This document shows, piece after piece, positions 1-64,000 of a DNA stretch of 64,000 nt; the stretch's first letter is position 1; each line of letters opens with the position of its first letter. The stretch comes from Hyaloraphidium curvatum (taxonomy: Eukaryota; Monoblepharomycota; Hyaloraphidiomycetes; Hyaloraphidiales; Hyaloraphidiaceae): the NCBI GenBank assembly GCA_025558095.1, contig JAIVFI010000018.1:434001-498000 (forward strand), given 5' to 3'. Made by a program: the position numbers and the translations under genes. Below the pieces are notes generated by a model. That model did not search any database. It was not told the origin of the DNA and saw only the letters and a program-made list of their open reading frames with translations.

Positions 1-541
1 CCAGTCCCGGTTTTACCGCGCGCCAGAAGTGATCTTGGGCGCGCAATACTCGAACGAGATCGACATGTGGTCGTTGGGCTGCATTCTGGCTGAGCTTTAC
101 ACCGGACAGCCTCTCTTTTGCGGACAGAACGAAGCAGATCAGATTTGCTCGATTCGGCACATACTCGGCCCCTTACCGGCTGCTTTGCTGGACAACGCCC
201 ATGCGGAGAAAATCCGCAAACTTGGGAAGGCTGTGGGGCATCCGGCTCCTCCTACGGGACCGTTACCACTCCGGAGCATCCAGCAGATTCTGGAGAGCCG
301 GTTCCGGGCCACTGTCGAGAACGGCATTGGGCCCGATGCCGAGCGCCGATCGGCTGACTTCGCCGTTTTCGTTGACTTGATCGAACGACTCTTGCGGTTG
401 GACCCCAAGCAACGGTTACAGCCTGTGGAGGCTCTCCTGCACCCCTTTTTCCGACCGGCTCCGCCGGCTCAATCTGCGACGCGAAACGGCGCAACGGCGG
501 CAACGCTGCGACCCGCCGGCCATCTTCGTCAGGATCAATGA
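1..541 (+). CDS. DYRK-family protein kinase, 3' part
   Basis: This is the C-terminal part of a dual-specificity tyrosine-regulated (DYRK1-like) kinase cut by the window start. The frame opens at base 2 with QSRFYRAPEVILG, the stretch just after the activation-loop Tyr in DYRKs. IDMWSLGCILAELYTGQPLF (subdomain IX) follows, then LRLDPKQRLQPVEALLHPFF (subdomain XI), which matches the end of a DYRK catalytic domain. The last 25 or so residues are an Ala/Thr-rich tail ending at TGA 539-541. The N-lobe, DFG motif and catalytic loop lie outside the window. No intron is needed in this part. DYRKs phosphorylate Ser/Thr targets in growth and stress control. The family call is secure from the motifs; the exact orthologue (Yak1, Pom1 or DYRK1 class) is inferred. 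Confidence 0.85.
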   Translation, partial: QSRFYRAPEVILGAQYSNEIDMWSLGCILAELYTGQPLFCGQNEADQICSIRHILGPLPAALLDNAHAEKIRKLGKAVGHPAPPTGPLPLRSIQQILESRFRATVENGIGPDAERRSADFAVFVDLIERLLRLDPKQRLQPVEALLHPFFRPAPPAQSATRNGATAATLRPAGHLRQDQ

Positions 542-692
542 CTGGCACTGTTTGCCGACTTTGTCTTTAGTCTCCTGTCTTCTCTAGAGTGTACCCGAGA
601 GACTAGATCGGGCGCCTTGGGGCGTGTGAAAACGTGCCGAGCTGATCACCACCGCCGTGCAACCATTCTAACATCGGACCCGGCACGCGGAA

Positions 693-2728
693 ATGGTCCA
701 CGACGCGCCTGGCGCGCCCGCGGGCGGCACCGACACCGCCATGGACGTCGATGCAAAAGTGGACGACGCGCAGGGGGCGACCGAGGGCACTGCGGAGAGC
801 AGCTCGCTCGTCATGGTCGTGGCCGGTACGCAAGCCCTGTACCTGGCAAGGCTTCGCCTCACGCGTCAATGCGGCGGCAGATATCCGTCAGAATGTGACA
901 TTGATTGAAAAGGCGGTTTCGACTATCGAGTCGCGCTTCACGACGCGTGCGCTCCGGAACACCGCGTCCGTGCGGAGGAGGCTGTCGCCAGAGATCTTGT
1001 CGTTTGCCGTGTCTTCCCTTCTGCCCACCGGTATTCCTGGTTTGTACCTCTTGCGTTGCTAAGGATCTGACCGATTGGGCGGTGGCAGACAACACCACGA
1101 GGCAAAAGCTGCTCGCGGCGCTCGAGGAGGTTCGCCAACATGGCAACACACGTCCGTTCCTACTCATTCTGCGATCCCAGAGTAAATCGGATTCCATGGA
1201 CACTGGAGGCAGTGCGGCGCAGGTCACGCCTCCGAAGCAAGTCTCTCCGGAGAGTGAGGTTTACCTCGGCCTTCTCGTCGTCATCTGTTTCCACGACAGT
1301 AAGAAGTTCAACGAGGTTGGTACACGAGGCTACGAGGATCCGCTACGACCTTTAACTTGCGATTCAGGGGCTTCGTCTTTCGGGAGATCTCATCGAGCTC
1401 ACGAGCAGCCTGAACCGGCGGACGATGGATCAGCTGGCGGCCCGGCTGTACTACTACCACGCCCGCTTTTTCGAGCTGTTGGGAAAGCTTTCGGAAGTCC
1501 GAGGGTGGGCCCATCGAGCTCTGTTGTTCCATTGGTGGCCTGACCGCGGCCGCAGCACCCTCCTCGCAGCACATCGGACGGCTACCTTGAGACGTGACGA
1601 GGATTGCCAGGCAACCCTGATGAACCTACTGCTGCGCAATTACCTGCACTACAACCTGTACGATCAGGCCGACAAGCTGGTGTCCAAGTCGGTCTTTCCT
1701 GAATCGGCGAACAACAACCAGCTCGCAAGATACATGTACTACCTCGGACGCATCCGCGCCATCCAGCTCGACTACACGTCGTCCCATCGTTTTCTCCAGC
1801 AAGCCATCCGTAAAGCACCGCAGAATGCAGCGACCGTCGGCTTCCTGCAGACGGTAGGTATGTTCGGCTTGCCTCCGGCCGTCCCTCACAGTTTGCCGGC
1901 AGACGCACAAGCTGTCAATAATCGTCCAGCTGCTCATGGGCGAGATACCGGACAGGGCCATCTTTCGGCACCCGCAGCTGCGGAAGGCTCTCGTGCCTTA
2001 CTTCCATATCACGCAAGGTGAGATGAAGTTCTCCGTCTGGAGCCCAGGGCTCATCGCTTTGCAGCCGTCCGGGTCGGGGACCTTGCGAAGTTCCAAGACG
2101 CATTGACAAAGAACGCATCCGTATTTCAAACGGACAACACTTTCAAACTGATTCTTCGGTGAGGGCTGCCCACCGGGCTGCGCCGCCGCGGACTCACGCC
2201 TCTCCAAGCCTGCGACACAACGTCATCAAGACGGGTGTACGGATGATTTCGCTGTCGTACTCGTGCATTTCCTTGCGCGACATTTGCCTGAAGCTGCAGC
2301 TGGACAGCGAGGAGGATGCCGAGTACATCGTGGCAAAGGTGGAGACCGGGTGCTCGCTTGGCATTGATACCCTTGGCTCACTCAATGGCAGGCGATCCGC
2401 GACGGGGTCATCGATGCAAGCATCGATCATGAGAAAGGATACATGAAGTCCAGGGAGAACGTCGACGTCTACTCCACGAACGAGCCGCAGACCGCCTTCA
2501 ACTCTCGCATCGCCTTCTGCCTCAACCTCCACAACGAATCCGTCAAGGTGGGTGTTCCGGTAGCCGTCGCTGCGAGCTGCAGCCAACCTTTTTGGCCAGG
2601 CCATGCGTTTCCCTTCGAATGCGTATCGGAAGGAGCTGGGAACGCTGGACGAGATGATGGAGGAGGAGAAGAAGCTGGCGAAGGAGATCGTCGATGGCGA
2701 GCTTGGAGATGAGGACGAGGATTTCTAG
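693..2728 (+). CDS. RPN3: 26S proteasome lid subunit Rpn3/PSMD3
   Basis: Rpn3 is a PCI-domain scaffold subunit of the 19S regulatory particle lid. Nine introns were placed, and every junction restores the family frame: 826-880, 1009-1063, 1316-1367, 1505-1555, 1854-1902, 2018-2064, 2159-2208, 2339-2391 and 2548-2599 (47-55 nt). Conserved blocks are [52 protein letters not shown], the PCI core [18 protein letters not shown] and [13 protein letters not shown]. The protein starts at ATG 693 with a short acidic leader and ends in an acidic tail at TAG 2726-2728. The third intron uses a GTTGGT donor. Nothing suggests damage. It sits between the kinase and Dhh1 genes on the same strand with separate spacing. 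Confidence 0.95.
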
Positions 2729-2873
2729 ATAGATACCCAGCTCGTCCAGATCGGGGGCGTGTTGCTCGTCCGAGTGGAAGTGAGGGGAGGGGGCGGGTGT
2801 GACTGGCCCTGCCGGCCAGCCCCGCGCCTCGCGTCTCACGTTTCCATCGCGCCCCGACGCGCTGCTACCCCAC

Positions 2874-4821
<1,948 letters not shown>

Positions 4822-4942
4822 TAGCTCTCGGACCTTTAAGCCCGCCGATGTACCATGATGCAGCAAAAGCTGCGGAACAAGCGTCAGCGGCATTGTGGTG
4901 CCGGGCCGCGTTCACGTTCTTGTCCCGTCCCCAGAACACACT

Positions 4943-6648
4943 ATGAACTTGCAGCCCGCGGACCTTCGCAGCGCGGTTGCCCGCCAAGATGGCGACCTGG
5001 TCGCGGCTTTTTTCGATCCGCTGCCCAGGATTGCGGCGGACCGAACCGGCGCGCGCAGGGGCGCGACGGCTGTCCCCAGCGTGCGTCCCGAATCCCAGGG
5101 CGGCGTCTCGGTCGCCTGAATCGCAGTCGCTTCGTAGACGCAATGGGAAGACGCGGTTCCGGACTACTTCAAAGGAACGATGCGGAATCATTGGCGACTG
5201 GTGAACGACACGGACTTTGCCGACGCTGTCGCCGTCCACGAGGGTATCGCTCGCGTCTACGAGTACGTCTTTTCGGCGGACTGAGGGTACCCATGACGAC
5301 GACTTGCTGTCAGGGCGTTCGTCGGAGGCGTTTTCGGTTCGAACTACTTCGCCGCTTGGCATGTTGCGACGTTGAAGGTCCTTGCGAGGAGCTTGGCCAG
5401 CACCGCCTGGAAGGTAGAAGTCCATCTTGGGCAGCGGCGTCCCTAGATCTCTGATGGCCGCGCAGGCAGATGCTGCTCTCGTAAGGGCACGCCAGCGCCC
5501 ATCCAAGGCCAAGAACCTCAGCCAGTTCTTCCAGAACACGTTTCGGATTATCAACAGTCCGTCGGGGCAGTTATCGCGGCGAGTTGTGCTGCTTTGGATC
5601 AGCAATTTGATGTTGCAGCAGTACCTGAGGGTCGGTGTTGCTTTACTCTGTAGATTGGTGCTTGGGGGCTAACCAGCCTGCCATACCTTCCTCGTAGCTC
5701 GGGGCGCTAAAGCTCTGTGAAGGGCTGATAGCCTCGCTGAAGTCCATGAAGATGGACCTTTCCGAGTACTCGAGCTCGGAACACGTGGCGTTCAGATACT
5801 GGCTCGGCAGGATGCGGGTCATTCAGAACCACTTTCGACCGGTAAGCTGATGGATCCCCCACGACGTTTGGCCTATACTGAAACTATCCAAGGCTGCCGC
5901 GAACCTCGAAGATGCCCTTCGACGATGCCCAAGGGGCCGCATTAGGGCCAGAAGGTAGGAATCGCGCGACCGATCGCTACACCACATAAACGATGCCTGC
6001 GGGACCCCAGGAAGATCTTTTTCTACCTCGCACTCTCGCGGCTGGTTCTCGGTCAGCCACCACCGGCTTCCCTGGTTGCAAAGTACGGCTTTGGCGACCA
6101 CCTCGGCGAGGGTATGGTTGGCGCCTGGAAGCGAGGCAACTTCTCTGCATTCAAGGCCGAGGTCGACCGGGACGCGGGCTTTTGGCTACGAAAAGGCTGC
6201 TACTACGTCGTGACGGAGCGCACAAAGATGGGCATGTTCCGGAACCTCCTGCGGAACGTGTACGTGTGCGGCGCCCATCTCTGTAACCTCCAGCTTACAC
6301 GGCACATCAAACAGCATAGCCATCATTCGCAGCGAAGGAGGAGGCAGTCAGATGATCAGCCTGGCAAGCTGCCTCGCCGCGTGTCATGCCGCCGGTCTCT
6401 CCGACTTCACCGTCGACGACATCGAGGACACCGTGGTCTCGCTGATCGAGCTGGTAAGTGCCGACCCGTGCTCATAGAAAATGCCCGGCCGTGATCAGAA
6501 AGCATTTTTCCGCCAGGGCATGGTCCGCGGGTACCTGCACCACGAGCGCGGCGTCCTCGTAATCAAGTCAGGCGCGCCCCTGGAGGCCGTGCTTCCGGAC
6601 CCGATACGCCCCGGTTTGGCGTCGAGCGAGATGGACATTCCGCTGTAG
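4943..6648 (+). CDS. PCI-domain protein, PCID2/Thp1/Csn12-like
   Basis: This family includes Thp1 of the TREX-2 mRNA export complex, Csn12 and animal PCID2. Start ATG 4943 gives MNLQPADLRSAVARQDGDL. Intron 5081-5137 leads to DAVPDYFKGTMRNHWRLVND. Further exons encode FVGGVFGSNYFAAWHVATLK, KNLSQFFQNTFRIINS, LSEYSSSEHVAFRYWLGRMR, VAKYGFGDHLGEGMVGAWKR, KGCYYVVTERTKMGMFRNLL and the winged-helix end MVRGYLHHERGVLVIKSGAP, ending at TAG 6646-6648. Eight or nine short introns are needed; the joins around 5400-5460 and 5880-5950 are the least certain. The order of helical and winged-helix blocks fits PCID2 and Csn12 equally well, so the complex it belongs to (TREX-2 or a CSN-like complex) is open. Confidence 0.82.
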
Positions 6649-6693
6649 GCTCAGAATCCCAGCTTGTCGACCGTCTCTCGTGTCATGAGTCCG

Positions 6694-6999
6694 CTAGGGA
6701 GCGAAGCGCGTCAGTGTCGCGACATCGCCGGCCGCAAGATGCTCCCACTTGTCCATCCTGCAGATCAGATACTGCTTCGACAGCTCTCTGCACGCCTGGC
6801 TCTCGGCCTTGTGGCTCTTGAGGCACTTGAGATACTGGGCCATTAGGTCGCGGCAGGTGCCTGGTGTCGCCTTCAGCACCCCGCAGGATGATGCGGGACC
6901 GGCGCTCGTAAACTCGCCTTGACGATCGAGCGGAAAGCTCCCGAGATCCGGTGGCGAGGGCCTGCTGAGCTCCGTGTGGCCGGGCGAGCCGAAACCCAT
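6694..6999 (-). CDS. COX19: Cytochrome c oxidase assembly protein Cox19
   Basis: Cox19 is a small intermembrane-space copper-handling protein of cytochrome oxidase assembly, imported by the Mia40 pathway. The start codon at 6997-6999 gives MGFGSPGHTELSRPSPPDLG, the typical N-terminus (GSPG, RP.PP..GSFPLD). Twin CX9C motifs follow: CRDLMAQYLKC and CRELSKQYLIC, the second followed by RMDKWEHL. Between GSFPLDRQGEF and the first CX9C there are about 19 extra residues compared with yeast and human Cox19. A 39-nt in-frame intron (GTCCCG...CCAG) could remove most of them, but it would be unusually short. The tail after the second motif is brief. The gene is tail-to-tail with the PCI gene, 45 bases away. 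Confidence 0.85.
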   Translation of the reverse strand: MGFGSPGHTELSRPSPPDLGSFPLDRQGEFTSAGPASSCGVLKATPGTCRDLMAQYLKCLKSHKAESQACRELSKQYLICRMDKWEHLAAGDVATLTRFAP

Positions 7000-7102
7000 T
7001 GTTGCGTTGGCGTCACCGCCCGCCCGCACTGCCGGCATGTGCGCCCAACGCGTCCGATCCCTCTCATGCCATATCAAATACACTTCGGAATACAGAATCG
7101 GT

Positions 7103-8511
7103 TCAGGCGGTCGGTTTCGACTCGCCCTCCTCCTCGTCGGCCGCGTCGGCCGGCACCGAATCCCAGACCCTCTCGCGATCGCCCTCGCCCGCCTCGCTGT
7201 CGCGCGGCCCCACCTCCTCCGCGCCGCCGTTCGGAGCTACCTTGGTGTCTGCATCGTCCTCCATCTGGCTGCTGACGCTCATGAGGTTGAGGTAGCCCTT
7301 GCCGCGCTTCTTCCTCCTCCACGGCGGGCGGTTCCAGTGCACGCCCTCCTTGTTGAGGAGGAACTGGAAGAGCAGCCCGGCCAGGCAGAAGCCCATGACG
7401 CCCCCGAGCATGCCGTAGACGCGGGGCGTGACGAGGTAGAAGAAGCCGGGAAGGCGGGCGTGCATGTACGACATGATGAGCACATCGAAGCCGGTGCGCA
7501 CAAACGCGTCGATCCCCATGATGGTGATGTAGGACCCCGTGATGGTGGTGCCGACAATGACCGAGGGGCGTTCAAAGACGAGCGGCAGGACGGCCAGCGT
7601 GAACGTGGGGATGACGAGCAGCGCGATCTGCCCGGGGCGAGAGGTGACGGTGCCCTGCGCAGGCCGGGACGGTGAGACCCGGGCCAGCCGATTGCGGGAC
7701 TAGAGCGCCTACCCCCGTCTTCCAGCCTTCGATGAAGAGCGCAAAGAAGAAGCCGCCCAGCGCGCCGATGAAGAACAGGCCCACGGGCCACAGGAACACG
7801 GTGCCCACGCCAAACACGATGCCAACGGCAAGCGACGCGCCGATAAAGAGGCCGCTCTCGCTCGCGACGTTGTAGCCGCCCGCGGGGCGGAAGTTGGCGA
7901 GCAAGACGTACATGAACATGGCTGCAGGGTTACGCCGATCATGAGCGGGAGACCGAGATCGGCGGCCCGGCGGCGGAACCCACTGCCGACCAGCAGCCCG
8001 GCGATGAACATCGACGCGCGGAAGTTGCGGTAGCCCAGGAAGCACCAGTAGAGGCCGCCCAGGAGGAGGACTATGCCCAGCGGGATGCGGATGGCCAGGT
8101 TGGGCGAGTACAGGTTGATGGGCACGGCGGCGGGCCGCGGCTTGGCGGGCGCGGTGGCGTTGGTTGGCCTGCGATCGATCGGGTCAGCGGCGATGCGGGC
8201 GGGGGGGCAGGGCGGACGCACGTATCGTCCGCGTCCGAATCGTCCCCGTCGCTGTCGTAATCCTCCAGCTGGCCCTCCAGACCCTCCTGATCGTCGTCGT
8301 CATCATCTTCGTCGTCCTCGTCTTCGTCGTCGTCGTCTGGATCGGTGTCCTGGCGGCGTGCGATGCGGGGGTGCGAAAGGGCACGCGCGGGGGAGCGCTC
8401 CGGCGCGGCAAGCGCGGCTCCCTGCGGCGCCGCAGCGCACAGTGCGACCAGCGCAAGCAGCACGGCCAGCAGCAGCAGTGCCGCCGCCGCTGGGCCGCGC
8501 CGTGCGGCCAT
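7103..8511 (-). CDS. TMEM198-like multispanning membrane protein (DUF4203 type)
   Basis: Start 8509-8511 gives a hydrophobic signal sequence (AAAALLLLAVLLALVALCAA) followed by a strongly acidic Asp/Glu run, as expected for a lumenal or extracellular segment. Three introns fit: one with a GTGCGT donor after DDT, one of about 61 nt after LLVG, and one with a GTAGGC donor after GWKTG. The joined protein then has six or seven membrane segments, including IRIPLGIVLLLGGLYWCFLG, FIGASLAVGIVFGVGTVFLW, FFIGALGGFFFALFIEGWKT, ALLVIPTFTLAVLPLVF and GMLGGVMGFCLAGLLFQFLL. A charged cytosolic tail follows. Gly-rich paired helices and the final GMLGG region match the TMEM198/DUF4203 family, whose biochemical role is poorly known. 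It is divergent from the secreted Lys-rich gene, 162 bases from start to start. Confidence 0.75.
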
Positions 8512-8673
8512 CGTGCGATGGGCCGTGGTGTGTCGCGGGTTGACCGGGTGCAATCGCTGGACCCACGAACGCAGCACGTCCGTCCCCGGCCCCGAACACC
8601 GTCGCCCGGCAAGGTGTTCGATCGCCCTTCGCTTCTGGAAGCGAATCGCGCCGGGCGGCTCGTGATCGGCGGG

Positions 8674-10423
8674 ATGGGCAGCCCGCGCACCCAAGGCCCT
8701 TCGCACCTCGCCCCCCCGCGCCTTGCGCTGGCGGCGCTTGCCCTCCTCCTGCTCGGTCTGGCAGGCTTTGGGCCGCTTTCGGCCCTGGCAAAAGCCGGCC
8801 GGGGCTCCGATGCGGCTTCGGCCGCCCAGCCGGCCGCCCCGTCGTGGTTTGAACGCGGCGCGGCGATTCTGGGGTGCGGCTCCCGCGCCCGCAGTCACAC
8901 CCCGCCTGACCCCTCCCTGCTCCAGCTTCGGCCCCCTGGCAAAGCGCAATGCCGGCGCTGATGTTGCATCGGCCGGGAAGCCCGCGTCACGGAAGCGGCG
9001 AGGTGCGTCGGCCTCGCCGGAACCGCTATCCCCATCCGATCCCGCTCACGGCCGCCAACCAACAGGGAAGCGGGACGGAGTGGCGTCGGCCAGCGCAAAG
9101 GCCGGCAGCAAAAAGTCCGCCGCCAAGAAGAAGAACGCGGGCAAGGGCACCAAGAAGGGGGCGAAGGCGGCGACCGCCTCGAAGGAGGCTACTGGCACAA
9201 AGGAGGCCGCCGGGACAAGGACTGGCAACGGCTCCAAAGCGACCAAGCACCCGAAAAAGGGCGCGGGCAAGGCTGCCACCGGGACGAGGAAGCAGGGGGG
9301 CAAGGCGCTGCAGACCGCGACAAAGTCCGTCGGCGGCAGCGAGCGCAGCACGGCCATCACCCACGAGTACCTGGCGGAGCTGCCCAAGCTAACGGAGGCG
9401 CAGAAGGACGAGGTGTTTTTCGAGGTGTTCGCAAGGCGCGTCCCGAGGTTCGACCTCCACGTGGACATGCTGTCGGATTGCGCCTCGCCGGGGAAGCAGG
9501 TCAAGGTGCGTCACCCAACCGCGCGTGCATCTTAACATCGACCGACATCGCCAACGTGATCCCCTTGCTCCAGTTTGACCTGCGGCGCGAGGACTCCTAC
9601 ATGAGGGCAAAAGACCACCTTGGCGTGAATGCCGAAGTTTGGGTAGGAAGCCGTCGCGCTCTCTGGTGGCGCCCTGCTCACGCCGGGCATCAGCTGCTGG
9701 TCAACAACATGAACGACCACAACCCCTTTGCAAAGGGCCGCACCATGAAGTTCAACTTTGGCGGTGAGCCCGGCAAAGAATTCCTGGTGCGCTCCTCCGT
9801 GGCTTTACCGCGTTCGGGAAGTTCTCACCCGCCGACTCCACCAGATCGACGAGAAAGCATCCCCCGGGGTCTACCAGATTACCGCGAACCAGCTGGTCAT
9901 CGGCACCGGACCCGAGAGCAACTCGAGCCGGCTTAACAACACCGACGCCGCCAAGCCCGAGTACATGGCCAGGGTAACGGCGATCGGCAACTTCCAAATC
10001 GTCACCAACTGCAACCCTGCGGAGGTGTTGCCCGAATGCCGTGGGTTCCATTGTTGGGCATGGCCGGCCGGTCGGAGCTGAATCCTCTCCCCACCAACAG
10101 GGCCACCTGTGAGCCAGCCCCCGCGAAAGAACGTCAAAGGCACGAAGAACGTCAAGGGCACCAAGAGCATCAAGGGCAAGACGGAAACCAAGCCGGCGGA
10201 CGATGTCTCGGATGATGACGACGACAGCGCAGAACCCACACGAACCGCAAAAGCCGCAGGCAGGAAGGCAACCGCCGCGGCTTCCGCGGACGACGACGGA
10301 GATGATGACGGGGAGGAAGAGTCGGCGGCGACCCGCAAGGCGACGCAGACGGCTCGCGCAAACACGAAGAAGGCCACGCAATCCGCGAAAGTGGGCGCGG
10401 ACCGGATCAGGATTAGGAACTAG
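8674..10423 (+). CDS. Predicted secreted Lys/Ala/Gly-rich protein, unknown function
   Basis: I do not recognise this family. ATG 8674 encodes a clear signal peptide (LALAALALLLLGLAGFGPLS). An intron of about 50 nt with a GTGCGG donor leads into a long low-complexity stretch rich in Lys, Ala, Gly and Thr (9060-9330) that resembles histone H1 tails. A globular part follows: HEYLAELPKLTEAQKDEVFF, FARRVPRFDLHVDMLSDCAS, LLVNNMNDHNPFAKGRTMKF, SPGVYQITANQLVIGTGPES and YMARVTAIGNFQIVTNCN. A further intron leads to a C-terminal tail with mixed acidic (DDDDD) and Lys/Ala-rich runs. Five introns were placed by reading frame; the last join (GTGGGT donor near 10039) is the least certain, and an alternative ends at the TGA at 10078-10080. 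A cell-wall or extracellular matrix role is only a guess. Confidence 0.6.
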
Positions 10424-10478
10424 TTCGGCCTCTGCCACGTGGGAATGAGCTGTATATTGCCTGGAAATGGACGCTTCT

Positions 10479-11761
10479 TTATGCATCTGAATCCTGCTCC
10501 TCCACGTCCCGCTCCTTGACGGTGATGGACGGCGCAGGCTCGCGGTACGGCGGAGCCCGCCGACGCTGTTTCTGCATCTCCTCCCGAGGCACCCATCCTG
10601 GGATCACTGGCGTTAGTGGCCAGGCAATCGGGAGTGCAAGGCACGCCACAGACCGATCCTGTCATCCTCGTACGGCTTGTAGCGCGTGAAGCCCCTGCCC
10701 TTGACGGTCCTACCTGCGCTGTCCACGTATCTCCGCTGCGGCACCATGTCCGGCGGCGTTGCTCCTCTGCCGTTTTGAGGCGCCGGCGCGGCAGCACTGG
10801 CAGTTCCCTCGTTCCTCGTCTCCGCGGCAGCCTTCTTCGCAGCCCGCTTCGCCTCTTTCTTTCGCCGCTTCTCCTCCCGCTTGGCCTCCTTCTTTTCCTT
10901 CTTGAGTCGCTTCGCCTCTTTCTTCTCCCGCTTCCTCTTCTTCCGTTCGGCCTCGGAATCGCTGCTCGAGGCGGATCCGGATGTCGACCGCCTTCGATCG
11001 CGCCCCTTGCGTTCCTTTTCCGATCCGCTGTCCGATACGGACCTCGATCGCGAGCGTCTCCGCTTCCGCGAGTCGTCCGAAGATCCCGAGGCGGAGGCGG
11101 AGGAGCTGCTGGCGGAGCGGGAACGAGAACGTCCGCGCGCGGGTTTCGCCGCCGCTTCCTCCCTTCTCGGCACAGCCCGCGTTGCCAACTCCAGCTCTCC
11201 TGAGTGAATGACCAGGATCTCGTCTATCGGCCGATCTTTCGCATCCGTCTGCGTTTCTTCAATCCTCGTCACGACATCCTGCCCCGCCAGCACCTTTCCG
11301 ACCACGACGTGCTTGTCATCCAAGTGCGGAGTCGGCCGGGTGGTGATGAAGAGCTGGGATGTCGCCGTGTTGGGCCCGCGGTTGGCCATGGAGACCAAAA
11401 ACGGCTCGCTATGCTTCCTCGAGAAGCTCTCGTCCTCCAGAGGGCGACCGTAGATGGACTCTCCACCCTTTGCACCACCGGGTAGTTCTCCGAGCTGAAC
11501 CATGAAGTTCTTGATGACCCGGTGGAAACGAGACCCTTTGTAGTGGAGAGGGGCCCCGGAGATTTTCGAGAGGCCCCGTTCGCCCGAGCACAGGCATCTG
11601 ACGTTCTCCGCTGTTTTCGGAACCTCGTCCGAGTATAATTCGATGATTATCCTCCCGTACTTTTCCCGCCCGCCACCGGGAGCCGGACCTTCCACGTCCA
11701 GAAAGACTCGTGGCCGCATTTCCGTGTTCGCAGGCAACGGAACACCTCCCCGGTCCGCCAA
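10479..11761 (-). CDS. SR-type nuclear cyclophilin (PPIG-like peptidyl-prolyl isomerase)
   Basis: The N-terminal cyclophilin domain (about residues 15-190) contains RPRVFLDVEG, FHRVIKNFMVQ with the catalytic Arg, MANRGPNTATSQLFITT and TPHLDDKHVVVGKVLAGQDV. The usual Trp of cyclophilin A is His here, as in PPIG/NKTR-type spliceosomal cyclophilins, which predicts weak cyclosporin binding. An Arg/Ser-rich region follows (RSRSRSAS blocks), then Lys/Glu/Arg stretches. One 56-nt intron (10598-10653) near the end restores GWVPREEMQKQRRR and a Glu/Asp-rich terminus stopping at 10479. RS domains place such proteins in splicing speckles. It lies close to Rse1 and the RBR ligase on the same strand, and its stop is 55 bases from the convergent upstream gene. 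Confidence 0.92.
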
Positions 11762-11938
11762 GCCGAGTCAGAAGTCGTGGTTTCCTCCCTTCTTTCGAGA
11801 ACGATGTGCTGTGTCCGGTCCACGTTCGCTCGCGCTTTTGCTGTATGTCAAGAAGCGGGTTTTGAGAGGTGATGTTGGTTGAAAGCAAAGCGACGTGGAA
11901 ATCAATTTGAATCGAGTACATCATTGCATGAGGAACAA

Positions 11939-13748
11939 TCACGTCGGCAGGGTCGGCTTCGCGTTGACGAGCTCATCCTGGTAGCTCCAGCGCCCCTCTG
12001 TGGAGCAGAGAAACGAGTCGTCAGGCTGGCAATGTAGCGGACTGCTCTCCAAGACCCACCTAGCAACCCTTTGGCAGTGTCCTCGAGGACAATCTCGCGC
12101 CTGCTCGCGCAGTAGACGGTCTTGTCGAGCACCTGCTGCCTCAGCTCGGCGATCTTGTCCGCCTCGATCGGCTTCTCCAGGAGCTCCGAAAGCTGCTCCA
12201 CGGCCATCTCCAAATCCCGCTGGTTGTCCTCGAAGAGCTCCGTCGCGTTGTTGCGAACCAGGTAGTACGCAAAGGCGTAGGTCCACTTCATGGTGTTGCG
12301 GCACTGCACCACCACCTCAACGCCCCGCTTGAGGAACTGAACCTCGATCCAGCTGAGCTCCGAGCTGCCCTGGATCTCCTCCATCTTCTTCTCCGTCTTG
12401 GTGTACATCTCCTTGTCCAGGCGCGCCGACTGCTCGTGGTTGGCGTAGCGGTTGTAGTACTGGGACGAAACGGGTCAGAGCTACCAAAGGCCAGCCGAAC
12501 GAGCGACATACGTGGAGGTAACGTTCCAGGGCGGCTCGCGATTTGGCCTGGGCGTCCCGCGCGTCCAGGCTGTTCTTCTCGTCGAAACGGTTGCAGTTGT
12601 ACCACTGCGTCCCGTGCTCCGCCCACGGGCCCGAGCAGACCCAGCAGAACTCGTATTTGCACCTCCTGCAGGTCATGTGGTTGCATCCACCGTTCTGCGG
12701 GACACATCAAGGGTCAACCCCTGCCATCACGCCTATCGACACTTGCATTCCCCACCTTCTCGATGGTCGCGTTGCACTTTGTGCACTCCTTCGTGTTGGC
12801 GCTGATCCAGTTTGCGGTTTCGGAGTCGTCCTGGCACTTCTTCAGCCACTTCTTCACGAGGAAGCACACGCAAGGCTGGTGGTCCGGCAGGCCGCAGCCG
12901 AAGCAGAAACGGTGCCCGCACTTGCAGGTCACGGTGGGCACCACGCTCGTCAGCTGCGCCTGCGGAACGTGGCATTCCACGGCGTATTCGCAGTTCGGGG
13001 CCGGGCACCAGCGGTAAAACTCGTTGTCGTCGACGTAGGTTCGCAAGAGCAGGTTGTGGTACCTGTTGGGGGCGTCAGATCGCCGCTTCGTCCGCCGCGG
13101 GCATTCGACGGCGCACTTTTCCAGCACCCGCGGCTTGACGACCATCTCCACTGTCTTCTCGTCCACGATGAGCTTGCACTTCCCGTGCATGCACTGTATG
13201 CGCCGGCTCTCCCCTTCCTCCGTGATCTTCTGAGTCAGGTAGTGCTCGTAGCAATCCCGGCAGTAGCGGTGCCCGCACGACAGGGCCAAGGACTCCAGTC
13301 CCGGCTCGTCCGCGCAGCAAATGTCGCAGGCAAATCCGGAAACTTTCGTGTACCGCGGCCGTTTTGCGTCGTCGATGATGACCCCGGCCTCCGCGAGGAT
13401 GGCGTCGGGGTCGGCAAAGTACAGGTCCATGAAGCGCTCCTTGTTCCATTTGAAATGCCGGAGCAACGTCGCGGCATGCTCCGGGTTGCACCCCAGCAGG
13501 CCGGAAACCTGGGCGATCTCGGCCTCCTGGCCCGAAACAATGTCCTTGATGCTGTGCACCGTGAACTCGGTCTCGTAGCTCTTCTTCCGGTCCCGGTCCG
13601 CCACCACCGGGCTGAAGACTTCGTCGCTCACGACGTCGTCATCGCTGTCCTCAATCTCCAGCTCTCCGTCGTCCTCCTCGCCGGACATGTCGAAGTCGTC
13701 CGAGCCTTCCGAGTTTGCGAACTCCTGGACATCATCCTCCTCGTCCAT
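11939..13748 (-). CDS. Ariadne-type RBR E3 ubiquitin ligase
   Basis: RBR ligases take ubiquitin from an E2 onto a RING2 cysteine. The acidic N-terminus starts at 13746-13748. A UBA-like segment ([19 protein letters not shown]) is followed by RING1 (CDICC ... [14 protein letters not shown]), the IBR ([19 protein letters not shown]) and RING2 ([10 protein letters not shown], then after an intron [17 protein letters not shown]); the Cys of GGCNHM is the expected catalytic residue. The C-terminal Ariadne domain runs through [20 protein letters not shown] and [19 protein letters not shown]. Four introns restore the family frame, including one inside the RING1-IBR linker (about 54 nt) and one before the terminal [15 protein letters not shown]. 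The Ariadne domain normally autoinhibits the RING2 and couples the enzyme to neddylated cullins. Confidence 0.93.
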
Positions 13749-14108
13749 CGCCTTCCGTTTCTTCCCGGGAGCAGACGTCTCGGCGACGAGACGCGTCCCA
13801 GCGAGAAGCTCGCCGAGGAACGCCGCGCAGGAACGGGGGTCGGGTGCGCGAGAGGGTCACCAGACGCTGGCGCAATGGGACGCGTTCCGGCCGGTTCCGG
13901 AGCAGCCGAAGCCTTCGAAAGCTTTACATCAGCGTTTTAATCAGTCCAGGCGTGGAGATCTCTTACCGGCGCTCGTAGGGAGGGGGCCGGGGTTGGGCTC
14001 TGGGCGGTCGCCTTGGCAGATCGGTTGCATCATCCGTCAACAGGGTGATCCTGTATTCTGTCTCCAGGTATCATTGGTATTGGCACTGCAATCATCTACA
14101 ACGCCACA
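13749..14108. other. Intergenic region between RSE1 stop and the RBR ligase start
   Basis: These 360 bases separate two minus-strand genes, so they hold the upstream region of the RBR ligase and the 3' flank of RSE1. I see no supported coding exon, RNA gene or repeat. Confidence 0.5.
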
Positions 14109-17100
14109 TCAGAAAGCATTCCGGCTCCGGATCTCCTCCAATTTCCGTGCGACCTCAGCAACAGTGCGATCGAGCTGCTCCGCGATCTCATTCTTCTTGT
14201 CCAGCGGGAGAAGGTTGAACTGCTCGCACAGATCACCGTCGACCACGTTGCGCACCGTCACGTAGGAGGATCGGTACGCGATGTGGTTGCGGCCGAGGAG
14301 CGGCGGAGCCGTCACCCGCATGTGCATCTCCAGGTTCTGGAAAAAGTCCACATCCTCCTTCGAAACGAAGGGGACGAGCATACCGATGGAGCCAAAGAAG
14401 GTCGTATACGCCAGCACCTCCCTCGCCCCGGTCGTCAGGGTGGCTTTGCCGATGCTGGTCACCGTGTCGCCCACAAACATCTCGCAGAGGTGCTGGAGCT
14501 GGGGGCAGAACGGTTCAGACACACGTTAGCAAATGTGCTCGCGGCACACACCTTGAACGGTGCGCCTTGCAGGTACGGCTTCTCGTAAATGAGCTTGTTG
14601 CCCGTCGGATCGTCCTCGAGGTCCGTGGACACCTCGGTCGGCAGCCGCACCATCCAGACGTTGCCAAACTTGTCGCCGCCGGCGATCGTGTCGTAGTCCG
14701 TCATGGTCGTGCAGGTTGTCCATCGCGGGATGGTGTCGTCGGCAAAAATGGTGATGCGGTTCTCGTTGTGGTGGTACATGGCAAAGTGCACGGACTCCTG
14801 AATGTCGCCAATGATGATTCGATCGCCCTGGGTGTGGAGATTTACGACGGCCTGCGGAATATGCTGGGCAAGCGCGACGCGGTGAGCGCAAGTCAGACCG
14901 CTTTCGTGAGTGGAATACCTTGTTTTCGCACTTGCGGAGCAACTTCTTCTTGCCCAAATCGTAGATGCGGAGAATCCTGCCCATGCCGACCAGAAGCCGC
15001 CCCTGGAAAGCACAGACGGCGTAGGGAACGTCTTCCAGGGCCGTCGCATGCAGGAGCTCCAGACGCCGGCCCTCGTCAACAATCCTGTACAATCGAATGA
15101 ACCCGCTGGAGCAGGTGCGCGGCGAAAGCACGACATCCTTTCCGGTGCCGACGACGACCAAGGCCTCGGTCGGGTTGGCGGCAAAGACGGCAATCGTCAC
15201 GCTTTCGGGAGGTCAGCGACGTCGGGGGAAGGGCCGGTGCACACCCACCAAAAGGCGGCCTCGTTGTCATCCAGCTCGAGAACGTGGGTGGTTTCGAAAC
15301 CGCTGAACGGATCAAGGAGACGTATGCAAGATCCCCATTTTCCGGCCTCTGCTCGCGGCAGGCCAAACTGCTCTGGAGGGAGTTCGGCGACCGCGTGACC
15401 ATTCCCGTTCCCATTGGCGGCAGAGGGACCTTCCAAAAGCTTCCTCTCCGAAGGGCACCGCGTGTTATGTTCCGCTTCGATGATGACAAACTTGCGAGCC
15501 ACGGGGTGGTAGATGAAACGGCGCGGGGTGTACTTCAGAGGGACCGAGGTCTGGTTGAAAGTGACTCCCAGCTTTTCGACCGTCAGGATCCTGGAGGTGC
15601 GGTCGCGTAAGCCGCGAACCGGGTCCCGAAGCCGAAGGCAGCGCACCTGAGCGTGTTGGCCGAAATGGCCACAATGCCTTCAGGGCATTGTTCCGAACAG
15701 AAGCTGGAACCCCACTCGAGGTGCTCGTACCTGATAACCGAGTGTCAGACCCTGCAACCGCAGAGACACCGCTACCTACGTGAGCGGCACCAGGCGATTC
15801 CGCCCCTGGTATGTGTACGCCAACCACGGTCTGGCGCTGAGCGCAAGCACGGCATTGGATCTTCCCACGCTGACTTTGAAGAGCTTCACCGGCCTGGCTC
15901 CCAGGAAGCGGATCCGGGTGTCAGAGAGCCCCGCGGTGACGGTGTCGACCACAGTGCGGAGGAGAAGACCGTTCTGCAGGCCGATGTAGAGGTAGAGGGT
16001 TGCGGCGTCGGCATATTGTGAGGTGTCGAAGAGATCGGTCAGGAGCAGGGACTCGGGAATCGCGTTAACAGCCTGCGGCCACGTCAGTTCGATCCCGAAA
16101 CAGCCATGCTCGTTCCCACCTGCATGCCAAGAGGCTGCAATGTGGTGTCGGGATCCAGGGATAGAAGGCGGACGGTCATGTCGGTGCACCCGACGGCCTG
16201 GAAACGCCGAGGATGATGAAGCGCCGACGACAGCCCAACCATCAACAAACACTCACCAAGAATCGACTGCGTAGGCGCCCCTGTTCCACCTTGGCAAGTG
16301 CCAAGCAAGTGATTCCAGCGCCTCCAACGTCTCTCCGTTCCTGGAACTCGTTCAGGTGCCCGGCCTGGTCCAGCTCGAAGTAGACAAGCTCGCCGCCTGT
16401 GAGCGCAATGACGACCTGCCGCTCGTTGCAAGCAGCCTTGACAATGTGGCGGCCACCGGGAGTCTTCCACTCGTTCACTCGGCGGTCGCGCCGGATATGG
16501 CGGAGACCCTGGGGATAGATCTGCAGCAAGGCATCGTCCCCAAGCTGAGTGACGGCGAGCGTGGGAGTCGTGCCAAGGAAACCCGTGTCCGTCACTTCCT
16601 CGACCGTTTCTCCAATGGACAGGACGAGCGTGGCGTTCACGAACGAGACGACGATGTAGGAATCGAACTCCTCTGTGCAGGAGGTCAGCTAGCGCCTTCA
16701 ACCCAAAAGCGCGGGCAAAACCAACCCTGGCTCGTAGCTTTCACGGTCCACACAGCGTTGGGATTCCCGGGAAGCTCGCTCACGGCCATCTCCGAAACCT
16801 CCAAGCCGTGCTTGAGCATACGGAACGTGCTCCGCCCACCCTTGCCGCACAGCGCATAGAATTGAGGCGCGTCCTCGTCGGTGAGGTTCAATATCTTGGC
16901 GTCCACCAAAGGGGCGTACGATTCCAGCTCGTCCACCGGAGCCAGGTTACGCAGACCGCGCGGAATGAAAGTCACGGTCCCGAAGTCGAAATCCTCGTCC
17001 ATGTCCTCGTCCTCCACGGGCTGCGGGAACTGGTTGGAGAGATACTCGGTCTGGGAATCGTCGTCGTCTCCGAGGTCCTCGATCTGATACAGAACGCTGG

Positions 17101-18333
17101 AAGCAGCGCGTGAGCGAAGAACGAAACCGGCCACGCAGACCAGGGCCAACTCACTGGTTGCCAAACTCGCTCGCAACAAAGAGAAAGCCCGACTTCAATA
17201 GGCACAGCCCGGCGGAAACAGGCACGGTGTCGTAGTACTTGATGACGACCGTGTCCACACCTCCCGTGGGTCCTTCAGCGCGCGTCGGGAACCGCAGAGT
17301 GATCTTAAAGATGTCGCCATCCTCCGTTTGGGCAAAGATGAAGAACTGGTTCTTCATCTTGTGTGTGACGGCGCTGACGATGAGGCGCCCCGCCGAGGCA
17401 CCCGGCCGCCGAGGAATGGGCACGCGGACCGCGGGAAATCCCTGGTTCCGCCACGTGACGAAGCCCTCGGAACAAACCAGGACGCCGGAAGGCCCGTCCG
17501 TCCCTCCCGGAATCGCGATGAGCATATTCGATCGGGGATCAACGGGGTCGGACCACTTCCGAATAACGTGGTTCAGGCCCAAGTCCAGCTCGTAGAAGAC
17601 GAGCATCTTTTCGGTATTGGCGAAGGCTTCCCCGGTCGGGTCCTGGTCGGACTCGGAGTAGTCCACCTCCAGGGCAGCGAAGAGCGGGTTCTCGAAGCCG
17701 ACATCCACGCCTACAACGTGGTGGCAGATGTTATGGGATTTGTGGGCTTCCAGCGGCGAGGAGATGGTGAGCTTCGCGGCAGCGTCCCGGTTGAGGATGT
17801 AGACGAACTTCTGCTTCTCGATCGCGCCTGCGCGAATGTCAGAGGGACGCCCGCCGGACCTTCAGCGGAAGCCACTCACCGATCAAGACAGCTCGTCCCT
17901 TGGGGTCCGCAGCGAGGTATTCTCCCGGTACGATCCTCCTCACGCCGCTTTTGCCGAACGTCTCCTGGTGCACCTTTTCCAGCGCGTTCTTGGACGCGTT
18001 GTACTCCAGGATCGTGATCCTCCCCGAGTCGGAACCCGCGATGATGTAGTCTGGCGAGCGGCGTGAGATGTGCCACTGCTTCCGAGCGCGTGGAAGCCCA
18101 CCCTTGGTCGAGCCAGTCAGCCGGAAAGCGGCGATGCTGCGCGTTACGCCCATGACATGGTGCGTGAGCAGGCTCTGGACCTTGCCCGTGGTCGCGTCCA
18201 CCCGCAGCAGCTCCAGTATGCTTCCGGCACCCCGCGTGACTAGGATCTCCTGCTGCTTCGAGCCGGAGAAGTTGCCAATGGCAGTCAGGCCGATGCCGGT
18301 CGGCTGCTGCAGCGTCAGGTTGTAGAGGTGCAT
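14109..18333 (-). CDS. RSE1: Splicing factor 3B subunit 3 (Rse1/SAP130)
   Basis: Rse1/SF3B3 is a triple beta-propeller scaffold of the U2 snRNP SF3b complex, related to DDB1 and CPSF160. Start 18331-18333 gives [14 protein letters not shown] and the protein ends [11 protein letters not shown] at 14109, both diagnostic. Conserved blocks throughout include [124 protein letters not shown] and [11 protein letters not shown]. About ten short introns are needed; the first (GTGGGC donor near 18107) joins GSTK to [12 protein letters not shown]. Compared with the human protein, the loop before the last propeller is shorter and Gly/Asn-rich. It is head-to-head with the DHH phosphoesterase gene (226 bases). 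Confidence 0.95.
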
Positions 18334-18559
18334 CGCGACGCCCGGGGAGACTCCAAGGCCCCTAGGGCCGGGCTGGTCGAGCCTCCCTCCTCTGTCGCAC
18401 AGCTGCGACTGGTGAAGGTACCGCAGTCGGGGTTCGTTTGCGACTACTGATCAACCGGAGCAAGCAGCAACAAGTCCACAACACGCAGCAGCCAAGTGGA
18501 TGCTGCTGGCCCGCTTCCTCCTCCCCCGCCCGATTCCACACCTCCGGCCCACGCGTTCC

Positions 18560-19680
18560 ATGTCCAGTCACGTCGATATCTTCAACGGTACGTCATCATG
18601 GACGCGTTCGTAGGCTAGGGGACGCTCAGCGAGATGCCTCCCACAGGCGATGCCGACGGCATCTGCTCGCTGGTACAGATCCGCCTGGCGGAGCCGCTTC
18701 CCGAAGGCAACGGTCCGAACCAGCACAGGATCGTGACCGGGGTGAAGAGGGACATTGAGCTGGTGGAGAAGGCGGCCTTGAAGCCGGGCGACGTCGCGAC
18801 GGTGCTGGACATTTCGATGGACAAGAACAAGAAACCTCTCCTAGAGGCGCTCGCGGCGGGGTGCAGGGTGCTCTACATTGACCACCACTTTGCCGGTCCG
18901 ATCCCGGAGGACCCGAACCTGACGCACCGGATCGACGAGAGCCCGGAATGGAACACGGCTCTGCTCACCAACGCGCACCTCGGGGGAAAGTTCCCGCTGT
19001 GGGCGGCCGTGGGGGCTTTTGGAGACAATGTGCCGGAACCTGCGCGGCGGCTGGCTAAGGAAAACGGGCTGACGGACGAGCAGACGGATCTCCTGGAGAG
19101 GCTGGGGACGTACATGAACTACAACGGATACGGTGCGACCGCGTATGCTCAGCCCGCCAAGGCGCTGACTCGTTCTGCTGCAGGGCCTTCGGAAGATGAC
19201 CTTCACTTTACCCCCGCGGAGCTGTACAGGCTCACGAGCAGGTACAAGAACCCGCTGGAGTTCGTCTCTCGGGAGCCCGAGGTGTTCGCCAAGCTCGAGG
19301 GAGGCTACAACGACGACATGGCCAAGGCATCCAGCCTGCAGCCCGTCAAAGCGACGGCCAGCGCCGCGGTGATAATGCTGCCGGATGAGAAGTGGGCGCG
19401 GCGCGTGTCGGGGGTCTATAGCAACGACCTCGTCAACCTCTATCCGCACCGGGCGCATGCCGTTATCTCGCCGAACCCCAGTGGGGGCTACCTCGTGAGC
19501 GTGCGTGCTCCATTGGACAGGATCAAAACCGCCCCGCCGGCACACGAGCTGGTGAGGAAGTTCCCCACGGGCGGCGGGCGCGCAGCGGCGGCGGGGATCA
19601 ACAACCTGCCGGAGTCGATGCTGGACTCTTTCGTCGACACATTCATCGCCTACTACTCGGAAGACGGGCAGAAAATGTAA
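18560..19680 (+). CDS. DHH-family phosphoesterase-like protein
   Basis: The first exon (ATG 18560) encodes MSSHVDIFN; the 59-nt intron 18588-18646 joins it to GDADGICSLVQIRLAEPLPE, giving the DHH-family N-terminal metal site DxFNGDADG. The second signature is LYIDHHFAG with the DHH triad. A C-terminal DHHA1-like region contains FPTGGGRAAAAGINNLP (GGG/AAG glycines). The product is about 353 residues. The family hydrolyses phosphodiester or phosphoanhydride bonds with Mn2+ (RecJ, NrnA, PPX1 relatives). This version most resembles the bacterial DHH proteins annotated only by domain rather than fungal exopolyphosphatase; that is my recollection of the family, not a search. The substrate is unknown. 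The single early intron argues that the gene is settled in this genome even if acquired. Confidence 0.8.
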
Positions 19681-19754
19681 GATGTAATAACTGACCACAC
19701 CGTGCCGCAAGCGAGCTCTCCATCTGTATACCCGGCCCAGTCCGACCCCGCGCC

Positions 19755-20236
19755 TCAAGCCTTTTTCTTTTCCGGTAGCGGGGTGTACGGCACAGGCTCC
19801 AAAAACGCCATGATGACGTATCCGATGACAACGACGTTTGCCATGAGAGCAGCGGCGAGGGCGGACCAAGAGGTGTTGACTGAGGGCGCCAAAAGGAGGG
19901 AAGTGAGACCAGCTGCCGGCCAAGATCCCAGCGAGATCCCACCGACGTCCGCCTTGTTGTCAAAGATGTTCGCGAGCACCCAGTAATAGGTCAGGATGGG
20001 CAGGCTGAACATGAGGATGGTGAAAATGACCAGCTTGACGATCGTGGATCTGCAGGTGGCCGAATACCGCTTCGCTCAGCACGAAGAGCCTCCATCAGAC
20101 GAAATGAAGCCGACCTGGGAACCTCAGGCCGTCCGGAAGTCCAGTCGTCCTGCCCCCGGCCGGCGACAGGCCGTATCCGCGAAACGTTGTCGGAAGACTT
20201 CCCGAGGATGTCCGCGGTCGCGTTACGCTGGTCCAT
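19755..20236 (-). CDS. VMA21: V-ATPase assembly factor Vma21
   Basis: Vma21 is a two-helix ER membrane chaperone for assembly of the V-ATPase V0 sector. Start 20234-20236 opens a 36-residue polar N-terminus. An intron with a GTCGGC donor joins it to STIVKLVIFTILMFSLPILT (helix 1), followed by YYWVLANIFDNKAD. A 63-nt in-frame intron (GTGGGA...CTCAG) most likely separates this from NTSWSALAAALMANVVVIGY (helix 2) and VIMAFLEP; without that intron the loop would be 21 residues longer. The C-terminus is EKKKA, a KKXX-type dilysine ER-retrieval signal, as in yeast Vma21. It converges on the DHH phosphoesterase gene with 74 bases between stops. Confidence 0.9.
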
Positions 20237-20298
20237 CGCAGCAAAGCAGGAGGTAGGAGGGTGTCGAAAGATCTAGTCTGGATACTCCTTTGCAGGAA

Positions 20299-22476
20299 AT
20301 GGCGACGTTGAGCCTCGTTGGAGCGATCTCGTGCGCGTCGCCCGGCCGGCGGCTCGCTCCTGCACGCGCCTTCCCATCCGTGCCCCTTCGCACCGCGATG
20401 GCGGGACCGCTCGGATTGCCGCCTTTAGTAGCGACGTTTTCGATGCTGCCTCCCGCGTGCCTGGAGCGCGTTTGCGACTTCCTGGACCGCGGCTCGCTCT
20501 CCGCCTGCCTGCTCTCATGCAAGGCCCTCTCGTGGCCCGCAGTGAGGCGTCTCTGGCGCGAACCGCCCGCCCACACGTCATCGCGGGCCCTGTTCCACCT
20601 GGCACGCACGCTGCGGCCGCAAGAGTCGTGTGCGGACCCGCCGAATCGCACGCACTTCGACTACGCTGCGTACGTCCAGGTCCTCAACCTTTCGCGCCGC
20701 TGGATGGAGAAGGAGCACGCATGGATCTTCGACCACATCATCCGCTGTGTCGGCCCGAACCTGCGCTCGTTGTCCATCCGATATGCGATCGCGCGGCGCC
20801 TGCGGAACCGGGGTTTCGAGATCGCCTTTTCGTGCCCCGGCCTGGTCGCCCTGACCATGGACCACGAAGACCCCGCCAACCACAACCTGCTGCCGGAGCC
20901 GATGCCGAATCTGCGCGTTCTGCATCTGCATCGCATTGAGCAGTGCACCAAGACGCTCCTCGTTCGCGCCCTCACCCTCTTTGGCGGCCGCCTCACCGCC
21001 TTCTCCTTCAACTGCTCCGACTTCTCCGAAGTCAACGATGACACGCATCTCGAGGAAGACGAGATCGTTACCATGTCGAACGCGCTTTCCACCGTCACGA
21101 AGCTGCGCCTCTCCCTGCCGACTTTCATGGGCCACGACGATCGCATATACTGGCGCATCTTCGTCTTCGAGACCGTGCGAAAGGCGCAGTTTGAAGAGCT
21201 GGCGCTGCACGACGGGTTCGATCAGGAAGCGGAACCTGCCTTGCCCGACAACCTGAACGAGGAAGACGAGGCCGCTCTGGACTTCCCGGACGACTTTGAC
21301 GAAGAGACCGCCTTCGACTTCAGCCGGATGCAGGACACCGCGAACGGAACCGTCACGCCGTACACGATGCAAGCGCTGCTGCGGCGCTCCGGTGCGGCGC
21401 TGCGCTCTCTCGAGATCAAGTCGGACGGCTTGTCGCCGATGGGCCTCCGGGACCTGCACCTGTGGGCCCCCTGCATTTCGAGGCTTGTGTTGGCTACGAA
21501 CCAGCTGGATGACAACTGGGACACGATTTTCTGCGACGTGATTGCCCTGTTGCGCCGCTTGGATATTCTCAGCCTCTCTGGCTTCCCGGAAGTTTCGGAC
21601 CACACCGTCGTCGAGCTCCTCAAGACGTGCAGGCCACTGTTCAGCCTGGAGCTCCGGATACGCGGCGTGCTGCTCGTGGATCGTTCGCCGCTCGCCGACG
21701 TCATTCTGCACCGTCATGGCCGGACTTTGGAGAGCCTCCGGGGATACGCCGACATGAGTCACGAAGCAATCGGCCGGTTTCTGCACCGGCTGGGCCGCGC
21801 GACTTGGAAGTCGAAAGCCTATGGCCTGCACCCCATGGATCCCCGCATTCAAGTCCCGATCCGCACCGCAATCTCCGAGGTGGTCCTCGACTACACCCAC
21901 GAGTACGAGCGGCATCCACTGCCCGGCTGGATGTGGCGCTTGGCGTCCAGAATCGAAGAGACCCCGGACGTTGGTCCCGAAGACCCTTCTTGCGCGTACG
22001 ACACGATTCACCTCCGCGGGGCGCAGCTGCGCACGATGATGTTTGTCGACAGCATCGAACGGTTCGGCCTGTGGCTCCTGGGCCAGGAGCGGGCCCGTTC
22101 GCTGAGGATGAAGGAGGAGGAGCGGCGGTACAAGGAGATCAAGGCCATGGGACGGGCGGCGGCGGCGGTTGCGGCGGCTGCCCGCGAGGGCGGCAAGAAC
22201 AAGGGCGTCGTCCAAGCCGCGCCCGATGCCGAAAACGACGACGCCGAGACCTCGGATCTGTCCGATCTCGAGGAGGACGTGCAGACGGAGGCAGATTCCG
22301 AGAACATGAGCCTGCAGGCATCCGGCTCGGGTGGCCCTGGCTCAGAGCCGCAGCCTCCGAGTGTTCACTACGATTCCGATGGCCGGGAAATCATGTCGGA
22401 TGCCGACACGGAGGCCGAAGACTGGGAAGGCGAGGCTTCTGCGGAACCCCCGGCCAAAAAGCAGCGCCACGAGTGA
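20299..22476 (+). CDS. Large intronless F-box/LRR-like protein
   Basis: This single open frame of about 725 codons uses ATG 20299; a second ATG at 20398 (MAGPLGLPP) could be the true start. An F-box-like segment, FSMLPPACLERVCDFLDRGS and ACLLSCKALSWPAVRRLW, lies near residue 45-90. It is followed by irregular leucine-rich repeats: PNLRSLSIRY, MPNLRVLHLHRI, KLRLSLPTF, ALRSLEIKSDGLSPMGLRDL, CISRLVLATNQLDD and RRLDILSLSGFPEVSD. The C-terminus is low complexity and acidic (DLSDLEEDVQTEADSE) with a basic KKQRHE end. Such proteins act as substrate receptors for SCF ubiquitin ligases; the target is unknown. The lack of introns contrasts with the neighbouring housekeeping genes. Confidence 0.8.
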   Translation: MATLSLVGAISCASPGRRLAPARAFPSVPLRTAMAGPLGLPPLVATFSMLPPACLERVCDFLDRGSLSACLLSCKALSWPAVRRLWREPPAHTSSRALFHLARTLRPQESCADPPNRTHFDYAAYVQVLNLSRRWMEKEHAWIFDHIIRCVGPNLRSLSIRYAIARRLRNRGFEIAFSCPGLVALTMDHEDPANHNLLPEPMPNLRVLHLHRIEQCTKTLLVRALTLFGGRLTAFSFNCSDFSEVNDDTHLEEDEIVTMSNALSTVTKLRLSLPTFMGHDDRIYWRIFVFETVRKAQFEELALHDGFDQEAEPALPDNLNEEDEAALDFPDDFDEETAFDFSRMQDTANGTVTPYTMQALLRRSGAALRSLEIKSDGLSPMGLRDLHLWAPCISRLVLATNQLDDNWDTIFCDVIALLRRLDILSLSGFPEVSDHTVVELLKTCRPLFSLELRIRGVLLVDRSPLADVILHRHGRTLESLRGYADMSHEAIGRFLHRLGRATWKSKAYGLHPMDPRIQVPIRTAISEVVLDYTHEYERHPLPGWMWRLASRIEETPDVGPEDPSCAYDTIHLRGAQLRTMMFVDSIERFGLWLLGQERARSLRMKEEERRYKEIKAMGRAAAAVAAAAREGGKNKGVVQAAPDAENDDAETSDLSDLEEDVQTEADSENMSLQASGSGGPGSEPQPPSVHYDSDGREIMSDADTEAEDWEGEASAEPPAKKQRHE

Positions 22477-22544
22477 TGTAGTGATATCCCACAACCAGAA
22501 TGTACAAATCGCGCAGCTACCCGCATCAGCAGCGCACGCACACA

Positions 22545-25500
22545 CTAGGCCGCAGCCGATTGGTACTTCCCGACAGTGTTGAGCGCGACAATGATGAACC
22601 CGGCCGAGTTGTTGTCGAGCTTGACGATGGCATCGCTGCCGTCGATACCGATTAGGTTGCCCAGAGCGCCGCCGTTGTCCTTGCTGTTTTGAAGGATCTT
22701 GATCCTCTGCTTCTTCTCCGGCTTGACCGGATCCAGGCTTCCTCCGGGCACGGCGACGGCGTCGCGAGAATCGACAAGGACGACCGTGCACATCCTGTTT
22801 GGTCCAACGCTGCGGATAACCGCCTCCTTTCCGGCATGCGGGCCCTCCTTGATCTTGACGACAACGTCCGCAACGACCCAAGCACCGTCGCTGCTCCCAG
22901 CCGCCGTGGCCGAAGCTGGAGAGAAGATGGCCGGGTCAGCAATCGGACGGCAAAGACTCCCAGTCCAAACGCACCTTGCGCAGCCTCCGGCACGAAATCG
23001 TTGGGCGCCGGCGTCGGGGCACTGTATGGTGTAGGCGCACTGTAGGGCGTCGGGCCGCCGTACGGCGTCTGGGCGTTCGGGTACGGCGTGAAGGGGCCGG
23101 TGGGAGGAACACTCTGGGGGTTCGGGTACCCTCCGGCAGAGTAGCCTGTGGCACCTGGAGTCGGAGCGCCGTAAGTGCCGGGCGTCGGGGCACCGAAGCC
23201 TTCGTAAGTGGCGCCGGGCGTTTGGGGGAATGCACCCGGAGTTTGGGGAAGGTAGGGAGTCTCGACCTGGATCGCGAATCAGTTCCGTGATCCCCGCTCG
23301 GACCCGAGCAACGCAACCCACCGCATGCGAAGTGTCGCCCGGTGTCGGCGGAATGAATTCGCCGTACGAGTGATCGTTGCGCATGTCACGGCCGCTCTCG
23401 TACGCCGGTTCCCTCGCGCCGGGGTCCCAAGCCGGCGTCCGCCCGCCCGAATCGTACGCCGGCGTCTTGCTGCCAATGTCCCAGGCCGGCGTCTTGCTGC
23501 CGGCGTCCCACGACGGGGTGCGGTTGCCCAAATCGTACGCCGGCGTCCTGCTCCCGACGTCGTAGCCCGGCGTCCGCGAGCCTGCCGCGTAGCCGGGCGT
23601 CCGGTTTCCGGCATACGACGGCGTCTGCGCATAGGACGGCGTTTGTCCACCCCCGTGCGACGGCGTGGCGCCGCCGAAGCGCGCCTGGATCGGGGTGTAC
23701 CCGCCGCCTCCGCCGTAGCCGCCCGTGACGGGCGCCCTCCTCGGCACCTTGCCGTCCGCATCCGTCAGGATGAGCGTGTCAAGGGGCACGCGCACCATCT
23801 TGGACGTGGCGTGCAGCTCGACGCGCGCCTCGCTGCCCGTGACCGACTTGACGACCCCCACGTACCCCTTGTTGGGCCCCCGCGTGATCGACACGGATTT
23901 ATGCAGCATCGGGTGCCGCCCCATGGGTCCCGACGCGCCCAGCGGGCGGATCTGCGGCGCGCTCGGCGTGGCAAACTGCTGCCCGTACCGCGACGCCTCT
24001 GGCGCCGCGCGCGGCGGCGGCGGCGGCATGCCCCCCCGCCCTTTCTGGTCCTTTTTGCTGATGACGGTGATATCCCTGTTGCGCGCGATGAAGACCCCGT
24101 CGTTCTCGGGGACGTCCCGAGAATGCAGGAAGGCCTGCTGCCGGTAGATGTGCAGCACCTGCGCCGGCTTCTGCTGCTCGCCGACCGACCCGGCGAGGAC
24201 GACCGTGTCGCCCTGCGACACGGGCATGTTCTTCGAGTCGGAGCTAACGGCCCGCTCGCTGTCCCGCTTCCGCAGCACGTCCCTCCCAGAGACCTTCCTG
24301 ACGTTCCCGAACTGGTCGAGCACCGTGAGCACGTCGTTCTGGATCTGGATCACGCAGCCGACCACGTCCGTCCCGATGTCGAGCAGGTCGTGCACCTCGT
24401 ACATGGACGAGTAGGTGCCGGCCAGCGTCGCCTCGGTGGCCAGCCTGAGGTAGTTGGTGAAGACCTCGAGCGACTTGCGCGTCGAGTCCGAGATGAGCAG
24501 CGCCGTGTTGCCGCTGATCTCGACGATGAGGCCCGTCTCGCCGAGGTACTGGCCGTTGACCACGCGCACGTGCTCGCCCGTTTTGAAGTTCTTGGCCACC
24601 TCCTCCGGCTTGAGCGGCGTCGACAGCGACTGGTCCCCCACGGAGATCTTGACCTTGATCAGGTCCCGCTCGAGCGCCTCGACGGTCCCGACCGCGCCCT
24701 TCATCGCCCCCGACACCACGCGGATCCCCTCCCCGACCACGAAATCGTCCACGGAGATGCGCTGCAGGTTCCTGTCGGATTCCGAGAAGCCCTGGATGTC
24801 CACGCCCGTTCCGCCGTTGAAGGCCTGTCGCTCGTCGAACGTCGGCGCTGGGATGCTGGTGTCGAGCGACCGCACGCTCGTCGTGCGCACGGCGTAGCCC
24901 TGCCGGTCGAAGAACTCGCCCGCGTAGTAGTACTGCCCGTAGTCCCTGTTCTGCGGCTGCGAGACCTTGCTGCTGTACCTGAGGGGGAGGAATGGGTGAG
25001 GCAACACTCAAAAGGTCGACCAGGCAAAGGCGCTCACTGGGGATCCTGGGGGTTGAACAGCTTCTGCGGCGGCCGGATCTGCGACTTTTTCCGCTTCTTG
25101 TCGCCCCGCCCGCCCGACGCCGCCGCGCCGACCGGCTCCACCCTCGGCACCAGCTTGATGACCACCTTTTCGTTCTCGGGCTGCACCTCGAGCACCTGCG
25201 CCAGGTCGCCGGCGTACTTGCCCTTGTTCACGCGCACCCAGTCCCCCGCCTTCATCTTGAGCTCGGGCTTCTTGATGACCAGGAGGCCGCTGTAGTCCTC
25301 GGGCGAGAGGATGGAGACCTTGCTGCCGCCCTTGCCCAGGTAGGCGTAGCTGACCTGGAAGAAGGCGTCCAGCACGTCCTGCTTCCTCCGCGCTTCCACG
25401 TAGACGTGGCCCTTGATGTTGTCCTTGAAGAAGACCGAGTTGATCTGCAGCGCCTTTGCGGATCCGGCCGAGGACAGGACCTGCTTCGACACCTCCTGCA

Positions 25501-26382
25501 CGATCTCGGCCTCGTGGCCGTTGGCGCACTTGATCAGGAACATGGTCGGATCGCCCTCGACGGGGTTTCGGTCCAGCAGCTTGCGCTGCACGAAGGAGCT
25601 GTGCGCCTCGGAGAAGTTGTCCGAGTAGCGCGAGCCGTAGCGCTGCGCAAACATCTCTGCCATCTCCTCGGGGGCCATCTCCTGCTCCTGCGCGCGCTTG
25701 CGGTCGGCCTGCTGGTAGATGGTGCGGTCCTGCGCGATGCGCTCGAGCTCCGCGATCTCCTCCTCTGGGGACCCGGGGGAGCGGGTCAGCGGGCGGGGAA
25801 CGCGGGAAGCTGGCCGCAAACCGACCGTTGCGGTCATCCTCGTCCTCGTCCAAGTCGTCCTCATCCTCGTCTTCGTCCACCGCTGCCTCGGTATCGAGGA
25901 AGGTCGCGGCCTTGTTGCGCCGGCGGCGCTTCCGCCGTTTGCGCCGGCCCTGCTCCTCGTCCGCCTCCTCCTCCTCTTCTTCTTCTTCCTCCTCCTCCTC
26001 GGAGTCTTCCTCCTCCGAGCCCTCCTCGCTGTCCTCCTCGTCCTGTATCGCGTGGTCAGCGGGGGAAGGGGCCGGGTGCCCCGCGGCAGCCCACCGTCTC
26101 CTTTGCCGACTCCTCGTCCGGCAGGTTGTCGTCGTCGTCCTCCTCCTTCTCCTCGTCCTTCTCGCCGGCGGGCGCCTCCCGCCCGCCGGAGCGGGCCACG
26201 CGCGTCGTCGACGCGGTCAGCTGCACGTCGTCGTCGTCATCCGAGTCCAGCAGGTCCTCGTCGCGCACGCGCGCCGCCGGCTGCCCCGCGCCGTCCTCGT
26301 CCTTCGAGCGCCGCGGCGCCTCGCGCTCGTCGTCCTCCGGCTTGGGCGCGACCGCGCCGCGCGGCGACGAGCCGCCGTCCAT
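22545..26382 (-). CDS. SPT5: Transcription elongation factor Spt5
   Basis: Spt5 (DSIF large subunit) binds RNA polymerase II and Spt4. Start 26380-26382 opens an Asp/Glu-rich N-terminus over two exons. Next comes the NGN domain (FLIKCANGHEAEIVQEVSKQ, GHVYVEARRKQDVLDAFFQV, SILSPEDYSGLLVI). A series of KOW segments follows: GDWVRVNKGKYAGDLAQVLE, DDFVVGEGIRVVSGAMKGAV, GEHVRVVNGQYLGETGLIVE, HKSVSITRGPNKGYVGVVKS, and the last one KIKEGPHAGKEAVIRSVGPN near the C-terminus. Between the last two lies a TP-rich CTR repeat region. At least five introns interrupt the gene (two near the N-terminus, one near 25010, one near 23290 and one near 22900). The stop is CTA at 22545-22547 on the plus strand. Orthology is secure; some splice ends are approximate. 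Confidence 0.94.
23393..23672 (-). repeat. Spt5 C-terminal repeat (CTR) with TP-(Y/W) units
   Basis: About ten tandem units of 9-11 residues fit the pattern G-(S/N)-(R/K)-T-P-x-(Y/W)-D-x-G. Examples in order along the protein are NRTPGYAAG, SRTPGYDVG, SRTPAYDLG, NRTPSWDAG, SKTPAWDIG, SKTPAYDSG and GRTPAWDPG. Units alternate Tyr and Trp. In other eukaryotes the Thr of such CTR repeats is phosphorylated by P-TEFb/Bur1 kinases. A second, less regular PTP-rich segment (APTPGTYGAPTPG type) follows near 22976-23270. Confidence 0.9.
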
Positions 26383-26811
26383 CGCGGGAAGGCGATGCGC
26401 TGCCGGGGCCGGGGCCGCCTACGCGGGGCAAGAGAGCGCTCCTACTGGCAGCAAGGCTTCCGATAGGCCCCAGACACACCCGCAGAGGGCGGGGAAGTAT
26501 GGGTACGTCTTCGCTCTCGCCCGCTAGGCAGGCGGTGATCATCGTCCGCGCAGCCCTCCGCAACCCTCTCCCGCTGCCGCACCTCTGGAGCCTCTGTCCG
26601 TTTCACTGGCTCAAATCTACTGGAACATCATCTCTACTGATCGTTGGAACGGCTGGCGGACCGATTCGGGCCTTCACGCCCCCCCAGTTCGCACATCGGG
26701 CGACGCCACCGCGGACGTCCTCGGGACGCTCCCAGCCCCTCTTCCACAACATTGTCGCCCATTCGAAGACCCGTGTTGTGCTTCTCGGTGGATCCGCTGT
26801 ACTAGTGCCCG
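26383..26811. other. Divergent intergenic region SPT5 / HIS6
   Basis: This 429-base gap lies between two head-to-head starts and should hold both promoters. I see no convincing exon, RNA gene or repeat. Confidence 0.5.
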
Positions 26812-28083
26812 ATGGTCGGTGGCTCGGAGGCTCCGGAAACCCCACGTTGACCCCGTGTCTTCGACCGGAACCGTTCAGACCATCTTCCGACCCTGCATTG
26901 ATATCGACCAAGGACAGGTCACCGTCCGGCAGTACCTCTACGATGCGCCGGGGGCCACGGTGCACCACGGCAAGCCCGTCGACCGCGACATCAAGAACGC
27001 GGGGCACTACGCCGCGCTGTTCAAGTCGCACGACCTAAAGGTACGCCGCACGGCCTGCGCGCACCATGCTGCGCCCGCTGAACCTAGCATTGCGGCCAGC
27101 ACGGGCACGTGTACAAGCACTCGGCCAACTGCGACGAGGCCGCCCTCGAGGCACTGCGAACCTGGCCAAAGGCGTTCCAGCTCGGCGGCAGCATCAACCT
27201 GCAGAACTGCCAGTCGTGGTTGGACGCGGGGGCGTCCAAGGTGATCCTGCGGAACGAGCTGTACCCCGATGGGCACTTTGACGAGGACCTGCTCCGGCGG
27301 ATCTCGGAAAAGGTCGGGACGGAGAACCTGGTCGTTGACGTGACGTGCAGGAGAAAGGGCTACGAGGACTACTGGATCGCGCTCAACAAGTGGACCTCGT
27401 TCGCGAACCAGAAAGTCACGGAGGACTCCCTGACCACCCTCTCCTCGTACTGCTCCGAGCTCATCTTCCACCCCGCGGACGAAAGCGGCCGCCAGACCCG
27501 CGTGGACACGGACTTCATCGAGATGGTCCACAAATGGACGGGCGTCCCCTCGCTCTACGCGGGAGGATGCCGCTTCAAGCAGGACCTCGTGCTGGTCGAG
27601 CGGGCCTCGGACCAGCTCATGGACGTCACCTTCGGGTCCGCGCTGGACGTGTACGGGGGGACGACCGTCACGCTCGCGGAGCTGGTGGCGTGGAACAGGG
27701 ACGTCATGTCGGGGAGCCACGAGAAGAAGAAGGACGCGTACCACCGGCCTTCGCTCTCTGGGGACGAGCTGGAGATGGAGCTGACGAAGTTCAGGGCGGG
27801 CGTGAACTCCACAAAGGGTTGGTCCCGCTGTGCAAGCTGCGAATGGGCCTTTTTGACCCTCCGATCGCCAGGTTCGGGCCTCTTGGCCGCACCGGGGGCC
27901 AGCCTCGCGCACGCCGCGACCGCGCCACCCGACGTCCACCTCACAATGCAGATCCCCACCCCGAACTCTTCCCAGCCGGCGCTGGCGCCGCAAACGCAGG
28001 CGAAGGTCCCCGCGCAGGCGGCACCTGCCGCACCGAAACCCGGCTCCGAGGACCGCAAGAGCGGAGGTTGCTGCAACTGCTGA
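26812..28083 (+). CDS. HIS6: HisA-type ProFAR isomerase (HIS6), paralogue A with CCNC tail
   Basis: This enzyme isomerises ProFAR to PRFAR in histidine synthesis. The proposed start is ATG 26812 followed at once by intron 26815-26878, giving M-TIFRPCIDIDQG, which matches the MTIFRP start of the neighbouring paralogue. Intron 27041-27099 precedes GHVYKHSANC. The (beta/alpha)8 markers are the catalytic Asp in CIDIDQG, the phosphate loop QLGGSINLQN, the second catalytic Asp in LVVDVTCRR, SLYAGGCRF and FGSALDVYGGTTV. Beyond the barrel (near residue 260) there is a tail of about 100 residues: an Ala/Pro/Gln-rich linker ending EDRKSGGCCNC. A likely intron 27818-27871 (GTTGGT donor, 54 nt, in frame) shortens the linker. 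The product is about 364 residues. The CC-N-C end resembles Rab prenylation motifs but could serve metal binding or palmitoylation. Confidence 0.88.
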
Positions 28084-28223
28084 TATTCAATCCATCGTGC
28101 CTATTACATTCTAAAGTGTAGACAAAGGAGATGCCCAGATGATGCCACTAGACTGCTCTTGGTCAGACGTTGTTCCAATTCACACACCCCTCCCCGCCCG
28201 TCTCCCCAAGCTCCACGAGCTTG

Positions 28224-29408
28224 CTAGACATTGTTCCAATCCACGTCCCCCTGCCGCCCATCTGCCTCCAGCTCGACGAAACAGAGGTCGCACACCCGCT
28301 GGGGGCCGGAGGCTGTGTACTTCAGACGCAGCTTGGCCTTCTTTGTGCTGTGGTCGTGGCACACGAAACGACCGCAGTTCGGGCACTCGTACCGCGGCCA
28401 CAAGAAATTGAAGACTGCGCCGCAAACGGCGCAAAAGTCGCCGACCGGCCGCGTGGTCCGCATTTCCGTGGTCGTCTTTTCGACCCGCGTCTTCATCCGC
28501 GTGAGCTGTCCCCGGATACCCGTATCGGCGGCCTCGTCATGGGGAGGCTCCTCCTCGACCACGTCCCCCATGTTCTGCACGTCCTGGCCGTGGTCCGCGT
28601 TCCATTTGAGGATCTGGGCCAGGGTCACGCCCGAGCCGCCGTAAACGTCCAGGGCGCTGCCGATCACCAGGTCCAGCTTGGAATCCGAGAGGCGGTCCAC
28701 GAGCTCCAGGTCGGCGAAGTTGCGGGCCCCGCCGGCGTACGTCACGGGCACCGTGGCCCACTGGGCAAGTTCTGCCACGAAGAGCCGTCAGCCGAACACG
28801 AAGGCCACCGATCCGCCCGACAACCCACTGCGAACGAGCTCCTCGTCGATCTGGACCTGCTTGCCGTTCTCGTCCGCGGGATGGACGAGGATCTCGGAGG
28901 CGAAGCTCGAGAGCACCAATATCGAGTCCTCGTTGATCTCCGTCTCGGTGATGGTCTTCCAGGAATTCAAAGCGTAGAACCACTTGGTCTCCCCGTCCTT
29001 GTTGACGCGGCGGCACGAAATGTCCACGACGAGCTTGTCCGGCCCCACCGCGGCGCTGATGGCCCGCAGCCGCGGCTCCGAGAACCGCCCGTCGGGAAAG
29101 AGCCATCCCCTCACGATGACCTTGTCCGCCCCGGCCTCCAACCACCCCTTTGCGGTCTGGTCCGTCACGTCACCCGCCAGCTGGAACCCTCCGGGCCAGT
29201 GCTTGAGGACGCGCCTGGCGACATCGTCGTCTGGGCCGTGCAGGAACACGTGACCGCCCGTCAGGTTGTGCTTCTTGAACAGCTCGGCGTAGAAGAGCGG
29301 GTCCGTTGAACGCGGTTCGGGTTTCTTGGCGCCACCATCGCCAAAGACGGCCTTTCGGACCGCGACTTTGCCGTCAATCACATCGATTGACGGCCTGAAG
29401 ATGGTCAT
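28224..29408 (-). CDS. HisA paralogue B fused to a FYVE-like zinc finger
   Basis: Start 29406-29408 gives MTIFRPSIDVIDGKVAVRK; one 57-nt intron (28772-28828) splits a Lys codon before LAQWATVPVTYAGGARNF. The product is about 375 residues. The HisA barrel keeps the first Asp (PSIDVIDG), the second Asp (LVVDISCRR) and the last phosphate loop (IGSALDVYGGSGV). The first phosphate loop reads QLAGDVTDQT instead of QxGGxI, so activity may be altered. After an acidic linker, residues about 303-362 form a Cys/His-rich module ending in WNNV. Its neighbour, tail-to-tail 140 bases away, is paralogue A, so the pair looks like an inverted duplication. Whether B still makes PRFAR, or is a regulatory or moonlighting copy, cannot be told from sequence. 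Confidence 0.85.
28281..28433 (-). other. FYVE-like zinc-finger segment of HisA paralogue B
   Basis: Eight ligands follow the FYVE spacing: FCAVCG, ECPNCG, VCHDH and RVCDLC, that is four pairs with His replacing the sixth Cys. A Lys-rich stretch (KKAKLRLKY) and the RVC motif match FYVE domains, but the PI3P-binding R(R/K)HHCR core is replaced by RYECPNC. PI3P binding is therefore doubtful; protein or RNA binding is possible. Confidence 0.75.
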
Positions 29409-29442
29409 CCCTGGAAGACGCGGCCGGACGGTGTACGAGAGG

Positions 29443-32195
29443 TCAGGGTCCGGTTGATCGGCGTGGCGCTGACGACATCAGCGTTCCAAGGTCGCCCCTC
29501 GCCCTGCGCAAAAGATCATCCAGCTCGTTCAAGAGACCTTCGGAAGCTTGGCTCCTCCCGATTCGTCCATCGGGTTGCGCCGGAAGCGCGTCGTCGAGGT
29601 CGAGGCTCGTCAGGTGCATCGCCCGATCGCGGTAGAACATCACGTCTCGTTGCGCCTCCACAAGCGCCTGCTGGAACTGCCTGCGATCTCTGATCCTGCT
29701 GGTCAAATGCGATCGCACCTCGCGTAGACGCCTTTGCATCTCCGAGAGGGCCGCTTGAGCCTCGCTCTTGTCCCTCATCGCAGCGTCCAGGCTCGTTCGC
29801 GCGTCCGAGTTGTCTTCCGTAGCCCATTTTAGCCGCTGGTGCAACCCGACAAGGTCCGATTCGAGACCGGCGCAGCCGCTTTGTGCCGACAAAAGCGTCT
29901 GGTCCAGGTCCGCGCTGGCAGCGGCCACGTCGTCCGATCGGGCCCGGAGGTCCGCCTGCAGACCCGCAAGCTCGACAGCGAGGCGGCGATTTTCTTGCTC
30001 GGCCTCTTCATTCGATGTCTCCAGCTTTCGTTTCTCTTCCTTGGCTTGCTCGATATCTCCCTTGACCGCATCCACCGCCTGGCGCAGCGCTCCGCAAGTG
30101 CCCGTGATCGCGGCTACTTCGGTGACGGCGTCCTCCACCCTGCGCCGCGAGGCTTCCAGCTCGGCCGCCTGGGCTTTCTCCTCAACGCGGAGCTTCTCGA
30201 TCCTGTCCAGCTGTTGCTGCCTCTGGGCTCCCAGCTCCTTGGTGCGGCTTCTCAGGGCGTCCTCGGCGGCCCTGGCAGATTTCTCGGCGTCTGCGGCCTT
30301 TTTCTTCCACACGTTCTCGATATCCTCGACGACCCGTTTCCGCGCTTCCGCAGATGCATCCGCCGCCTTGCGTGCGGCGTTGCCCGCCTCGGTGCTGGCC
30401 GTCTTGATTGCCTGCAGATCCCCCTGCAGCGTCCTGACCTCCCTATCGAGCCCCTCCACGGTCGCTTTGAGCGACTTGTTCTGCGACCGGAGCGCTGCCG
30501 CCGCGGGCTGGCCGGCGTCCACCTGCGCCTGCGCGGCCGAGATGGCCTCTTGCAGGGTAAACACCAGGCCCTGGTGGTGCACGAGGTCCCTGTCGCGCAG
30601 CTGCCTGGCGTCCTGGATGTGGTTCTCTGCCGTGGTGCGCGCGAAGCGGTGGCGGTCGGCTGTTTGCTGGGCGGCCTCGTTCTCCTGGGCGATCTTTGGG
30701 GACTCGTACTCGAGCGCCGCGAGCTCCTTTTTTGCCTCGTCGGCGAGCTTCGTCAAGTTCCTGACCCGCTCCTGCAGCGCTTCACGATCGCGGCTGAAAG
30801 CCTGCTGGGCCGACTCGAGCTCCCGGCGGAGATTGGAGGACTCTCGTTCCAACGCCGCGAGCTCCTCGTCCCCGGCGATCTTTGCCGATGACAGCTCGGC
30901 CCTCTTCTTGGAGAGTGCGAGGCACTCCTGCTCGAGGTCCGCGACTTCCTGCTCCAGAGCACCCGTGGCTGCGTCTAGGGATCCGAGCTGCGACCGAAGG
31001 TCCTTTTCCCTGGCATCCGCAGCATCCTTTGCAGCGGCGAGCTGCCTCTTCTTTTCCCGCAAGGCTGCAAGCTCGTGCACCGTTTCTCCCAGCCTCGTAG
31101 TCGCCACACGTGTCGCTTCGTCGGCCCGCCTCTGGAGCCGAGTGTTGTCCGCCCGCAGCTCCGCGAGGTGCTCCTCCGACTGGATCCGCTGCAATACCGC
31201 CTCCTCCAGCTTGGCGGTCACATCCTTCAGGCACACCCTCCTCTGATCCGCCTCGCTTTCCAGGGCTTGGATCTGCGCCTTGGCCTCCCTTGCGTCCCAC
31301 TCGCCCGCGGCCAGGGCCCCGAGCCAGGCCTCCCACGCGTCTCGAACCGCGCCAAAACCGCGGATGAACGCGGCAACCTCGTCCCCGTACCTCTCTCCCG
31401 CATCCCTATACCCCGAAATGCACGCCGCGAGCCGCTCCCTGAGCCCTTGCAATCTCCTCCTCTCCTCCCTCAGCTCCGCCGCCCGCCCCGCCAGCTCCGT
31501 CCTGAGCGCCGAGAGCTCCCCCTCCCTGCGCGCCAGGATCGTGCGGTACAGGCTGCCCCCTTTGGCCGGGTCCGCGGCGCCGCCAATCCCGGGCGCGTGC
31601 AGGCCCTGCATCCGCGCAGCCTCGGCCTTCTCCCGCGCCTCGGAATCGCGCTGGCGCGCAAGCATCCAGGCTTCCTTGTCGTTGGTCTCTTCCGGTGTCA
31701 TGAGGGGCACTTCCTTGGTAGGATCCGCGAGCGGCGGCGAGAAGGATGGCGGAACCGGGGCGTCGAGGTTGGGAGGTTCAAAGTCAGGCGCTGCCAGCGG
31801 TGCCCGGTGGGCGCAGTGGCCGTGCACGGCCAGCAGCGATGCATGGCAGCCGGTACATATGCCATCGGGGGGCGGCTGCGGCCCGCGGTGGGCCAGCAGC
31901 GAGGGGAAGCGGTGGGGCGGGGGCGGCACGAAGGGCGGCACGGAGGTGGGATCGGGCGGCGCCTCGGCCCGCGGGCCGGGCGTCGGGCACGGCGTTGCCG
32001 CCACGGAGCCGCGGTCGAGCGTGAGCAGCACGGCGTCGACACTGCGGGGCCGCTGCGGGCGGCGCTGAATGGGACGGTGGGCGTTCAGTTTCGGATCCGG
32101 GTCGGGGAAGCACGGCCGACCTGCGTAGGCGGCGCAGCAGTCCGCTGGACGGTGCCGGATGCCTGGCGGCCGCGCTTATGAGCGGCAAAGGCCAT
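29443..32195 (-). CDS. Long coiled-coil protein, unknown function
   Basis: I propose two exons. ATG at 32193-32195 opens 25 codons (MAFAAHKRGRQASG...). The 56-nt intron 32065-32120 (GTCGGC donor, ATTCAG acceptor) joins a 2622-base second exon, giving about 898 residues. The downstream frame alone lacks an ATG until residue MTPEETNDKEAW (31701), which would be the alternative start. The first 110 residues are Pro-rich and include CTGCHASLLAVHGHCAHR, a possible small metal site. From about residue 150 to 830 the protein is an almost unbroken heptad coiled coil (ELSALRTELAGRAAELREER, LRRELESAQQAFSRDREALQ), like myosin tails, SMC arms or centrosomal proteins. No motor, ATPase or known domain is visible. 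Its start lies only about 70 bases from the divergent MYND gene. Confidence 0.72.
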
Positions 32196-32267
32196 GGCCG
32201 ACCCGCAATTCCGGGAATGCAAAGAGGGGTCGCGGTTATCTCTTGGGTCCCCGAATCCCGGGCGGAA

Positions 32268-33961
32268 ATGGCTCCTGCCGCCTGGAAAGCAATCGCCGCG
32301 AAGTACGAGGAAAAATTCCAGCTGCTCTTTGTCGTCGGCGCGCATGAAGACCCGTCCGCGGTCTCGAGCGTCTCGGCGGTCTCGGACGGCTTCTTCGCGT
32401 CGGACGCCGACACGCTAGCGGAAATTGCGTGCGAATGCGGGCTCGATCTCCTCGGCGACCCCGGCCAGCCGATTCCCGCGGCTGTTGCGCCGCTGCACGC
32501 CCTGCACGCGCTGTTGCGGCTCGGGGAATCTGCGGCACGGACCGCACCCACCGTTGCGCGCCGCACATTACTTGCTCACGAGGCGCGGGGAGCGAGTACG
32601 TGCCGGACTGCCTGTACGATGCGCTCGCCGCCGCGTTGCTGGGCTTCGGCCCGGCGGCGGCGGTGCCGGCGATCGCCGCGCAGCTCTGCGCCTATGCGGA
32701 CGGTTCGGACCCCGAGGTCGCCGCCAACGACGAGGCCACCGAAGGCGTCTCCACCCTCGCGTGGACGATCGTGACGGCCGCTCTCGAATCGGGCGACGTC
32801 GGGCTGTGCGACGCAGCCGCGGCGGCGCTGGTCCGCGTGCTCTCTGCCGAGGTCTCCAGGAACCCGAGGGGGTTCTGTGCCCACCACATCGCCCGCTCGC
32901 TCTCGGTCATGCTTTTTCTCCCGTCGGTGCGAACGCCACAAACCCTCGCCCTGTTCCGGGCGTGCGGTGGGACCCACCTGGACCTACAATGGTACGAGAC
33001 CCTCGCCTCGGCCGGCCTGCGTGCGGATCCGACGGACCCGCTGCTCGCCGATGCGCACCGCCCGACTCAGGAGCAGGTGAATGGATTCTGGACTGCGCGC
33101 CGCCGGCCGACAGATCCCCCGGGGCCGCCGTTCTACGGAGAAGGGAGGGAGGTGCCGGCGGGGTGGGCCGTCGCGAAGCGGTGCGCCGCTGGGCAGTGCA
33201 AATCCACCGGGGCGGGAAACATTGTGCAACAGATGTGGGCGAGGTACAGCGTGGCCCCGGAAAAGCTACGGTCGTGCGCAAAGTGCAGGTCCGTGGCGTA
33301 CTGCAGCGCCGCGTGCCAGCGCTTCGATTGGGGCACCGAGCCGGCGACGGAGGTTTCGGCCTTCGGGGTGCCGATCGAGGGGCCGCTGACGAGGCTCATC
33401 CGGCCGAACCCGCTAAGGGCGCCATGGAGGCCTTGGAGAGCGGACATGTGCCACAAGTGGCAGTGCAAGCTGAGCGCGAGGTCCTCGGGCTGGCGAACAA
33501 GGCCGGCAAGGCGAAATCGGCGGCGCAGGATGTCGATGATGTGCTGCCTGCCTTGCCGAGCGGATCCGCCGTGGATGGAGGCGTAGATGAGGAGGGACCT
33601 CTGGCGACGCAGGCTCAGCCCTGAGCTTCGCGCCGTCCTTGTAGCAGCGGGAAATACTGAAGCGAACGAAAAGCGTGTCCGACGACGTCGATCCGGACTC
33701 GTACCGGAATGCCGAGCGGAGGTACGGCGCCTCATGGGCGGAGGCTTCGTGTACGGAACCTTCTTCCTGGACGGCAACCTTTCGCCTGCGGAGCGACTGG
33801 TTGCGTACAACGATCGGATCGGACGCAAAGGGGACGCGCGGATCGAGGCCCGGGACCTGATCGCCAACCAGAACATCGCTCTTGCGAAAGAGCGCTCCAC
33901 GACCTCGCGCAAAGATTCTGACGATGACGATTCCGACACGGACTCCGACACGGATGCCTGA
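32268..33961 (+). CDS. MYND zinc-finger protein (degenerate finger), model uncertain
   Basis: ATG 32268 opens MAPAAWKAIAAKYEEKFQLL; an upstream in-frame ATG at 32178 would overlap the divergent coiled-coil gene. A helical region contains EYVPDCLYDALAAALLGFG and CAHHIARSLSVMLFLPSV. A MYND-type finger follows: RSCAKCRSVAYCSAACQRFDW. One model that keeps frame throughout uses introns 32513-32592, 33368-33417, 33583-33644 and 33675-33721. It ends in an Asp/Ser-rich tail at 33961, giving 484 residues, but the terminal His-x3-Cys of the finger is then lost. Reading straight through instead supplies MCHKWQCKL but stops at 33586. The last part (33587-33961) could then be a separate small gene. MYND fingers bind proline-rich peptides. 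The MYND call is firm; the 3' structure is not. Confidence 0.55.
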
Positions 33962-34507
33962 GTGCACGCGGCTTCAAGAGGTTGGTAAGCCAAGTCGCCG
34001 AGATCGGGATCCATCTGACTTCCTCCTGACACAGTTGAAGCAATCTCGGTGGATAGACGATAGACGGATGGTGCGGTGCGGAGTATAGAAATGATGGCGA
34101 TAGACATGGATTCGCGATGATGGAGCGTCCTGTGTAACACACCTGTGTCGCGGTGACCGTCCGATCGTCCCGGTTCTTCGTTGCCATGAAGCCGAGGGAA
34201 GCGATGGAAGGGCACAATGGATAGGGATAGGCACGACGCGATACGGGCAAAGAAAAGAAGGGTAAAGGCGCGTGTCCCTCGGTACATCTCCCAGGACACC
34301 TCATCCCAACGATCCCCGAGCTGACTTCTCCAGCAAGCACGTCCAGAAAAACGTGCGGCAAGCATCGCTAGGCGTGCCCTGCGTGTCCTTCCTTCCTAGG
34401 CGCCCGGAGTCGTGTTGTCCCATCCCCCACCCCCGCCCGACGGATCCCGCACCTCTCCGCTAGCTGTCCCGAAGTCAGACGGATCGAAATCAGCAAGGAA
34501 AACGCGT
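33962..34507. other. Convergent intergenic region of 546 bases
   Basis: This is the gap between the MYND gene end and the E2 gene stop. Open frames here are short, overlap one another and show no family similarity that I recognise. I found no tRNA, 5S copy or repeat. Confidence 0.45.
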
Positions 34508-35536
<1,029 letters not shown>

Positions 35537-35653
35537 TCACAGTAGCGCCGGGAGTCCCCGACGCGGATTCGACGCGTCCGGTTTAGCGCCTCCTGGAGGC
35601 CTAAAACGCGTTCCTATTCAATTTAAACCGTGCATCGATCGTAAGCGCCGGCC

Positions 35654-37243
35654 ATGGACGTGGAGCTGGAGGAACCCGAGCCCGCCGTGGAGGCCGAAAT
35701 GGAGCCGGCCGACGACACGGTCCCGGAGGACATCGAGCTCGTCGAGCCCGAAAACACGCCTCCGGCAGAGGAGCTCGCGGCTGAAGGGCTCGTGGAGGCG
35801 GATGCCGCCGACGCCGGCGATGCGGGGGATGCCGCGGTCGACGCGCCTCCACCGCCCGAGGACGACCCTGCGATCGTCGTGGACGACGACAGCGGCGGCG
35901 AGGCCGACGCGCGCGCGGAGGCCGAGGTGCGCGTCTTCACGGCATCGGCCGGCCGCCAGGACCCCGACCTGGAGGACTACGAGTCGGACATGCCTCCCGA
36001 CGCCGCCGACGACGAGGACCCGCTGGTCGCGGCCCGCCCGTCGGTCCCGCGCGCCAGGCCGCCGCCCCCGCCGCCGACCGACCTGCCGTGCCTGATCCTC
36101 GAGTACGCCGACGAGCTCTACACGGTGCTCGCCCCGCCGCACGAGGACCACCCTGTGTACGAGCAGTTCCGCGACCTGGAGCCCGTGCTCGACGGCCGCG
36201 CGGACCTGTACGAGGGCCCGCTCACGGGCTTCCTGTTTGCCCTCAAGGACGAGTTCGGGATCAAGGACGTCGACGTGACGGTCGAGTTCCCGGAGCTCAA
36301 CCTCTCGTTCGGCCAGGTGCGCCGATCGAAAGCCCCTGGCCAAACCCTCTCCTTACCTTTTTCCCCTGCAGGACTCCAAGTACCTGTCCCAGGCCAGGCT
36401 GTCGCACCTCCAAACCTTCCACATCGCCCTAAACCTCTCGCGCGGCCTCACCGCCGCAGCGGACATGTACCCGCTCAAGGTGACGCTGCTGGAGCACCGC
36501 ACGAGCTTCGAAAAACAGTGGGCGAAGCTGCTCGAGATGAGCAGGATGGGTGGGTGCGCCGCCGTTGGTGGTCGAGCGCTTTGGCTGATGGGGCTTGATC
36601 GCCAGGGATGTCGAGCGAGAACCCGATCGTGCTGGATTCGGACGAGGAAGAAGGGGACGGAGCGGGACCGGCGGGGCCGGCGGAAGAAGAGGAGGAAAAG
36701 GGCGGCGAAGGGCTGTTTGCGCGATCGTCGCGGCCCGCTGCCGCGGGCGAGGAGGAGGAGGAGGAGGACCTGCTCGCGAGCGACGAGGGCGGCGATGCGC
36801 CCGCCCCTGCCCCCGCGCGGGAGCCGGAGCCGGAACCCGAGCCGGCGGACGAGGAGGAGGACGAGCTGGCGGCGACGGCGCCGCTGGGCGGCCCCGGGGC
36901 TGCGGGGGAGGAGGAAGGGGGCCTTGCGCCGAGCGAGGCGGCGGGGATGGGCGCCGATCCGGCGGATCTGGGGTTCCCAGAGGCGGAAGAGGGCGGCGAG
37001 GAGGAGTTTGGCGGCGGGTTCGGGGATCTGGGGGAGGATCGCGCGTCCGCAGGGGAGCCGCGGTCCGCGGCCGAGATGGAGCCGGCTTCGTTCGCGACGG
37101 CGGACGAGGACGTGGAGGGCGCGGAGGGTGGCGGGGCCAAGCGGCCCTTGGAGTCGGAGCAGGACGAAGTCGGAGAGGAGGCGGAAGCCAAGAGGCGGCG
37201 GACCGAAGGAGGAGAAAACGGCGATGGCGTTGCCGACGGGTAG
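35654..37243 (+). CDS. Acidic nuclear-type protein, unrecognised family
   Basis: I do not recognise the family. Three exons start at ATG 35654, with introns beginning GTGCGC at about 36317 and GTGGGT at about 36550. The N-terminal 150 residues are mostly Glu, Asp, Ala and Pro. A compact folded segment follows: DLPCLILEYADELYTVLAPP, FRDLEPVLDGRADLYEGPLT, FLFALKDEFGIKDVDVTVEF, then LSQARLSHLQTFHIALNLSR and HRTSFEKQWAKLLEMSRM. The C-terminal half begins ENPIVLDSDEEEGDGAG and is again highly acidic, closing with a basic AKRRRTEGG that could be a nuclear localisation signal. The phase of the second intron joins the two halves in frame. This layout (folded core between acidic arms) suggests a chromatin or nucleolar factor; that is inference only. 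Confidence 0.6.
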
Positions 37244-37470
37244 GTCTTGTTCTTTAGACATGTAGCGTGGTCCGAATGTAGCAGTTCGTAGCGACGGCCA
37301 CAGTCGTGTCGGAAGATGACCATGGGTATTCTGCGTTGCCGCCATACATATCCGGCCGCGGCCCTGGCACGACCGCCTCATCCCGAGCTCTTGAGCAGAT
37401 CGCCCCTGACGATTGTGAAACCCCGCATTTGCTCCAAAGCCTGCATCGAAGTCGCCAAACGTCAGCAAAA

Positions 37471-38517
37471 CTAACTAGTCCGCAGCCCGACCGACAAACC
37501 CACCTGCTCCACCACGCCCTCGCCGTTCGGGCCCCCCATAAAGTTCGGATCCCGCTCGTCCAACCCCCTGCAGCTCTCCAGCTCCTCCAACCGCCCCAGC
37601 GCCCTCCTCCAGAAGATCAGATTGGCCTTTATCAGGGCCTCCACCGACGGGTCCATCGCGGGCACGCGGGCGTCGATGAGGCGGGGGATCTCGTTGAGGA
37701 GGAGCTGGTTCAGGGACTCGTAGGCCTGTCGGTACTCGTGGAGCTTGCCCTCGTTCTGCAAACTGCGATGAGAAGGGGTCGAACGGTGGTCGAAAAAGGA
37801 ACTCACCCGCGGCAGCTTGCTCGCGTCGCTATCGGGCTTCTCGACCAGCTTCCGGACTTTTGCCCGCTGCGCGTCGTAATCCAGGAGCTTTTTCGCGCGT
37901 TTGTCCATAGCCAGCTTGACCTCGGGCAGCGCCGCGGCGAGGTGCTGCATGGGCTCGAGCACCGTGAGCCGGTACGACTCGTCCTGCCCGACCCAATTCA
38001 GCCCCCGCCTCCAGGTCAAACGCGCCCCAAAAGCCCACGAATTCGCTCCGCAGCTGCTCGTCCACCTCCTCTGCCCGCTTCCGGTACTCCATCGCCGCGT
38101 GGCAGAGCTCCTGCTGCGCGTCGTAGAAGGCCTCCACCGCCTCGGCCGCGCTCTTCTGCGACAGCGTGATGGCTGTTTCTCGTCAGCTCCCGCGTCCGCC
38201 CAAGAACTAGGGGGGAAAGGTACCCCGGGTGGAATCCAGCGTCCCCTTGACCTCGCCTGCGAGCCGGTTGACCTTGCTCTCGAAGTTCCGGAACCGCTTC
38301 TCCTCGTCCTCGAACTCCTTGTCCACCGTCTTCTCGACCATGTTGAAGTTTTGCATGATCTGCCGGGGCCGCGGTGAGCCGGAGCTCCGCGGAGCGTGGG
38401 GTGCGAGTACCGAGGTGGTGCCACGATTTATGGCCTTCTTGAACCCTGGGCCGCGAAGAGACGGTGAGAGATGCTAAGGATGAGTACGAGGAGGCAGCTC
38501 CAACCTGACCAGCTCAT
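37471..38517 (-). CDS. RVS161: BAR-domain protein Rvs161/Hob3
   Basis: This is an N-BAR amphiphysin-type protein that tubulates membranes at endocytic sites and organises cortical actin. ATG at 38515-38517 encodes MSWSGFKKAINRGTTS after a first intron, the canonical family start. Further blocks are FNMVEKTVDKEFEDEEKRFR, KSAAEAVEAFYDAQQELCHA, EPMQHLAAALPEVKLAMDKR, KKLLDYDAQRAKVRKLVEKP, DASKLPR and IDARVPAMDPSVEALIKANL. Five introns fit, one beginning GTGGGC within the second helix region and one just after SKLPR. The length without an SH3 domain matches Rvs161/Hob3 rather than Rvs167. The C-terminus is a short polar tail. It is divergent from coilin, with 102 bases between starts. Confidence 0.92.
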
Positions 38518-38619
38518 CTTGGCGGTCTCTCCGGGGTGAACGAGGAGGACGAGTTGAAGGGGCGCTGCCAGATCCCTTGATGCCCTACGACGCGTGCAAA
38601 CAGCGCCAGCGCGAGGCCG

Positions 38620-40312
38620 ATGCGGCTCCGCGTGGCCCTCGAGCACGCTTCCCTCCCTCCGAGGCGGTTCTGGATCCCCGCAGACCCGTCGTCCTCCATC
38701 TCCTCCCTCGCCTCGGAGATTGCAGCCCATGCATCGCTTCCTGTCCCCCCTTCGCTCGAGCTGGACGGCTTCGAGCTGCTCCCAGGGACCCAATGCGGGT
38801 CCATTCTGAAGGAAGGGGATCTTGTCACGTGGGTCTTTTGGATGCGGAGCGTTTGAAGTGAGCTGAGGTTCTGGTTCAGGGCGAAGGAGCGCGAGGATCA
38901 CGAGGCGAGGCCGGCGAAGAAGGCCAAGAGGGACCACGGAGCGGGTGGCGCGTCGGAGAAGGCTCCGAAAGAGGCAGAGACAAAGGCTCTGTCTCCTGCG
39001 GAGCGATTGGACTCGAAAGCGGGTGCAAAGGCGGAAAGGGCTCCGAGCCGTGTGGCGCCGACGGCTGCGGCAGAGCCGGACAGCGATTCGTCCTCGGAGA
39101 GCAGCAGCTCTTCCTCTTCGAGCAGCTCCTCGTCTTCGAGCGACAGCTCGTCTTCTTCGAGCAGTAGCTCCTCGTCGGGCAGCTCCTCGTCATCGGACAG
39201 CAGTTCAAGTTCGGAGTCGTCTTCGGAGGATGAGACCCCGGCCCCCAAGGGCAAAGCCGGCTCTTCGAGCAAACCTCGCCAACGGCATGCTGCTGCCGAA
39301 GGCGGCGCAAACGGTGTCGGTGCCGCAACTGGGAAGTCGGCGGTTCAGAAGAAGCCGGCCGCGAATGGTGCGGCCGCTGCGGCTCGGACACCCAGCTCTC
39401 CCGCGCCGGCAGGGGCCATACCTGCGCGAAAGCACCCGTGGAAGACGACCGCGGCGCCGACGGTGCCTGTCGGTCCCCTACCAGTGCCCTTGTCTCTGGG
39501 CAAGGCGAAGAAGAAGCAGGTGCTCGAGCTGCTCAAGAAAAAGCCCCTGCACCGGAGGTTCGACGACGACGAAGAGGAACACGCAGATGCGGGTCTTGAC
39601 CATGGAAACGGGGCAGCACATCACCACGCGGCTCATCCGCCGCAGGACGACTTCATGGGCCGCCTGAAGATCACCGAAGTCTACCTGTATGACGACTTTG
39701 GGCCCAAATGGACCCGTGGCGGCGGCCGGAGAAAGAGCGGGGGTCGTGGCGGGCGGCAGCGCAATTCGGATACCTACTACTACGATTACGACGCGGCTGC
39801 GGCGGAAGAGGTTGACGGCGAGGCCGAGGTTGAGTACGAGAAGGACGAAGCGGGGCCTGCGAAAGCCCCGCCAGTGGAAAGGGACTATGCGGCGTTGCCG
39901 GCGCTCGTAGGGGTTCCCGGGATTGGGCAGATGATTGCTTACCGGACGTTGGAAATGTCGCCGAACTACCAGCCCGTGATTTCGGCCTACAAGGTTGGTG
40001 GTGCCTCGGGACCATCGGCAGACCTTCCTAACGACATGACATTTGATTTGTTAGGAGGCTGTAGTCAAGGCGTACGACCCATCGTCCGCACAGATCACGC
40101 TGCAGGTGCAACCATACTCGGTTGCGGAGCGACCGACGCTGCCGGAAGAGGACCTTGTGCCGGGGAAGAAGCATGGGGCCGGCAAGTTCGAGTTGCAGAT
40201 CGAAGGCGTGGAGCTACTAGAGCAGTACCTTAAGGAGGTGACGACATCGCTGGACATGCTGCACGAGGTGAAGGTGATACCGGCCGAGGACGGCGCAGAG
40301 GCTGCGGCGTAG
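38620..40312 (+). CDS. Coilin-like protein
   Basis: Coilin scaffolds Cajal bodies, where snRNPs and snoRNPs mature. ATG 38620 gives a ubiquitin-like N-terminal domain (MRLRVALEHASLPPRRFWIP, LPGTQCGSILKEGDLVTW). Intron 38829-38879 leads to a basic stretch and then a long poly-Ser/Asp linker. Near the C-terminus an Arg/Gly-rich segment (GGGRRKSGGRGGRQRN) precedes the atypical Tudor-like domain: DYAALPALVGVPGIGQMIAY, RTLEMSPNYQPVISAYK, then intron 39994-40054 (GTTGGT donor) and DPSSAQITLQVQPYS. The product is about 526 residues and the order matches plant and animal coilin. The Ser tract could be a kinase target. Low-complexity middle parts make alignment-free orthology less than certain, but both end domains agree. 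Confidence 0.82.
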
Positions 40313-40332
40313 TGGATGTATTGCGATACCGC

Positions 40333-42027
40333 TCAGAACCCTTGGAAACAGTCCTCATAGGCTGCAATGTCCTTCACACTACCTCGCTTGTCCTTTGGGG
40401 GCCGTGTGAGCCGCTCCCACACCTTGCCCTCCACCGCGACGACGGGCTGTTCCAGATGGTCCAGCTCTTCCACGACAGGCACCGCCGCAGGTTTTTCAGC
40501 AGGCGTTTTGGCGATCAGCCGCACCCAGTCAAGGTCCTTTCCTTCCGCGTACTTCGGGGGAAAGGCCTGGCTCGCCCCACCCAGTTTCCCGTCCGGACGC
40601 GGCTCCTGCTTAGCAACTTTGTCCCAAAGTCCGACCATGAAGGTGGCCCTCCGGGCATCCGCGCCCATCTCTGCAGCCATCCGTCCTGGAATGACTCCGT
40701 GCAGGTACCTGGCGTCGAAGAATGCCACCCGGCCGCGCTTGCCGTAGGCAAGCCAGCCCTTGACGTCGTCGAGGTCCTTGGTCGCCAGCGTCTGATCCGT
40801 CATGAGGGTCGGTCCCCCGGGCGCAGGATCAGGCGAAAGAAAGACGATGCACGAAACGACGGGATGACGAGGCGCGTTCGATCCGTGTGCGGTCTCGAGC
40901 GGGGTTATGCCTTCGTTCTCCGAGTCGAAATGGAGCTGGTGTCCGGAGCTGTGCGGCCGCGAATGCGCCCACCACTCAGCCGTCGTCAAAGGCCGAGCGC
41001 CTTGACCCGAGAAAAGGTGAGGGAAGAGCGCAGTGGCGGTCTTTGCAAGGTGCGACACGATGGTCGAAAACATGCGAGACTGCTTCTGCGCTCCATCTGC
41101 CAAACGATCCAACGGTTCGAGGTAGGAAAAGTAGCCCGTGCTGGAGAACGGATTGTAACCATGAGACGTCCAGAAATCAGACTCTCGACCAAAAAGTTTG
41201 CCGAGGAATTCGAGCATGGGCTCGGTAAGGATGCCGTCAAGCACGCGGACGAATCTGCGCGCTTCAGAGTTTGCTCCAGGCTCCACGTGCGGCACCGGCA
41301 ACGGATACTCGAGCACGCCCCTCCCGAGCCGGTATGTGTAGTTCATTCCCCGCAGTAGCTTCCGTGTCTTTGTGCCGTCGGCATCGTCGTAGCCTCCTGC
41401 AAGCACGAGAGCGAGCTTCTGTGCCGCTGCTGTGGCGTGCGACAAAAGCAGTCCCTCATACTGCTCCAGCTCTGCTTCTAGAGCTTCTGGGTCGTCCAAT
41501 TCCGCAAAAGCCCGCTCGACGTCGGACGCATGGGCTCCCGCGGCCAGCTGCCTCCCGAGCTCAACCGCACGCTCCAGGAGGACGATGACCTCGCTCATCT
41601 TGCCTTCAGTGTCGGCAGAAAACAGTTTGATGTGCGCGAGTCGCTCATACGCTGCTATTCCGGTGGGAAAGCATTCCTTGGCATGCTGCAAGAGCGGCAA
41701 GGCCGAAGAATGGTCTTTCCTCGCAGCCAAATCGACGAGGCAGAGATGGAGCAGGAACGCAGGGTTCAGGGTGGGCGAGAGTAGCGTCGACGCAATCTTC
41801 TCGTCCTTCAGCTGCCGCGAGAGAGCTTTGATTGCTTCTTCCAGGGGTTCCTGTGAATCGGAGGTGGCGGCCGAGTGGAAGAGCTCCAACGGCGTCGGCC
41901 CATCCTCGCGCCCCTTGCGGGCAGATTTCGGCCGTCGCGCCGTGGAAATGGCTTCACTAGTTGCCGAAGATGGCGCAGCAGCGAGATCCTCGACGATCCA
42001 TTGCGATGCGGGCCGCTTCCGCTTCAT
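40333..42027 (-). CDS. 2-oxoglutarate/Fe(II) oxygenase-like protein with helical N-terminus
   Basis: This intronless frame uses first ATG 42025-42027 (MKRKRPASQWIVEDL), whose basic start resembles a nuclear localisation signal; upstream codons are open but lack ATG. Residues of about 60-250 form helical, TPR-like pairs (LHLCLVDLAARKDHSSALPL, AYERLAHIKLFSADTEG). The C-terminal half has a double-stranded beta-helix signature: iron ligands in SGHQLHFDSENEG (HxD) and ARYLHGVIPGR (distal His), and the 2-oxoglutarate Arg in RRATFMVGLWDK. VVSCIVFLSPDPAPGGPTLM forms the core strand. The fold resembles prolyl-hydroxylase-type enzymes, but the substrate is unknown. It is head-to-head with the FAD monooxygenase gene over a very short gap. 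Confidence 0.8.
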   Translation of the reverse strand: MKRKRPASQWIVEDLAAAPSSATSEAISTARRPKSARKGREDGPTPLELFHSAATSDSQEPLEEAIKALSRQLKDEKIASTLLSPTLNPAFLLHLCLVDLAARKDHSSALPLLQHAKECFPTGIAAYERLAHIKLFSADTEGKMSEVIVLLERAVELGRQLAAGAHASDVERAFAELDDPEALEAELEQYEGLLLSHATAAAQKLALVLAGGYDDADGTKTRKLLRGMNYTYRLGRGVLEYPLPVPHVEPGANSEARRFVRVLDGILTEPMLEFLGKLFGRESDFWTSHGYNPFSSTGYFSYLEPLDRLADGAQKQSRMFSTIVSHLAKTATALFPHLFSGQGARPLTTAEWWAHSRPHSSGHQLHFDSENEGITPLETAHGSNAPRHPVVSCIVFLSPDPAPGGPTLMTDQTLATKDLDDVKGWLAYGKRGRVAFFDARYLHGVIPGRMAAEMGADARRATFMVGLWDKVAKQEPRPDGKLGGASQAFPPKYAEGKDLDWVRLIAKTPAEKPAAVPVVEELDHLEQPVVAVEGKVWERLTRPPKDKRGSVKDIAAYEDCFQGF

Positions 42028-42081
42028 TTTGGAGGCGATTGTTTTGATGTTGAAGGATGAAGCGGCGGCCGGCGCCACTTG

Positions 42082-42100
42082 CCGCCAATTTTTTTGGCGG
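42082..42100. promoter_or_regulatory. Palindromic TTTGGCGG element in a divergent promoter
   Basis: CCGCCAA and TTGGCGG form a perfect inverted repeat around five T residues. Either half reads TTTGGCGG on one strand, close to the E2F/MBF-type consensus. It lies between the divergent 2OG oxygenase and FAD monooxygenase starts, so it could control both. Function is inferred. Confidence 0.4.
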
Positions 42101-42119
42101 TGGTGTCTCCCAAACAGAT

Positions 42120-43526
42120 ATGGCCAGCGACCGTTCCCCGCTCAGGATCCACGTCATCGGCGGCTCCGTCGCCGGCCTCGCCGGGGCATGCGCTGCCCTG
42201 ACCCACCACCCGAACTGCAAGGTCGTGGTGCACGAGCGGAGCTCCGGCCCGCTCGAGGAACGCGGTGCCGGAATCGGCGGCACCTTCGGCGTGATGCGCA
42301 AGATCACTGGCACGGATCCCCGGAAGCTCGGATTCCGCTACGTGCTGCCGCTAGGGACGATTGCCGAGCGCGACACCAGGCCGCGGAAGCAGGTCCGCAT
42401 GAAGGGCGCCTGGCGGGACACCGGGGACGATCTGATCGCGACGACGACGTACGACAACATAATCAACACGCTGCTCAAGGCCCTGGACGCGTCCGGCGGC
42501 AAGCTGGTCCGGGGCCATGCGCTGGAAGGGATGAAGAAGCTCGAAGACGGAACGACCGAACTGTCCTTTGGGGACGGAAGCAAGGAGATCGCCGATCTGG
42601 TCATCTGCGGCGACGGTGCGCAGTCTCCGTGCCGATCGCTCCTCTACGGCAGCAGGGGGCTCGATGGTACCGTCAGATACAGCGGATACGTTGCATGGCG
42701 CGGCATCCTCACCCCGGACATGGTGGACGATCCCGAGATCCGTTCCGCTTTCATTCCCGAGGACCCGACAGACCGAAAGAAGTTTTGGATGCTGCCCGTG
42801 TTCAACGGCCCGTCTCCCTACGCGATGTACTCGTTGTACTACCCTGTTCCCGCTCGCCACAACGCCCCGGCCTCGGAAGGCACCATGCGGCTCAACTGGG
42901 CCTGGTTCCAGCCCGCCGATCATTCGCAGCTCCGCAGCTTCACCCTGGACCGCAACGGAGTGCAGCACGAGTACAGCCTGGCACCTGGGCAGGTCCGCCA
43001 CGAAGTCGTTGATCAGATGCTGGCCTATGCCAAGGGAAGGCTCGGTGGCGACGGGCTGGTGTTCAAGCTGGCCAAACGGATCGTCGAGTTGGACAAGCTG
43101 TTCATGCAGGCGATCCTGGAGTTTGAGCCGAAGCACATGTCATTCCCTGAGTTCAACGCACTGCTGATCGGCGACGCTGCTGCGGTTGCCACGCCAATGA
43201 CGGGACAGGGCGCCGGGAAAGCCCTGCGCGACGCTGCCGCCCTCGGTGACCTCCTCAAAGCCCACCCGTACGACGTGCGCGCTGTACTGGAGGGCTACGA
43301 GCGGGAGCGTCTCAAGGACGTCCAGGAAATTGTGACCATCGGGATCAAGATGCATTCGAACCACCACTGGATCGCGAAGCACACGGTGTGGGACGCTGGG
43401 GTCTACTCCGGGGAGGTTTGGGGATCGACGGAGGATGAGGAGAGCGCGACGCAGAAGGAAGCGCAGGAGGGGAGACTGGAGATCGGCTACGATTTGCTGG
43501 GGAAGCCGTTCGAGCCGAGGTTGTGA
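42120..43526 (+). CDS. FAD-dependent aromatic-ring monooxygenase-like enzyme
   Basis: This single-exon flavoprotein of about 468 residues uses ATG 42120 (MASDRSPLRIHVIGGSVAGL). An upstream in-frame ATG at 42057 would place a promoter palindrome inside the coding region, so 42120 is preferred. Motifs are the Rossmann GGSVAGLAGA near the start, an Arg-containing VVHERSSGPLEERGAGIG, the DG-type loop LVICGDGAQSP, and the second FAD site LLIGDAAAVATPMTGQGAGK. This is the class A monooxygenase pattern, closest by eye to 2,6-dihydroxypyridine or PHBH-type hydroxylases. No signal peptide is seen. The substrate is unknown. The intronless structure and adjacent 2OG oxygenase and dimethylarginine hydrolase suggest an accessory metabolic patch. 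Confidence 0.85.
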   Translation: MASDRSPLRIHVIGGSVAGLAGACAALTHHPNCKVVVHERSSGPLEERGAGIGGTFGVMRKITGTDPRKLGFRYVLPLGTIAERDTRPRKQVRMKGAWRDTGDDLIATTTYDNIINTLLKALDASGGKLVRGHALEGMKKLEDGTTELSFGDGSKEIADLVICGDGAQSPCRSLLYGSRGLDGTVRYSGYVAWRGILTPDMVDDPEIRSAFIPEDPTDRKKFWMLPVFNGPSPYAMYSLYYPVPARHNAPASEGTMRLNWAWFQPADHSQLRSFTLDRNGVQHEYSLAPGQVRHEVVDQMLAYAKGRLGGDGLVFKLAKRIVELDKLFMQAILEFEPKHMSFPEFNALLIGDAAAVATPMTGQGAGKALRDAAALGDLLKAHPYDVRAVLEGYERERLKDVQEIVTIGIKMHSNHHWIAKHTVWDAGVYSGEVWGSTEDEESATQKEAQEGRLEIGYDLLGKPFEPRL

Positions 43527-43612
43527 TGGGCGGCGGAGCCGCGCGCAAAGCGCGTGCGAGCGAGTAGCTTGGGCCGTTAAAGTCGGACACTTGTGTCGCC
43601 CAGACCGAAGAA

Positions 43613-44510
43613 ATGCCCTCTCCTCCACTTCCTGAGCCTGCATCGACTGCGAAAGCTTCGGCCACGACCTTTACGCGTGCCCTCGTGCGCGATCCGGCGG
43701 AATCCATCGTGGATGGCCTCCGAGCGGTCGACCACGGCGCACCTTCGTTTGAGGCCGTCGTGAAGGAGCACGAATCTTATTGCGCGGCGCTCAAAAAGCT
43801 TGGCGTCCGTGTGGACGTGTTGCCTGCTCTTCCTGCATTTCCTGACAGCGTCTTTGTGGAGGACACGTCCCTCGTATTCCCGGAGGGCGCCATCCTTTTG
43901 CGGCCTGGGCACCCTACGCGCGCGGGCGAGACACCGAAAATCGCGCCGGCCATTCGGGACCGATTCAAGACGGTGCTCGAGATGCGCGGACCCGGGACTG
44001 CCGATGGCGGGGACGTCATGACGCTCGGTGATCGCGTGCTGATTGGTCTTTCGGAGCGCACGAGCGAGGAAGGCGCGAAGGAACTCATCGCTCTGCTGGC
44101 GCAACTGGGACGGAAGGGAGTGGCCGTACGCACTCCGCCCGGGGTGCTGCACTTCAAGAGCGACTCCTCTCCTTTGGGTGACAGCACGGTTCTCTCGACG
44201 GTCCGACTCGCCGCGTCGGGTGTCTTTGAGGGGCTCAAAGTCGTGCTGGTACCGGAAGGAGAAGAAGGCGCGGCGAACTGCCTGATGATCAACGGCACAG
44301 TGCTCATGTGGGTTGCCTGCGATGCTTGATGTACCCGCGTCGAGAACTGACCGCTACTTTGACAGGGCCTCCGGCTTCCCGGGGACGGTCGAGGTGTTGC
44401 GGAAGGAAGGCTACCCCGTTCACGAGTTGGATGTCTCGGAGATCGCGAAGGTCGACGCCGGATTGTCGTGCATGTCGCTACGATGGAGGGAGCCGACGGA
44501 GGCGCGGTAA
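43613..44510 (+). CDS. Dimethylarginine dimethylaminohydrolase (DDAH)-like enzyme
   Basis: DDAH hydrolyses N-omega-methylated arginines to citrulline and methylamines. ATG 43613 opens a frame with RALVRDPAESIVDG, LPAFPDSVFVEDTSLVFPEG (substrate-binding Asp/Glu), MRGPGTADGGDVMTLGDRVL, a catalytic-type His in VLHFKSDSSPLGDST, and the nucleophile Cys in DAGLSCMSLRW. One 58-nt intron (44308-44365, GTGGGT donor, GACAG acceptor) restores MINGTVLM-ASGFPGTVEVLR; without it the frame breaks. The result is about 279 residues, the usual DDAH length. Arginine deiminases share the fold but have a longer helical insert, which is missing here. It follows the FAD monooxygenase by 86 bases on the same strand. 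Confidence 0.87.
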
Positions 44511-44673
44511 ACCGCTGATGCACATTCGTAGCTAATTAATGAGATGCTGGATGTCAATCTTGTCCTCGCTTTTGTGTCGGGCAGAGATTCAGTCCAACGC
44601 CGATGGTTATGAATCGACGACGCGAGATCCGGCAACGACTGAAGTTCAGTTCCGGGCAACCATCGCGGGCGCC

Positions 44674-47106
44674 ATGGACCCGGTCGCCTACCTCCGCGCC
44701 CGCGAGACGAAAGTCGTCCACGTCGACTTCCCGGTGCCGCGCTTTCGGGGACTGCCGGTGCCGGCCCCTGCGCGCGGGCCTCCTCTGTCTGCGCCTTGGT
44801 TGGCCGGTCGCCTCGCGCTCGGCTCCGTTCTCGATGGGCACAACGGCTGCGTGAACTGCCTCGCGTGGAATGCCCAAGGTTCGAAGCTGCTCTCCGGCTC
44901 GGACGACCGCCACCTGTGTGTTTGGGCGTACCCGGCGCTCGGACGAGAAGATGACTATGACGAGGATCCGACCGTGGACGCTCACTGGAGGATGAGGAGC
45001 GCAAAGGGGCTGCCGGCAGTGAGGGACACCTACCAGCGCCGGCCACTTGCCAAAGTGAGAACCGGTCATCGGTGCGTGGGTGCCTGGTTGTTCGAAAGGG
45101 CATCAGCTCATCTCTTCCGCCTGCGCCTCAAACATGGAACGGCAGAGCAAACATCTTTGGTGCGGCCATCGAGGACCACGGAAGCATGTGCGGGATGAGC
45201 TGACCCTTTCGTATGCCCGCAGGCTGCAAGTTCATGCCGCAGACGAACGACACCATCTTGGCGTCCTGCGCGGGTGATTCCGAGGTCCGCGTGCACGCGT
45301 TGCGGCCGACGGAATCCAACGACGGGACGCTGCTGCATGTGTTCACGGTGGGTTGGACGTGGCGGTGCGCCTTTCATTCGTCCTTATGCCGTTTCCGCCC
45401 AGTGCCACAGCGACCGAGCCAAACGCCTTGCCGTGCACGCATCGGCACCCTATCTTATCCTCTCGTGCTCCGAAGACGGAACCCTGCGCATGCACGATCT
45501 CCGACTTCCTCATCCTTGCCGCCAACCCACCTCGTTTTCGTCGGCCCTCCCTTCGCCTCCGCGCCCGCGTGACTCTGGCTGTACGCCGCTTGTCGACTAC
45601 TCGCCGTTTGGGATCGACTTCAACACCGCTGCGATCCATCCCGGCCGCCCGAACCTCGTCGCTCTCGGCGGTTCCAGCCCCTCGCTCTTCCTGCACGACC
45701 TCCGCCAACCCGCCAAACCGTTTCTGCGCCTCTCGCCGACCGCTCCGTCCTCCATGGTCCGCGAACCGCGACCGAGCGATCCGTGCGAGAGCGGGCACGT
45801 GACGGCGGCGGCGTGGAGCGCGGACGGGGCGGTGGTGGGGAACTGGAGCGGCGGCTGGGTTTACGGTTTCGAAGGCGTCGACGGGACGGGATGGGGCAGC
45901 GAGTGGGGCTGGGGATTCCTGGGCGCCGCGGGGGGCAAGGGAGGCGAATCCAAGAAGGGCAAGAGGAAGGGCAGGATGTCGGAGGAGAGCGAAAGGAGCA
46001 CCGAGGCGTCGTCGGAAGCGGGGCCGGAAAGGAAGTCTCCAAGGAGGACATCGCCGGATGCGGATCGTCTGCCGACGACTGCACCGGCATCGGATGTCGT
46101 CATGGATGCTGAGCCGATCTGGAAGCCGGATGAGTTGGACCTGGAGCCTACGGTCCAGCCTGTGCTTGCGGATGCAGCGGAAGCGGTGGGCAAGTCGTCG
46201 GACGCCAGCAAAGGGCACCGTGCGCAGCGGAAGCCGGAGCTGAGGTCGGCGGTCGAAAAGGACGAGGAGAGCGAGATCGACGAGGAAGAAGGCTACGTCT
46301 CGGGCTCAGACCCCGTTGATATGGATGACGAGTCTGAGGACGGCAGCGATGCGGGCTCCGAATCGCCTTCTTCTCACTCCGACCACGATCGCCGCCCTCG
46401 TCGCCGCTACGCCGTGCCCTTCCCCGACACCACGCACACCACCACGTACGACCGAGTCTATCGCGGCGCGGCCAACGTGCAGACCGTCAAAGACGTGGCC
46501 TTCCTCGGCCCGGGCCTCGTGGCGTGCGGCAGCGACGACGGGAACCTCTTTCTCTTTCCTCGCGACTCGTCTACCCCCCGCAACGTGCTCCGCGGTGACG
46601 GCAACGTGGTCAACGTCGCGCAGATCCACCCTCACGGCACGGCGATTGCGGTCTCGGGAATCGACCGAACCGTGAAGGTGTTCGAGCCGACGTGGGGCGT
46701 GCCTGTGCGGATGCCGGAAGAGAGGGAAGCAGCGGCGGGTCCCGCCGAGGACGATCCGGGGCCGTGGGGCCTGGGATTCCCCCTGCCGGTGCCGACCAAC
46801 CAGCTTGGTTCGCTCAAGGCGCCCATGCCGTTGGGCGTGCCGTTCACAGGCCCGGAGGACGAGCAGGTCGCGCTGCCCAAGGGATGGTCGATGCTCGAGC
46901 ACCTCCCCGAGATCGAAGCCGCCAACGCGCGCCGTCGGAGGGGAGGGGGAGGGGCCGGGGCGAGAGTGTCGAGGCAGATGCTCCTTGCGCTGCTGGGCAG
47001 GCTGAGGGAGAGGACGGGAGGGGACGTTGGGATCGGGATCTTGGGTGACGAGGAAGAGGAAGAGGAGGACGAGGAGGGGGAGGAGGAGAACTGCTACGTT
47101 CAATGA
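44674..47106 (+). CDS. WD40 DCAF6/8-like (DDB1-CUL4-associated) protein
   Basis: ATG 44674 opens MDPVAYLRARETKVVHVDF. WD repeats follow: LDGHNGCVNCLAWNAQGSKL with SGSDDRHLCVW, FMPQTNDTILASCAGDSEVR, SAPYLILSCSEDGTLRMHDL, then VDYSPFGIDFNTAAIHPGRP, HVTAAAWSADGAVVGNWSGG, and after a long acidic insert VKDVAFLGPGLVACGSDDGN and GTAIAVSGIDRTVKVFEPTW. Introns lie near 45072-45150, 45156-45219 and 45351-45408, restoring NIFG-CKFMPQTND. The split propeller with an acidic insert before the last two blades is characteristic of DCAF6/DCAF8/Iqw1 proteins, substrate receptors of CUL4 ligases. The C-terminus is Glu-rich and ends at TGA 47104-47106. Substrate unknown. Confidence 0.85.
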
Positions 47107-47236
47107 TTGATACCTCTTTTTGTTCGCACTTTGATGGATACATTCTGTTCTCATCGATTCAGTGATGGGTTGACTCGGCGCACAGCTTTCGTGAGACCCG
47201 ACAACCTCCAACTCACGCCCTCGAAGCACCGAAACA

Positions 47237-48298
47237 ATGGACTACCAGATAAAGACCGGTCTCCGACCCGCTTCTTCTTTCGATCCCTCGACCGCGAAAC
47301 CCGTGGAAGCGGAGCGCCCGCTGTGGGCGGCCATGAACACATCCGGCTTCGCGCGGTTCGTCAACGATGCGATGCGGGACCTCGCCGTCGAGGTGAAGTC
47401 GGCCGCGGCTCTCAAGCTGCGGACGAACAAGGATGCCCCTGCCACGGAGGCCAACATCTCCGCCGTGCGGAGGTCGGCCCAGGCCTTCTACGCTTACGTG
47501 TCGCTCACGGACTTCATAGAGCGACCGAAAGGGTTCGCCGAGCTCGTCGGACCGTTCTTCCCGCCCGGTGTCGCATTGCCTAAGATGCGTCCTACCGAGG
47601 AAGTTACGGTGGCTGTCGATCGAGAGGTCTTTCGCGGATCCTTCGAGAGCATTCGCACCATCATCGTCGCCCGACCTGGAACTCCCAGCTTGATGGTCGG
47701 AACGACGGCTGTCTCCGCAATTGGCATCATTTCACGCAGCGCCGAGCTGCTTCCCATTGCGCACCGTCTGGCACAGGACACCGAGTTCGTGGCCGCCGTC
47801 TGCACGTCGGCAGCTCAGGTCCTCGGGCACCTCCTTGACAAGCCGCACCCGGGGTTGCCAAGCTCCGACCCCAAAAAAGACCTCTGGCTCGCCGCACAGC
47901 AGGCCGAAGATTTGATCCTCGATTCTTCGTCGTTCGTGACGCTCATTGCGGCCGCAAGCGACAGGATATGGAAGCCAGGTAGCGATGTCGCCACGGCTCT
48001 TGCCGATCTGGGCAAAGCCATGCTTCCCTGGAACGAGAGGTATGGACTGGGTACCGGTCCGCTCAAGGATGTTCGGGACCTTCTCGCAATGCTGGAGAAG
48101 GGAGGAAGGCCGCCGAGCAAGCTTAAGAAGTTCATTCATACGTCTCTTGACTTCTGCGACAACTGCTCCCAGATGGTCGCGAAGACCATGCGCTGCTCCG
48201 CGTGCAAATTTGCCCGCTACTGCAGCGTCGAGTGCCAGCGATCGGCATGGAAGGAGGGCCACAAGGGCAAGTGCGGAAAGAAGAGTTACCAGACGTAG
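47237..48298 (+). CDS. Intronless MYND zinc-finger protein
   Basis: This single frame of 353 residues starts at ATG 47237 (MDYQIKTGLRPASSF). The first 300 residues are mostly helical with no domain that I recognise (AAMNTSGFARFVNDAMRDLA, AVRRSAQAFYAYVSLTDFIE). The last 45 form a complete MYND finger: FCDNCSQMVAKTMRCSACKF, ARYCSVECQRSAWKEGHKGK, with all eight Cys/His ligands. MYND domains recruit partners carrying proline-rich motifs. No SET domain is present. It is the second MYND gene in this window; the other (near 33.3 kb) has a less complete finger, and the two share little elsewhere by eye. Confidence 0.85.
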   Translation: MDYQIKTGLRPASSFDPSTAKPVEAERPLWAAMNTSGFARFVNDAMRDLAVEVKSAAALKLRTNKDAPATEANISAVRRSAQAFYAYVSLTDFIERPKGFAELVGPFFPPGVALPKMRPTEEVTVAVDREVFRGSFESIRTIIVARPGTPSLMVGTTAVSAIGIISRSAELLPIAHRLAQDTEFVAAVCTSAAQVLGHLLDKPHPGLPSSDPKKDLWLAAQQAEDLILDSSSFVTLIAAASDRIWKPGSDVATALADLGKAMLPWNERYGLGTGPLKDVRDLLAMLEKGGRPPSKLKKFIHTSLDFCDNCSQMVAKTMRCSACKFARYCSVECQRSAWKEGHKGKCGKKSYQT

Positions 48299-48336
48299 CG
48301 GTTCCGAGCCTCTCTTTGTCGTGAATCCATCTTGCC

Positions 48337-49442
48337 CTAGAGGCAGAACCACCTCTCGAGTGCCTCCGCCTGCCTTCTCCTCCATCTTGTGCCCGCCCTC
48401 TTCACCACCAGCGGCATCCCCTTCCCCCCCTCCCCGCCCTCGCTCGCCGTCCACGATCCCGGCGCCCATTCCGTCCTCCTCGCCCCCGCTCCGACGACGA
48501 CCTCAAGCCTCCCCCCCCGCGGGAACTCGAACGCGAACCGGTCCTCCCAGTCCGGGAAGAAGCACCTGAACCCCTTGTCCACGCGCCACTCGACCCCCGC
48601 GGCCGGCAGCCGCGCGCAGGACCCGCAGCGCGGCTTGTGCGCGCCGAAGTCGCCCGCGGTCGGGCTGGGCGGCAAGGTGGGGAGGGAGCACCGCGTCGTA
48701 GGAAGGCGCTGGTGGAAGACGCGGCCCGAGGGGAGGAGCCGGAAGGCGTGCACGGTGGTGGTGGTGCGGGGGCGCGAAGGAATGGGGATGGGATGCAGGT
48801 ACGTGCCAGCCAGCGTGTCCGAGAGGTCTTCAAGGGGGTCGGCGTCGTCCGATAGGGGATCGTGGATCGTCTGGCGGGATATCAGGGGGTCAGACGAGCG
48901 ATACGGAATCGAGAGCTGTTCCATGGATGATTTCCGAAGTCTGCCAACCCTCTGCAGCGCTGTTTGCCCGATTCAGCGCTCGGCCTCGGGAGCAATGGGC
49001 TCGAGATAAGGAGCCTGTCCCCCAGCGCCGGGCTGCCTCCGCCGGCCCGGAGATCCCCGGTCGCGGCCTCCATTCCTCTTGTTTCGCTCAGATCATCCCG
49101 TTTCGCGCCATTCCGGCGCCGCAAACGCGTCGTCCAGCTCCGGAGTTCCCAGATCCCCCGGGGCCGCGAACGCACCTCGTGCCGCACAAACGCCCTGCCG
49201 TCGTCCAGCCAGCCAAAGTCCAGCAGATCGCCCCAGCCGACGTCGCGCTCGAGCCGCACCTCGGCGTCGATCTCGGCGGCGTGCTCTCTGAGCCAGCGCG
49301 CGCCGAAGCCGCGGTTGCACTTCAGCTGCGCGCGGAGGCCGCGCGAGCACGCGGAGAGCGCGAGCAGCGCAGGCAGCGGCAGCCGCAGCGCGAGCAGCAG
49401 GAGGACGTCGGAGGGCAGCGCAGGCAGCGTTGCGCGCGACAT
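48337..49442 (-). CDS. F-box-like protein, two exons
   Basis: ATG at 49440-49442 opens MSRATLPALPSDVLLLLALR, an F-box-like helix pair continuing LPALLALSACSRGLRAQLKC. DVGWGDLLDFGWLDDGRAF follows. A GTGCGT donor at 49175 and a GCAG acceptor at 48952 (intron of 224 nt) join it in frame to RVGRLRKSSMEQLSIPYRSS. The second exon is a 205-codon segment including DPLEDLSDTLAGTYLHPIP, FGAHKPRCGSCARLPAAG and VDKGFRCFFPDWEDRFAFEF. The intron is long for this genome, so a small extra exon inside it is possible. The C-terminal part is unrecognised; CGSC may be part of a metal site. Role as an SCF receptor is inferred from the F-box-like start only. It converges with the MYND gene, 38 bases between stops. 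Confidence 0.6.
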
Positions 49443-49552
49443 GGCGGGGACCGGGGGGCAGATTCGGGTCATGCGACCTCGACCCACAGAGCGGCGCTTG
49501 TCTGCCCTCAACACAATCCAGGTTTGTAACCCTCCGTGCATCCACAGATTCC

Positions 49553-49670
49553 AGATACGGCCATATCTACCAGAAAGCACCAGTTCTCGTCAGACCACTG
49601 AAGTTAAGCTGGTATGAGCCACGTCAGTACTGTGGTGGGAGACCACACGGGAATACGTGGTGCTGTATCT
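49553..49670 (+). rRNA. 5S ribosomal RNA
   Basis: The 118-nt gene begins AGATACGGCCATATCTACC and ends GGTGCTGTATCT; the two ends pair to form helix I. The internal control region GAAGTTAAGCTGGTATGAGC and the GGTGGGAGACCAC segment match eukaryotic 5S. A T-run (TTTT, then TTTTG further on) follows directly as an RNA polymerase III terminator. It is not next to an rDNA repeat, so it is a dispersed 5S gene. An identical inverted copy lies 3.9 kb away. Confidence 0.97.
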
Positions 49671-49875
49671 TTTCCCTCCTTTTGCCCCACGCATCCGGCA
49701 TCCAGTTTCATTGAGCAATCTTCCGAAGTTGATATTTTGGCTCGGAGTCGAGTTCAGTGTAGGGTGAGCAGCGCCGCGCAACAACTGTGCGATTGATCGA
49801 CGGGCTGTGCCATTGCGTCGCGTCTCCCGCCCGCATCGTCCAATCCTGCGCGATTCCATCGACTTCTCCTCAACG

Positions 49876-52058
49876 ATGCCGCTCGACCTCGCGATCGGCT
49901 ACCGCCGCTGCTCCGCCGCCCCCGGGACGAGGCGCTTCCGGCCCCCGGCGGGCCTCGAGCTGGCCGCGGACGTCGACCTCCGCGAGTGGTGCACCCCCGT
50001 CGAGAACCAGGGCCGCCTGAGCAGCTGCACCGCCAATGCGTGCGTCGGCCTCTACGAATACACTGGTAATGTGCAGGCGGAAGGGCAGGGATATGCCGAC
50101 CTCTCCCGGTTGTTTGTCTACTGGAACGCCCGGGTCCGCGGAGGCACGCAGAATGAAGATGGCGGTTCGGTGATCCAGTACGCCATGGAGAGCCTCGCGG
50201 CGCTTGGCACCTGCGAGGAAATTGTCTGGCCGTACGTCGAGCAGCGGGTCAACCACCGTCCCTCCGAGGACGCCTTCCGCGCCGCGGCGAGGCTCAAGGT
50301 GCAGCCCAAGGACATCAGGCAGGTCCCGCAGGATCTCGACGCCTGGCGAGCCTGTCTCTCCGCCGGGCTGCCGATCGTGTTCGGCTGCACCCTGTTCGAG
50401 AGCTTCGACGAATGCTGCCTGCCCGAGCGCGCGGGGGTGGTGCCCATGCCCGATCCCGCCGACGTGGGCAGGGCCGAGCACGGCGGACACGCCATGCTAT
50501 GTGTCGGGTACAGCGACTACGACGAGGTCTTCATCGTGCGAAACTCGTGGGGGAGCGACTGGGGGATCGAGGGAAACTGCTTCATGCCCTACAAGTGCGT
50601 AGTTTTCCTTTTGGCCCGCGATCACCGACTGATCCACCTCCCCTGCAGCTACCTCATGTCCCCCGAGTTCGGCGCCGACGACGCGTGGACCCTCGACCCC
50701 ACGCGCGCGCTCCCCGCCCCCGCGAGGCGCGCGATCGCAACCTCCCGGGGCCGCGCCTCGGGCGGCTCGATCCTCAACAACGGCGCGGGCGTGCCCTTCC
50801 CGACCAACCCCTATCCGGCGGGCTCGTACGAGGGATTCAGGTCGGTGGTGTTCGAGCGGGTGGAGGAATACGAGGAGCCGCCGGAGGAGTTTGTCGAGGT
50901 CGTTCACCAGTACGCCCCAGAGGTCGACCTCACGGTCGGTGGCGAGGACGATGGCGATGCGGAGGAGGGGGACCCATGGGATGCCGAGGGCGCCGAGTTC
51001 GAGGGCAAAGGCACCGACGAGGCTCTTGAGGGAGAGGATGCCGGCGCTGAAGAAAACGGTGCGCTCGATGGCTACGTGCTGCTGGCGGGACCGGTCCGAA
51101 TCACCACGTGCACCACAGAAGGAGAGGATGCTGTCGAAGGCGAGGCCGAAGAGGGATACGAAGCTGAAGGTGGGCAATCTGAGAAGGCGGTTGAAGGAGC
51201 GGATCTGACTCGATGTCCAGGTGCTGACGAACAAGGAGACCACGAAGGCAGGTTCCCGCTCCGCTCCAGTGATTGCAGCCGTCCGACGTCCCCCGTTCCA
51301 GGCGGTGAAGAGGACGTCGAGGAGATAGAAGGCGAGGACATTGAAGGCGAAGAGATTGAAGGCGAGGAGATTGAGGGCGAAGGTGGGTCAAAGCCAACGC
51401 TGCCCCCCTTGCAAGTCATTCTGACCGCAGCGTGTTTGCCAAAGAGGGCGAGCATGAGCTCGATGCCGAAGCCGAGGGCGATGCCGAGGAACAGGAGCCC
51501 GAAGCCGACGCCGACGGAGAGGACTTCGAAGGCAGGTTTTGCCTCCGCGGGGTTGCGATGGTGCCATCTCACACCTGTTGCAGAGGAAGCCGCCGAGGAG
51601 GAGGACGGTGCGATCGCGCGGGTGTTACCGCTCCAATGGCGAGGCTGACCGCCGTCCCGTTCCAGAGGGTGCCGAGGAGGCCGACGAAGAGGGGGTCGGA
51701 GAAGAGGAGGTCGAAGGTTGGTTTCGCCTGCCGCACGCCGGGCAACGTTGACACCGGGCGCCTCCAGAAGAGGAAGAGGCCGAAGAACAGGAAGCGGAGG
51801 AAGAGGAGCAGGAGGAAGAGGTCCAGGAGGAAGAAGGTGCGCGCACGTTCGACGCGGCAACGCTGTCTTCTCACACGCTGCAACAGGAGGTGACGGTGAG
51901 GAGGAAGGAGGTACGTCGCTTTGACCGCGCTCTGCGCCCGCGATGCTCAGCCCCTGCCAGGTGGCGAAGGCGACGGCCAGCAAGGCGGAGAAGGTCGGTT
52001 GCCTCGCCGATCGGCCGAATGATCCGTGCTAATGCCCGCCGCCGCAGACGAAGAGTAG
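49876..52058 (+). CDS. Papain-like (C1) peptidase with acidic mini-exon tail
   Basis: ATG 49876 opens a protein with no signal peptide. The C1 catalytic set is present: NQGRLSSCTANACVGLYEY with the nucleophile Cys, the catalytic His in HGGHAMLCVGYSDYDE, and Asn in VRNSWGSDWGIEG. The QG-SCTANA form is typical of bacterial and viral C1 relatives rather than lysosomal papains, and no propeptide is obvious. Intron 50595-50648 lies after the Asn region. From about residue 330 the protein becomes a Glu/Gly-rich tail encoded by ten small exons separated by ten phase-1 introns, two of them with GC donors. The stop is TAG 52056-52058. All exon lengths sum to 1587 bases (528 residues) in one frame. Substrates are unknown. 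Confidence 0.82.
51119..52058 (+). repeat. Array of phase-1 acidic mini-exons
   Basis: The exons are 51119-51169, 51221-51247, 51302-51382, 51445-51531, 51584-51607, 51666-51716, 51768-51836, 51887-51910, 51961-51993 and 52048-52058. Lengths are 51, 27, 81, 87, 24, 51, 69, 24 and 33 bases (all multiples of three) plus an 11-base terminal exon. Every junction splits a codon after its first G, and exons end GAAG or similar. Introns are 50-62 nt; those at 51248 and 51532 begin GC. Encoded repeats include EIEGEDIEGEEIEGEE. Confidence 0.75.
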
Positions 52059-52267
52059 TGAGAAGCCTGCACAAGAACGAGTCCCACCTAGTTTATGCTC
52101 CGGGGAGAATGGGGATGTTATCGTAGTTACGAGAGAAAGTGACGCTGTGGAATGGAGTGGCTCCCGATGAACCGGGAAAACCAACGAAATGAATACGGGA
52201 CAAAGCGGTCCGAGCTCCAGGCACTCGATTCCGCGGCCATCTTTCGGCGAAGGAGGTACAGAAGGAA

Positions 52268-53377
52268 TCAATCCTTGCGGCTCCCGAAGCTGTTGACCTC
52301 CTTGGGCGCCCTGGCGGAAGCCGGTCCCCGTCAACCATCGGACCGCGTGCGCTCGGACGCGGAACCCACCAAGGCCAGCTCCACCCCCCGCCCTCCTCGT
52401 CCTCTGCCCCTTTCGCGCCCCCCTTCCGCCTCCTCTCCTCCTCCTCCCGCCTCCTCCTCGCCGCCGCCGCCGCCGGATCCTCGCCCTCTGCGGGGCCGAT
52501 GATCTCCAGGTACGCGTACTTGCTCGATTCCCCCGCCCAGCGCCTGTACGCGTCCTGCGCGAGGCCCAGGAGCGCGAAGCCGGCGAGGCCGTAGCCGAGG
52601 GTGCGGGGGGAGACGCGGAGGGAGTCTGCAAGCGGTGGAGGTGAGGCGGAGCAAGGGGCGGCGCCAAGGAGGGGACCCACAGAGGCGGGAGAGGACGAGC
52701 TGCGTGGTCAGACCGGCGATGATGGTGGATTTGAAGTCCTCCGATTCGGGGCCGGCGTCGGTCAGCTTCGTGGCGCCCGACAGCCAGGCCGAGAAGCTCG
52801 AAGGGGGGTTCGCGGGGGCATTTTCGGCTTCAGAAGCGGGCCGACACGTCCCGAGCCGCACCAGATCGACGGCCGTCTCGAGTGCCGCGAAGCCGCCCAG
52901 CACCAGCGCCCACTTGGCCCCCGTGCGCGCGCCGACGGCCCCTGCGCGCTTCAGCACCTGGTAGTTGCGCTCCCGCAGGTAAAAGTACCAGCCGGCCTTT
53001 GTCCGCGGCATCCTGTGCGCATTCTCCGCCAGGAACTGCAGCCGCCGCAGCCTGCCGCCGGCGTGCGCGCCGACGAGGAAGCCCGACACGAAGCCGGCGG
53101 CGGCGAACACGCGCGCGTGGTCGAGGTTGACGAACGCGGGCGCGAGCGGCGCGGCGGGCGAGAGGTCGATCGACGACGCGTCGAGCGGCGTCGGCAGCAG
53201 CGGCACGGCGCACACCGCGCGGTGCAGCGGCAGCGTCCAGTACTTCGGCCGGCCGTCGGGCGCAGCGCTCTCGCCCGCCGCCCGCGCCGCCCGCCGCTCA
53301 GACACGAACGCCGCGAGCCGGCGGTACGCGACGACCAGCGCCTCCAGCGGGTTGGCGAAGCCGGCTTCCCCGCTCAT
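52268..53377 (-). CDS. TIMMDC1-like (Tim17 superfamily) mitochondrial protein
   Basis: Start 53375-53377 gives MSGEAGFANPLEALVVAYRR. The membrane part contains FAAAGFVSGFLVGAHAGGRL, RERNYQVLKRAGAVGARTG, KWALVLGGFAALETAVDLVR, DFKSTIIAGLTTQLVLSRL and, after an intron, LRVSPRTLGYGLAGFALLGL. The Gly-rich helices and their spacing match the Tim17/22/23 superfamily, closest to TIMMDC1, an assembly factor for the complex I membrane arm. A second intron (GTGGGT donor inside WPW) leads to a short end KEVNSFGSRKD at TCA 52268-52270; reading through instead gives an unlikely long tail. An Arg/Glu-rich segment (RRRREEEERRRKGG) precedes it. Orthology to TIMMDC1 is inferred by pattern, not alignment. Confidence 0.65.
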
Positions 53378-53550
53378 CGCGTTGGGTGGTTGGGCTGCGA
53401 ACCGCGATCACGCGGCAGGTCCGCACCCCCACTCCGCAGACGCGTTCCCCCCCATCTCTAGGCAGGAATCGTGCCAAAATGCACTGGAACAGTATCGTAG
53501 AAGACAGTGGGAACTGTTCTTACGTGTGCACGACCAGGAAAAATCGAAAA

Positions 53551-53668
53551 AGATACAGCACCACGTATTCCCGTGTGGTCTCCCACCACAGTACTGACGT
53601 GGCTCATACCAGCTTAACTTCAGTGGTCTGACGAGAACTGGTGCTTTCTGGTAGATATGGCCGTATCT
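53551..53668 (-). rRNA. 5S ribosomal RNA, second copy
   Basis: This is the reverse complement of the 49553-49670 gene, identical over all 118 bases by manual comparison. On the minus strand its 3' end is followed by TTTT, a Pol III terminator. Flanking bases do not match those of the first copy, so only the transcribed region is shared. It lies 173 bases from the start of the TIMMDC1-like gene. Confidence 0.97.
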
Positions 53669-53812
53669 GAAGCGTGTGGGTGCCCGCACAATCATATACC
53701 TACGCGCCTAGGAGAGAGGCACCGTCCCAGAGTTCGGGGTGGCCTGGCCGGCGTCGCTTTGTTGATTGTTTCCGGCTCCACCCGGCGCGCCCTCCCGCGG
53801 CCCATTCCGACG

Positions 53813-55132
53813 ATGGCCATCGTCGACGGCTACCTGGCCTTTGCCAACGCGGCCGGCGCCGTGCTGAAGCCCGTGGCGGACCGCCTCGAGGACGTCGCGC
53901 TCGGGATCGCGAACCGCTATGCCCCCGACGCGACCGCCGCCGCGTCGGCGTGGCTGGAGCGCAACCAGAGCTCGCTGAGCAAGCGGCTGCCGCTCATGCA
54001 CCCCGTGAGCACGCGATGCCGCGCCGGGAAGGACCCGGGGCCCGGGGATCGCGGCGCTGACGCCACCGTCCCGCGCAGTTCCACGCGATCCTCCTCGCGC
54101 TCGCGTACCTCCTCGTCCTGCCCCTGATGAAGCAGCTCCCGGACCTCAGGAAAGCCGGCTTCATCAAGCCCCTGATGGTCCTCCACAACCTCCACCTATT
54201 TGCCCTCAGCTTCTACATGTGCACCGGGATTTGGGCCGAGGCGAGCCGCAGGCGGTACTCGTGGTTCGGCAACCCCGCGGACGAGACGGAGGAGGGCTGG
54301 CCGATGGCCAGGATGATTTGGCTGTGGGTATCGGGGAAGGCGGCGGCTGGGCGAGGGTTGGCTTTGGGATCACGGCCGGTCTCGCCACCTCTTTGGGAGG
54401 CGAGAACTGGGCACGGAATGCCCGTCGTCGGCCGAAGGCAGGATGAACGTGGCGAATAGCTTTGCTCGCTTGCTTGGGAGTGGAGGAGGAGACGAAGGCG
54501 GGCCTGCTGGTCGCTGGATCAACTCTGACAACCCTTGCCCTCCCAGCTTCTACTTCTCCAAGCTGCCCGAGTTCGTCGATACCTTCATCATGATGCTCAA
54601 GCGCAACTACCACCAGGTCTCCTTCCTCCACGTCTACCACCACTCCTCCATCTTCCTGATCTGGTGGCTCGTCACCTTCCTGGCCCCCACCGGCGAGGCG
54701 TGGTACTCGGCCATGCTCAACTCCTTCATCCACGTCATCATGTACGGCTACTACTTCAGCGCCGCGATCGGGTGGCGCGGCGTGGACTTTGTCAAGCGCT
54801 ACATCACGATGATGCAGATGACGCAGTTCGTGACGATGATGGTTCAGGTAGGGCGTTCTTCCGTTCCCCGCGAGGGCTCTTCTGATGCGTTGCTACCGCA
54901 GGCCACGTACGACATCATCCACGGGCTCAAGACGACCTCGAAAACCCCCCTCAAGACCGTCCTCCTGGAGCCGGCCCTCCACGCGCACCAGACAAACACC
55001 TACCCGCTCCTCCTCTCCACCGTGCTCTGGATCTACATGGTGACCATGCTGGGCCTCTTTGCCAACTTCTTCGTCAGGAGCTACTCCTCGAAGGAGTCGA
55101 AGAAGGCGGGCAAGGTCAAGAAGGCGGAGTGA
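53813..55132 (+). CDS. Very-long-chain fatty acid elongase (ELO family)
   Basis: ELO enzymes are ER 3-ketoacyl-CoA synthases. ATG 53813 opens MAIVDGYLAFANAAGAVLKP. Introns 54005-54078, 54324-54546 and 54848-54901 join the frame; the second, 223 nt, is long here. Signature blocks are LPDLRKAGFIKPLMVLHNLH, YFSKLPEFVDTFIMMLKRNY, the catalytic HXXHH in HVYHHSSIFLIWW, NSFIHVIMYGYYFSA, and ITMMQMTQFVTMMVQ. About seven membrane helices can be seen. The C-terminus is Lys-rich (SKKAGKVKKAE), similar to but not exactly a KKXX ER signal. The product is about 322 residues. Subfamily (Elo1/2/3 or animal ELOVL-like) is not resolved. Confidence 0.92.
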
Positions 55133-55207
55133 AGCTAGACTTTAGAGGATCAAGGCCTTGTACTGGCCCGGAATTATTGGACGTGAAAGATTCTCTTGCC
55201 CGGAAGG

Positions 55208-56571
55208 TCAGGTGTACACGACTCCTCCGAAAAAGCCGATCGCACGAGCCGGCTTCTCCGCGGTGCCCTCACGATCGCTCCAGCCCAGGATCAGCACCGG
55301 GCACGGGTTGCAGCGCATCTCGCCGCAGATGGCCGAGGCCAGCCCGCGTTCCTTCAGCCTCTCCACGGCATCCCACATCCCCGCATATTCCTTCTTCTTG
55401 TCCTCGAACTCCTGCGCTCCCTCGTCGTACGACTCGCGGCACAATATCCGCGTCTCGAACCACTCCTTCACCGCGTCGTCGGAGCCCAGGCGGTCCTTGT
55501 GGACCGGGTTCGCGGCCTCGGGGTTGATTCCCATCGCCGCAAACACGTCCTTCGGCTCCAAGGAGGGCGTCTCGACGACGACGGGGAGGAAGGGGTACTC
55601 GCCTTCGGAGCCCATGCTGACGGTGCAGGTGGTGGTCTTGGTTGAGACGTCGGCAAGGTACTCGAGGTCCTGGATCGAGCGATCAGGCAGGTGATGCAAG
55701 CGACACGCTCGCCCTACCTTCTGAAGGCCCTCGAGATCGGCAGGGGAAACACCGTCAGGCAGGGCTACGTCTTCGCCCGCTTTTCGCTTGGCTTGCAGCT
55801 CCCGAAGCCACCCGAATTGCGCCGGATTGTAGGCCACGCCGAAGCTAGTGAGGACCTGTCAGAAGACGCCGTGGTCGGAGAGGGGAGGCTCCAACCTCCA
55901 CGCCTTTGGTTCCGGCTTGAAGATGTACTTCTCGCCTTCATCCCAGTAGGCAGAGGCCTGCCCGTCCGCAAACGCCGAAATGAGCGCCTTGCGCCCGTCA
56001 CCGAGGTCCGAGAAATCAAACTTGTCGAGGAGTGCCGAAAGAGCGTCCGAGCCACCTGCAGCTTCCTCGTTCGTGTGCTTTGTATCGCCCGCATCCCCTC
56101 CCTCGGGTTCAGCGTCCGATTCGGCCTTGGCTTTCTTCGCCCGAGTTGCCCTGGCCTTCTTGGGCGCCGGTTCCGCGGCCGCGGCGGCTGCCTTGCCTCT
56201 CGTCCTCTTCGCCGGCTTTTCTTCCTCCGCCGCAGGCTCCTCGACGTCGACGGGCGCTTTTTGCTCGGCCACTGGCTCTCCGGAAGCCCCCTCCTCGGTG
56301 TCTCCCGCGGCCACGCCCGCCTCGACGTAGCCCTCCTTTAGCTTCTCTTTCACCATCTTCTCGACGAACTTGGCCGCTTCCTCGCTCGACGCGTGCGATT
56401 TATCCCTCGTCTGGCCGTTGGTTCCCAGCTTCCCGAAGCGGACCGTCGTGTCGGAGGACCCCTCTTCGAGGCTGATTTCCCAGAACTAGGGACGGCATCA
56501 GCTCCATTGGGGCACCGGGAGGCACGGGAAAGGACCTTGGTTGTGTGCTCGAAGTAGCGCTTGACCGACAT
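55208..56571 (-). CDS. WGR-domain protein
   Basis: ATG 56569-56571 opens MSVKRYFEHTTK; a 50-nt intron leads to FWEISLEEGSSDTTVRFGKL and GTNGQTRDKSHASSEEAAKF, a WGR domain (nucleic-acid-binding module of PARPs and some bacterial proteins). A Lys/Ala/Glu-rich linker (PAKRTRGKAAAAAAE) follows, then LSALLDKFDFSDLG and EKYIFKPEPKAW. A 51-nt intron (GTTGGA donor, TCACTAG acceptor) continues the frame into SFGVAYNPAQFGWLRELQ, which otherwise lacks an ATG; this is why I treat the two blocks as one gene. A third intron gives LQK-DLEYLADVSTK. The rest (TPSLEPKDVFAAMGINPEAA, DKKKEYAGMWDAVERLKERG) is unrecognised. No PARP catalytic domain is present. Alternatively there are two genes, split near 55850. 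Confidence 0.68.
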
Positions 56572-56679
56572 TCTGGCTGTGGAGACGGCGATGTGGACGG
56601 AGGTCGCCCCAGTCTCCTTGTGGACCCTTGCCTTGTCGTCCTTGCTTTTTCGGACCCTCGGATCACCACCGGCTATCAA

Positions 56680-56916
56680 GTGCGAGAATGTGAATATTGT
56701 TTAAAGGACAATCAGCAACGGCACCAGATGCTAAGACGCCGAGGATACCAGGACCCCGACAGTACTCCATGCTCAGTAGCTCGTTTCGCAGTTGTTCCCC
56801 GACCCCCAGTAGCACCACGCGGGCCACACCGGCGCCGCGGACACGCCTCGCCTCACCAGCTTCGCTCGTGCGGCATCCATCCGCCGCCTCGTCAGCCAGC
56901 CCTCCTGCGGAAGCAC
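56680..56916 (-). pseudogene. Duplicated 3' end of the GH20 hexosaminidase gene
   Basis: About 237 bases match 59462-59702 in the same orientation, including the last ~50 codons of the hexosaminidase (LTRRRMDAARAKLVRRGV ... WCYWGSGNNCETSY, stop) and its 3' flank. The coding frame is still open in the copy, but upstream sequence shares nothing with the enzyme, so no catalytic domain is attached. I see no start or acceptor that makes it a convincing gene. Confidence 0.7.
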
Positions 56917-57245
56917 TGCCCATGCACCGCTCTCCCCGGCAGTTCGGCAGACGCACTCCGTCGCAGCCGGTCCGGTGGGCACCGCAGCATGAGGGCCGGG
57001 CTCCGGCTCGCAGGTCAACGCACGACCAGCTTCCGCGATACGCAGGGCCGTCCCCGCCGGGACCCAGCCTCTGTTGCCAGGCACGCAATTCTCTCCTGAA
57101 TTCGCCCGGCATTCCGACCGTTGCGTCGGCGGGGAAAGCCAGCTCGGCGACCCGGATCCGCAACCCAGGCCCGAAAGCGAGGAGCGCCGAGATGCGAAAC
57201 ACCGAGGGCGGTCGCATTGGCAGCGACGACCTCCTGCCCGCAGCA

Positions 57246-59282
57246 TCACCCGCCTCCGGTTTCTTTCTTCCACTCCTCGGGACAGGAGGGGCACCTCCCC
57301 AGCACCGTGTCGCATTCGGGGACCGGCACCCTCCTCAACGACCCAAAGCCCACGCCGGGGTACTCGTACCCGTACGCGCGGGCCATGTCCCACGCCCGGC
57401 GCGCATACCCGGCGTCCGCGCTCCACAGCTCGTCCCAGGTGAAGGGCGGACGGTGCGCGCGGGAGTTGACGAACCCCGTGGCGTTGGCGTGCCCCGTGGC
57501 GCTTGCGTTTGTGGGGGGTCCGGCGCGGCGTACGAGGCGGCGGGCGGTCCCGGCGGCGGCGTAGGCGGCGATGCGGTGCGGTGCGCCCGGGTCCTCGGTC
57601 CGCACGACGTAGAGCCCGAGGCGGTCGAGGTGGGCGTGCCATTCCACCCAGAACTGCATGAGAAGGGGGACGCGGCGCCTGGTGCGCGCGTGCGGACGGA
57701 GGTCCAGGGGGACGTGCCGCCCGAGGAAGGCGCCGTACTCGGGGAGGAACACGGGCTCGGTGCACAGCGAGGCGAGGGATGCGAGGGGCTCGCGCACGAG
57801 GTGCACGGCGACGCGGAAACGCCCGCCTTTGGTGCGGGCCGGGCCGAACTGCCTGTCGTCGCGGAACGCCATCATCCACGACACGGTGCCGTGCCCCCCG
57901 GGGTCGTGCCAGTCGTCCGTGGCGAGCACGCCGAGCGAGCGCAGAGCGGTTTGCACGGCGACGGTTCCCGAGCGCGGCGTGGCCGTCACGAGCAGCGGCC
58001 ATGTGGAGTTCAGCGCCCCCAGGCGGCAGCGCGGCGCGTAAATGTTGGATGCAGCGAGGGTCTCACACGTAGGCAGCGGCCGTGGGGCGCGATTGAGCGG
58101 GACCGGATCGTCCGGGAAGGCCAGCGTCGCATTTCCGAGTGCCCAGACACCGCCGTCGACCCGAGCGCCGGGGGAAGCGAGCGCGGCGGCAAATGCGTGG
58201 AAATCGGGGGTCGGTCCGGCACCGGCGTCGCGGGGGTCCGCGACCGGGGGGGTTGGATTCGCGTCTGTGGCGTTTGCGGTGCGGTTGCCATCTGCAAGCG
58301 GCTCCAGCGCGTCGAGCACCTCGTGTGTTGACGGCCGTGCCTCCAGCCGCGGCTCCCCATCACCTCCCACATAGCCCGTGTCCAAATCAAAGTCCTCCAA
58401 GTTCCAGTGGCACCGTTTTGCAAACTCGACCTGATCGAGCGGCTTCCTCAGATCGCTCGAGCGAACGTCTGCGATGACAATGTTGGGGAAGATGACGAAG
58501 AACCCGCCGGGATCGTTCGAATATCCCGGTCCGAACTTGGAGAGGTTGTCCAGCGGCCGTTGCAGCGCTGCCATCTCCCGGGCCAGCCGCGCTGCAGACG
58601 AGCGGTTCAGTCCGTAGGCGAAGTTCCCGAACGGAGTGGAGCCCGGGAGCAGCTGGGAATAGTAGCCATTCTGCCGCGCCTCACGCAGGTTGTGCGGCGT
58701 CCAGCCGTGCATCTGCGACGCTCCGAGCATCAGGACCGACCAGTTGCTGCCGACGCGCGCCATGGCGGCGTCGAAGGCGTCGGGGAAGCTGCGGTGGAAT
58801 ATGACGTCGTCCTCCAGCACAAGGAGACGGCCGGTTGCCCGGCGGGCGGCGTACTCGAGGTACGCCAGCGTGGTCAATGCGAGTGCGAACTGCTCGGGGT
58901 TTTTGAAGCTGCCGCGATCGCGGGCGTGCAGCGCCGCGACGGTCGGGTCGCGGCCGTCGAAGCCGCGCACGACGGTGTGCGGCACGCGCAGCGCGCGCAG
59001 CTGGGCGCGGGCGCGGGCCAGCGTGGCGCGCCGCGGCAGCGAGATCACGAGCACCTCGTCGAACACGTCGGTCAGCCGGCAGCGCGCGGGGCGCGGCGGG
59101 CAGCCGGCCGCGGGCGCCCAGCCCGGCGGCGGCGCGACGAGGTCCGCCAGCAGCGCGGCGTGCGTCATCGCGGGCTCGTCCGGCGGCCCGCAGCGCGGCA
59201 CGGCGGCCCACAGCGCGGCCGCGCCAGCTAGAAGAGCCAGCGCGGCGGGAAGCAGCCTCCGCCTCGCTCCCGGGACGGGCAT
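57246..59282 (-). CDS. GT25-like glycosyltransferase fused to a sulfotransferase-like domain
   Basis: This intronless protein of 678 residues has a type II signal anchor (LLPAALALLAGAAALWAAV), as in Golgi enzymes. The N-terminal half resembles GT25/LPS-type glycosyltransferases: DVFDEVLVISLPRRATLARA, VVRGFDGRDPTVAALHAR, TGRLLVLEDDVIFHRSFPDA with an acidic metal motif, and SNWSVLMLGASQ. After a Pro/Asp-rich linker the C-terminal half has the 5'-phosphosulfate loop VTATPRSGTVAVQTALRSLG and the 3'-phosphate motif VHLVREPLASLASL, the PAPS-binding pattern of sulfotransferases. The end is Cys-rich (CDTVLGRCPSCPEEW). It could add and then sulfate a sugar on a glycan or glycoprotein. Both halves lie in one uninterrupted frame. 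Direct repeats of the neighbouring gene's 3' end flank it. Confidence 0.78.
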   Translation of the reverse strand: MPVPGARRRLLPAALALLAGAAALWAAVPRCGPPDEPAMTHAALLADLVAPPPGWAPAAGCPPRPARCRLTDVFDEVLVISLPRRATLARARAQLRALRVPHTVVRGFDGRDPTVAALHARDRGSFKNPEQFALALTTLAYLEYAARRATGRLLVLEDDVIFHRSFPDAFDAAMARVGSNWSVLMLGASQMHGWTPHNLREARQNGYYSQLLPGSTPFGNFAYGLNRSSAARLAREMAALQRPLDNLSKFGPGYSNDPGGFFVIFPNIVIADVRSSDLRKPLDQVEFAKRCHWNLEDFDLDTGYVGGDGEPRLEARPSTHEVLDALEPLADGNRTANATDANPTPPVADPRDAGAGPTPDFHAFAAALASPGARVDGGVWALGNATLAFPDDPVPLNRAPRPLPTCETLAASNIYAPRCRLGALNSTWPLLVTATPRSGTVAVQTALRSLGVLATDDWHDPGGHGTVSWMMAFRDDRQFGPARTKGGRFRVAVHLVREPLASLASLCTEPVFLPEYGAFLGRHVPLDLRPHARTRRRVPLLMQFWVEWHAHLDRLGLYVVRTEDPGAPHRIAAYAAAGTARRLVRRAGPPTNASATGHANATGFVNSRAHRPPFTWDELWSADAGYARRAWDMARAYGYEYPGVGFGSLRRVPVPECDTVLGRCPSCPEEWKKETGGG

Positions 59283-59461
59283 GCGCGGTCGCGGCGCCGC
59301 GGCGGCCCCGGACGGCTTGATCGATGTCCAGGCCGACTTCCGGACTCGTTGTTTCGGTTGTCTCGAAGGCTAGCGCTGGAACGTCATTTTGATTTGGCCG
59401 TGGAGAGTCCGATGGCCCGTAGACCCCCTTTCCTTCCACCCCACTGCCCAAGCCAGTCCAA

Positions 59462-59702
59462 GTGCGAGAATGTACACATTGAAGACAACCAGCAGCGGCA
59501 GACGATGCTAAGAAGCCGAGGATCCCCGGGCCCCGACTATACGATACGCACTCCATGCTCAGTAGCTCGTTTCGCAGTTGTTCCCCGACCCCCAGTAGCA
59601 CCAAGCGGGCCACACCGGCGCCGCGGGCACGCCTCGCCTCACCAGCCTCGCCCGCGCGGCATCCATCCGCCGCCTCGTCAGCCAGTTCTCCTGCGGAAGC
59701 AC
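59462..59702 (-). repeat. Parent copy of the direct repeat flanking the GT25 gene
   Basis: This 241-base block, the 3' end and flank of the hexosaminidase gene, matches 56680-56916 at high but imperfect identity by eye. The two copies are in direct orientation and about 2.8 kb apart, with the GT25-sulfotransferase gene between them. Divergence includes small indels outside the coding part. Confidence 0.75.
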
Positions 59703-61448
59703 CCCCGTGTCCTTCGGGCTCCACCAGCGCTCCGCGCCCCCGGCAAGGCGCGGCCACAGCGCCGTATCGAGGTTGCCGGGGTCCGTCGCTTCGGCCCAGA
59801 GTGCAGCCTCGGCGCCGAGCACGTTGGGGTCGTTGTCGGGGCTGGGGTCGTAGAGGTGGAGCGTTCGCCACGTCTTGTAGGGGTCGCACCAGTACTTGGG
59901 CGACATGGACAGCCAGTCGCCGTGCCCGCAGTCCAGGTAGAGCCACTTGCTCGGCGATGCCACGACCCTGAAACCCCTGCGGGAAAAGTCCCTAACGAGC
60001 CAGTCGTCGCCCCAGACCTGGATGACCGTGCCCTTGGGATCCAGCGCGACGGACGAGTGGTCCGTGATGTCCTGCCAGTGCACCGGCGTCCGATTCAGCG
60101 CGCGAACACGCTCGTGCACGCCGGCCACGAAGGTCCCGAGATCGTTCGGCGAAAAGCCGCGGAGAAAGGTGCCGTAGAGGTTGAGGTTGATCTCGTCGCC
60201 GCCGACGTGGATCAATGGGTCGGGAAAGAGAGCTGCGACCGTTGCGAACAGCTTGTCAAGGAGCCGGCCCACGGCGCCGGATGTATCCTTGACGTTGAGC
60301 TGACCACACGGGGGCACGTAGCAGTATGCACCCCAATCGGACGCGTCCGGCTTTGGTCCAACGGTTATGTTCGGAAGCCCGGACCAGCTGGCCGCGTGTC
60401 CGGGCATATCGAACTCGGGAATTATGCGGATCCCACGATCGCCCGCGTAGGTGACGAGGTCCGCAACATCGGCCTCCGAGTAGATTTCTCCCGGAGAGTA
60501 CGCGCCGGCAGCAGCGAGCTCGGGGGCTGCAGCAAAGCTGAAAGGGAAACTTTGCGAGTCCGTGATGTGCCAGTGGAACACGTTGAGCTTAACCGCCTCC
60601 ATGCCGTCCACGATCCTCTTCAGGTCTCGCAAGGGGAAAAAGTGCCGCGACGTGTCGAGCATGACACCGCGGTGGGAGAACCGCGGGGAGTCGTTTATTA
60701 GCCACGGCGTGTCGTAGATGAAATAGCCGGCCACCTGCGGCGATGCTCGGCCGGCATCCAAGTAGAGTGCAGCAGAAGATATGGGCTCGATCAGCTGCGA
60801 GAAGGTCTCGAGGCCGCGAACACATCCGATCGTCGATGCGCAGGATAGGGTGGCCCCGGAGCCGTCGCCGGGGACCCGGAGCGTGTACGACTCGGATTGT
60901 AGATGAATAGGCACGGCATCGTCGCTGCCGCCCTGAAGATTGACCGTGAGGGTCCGAAGCACGCGGCTGGAGTTGCCTTCGCCATCGTCCCCGTCCGCAC
61001 GAGGCAGAGGGAAAAGTCGCGCTTGGTAGCGCACTATGGCTCGCTCGAGACGGGCCGACGTGTTGCGTCCGGCGCGCAGGGTAAAGTTCCGGGCAACAGG
61101 CAGCGGCGGCCGGCCGCCAAAGGTCCAGTTTGCGGGCCGCGGCCACAGGAAGCCGTGCGTCGGGAGACGCGGTGGGAGGGCGGACGTGTTGAACGGCGGC
61201 AGCCCGTCGCCGCCCGACGCGACTATGCAGCTGTTCCCAGCGCGCTGCGCGGCAATCACCGACGCGGCAATCAGCCCGGCAAGGAGTCCGACGCTGAGAA
61301 CGCCGAGAGCGATGGCCGCAGTCCGCCAGCGCCGCCGGGACTCTGCCGTCCTCCCCTCGCGTCCCACGGGAGGGTCCACGCCGTCCGCCGATGCGGCGGC
61401 GTCTTTCTCCTGCCAGACATACGCCGCATGGCCGTCGTCGGCCGCCAT
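59559..61448 (-). CDS. GH20 beta-N-acetylhexosaminidase, membrane-anchored
   Basis: This enzyme removes terminal GlcNAc/GalNAc, for example in chitin turnover. ATG at 61446-61448 opens MAADDGHAAYVWQEKDAA; the frame is open further upstream but those codons would run into the divergent gene's promoter. A signal anchor (TAAIALGVLSVGLLAGLIAA) predicts a type II membrane protein. GH20b-like and GH20 domains show CVRGLETFSQLI, PRFSHRGVMLDTSRHFFPL, MEAVKLNVFHWHITDSQSFP, GIRIIPEFDMPGHAASW, and the catalytic Asp-Glu pair in LIHVGGDEINLN. Several NxS/T sites follow. The C-terminus is VWPAWCYWGSGNNCETSY. It is a single exon of about 629 residues. A fragment of its 3' end is duplicated at 56.7 kb. Confidence 0.92.
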   Translation of the reverse strand: MAADDGHAAYVWQEKDAAASADGVDPPVGREGRTAESRRRWRTAAIALGVLSVGLLAGLIAASVIAAQRAGNSCIVASGGDGLPPFNTSALPPRLPTHGFLWPRPANWTFGGRPPLPVARNFTLRAGRNTSARLERAIVRYQARLFPLPRADGDDGEGNSSRVLRTLTVNLQGGSDDAVPIHLQSESYTLRVPGDGSGATLSCASTIGCVRGLETFSQLIEPISSAALYLDAGRASPQVAGYFIYDTPWLINDSPRFSHRGVMLDTSRHFFPLRDLKRIVDGMEAVKLNVFHWHITDSQSFPFSFAAAPELAAAGAYSPGEIYSEADVADLVTYAGDRGIRIIPEFDMPGHAASWSGLPNITVGPKPDASDWGAYCYVPPCGQLNVKDTSGAVGRLLDKLFATVAALFPDPLIHVGGDEINLNLYGTFLRGFSPNDLGTFVAGVHERVRALNRTPVHWQDITDHSSVALDPKGTVIQVWGDDWLVRDFSRRGFRVVASPSKWLYLDCGHGDWLSMSPKYWCDPYKTWRTLHLYDPSPDNDPNVLGAEAALWAEATDPGNLDTALWPRLAGGAERWWSPKDTGVLPQENWLTRRRMDAARARLVRRGVPAAPVWPAWCYWGSGNNCETSY

Positions 61449-61582
61449 CGTGGCGCGGACCACGGAGCTTCGGAGTGGCGGTGCTTGGACCGATCGAATT
61501 ATTCGACCGATCAGGCCAGATGTGGTGATCGGAGCTCTGTCAGCACGGGCAGTCCTGAAGAATCGAATCTCGAGGTCCAGCG

Positions 61583-62713
61583 ATGAGGGCGGCAACGGCG
61601 GCGCCCCGGAGACTGTGCGGATCGTGCAGGCACCTTTCCAGCACGGCTCCTCGGGGCTCGATCTTCTCCTCCCTCTTCGCGCGCGGCCGTGACCCGGCGG
61701 CGCCATCCGCGTCCCGGGATGCTCCGCCGAAGACGAGTTTCCAACCCCCGCTGGCCCTGGCCCGGCTGTCGGCCCATCGACCTCCCACGGACCGCGATGC
61801 CTCTTTCCTGAGGCGTGTCTCCGACGGCGCTCAACCCGGGCACCTGGAAAACCCTGGCGCACGTGTGCACGAAAATCTGCTGTCCGCGACTGAAATGGAG
61901 GCCCTGGAGAATGCTGCGAGGGACTTGTGTGCTTCTCACGGCATCGATTTGATCGATCCGCACGCACGGGCCGTGTACGAAGCGCAGATGGCCTTCCTGC
62001 GGCTTCCGCCGGAGGTCAACATGCTGCGTGTCACGGGTCGGCCAGAAAGGGCGGACCAGAGGCGTGGTGAATGGGGCTATGCTGACGATTTCGACGAGTC
62101 CAAGCTTCCGCATGCGATTCGGACGCTCGTCGACCGCATCAGAGAGCAGCCCGGGCTCGCGCTCGGGAAACCGCGTGACGTCACCATCAACCAGCGTCGG
62201 CATCGCTTCTTCCGGCTCGATCCGCACATCGATCCCCAAGATGATGGCGGCTCCATATTCATATGCTCGGTGACTGCAGGGACCGTGCTCACCCTGAGCC
62301 CGCTCGACGAGTGGAAGCGGCACGAGGCGCAGATCGTTGCCGAGCGGGATCAGAAGGATCCGGAGTGGGCAAAGGGACTGGAATGGATACGGAGCACGCG
62401 GTCGTACACTCGTGAGTTCTTCTTCGACGTGCTATCTCGTCGGGACGACTAAGCTGTCTGTTCAGCGCACGACATCGACGTGCTCCTCCCCCTGGGCTCG
62501 GTAGCTCAGCTTAGCGACGATGCTCGTTGGACGTGGACTCACGCTACGAGGCTGGGTGTTGAAATCCCTGTCGATGAGGGAGGAAAGACCCGCTGGAGGT
62601 TGGCGGACTGGTGGGGAGACCGGACCAGGACGATCGAAAGACGGGAGGAGAGGATCAGTGTAGTCGTTGCGTTCGGCGATCGAGAATACGGCTTCCCGGC
62701 GAGGGAGTTCTGA
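61583..62713 (+). CDS. ALKBH7-like 2OG/Fe(II) dioxygenase, probably mitochondrial
   Basis: ATG 61583 gives MRAATAAPRRLCGSCRHLSS, an Arg/Ser/Ala-rich presequence like a mitochondrial targeting peptide. The AlkB-type core has ENLLSATEMEALENAARDL, EWGYADDFDESKLPHAIRTL, iron ligands in FFRLDPHIDPQDDGG (HxD), SIFICSVTAGTVLTLSPL, and after intron 62412-62465 (GTGAGT donor, 54 nt) DIDVLLPLGSVAQLSDDARW, TWTHATRLG (distal His) and ERISVVVAFGD with the 2-oxoglutarate Arg. The layout is close to ALKBH7, which in animals acts in mitochondria. A 40-residue insert lies between the core strand and the intron. The product is about 358 residues. Substrate is not deducible. Confidence 0.8.
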
Positions 62714-62832
62714 AGGAGGAGTGATCGTTCTCGTTAGAATCATCGACTGGCAGCTTGCGTCGACAGATTGGACCCACCCGGGGCCGACGGGCGCTCAGGC
62801 CTGCGGAAAAGGCGTCCGCATTAATAGCAGAG

Positions 62833-64000
62833 ATGGAGTGCCCACCGGAGGACGCGCGGAATCCCGTCAAGGTCGCCCTGGGGGTATTCCTGACGACGGG
62901 TCTCGTCGTGTCGTTCATGCCGCAGGTGGGCGCGTTGTGGGCGAAGTGCGGCCTCCTGGCGCTCATTTGGTTTTATGTCACCATATCGTGATGGGTATCG
63001 GTCGCTACGCGCCTTCGTGCCGTTCTTGGAACCGCCGAACGCGTCGCTGAACTGAACGCAACGTCCCTCCCGGCGCGCTTCTATCGTGAACCTCTCCGTG
63101 TCGGCCGAAAGCACATCAAAATGATCCGCCTAAGATCATCGGAGGGCCTGTCGGCGCTTTTCGTGCTCTTTGCCGGGATCGCTGGCACGTCGACGCTGTT
63201 CAACGTGTGGGTTCTGCAAAGCGGGACCCTGGGGTGCTGCAAAGCCTGGGTGGGTTCTGCGTGGGATTGCTTGTGCCTTTGTGGCATTTGACAGAACGAA
63301 CGTCTCGCAGAGCCCGGCGTACTGCTTCGAGAACATCCTGGGCGTGATCCAGGTCAGCGTACAGTGGATGGCCCTTCACCTGGTCATAGGACTTTTTATT
63401 GCCTGCTACCCCGAGGCAAAGAAGTGGATTCCTCTTGGTGGCGGGCCGTCTGCCGAGCGCAGGGACACCATCGTGGAAACCGGGGACGAGGAAGTGGACG
63501 AGCACGGGGAGGCGCCGGCCTCGCCGCCCCTGCCTATCCCCAAACTCCCCTTTTCCCCGCCGCTCTCGAGCACGCCCGGCGGATCGTACGTCCAGGACTC
63601 GGTCGTCACGCGGCCATCGCGCTCCTTCATGCCGCCCTCGCCGCGCGGCAGCCTTTCGGACGACGAGGCGGACCTCGCCGCGGACGAGCGGACGACTCTC
63701 TTGCCCGGCCGCCCCGCGGCGGCCGCCGATCCCGCCGGCGGGTACCCACCTTCGGTGCCCCGGACGGCTCCCATTCCCGTGCCCTTCCTCCGCGTGCCTG
63801 CGGGCCAGTCGCCCTCTCACGCCTACCTCTCCGCCATTTCCGTCACCGCCCTCCTCGTTACCTACTTTGTCCTCTGCCTGCTCCTCTCCCTCCTCGTCGT
63901 CTTTCTGGACCCGCCCTCGGGGGTGGACCAGGGCTCCGCCGCGGTGCTCTACGCCGGCATCCTGGGGCTCATATCGACGGTGTTTTCGGCGGTGCAGTTC
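62833..64000 (+). CDS. PQ-loop membrane transporter, 5' part
   Basis: ATG 62833 opens MECPPEDARNPVKVALGVFL and TTGLVVSFMPQ, the first PQ-loop helix. A 186-nt intron (62926-63111) and a 61-nt intron (63234-63294) connect HIKMIRLRSSEGLSALFVLF, AGIAGTSTLFNVWVLQSGTL, and CFENILGVIQVSVQWMALHL. A long polar Ser/Pro/Asp-rich loop (ERTTLLPGRPAAAADPAGG, with a dileucine-like ERTTLL sorting signal) precedes helices ISVTALLVTYFVLCLLLSLL and LYAGILGLISTVFSAVQF, where the window ends before the second PQ motif. The family includes vacuolar and lysosomal amino-acid exporters (Ypq1, cystinosin relatives). The acidic cluster plus LL supports vacuolar sorting. Confidence 0.82.

Follow-up and report, generated by a model that had tools for sequence, protein, structure and literature searches.

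HisA serves as a model for substrate change in (beta-alpha)8 barrels after duplication, and most of what has been learned from it comes from bacteria and from laboratory work (PMC7591586, PMC9088769). The described eukaryote-type enzymes, yeast HIS6 (2agk) and Medicago HISN3 (9fcf), which belong with the family model TIGR02129, have chains that stop at the end of the barrel or a few residues beyond. A second parallel comes from FYVE-Rheb and its relatives, where duplications and losses have led paralogues to swap or combine FYVE fingers and lipidated ends; Rheb itself is a GTPase whose FYVE is N-terminal, whereas the locus described here joins a HisA barrel to a C-terminal finger (PMC5869587). 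The two genes of this locus (A and B, Table 1) resemble the eukaryote-type HisAs in sequence over the full barrel, in the aspartates of strand 1 and strand 5 and in the motifs of strands 7 and 8, but differ from 12 ordinary members in being altered around loops 1, 3, 4 and 6 and in bearing C-terminal tails. A tail like those of A and B is absent from the nine bacterial HisAs that were aligned, from an ordinary HisA on contig C6 of the same genome and from the HisA of a viral contig (IMG/VR contig L071). We favor, at slightly better than even confidence, the proposal that A and B are neofunctionalised HisA-like barrels, one of them docked or dimerised via a FYVE-derived finger.

Table 1. Features of the A/B locus (positions in the window; the splice models are ours).
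Feature	Position	Strand	Details
Gene A	26812..28083	+	382 aa, end ...DRKSGGCCNC; splice model
Gene A exons	26812-26814, 26879-27040, 27100-28083	+	splice model
Gene A introns	26815-26878 and 27041-27099	+	both GT..AG
Gene A layout	26812..28083	+	HisA-like barrel, about residues 1-255, plus 127-residue tail
A loop 3	27184..27198	+	GGSIN for GGGI; alignment of 12 ordinary HisAs
A loop 4	27250..27255	+	Arg-Asn for invariant Thr-Ser; alignment of 12 ordinary HisAs
A Ala/Pro-rich linker up to Cys end	27868..28080	+	coding-type substitutions versus copy A'
A GGCCNC end	28063..28080	+	absent from copy A' on C32
Gap between the stops of A and B	28084..28223	.	140 bases
Gene B	28224..29408	-	375 aa; HisA-like barrel plus FYVE-like tail
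Gene B exons	29408-28829 and 28771-28224	-	splice model
Gene B intron	28828-28772	-	GT..AG, 57 nt, splits a codon
B FYVE-like zinc finger	28266..28436	-	residues 306-362; Pfam FYVE; third pair C-x2-H (CHDH)
B loop 4	29106..29111	-	Arg-Gly for invariant Thr-Ser; alignment of 12 ordinary HisAs
B loop 3	29163..29177	-	AGDVT for GGGI(N/T); alignment of 12 ordinary HisAs

The window (the whole stretch of 64,000 nucleotides that was analyzed) is a portion of contig C18 in a genome of 31.9 Mb and 55 contigs. The convergent pair of HisA-like genes 140 bases apart that the initial annotation had described was recovered by our gene models, in agreement with Pfam His_biosynth matches in both genes (64 bits for A and 33.9 bits for exon 1 of B; cut-off 23.6). 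The frames are open throughout and the introns are GT-AG in both genes; the first coding exon of A is a lone ATG, placed by matching the MTIFRP start of B and of the C6 gene. On TIGR02129 (hisA_euk, an equivalog model), A and B scored 232.9 and 238.1 bits, only narrowly above the cut-off of 229.3, compared to 292-373 bits for the ten bacterial members. Phmmer matched A to Medicago MtHISN3 (9fcf, 4.2e-41) and to yeast 2agk (2.2e-40), and B to yeast 2agk (2.3e-47). The whole barrel length is retained in A and B, and the aspartates of strand 1 (D9) and strand 5 (within VVD), which we take to be catalytic in eukaryote-type HisA, are kept in A, B and the C6 gene. Passing the TIGR02129 cut-off makes HisA activity a possibility for both proteins.

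We found six His_biosynth exon matches genome-wide, two on C7, one on C6 and one on C32 in addition to A and B. The C6 gene, modelled with two introns that were positioned by eye, has a tail-less product of 274 aa with complete ordinary HisA motifs, and scored 348.5 bits on TIGR02129. This normal tail-less HisA probably does the ordinary histidine-pathway job. The C7 matches belong to HisF (hisF was the best model for both pieces), and HisG is present on C3. The earlier description of the locus as a duplicated histidine enzyme is correct in that A and B are HisA-type duplicates whose tails differ, both above the HisA cut-off; it is weakened by the ordinary HisA on C6 and by the loss of many invariant HisA positions from A and B.

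To define these positions, A and B were aligned with 12 ordinary eukaryote-type HisAs, comprising nine bacterial loci, yeast 2agk (40-260), Medicago 9fcf (14-267) and the C6 gene. A scan of genome contigs for homologues bearing the tails of A and B yielded two relatives, both bacterial by title, and nine of 398 genomes of one phylum exceeded the TIGR02129 cut-off, one of them being the genome of L023. The two scanned genomes and the 398-genome set together gave ten bacterial loci over the family cut-off; nine were used as rows, and L035 was left out, no frame having been found. Eukaryote-type HisA was thus observed in scattered bacteria (L023, L024, L029-L036). A scan of viral contigs gave one relative (L071), an ordinary tail-less HisA that stands outside the 12 aligned.

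Among the columns filled in at least 11 of the 12 rows, 58 are invariant. A is changed at 21 of these columns and B at 18, with 13 common to both, compared to 0-5 of the columns invariant in the remaining rows for each ordinary member in a leave-one-out control (4 of 62 for the C6 gene). By our own reading of the alignment, 14 of the 21 changes in A and 13 of the 18 in B fall around loops 1, 3, 4 and 6; about seven and five, respectively, lie outside these loops, and general drift may account for some of the loss. The conserved substrate-loop positions (H-x-G-x-V-KQIVG, GGG, TS and EG-x3-G) are intact in neither protein. Around these loops, the changed positions are H11 and KQIVG onward in loop 1, the third Gly of GGG in loop 3, and the Glu and Gly of loop 6; in loop 4, T106 is replaced by Arg in both A and B and S107 is also changed. 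The altered phosphate loop of B (QLAGD, loop 3) to which the initial annotation drew attention is real in the sequence, and loop 3 of A is altered as well (GGSIN). The YAGG and GSALDxxGG motifs (strands 7 and 8) are retained in A and B; within or next to them, both proteins have Phe → Tyr and B also has Thr → Val. The 58 columns exclude the strand-1 Asp, as 9fcf has Asn there, presumably engineered.

Loops 3 and 4 of the Salmonella enzyme (SeHisA) supply R83 and S103, which hold the second (distal) phosphate of ProFAR (PMC9088769). Because ProFAR is gripped there by these two residues, the second-phosphate side is probably remodelled in A and B, whose positions were matched to those of SeHisA by motif, SeHisA being outside the alignment. 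It could still be proposed, as the initial annotation did, that A and B are HisA isozymes with ordinary catalysis and that their tails send them to membranes. The scores above the TIGR02129 cut-off, the full barrel and the two retained Asp residues are consistent with this proposal, which we nevertheless consider unlikely given the 21 (A) and 18 (B) alterations among the 58 positions that are otherwise invariant, many of them near the substrate loops, and the presence of an ordinary HisA on C6. Mutations at the second-phosphate site are also reported as one way in which a HisA can acquire TrpF activity (PMC7591586), and A or B might substitute for a missing PRA isomerase (TrpF) in the manner of bifunctional PriA. 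The changed distal phosphate side, the conserved strand 7/8 side and the gained Arg would suit such a role; the replacement was weakened as a candidate by the GATase-IGPS-PRAI frame on C19, in which a PRAI domain over the cut-off lies behind the IGPS domain, and we regard it as highly improbable. A GATase-IGPS-PRAI fusion points to a fungal or closely related source.

The eight-ligand FYVE-like finger that had been proposed to follow the barrel of B was confirmed, with a Pfam FYVE match in exon 2 well over the cut-off (47 bits, E 2.7e-12; cut-off 27.8) and 49.7 bits for the tail alone. The ligands are arranged as C-x2-C, C-x2-C, C-x2-H and C-x2-C. A single exon, uninterrupted by a stop, encodes both the barrel end and the finger, and the fusion in B is therefore independent of the splice guess. 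The finger is like those of Vps27 (1vfy) and EEA1 (1joc), both of which were sequence matches to B, in its eight zinc ligands, its Pfam FYVE score and the RVC near its end (QRVCDLC). It differs from FYVE domains of the Vps27/EEA1 type in being joined to a metabolic barrel and in lacking WxxD and R(R/K)HHCR, in place of which it reads TTRPVGDF and WPRYECPN. Because these two motifs are missing, PI3P binding by the finger is doubtful, and docking or dimerisation appears more likely; NFLWP is, by a mapping that we assume, the hydrophobic turret. The genome has ten FYVE matches at E <= 0.001, and the pattern was read out at six loci, B's included; the other five fingers carry R(R/K)HHCR in every case and WxxD in four. 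Among these five, the best-scoring against the finger of B was the C-terminal FYVE on C24 (26 of 58 residues identical, z 8.0 with Cys/His held fixed), followed by the C37 finger (20 of 57, z 7.7). The CHDH third pair is common to B and the C24 FYVE, upstream of which a long coiled-coil-like frame was noted by eye. Structure prediction of the B tail from the single sequence was of low confidence (mean pLDDT 45.0).

The GGCCNC end of A was found as previously described, but the linker that precedes it is about 120 residues long, starting from about residue 255, and not 90-100. There was no Pfam match for the tail of A (27871-28080), and single-sequence structure prediction of the last exon was of low confidence (mean pLDDT 42.9). 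A search of all frames of the genome for the GGCCNC codons followed by TGA, the one stop considered, gave a single occurrence. A 97% identical copy of A, here called A', is located on C32 (L007 4238-5870), and the match starts 178 bases ahead of the ATG and ends at about codon 374. Beyond that point A' jumps to sequence matching 33905-34124 of the window, where a gene that lies farther on, in the orientation of A, has its 3' end; the junction looks like the result of a loss of about 5.8 kb from the copied segment. Lacking GGCCNC, A' runs into a foreign reading frame for a total of 431 aa, and it carries a Gly241 → Arg change in the strand-8 motif. A third occurrence of a 3' end like that at 33905-34124 was observed at C32:71935-72173 (78%).

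Comparison of A with A' over codons 1-374 gave 15 synonymous and three nonsynonymous differences (dN/dS 0.06, p 1.8e-7), and five and one, respectively, over codons 258-374 (p 0.005). Because of the synonymous excess over codons 258-374, the linker of A is very likely translated and constrained up to codon 374; the Cys end lies outside the compared codons. We considered whether the barrels of A and B have lost their function or are losing it, as pseudoenzymes or pseudogenes, with the tails as leftovers, as might be suggested by the loop changes in both proteins and by the strand-8 substitution and lost end of A'. This seems quite unlikely, in view of the open frames and GT-AG introns of A and B and of the ratio of 15 synonymous to three nonsynonymous differences, which indicates that A-type proteins are constrained (B is without a close copy); a constrained pseudoenzyme scaffold is possible for the A-type proteins. 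The tails could also be annotation artefacts, with the finger or Cys end derived from another transcript or spliced out. The missing Cys end of A' fits such an explanation, which we hold to be very improbable given the unbroken exon frame that runs from the barrel end into the finger of B and the five synonymous differences versus one in the linker of A.

Rab-type prenylation requires a Rab body plus its escort protein. GGCCNC falls among the C-terminal CC, CxC or CCxx strings of such prenylation, and we inspected by eye 12 Ras-superfamily ends of this genome, drawn from 37 exon matches. Four are double-Cys ends (SGGCC, SGCCS, SGCSC and KSGCC), four are CaaX-like (CSLQ, CSIL, CRIL and CNIL) and the remaining four were unreadable. 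A shares with Rab GTPases a double-Cys end after a Ser-Gly stretch, as do four of the ends inspected here, but differs from them in that it has no Ras/Rab domain (His_biosynth was its sole Pfam match at E <= 1) and that its copy A' has no Cys end. The suggestion of a Rab-like prenylation end is thus upheld as to the idiom, which is that of the genome's own Rab-like ends, and not as to the Ras domain or the copy. The putative Cys end could receive a Rab-type lipid, be palmitoylated or bear no lipid. The broader suggestion that both tails are of membrane-targeting kinds stands in a similar position: the finger is FYVE-derived and the end of A is Rab-like, but B is without the PI3P signature and A without a Rab domain. 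From these sequence features, membrane targeting of A and B by their tails is plausible.

Several other features of the window were recorded. Two genes with MYND-like Cys-rich ends, as judged by eye, lie on the + strand at 32348-33960 and 47195-48298. Two 5S rRNA genes of equal score, 49553-49671 (+) and 53550-53668 (-), are in opposite directions and 3.9 kb apart. On the - strand, at about 56773 and 59559, there are two frames with near-identical ends, PQE(G/N)WLTRRRMDAAR...CYWGSGNNCETSY; by eye, the longer frame resembles a beta-hexosaminidase, whose end the other frame appears to duplicate.

A 14-row tree groups A and B as sister paralogues (support 100/99), with a long stem leading to the pair. 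We propose that they are two products of an old duplication of one HisA-like gene, and that this ancestor had probably left ordinary histidine synthesis before the duplication. The second phosphate of ProFAR would no longer be gripped in the usual way, and the barrels may bind a different, probably smaller phosphorylated ligand, acting as altered-substrate isomerases or as ligand sensors. The FYVE-derived finger would most likely dimerise B or dock it through protein contact or weak membrane insertion, and the tail of A would be a linker that is translated and probably disordered, with a Rab-like and possibly lipidated cluster of Cys residues at its end. A finger already present in the ancestor of A and B (A CASCEWAF versus B CAVCGAVF) was also considered. 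In local alignment of the two tails, the score was reached by 1125 of 2000 shuffles (362 of 2000 for the first part); the alignment being no better than shuffles, the tails show no detectable relationship, and a tailed ancestor shared by A and B is no more than a possibility.

A HisA-FYVE fusion was not found among the matches listed by a word search of the open-access literature. Judged from sequence, A and B represent a new combination from known parts, with a likely change of function. A more specific proposal, which we rate as improbable, is that A and B form a membrane-associated sensing or enzymatic pair, in which the barrels have been adjusted to a smaller ligand of the phosphoribosyl type, B sits on endosomal membranes as a dimer of the FYVE style and A is anchored via its lipidated Cys residues. 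If this were true, a purine, histidine or tryptophan metabolite would be sensed or converted at an endomembrane. With respect to the HisA family, A and B provide a natural eukaryote pair that is altered near the same second-phosphate site, in a genome that has kept an ordinary HisA, and that has gained modules of the types found in membrane proteins. If the tails work, a core metabolic barrel would have been recruited to membranes.
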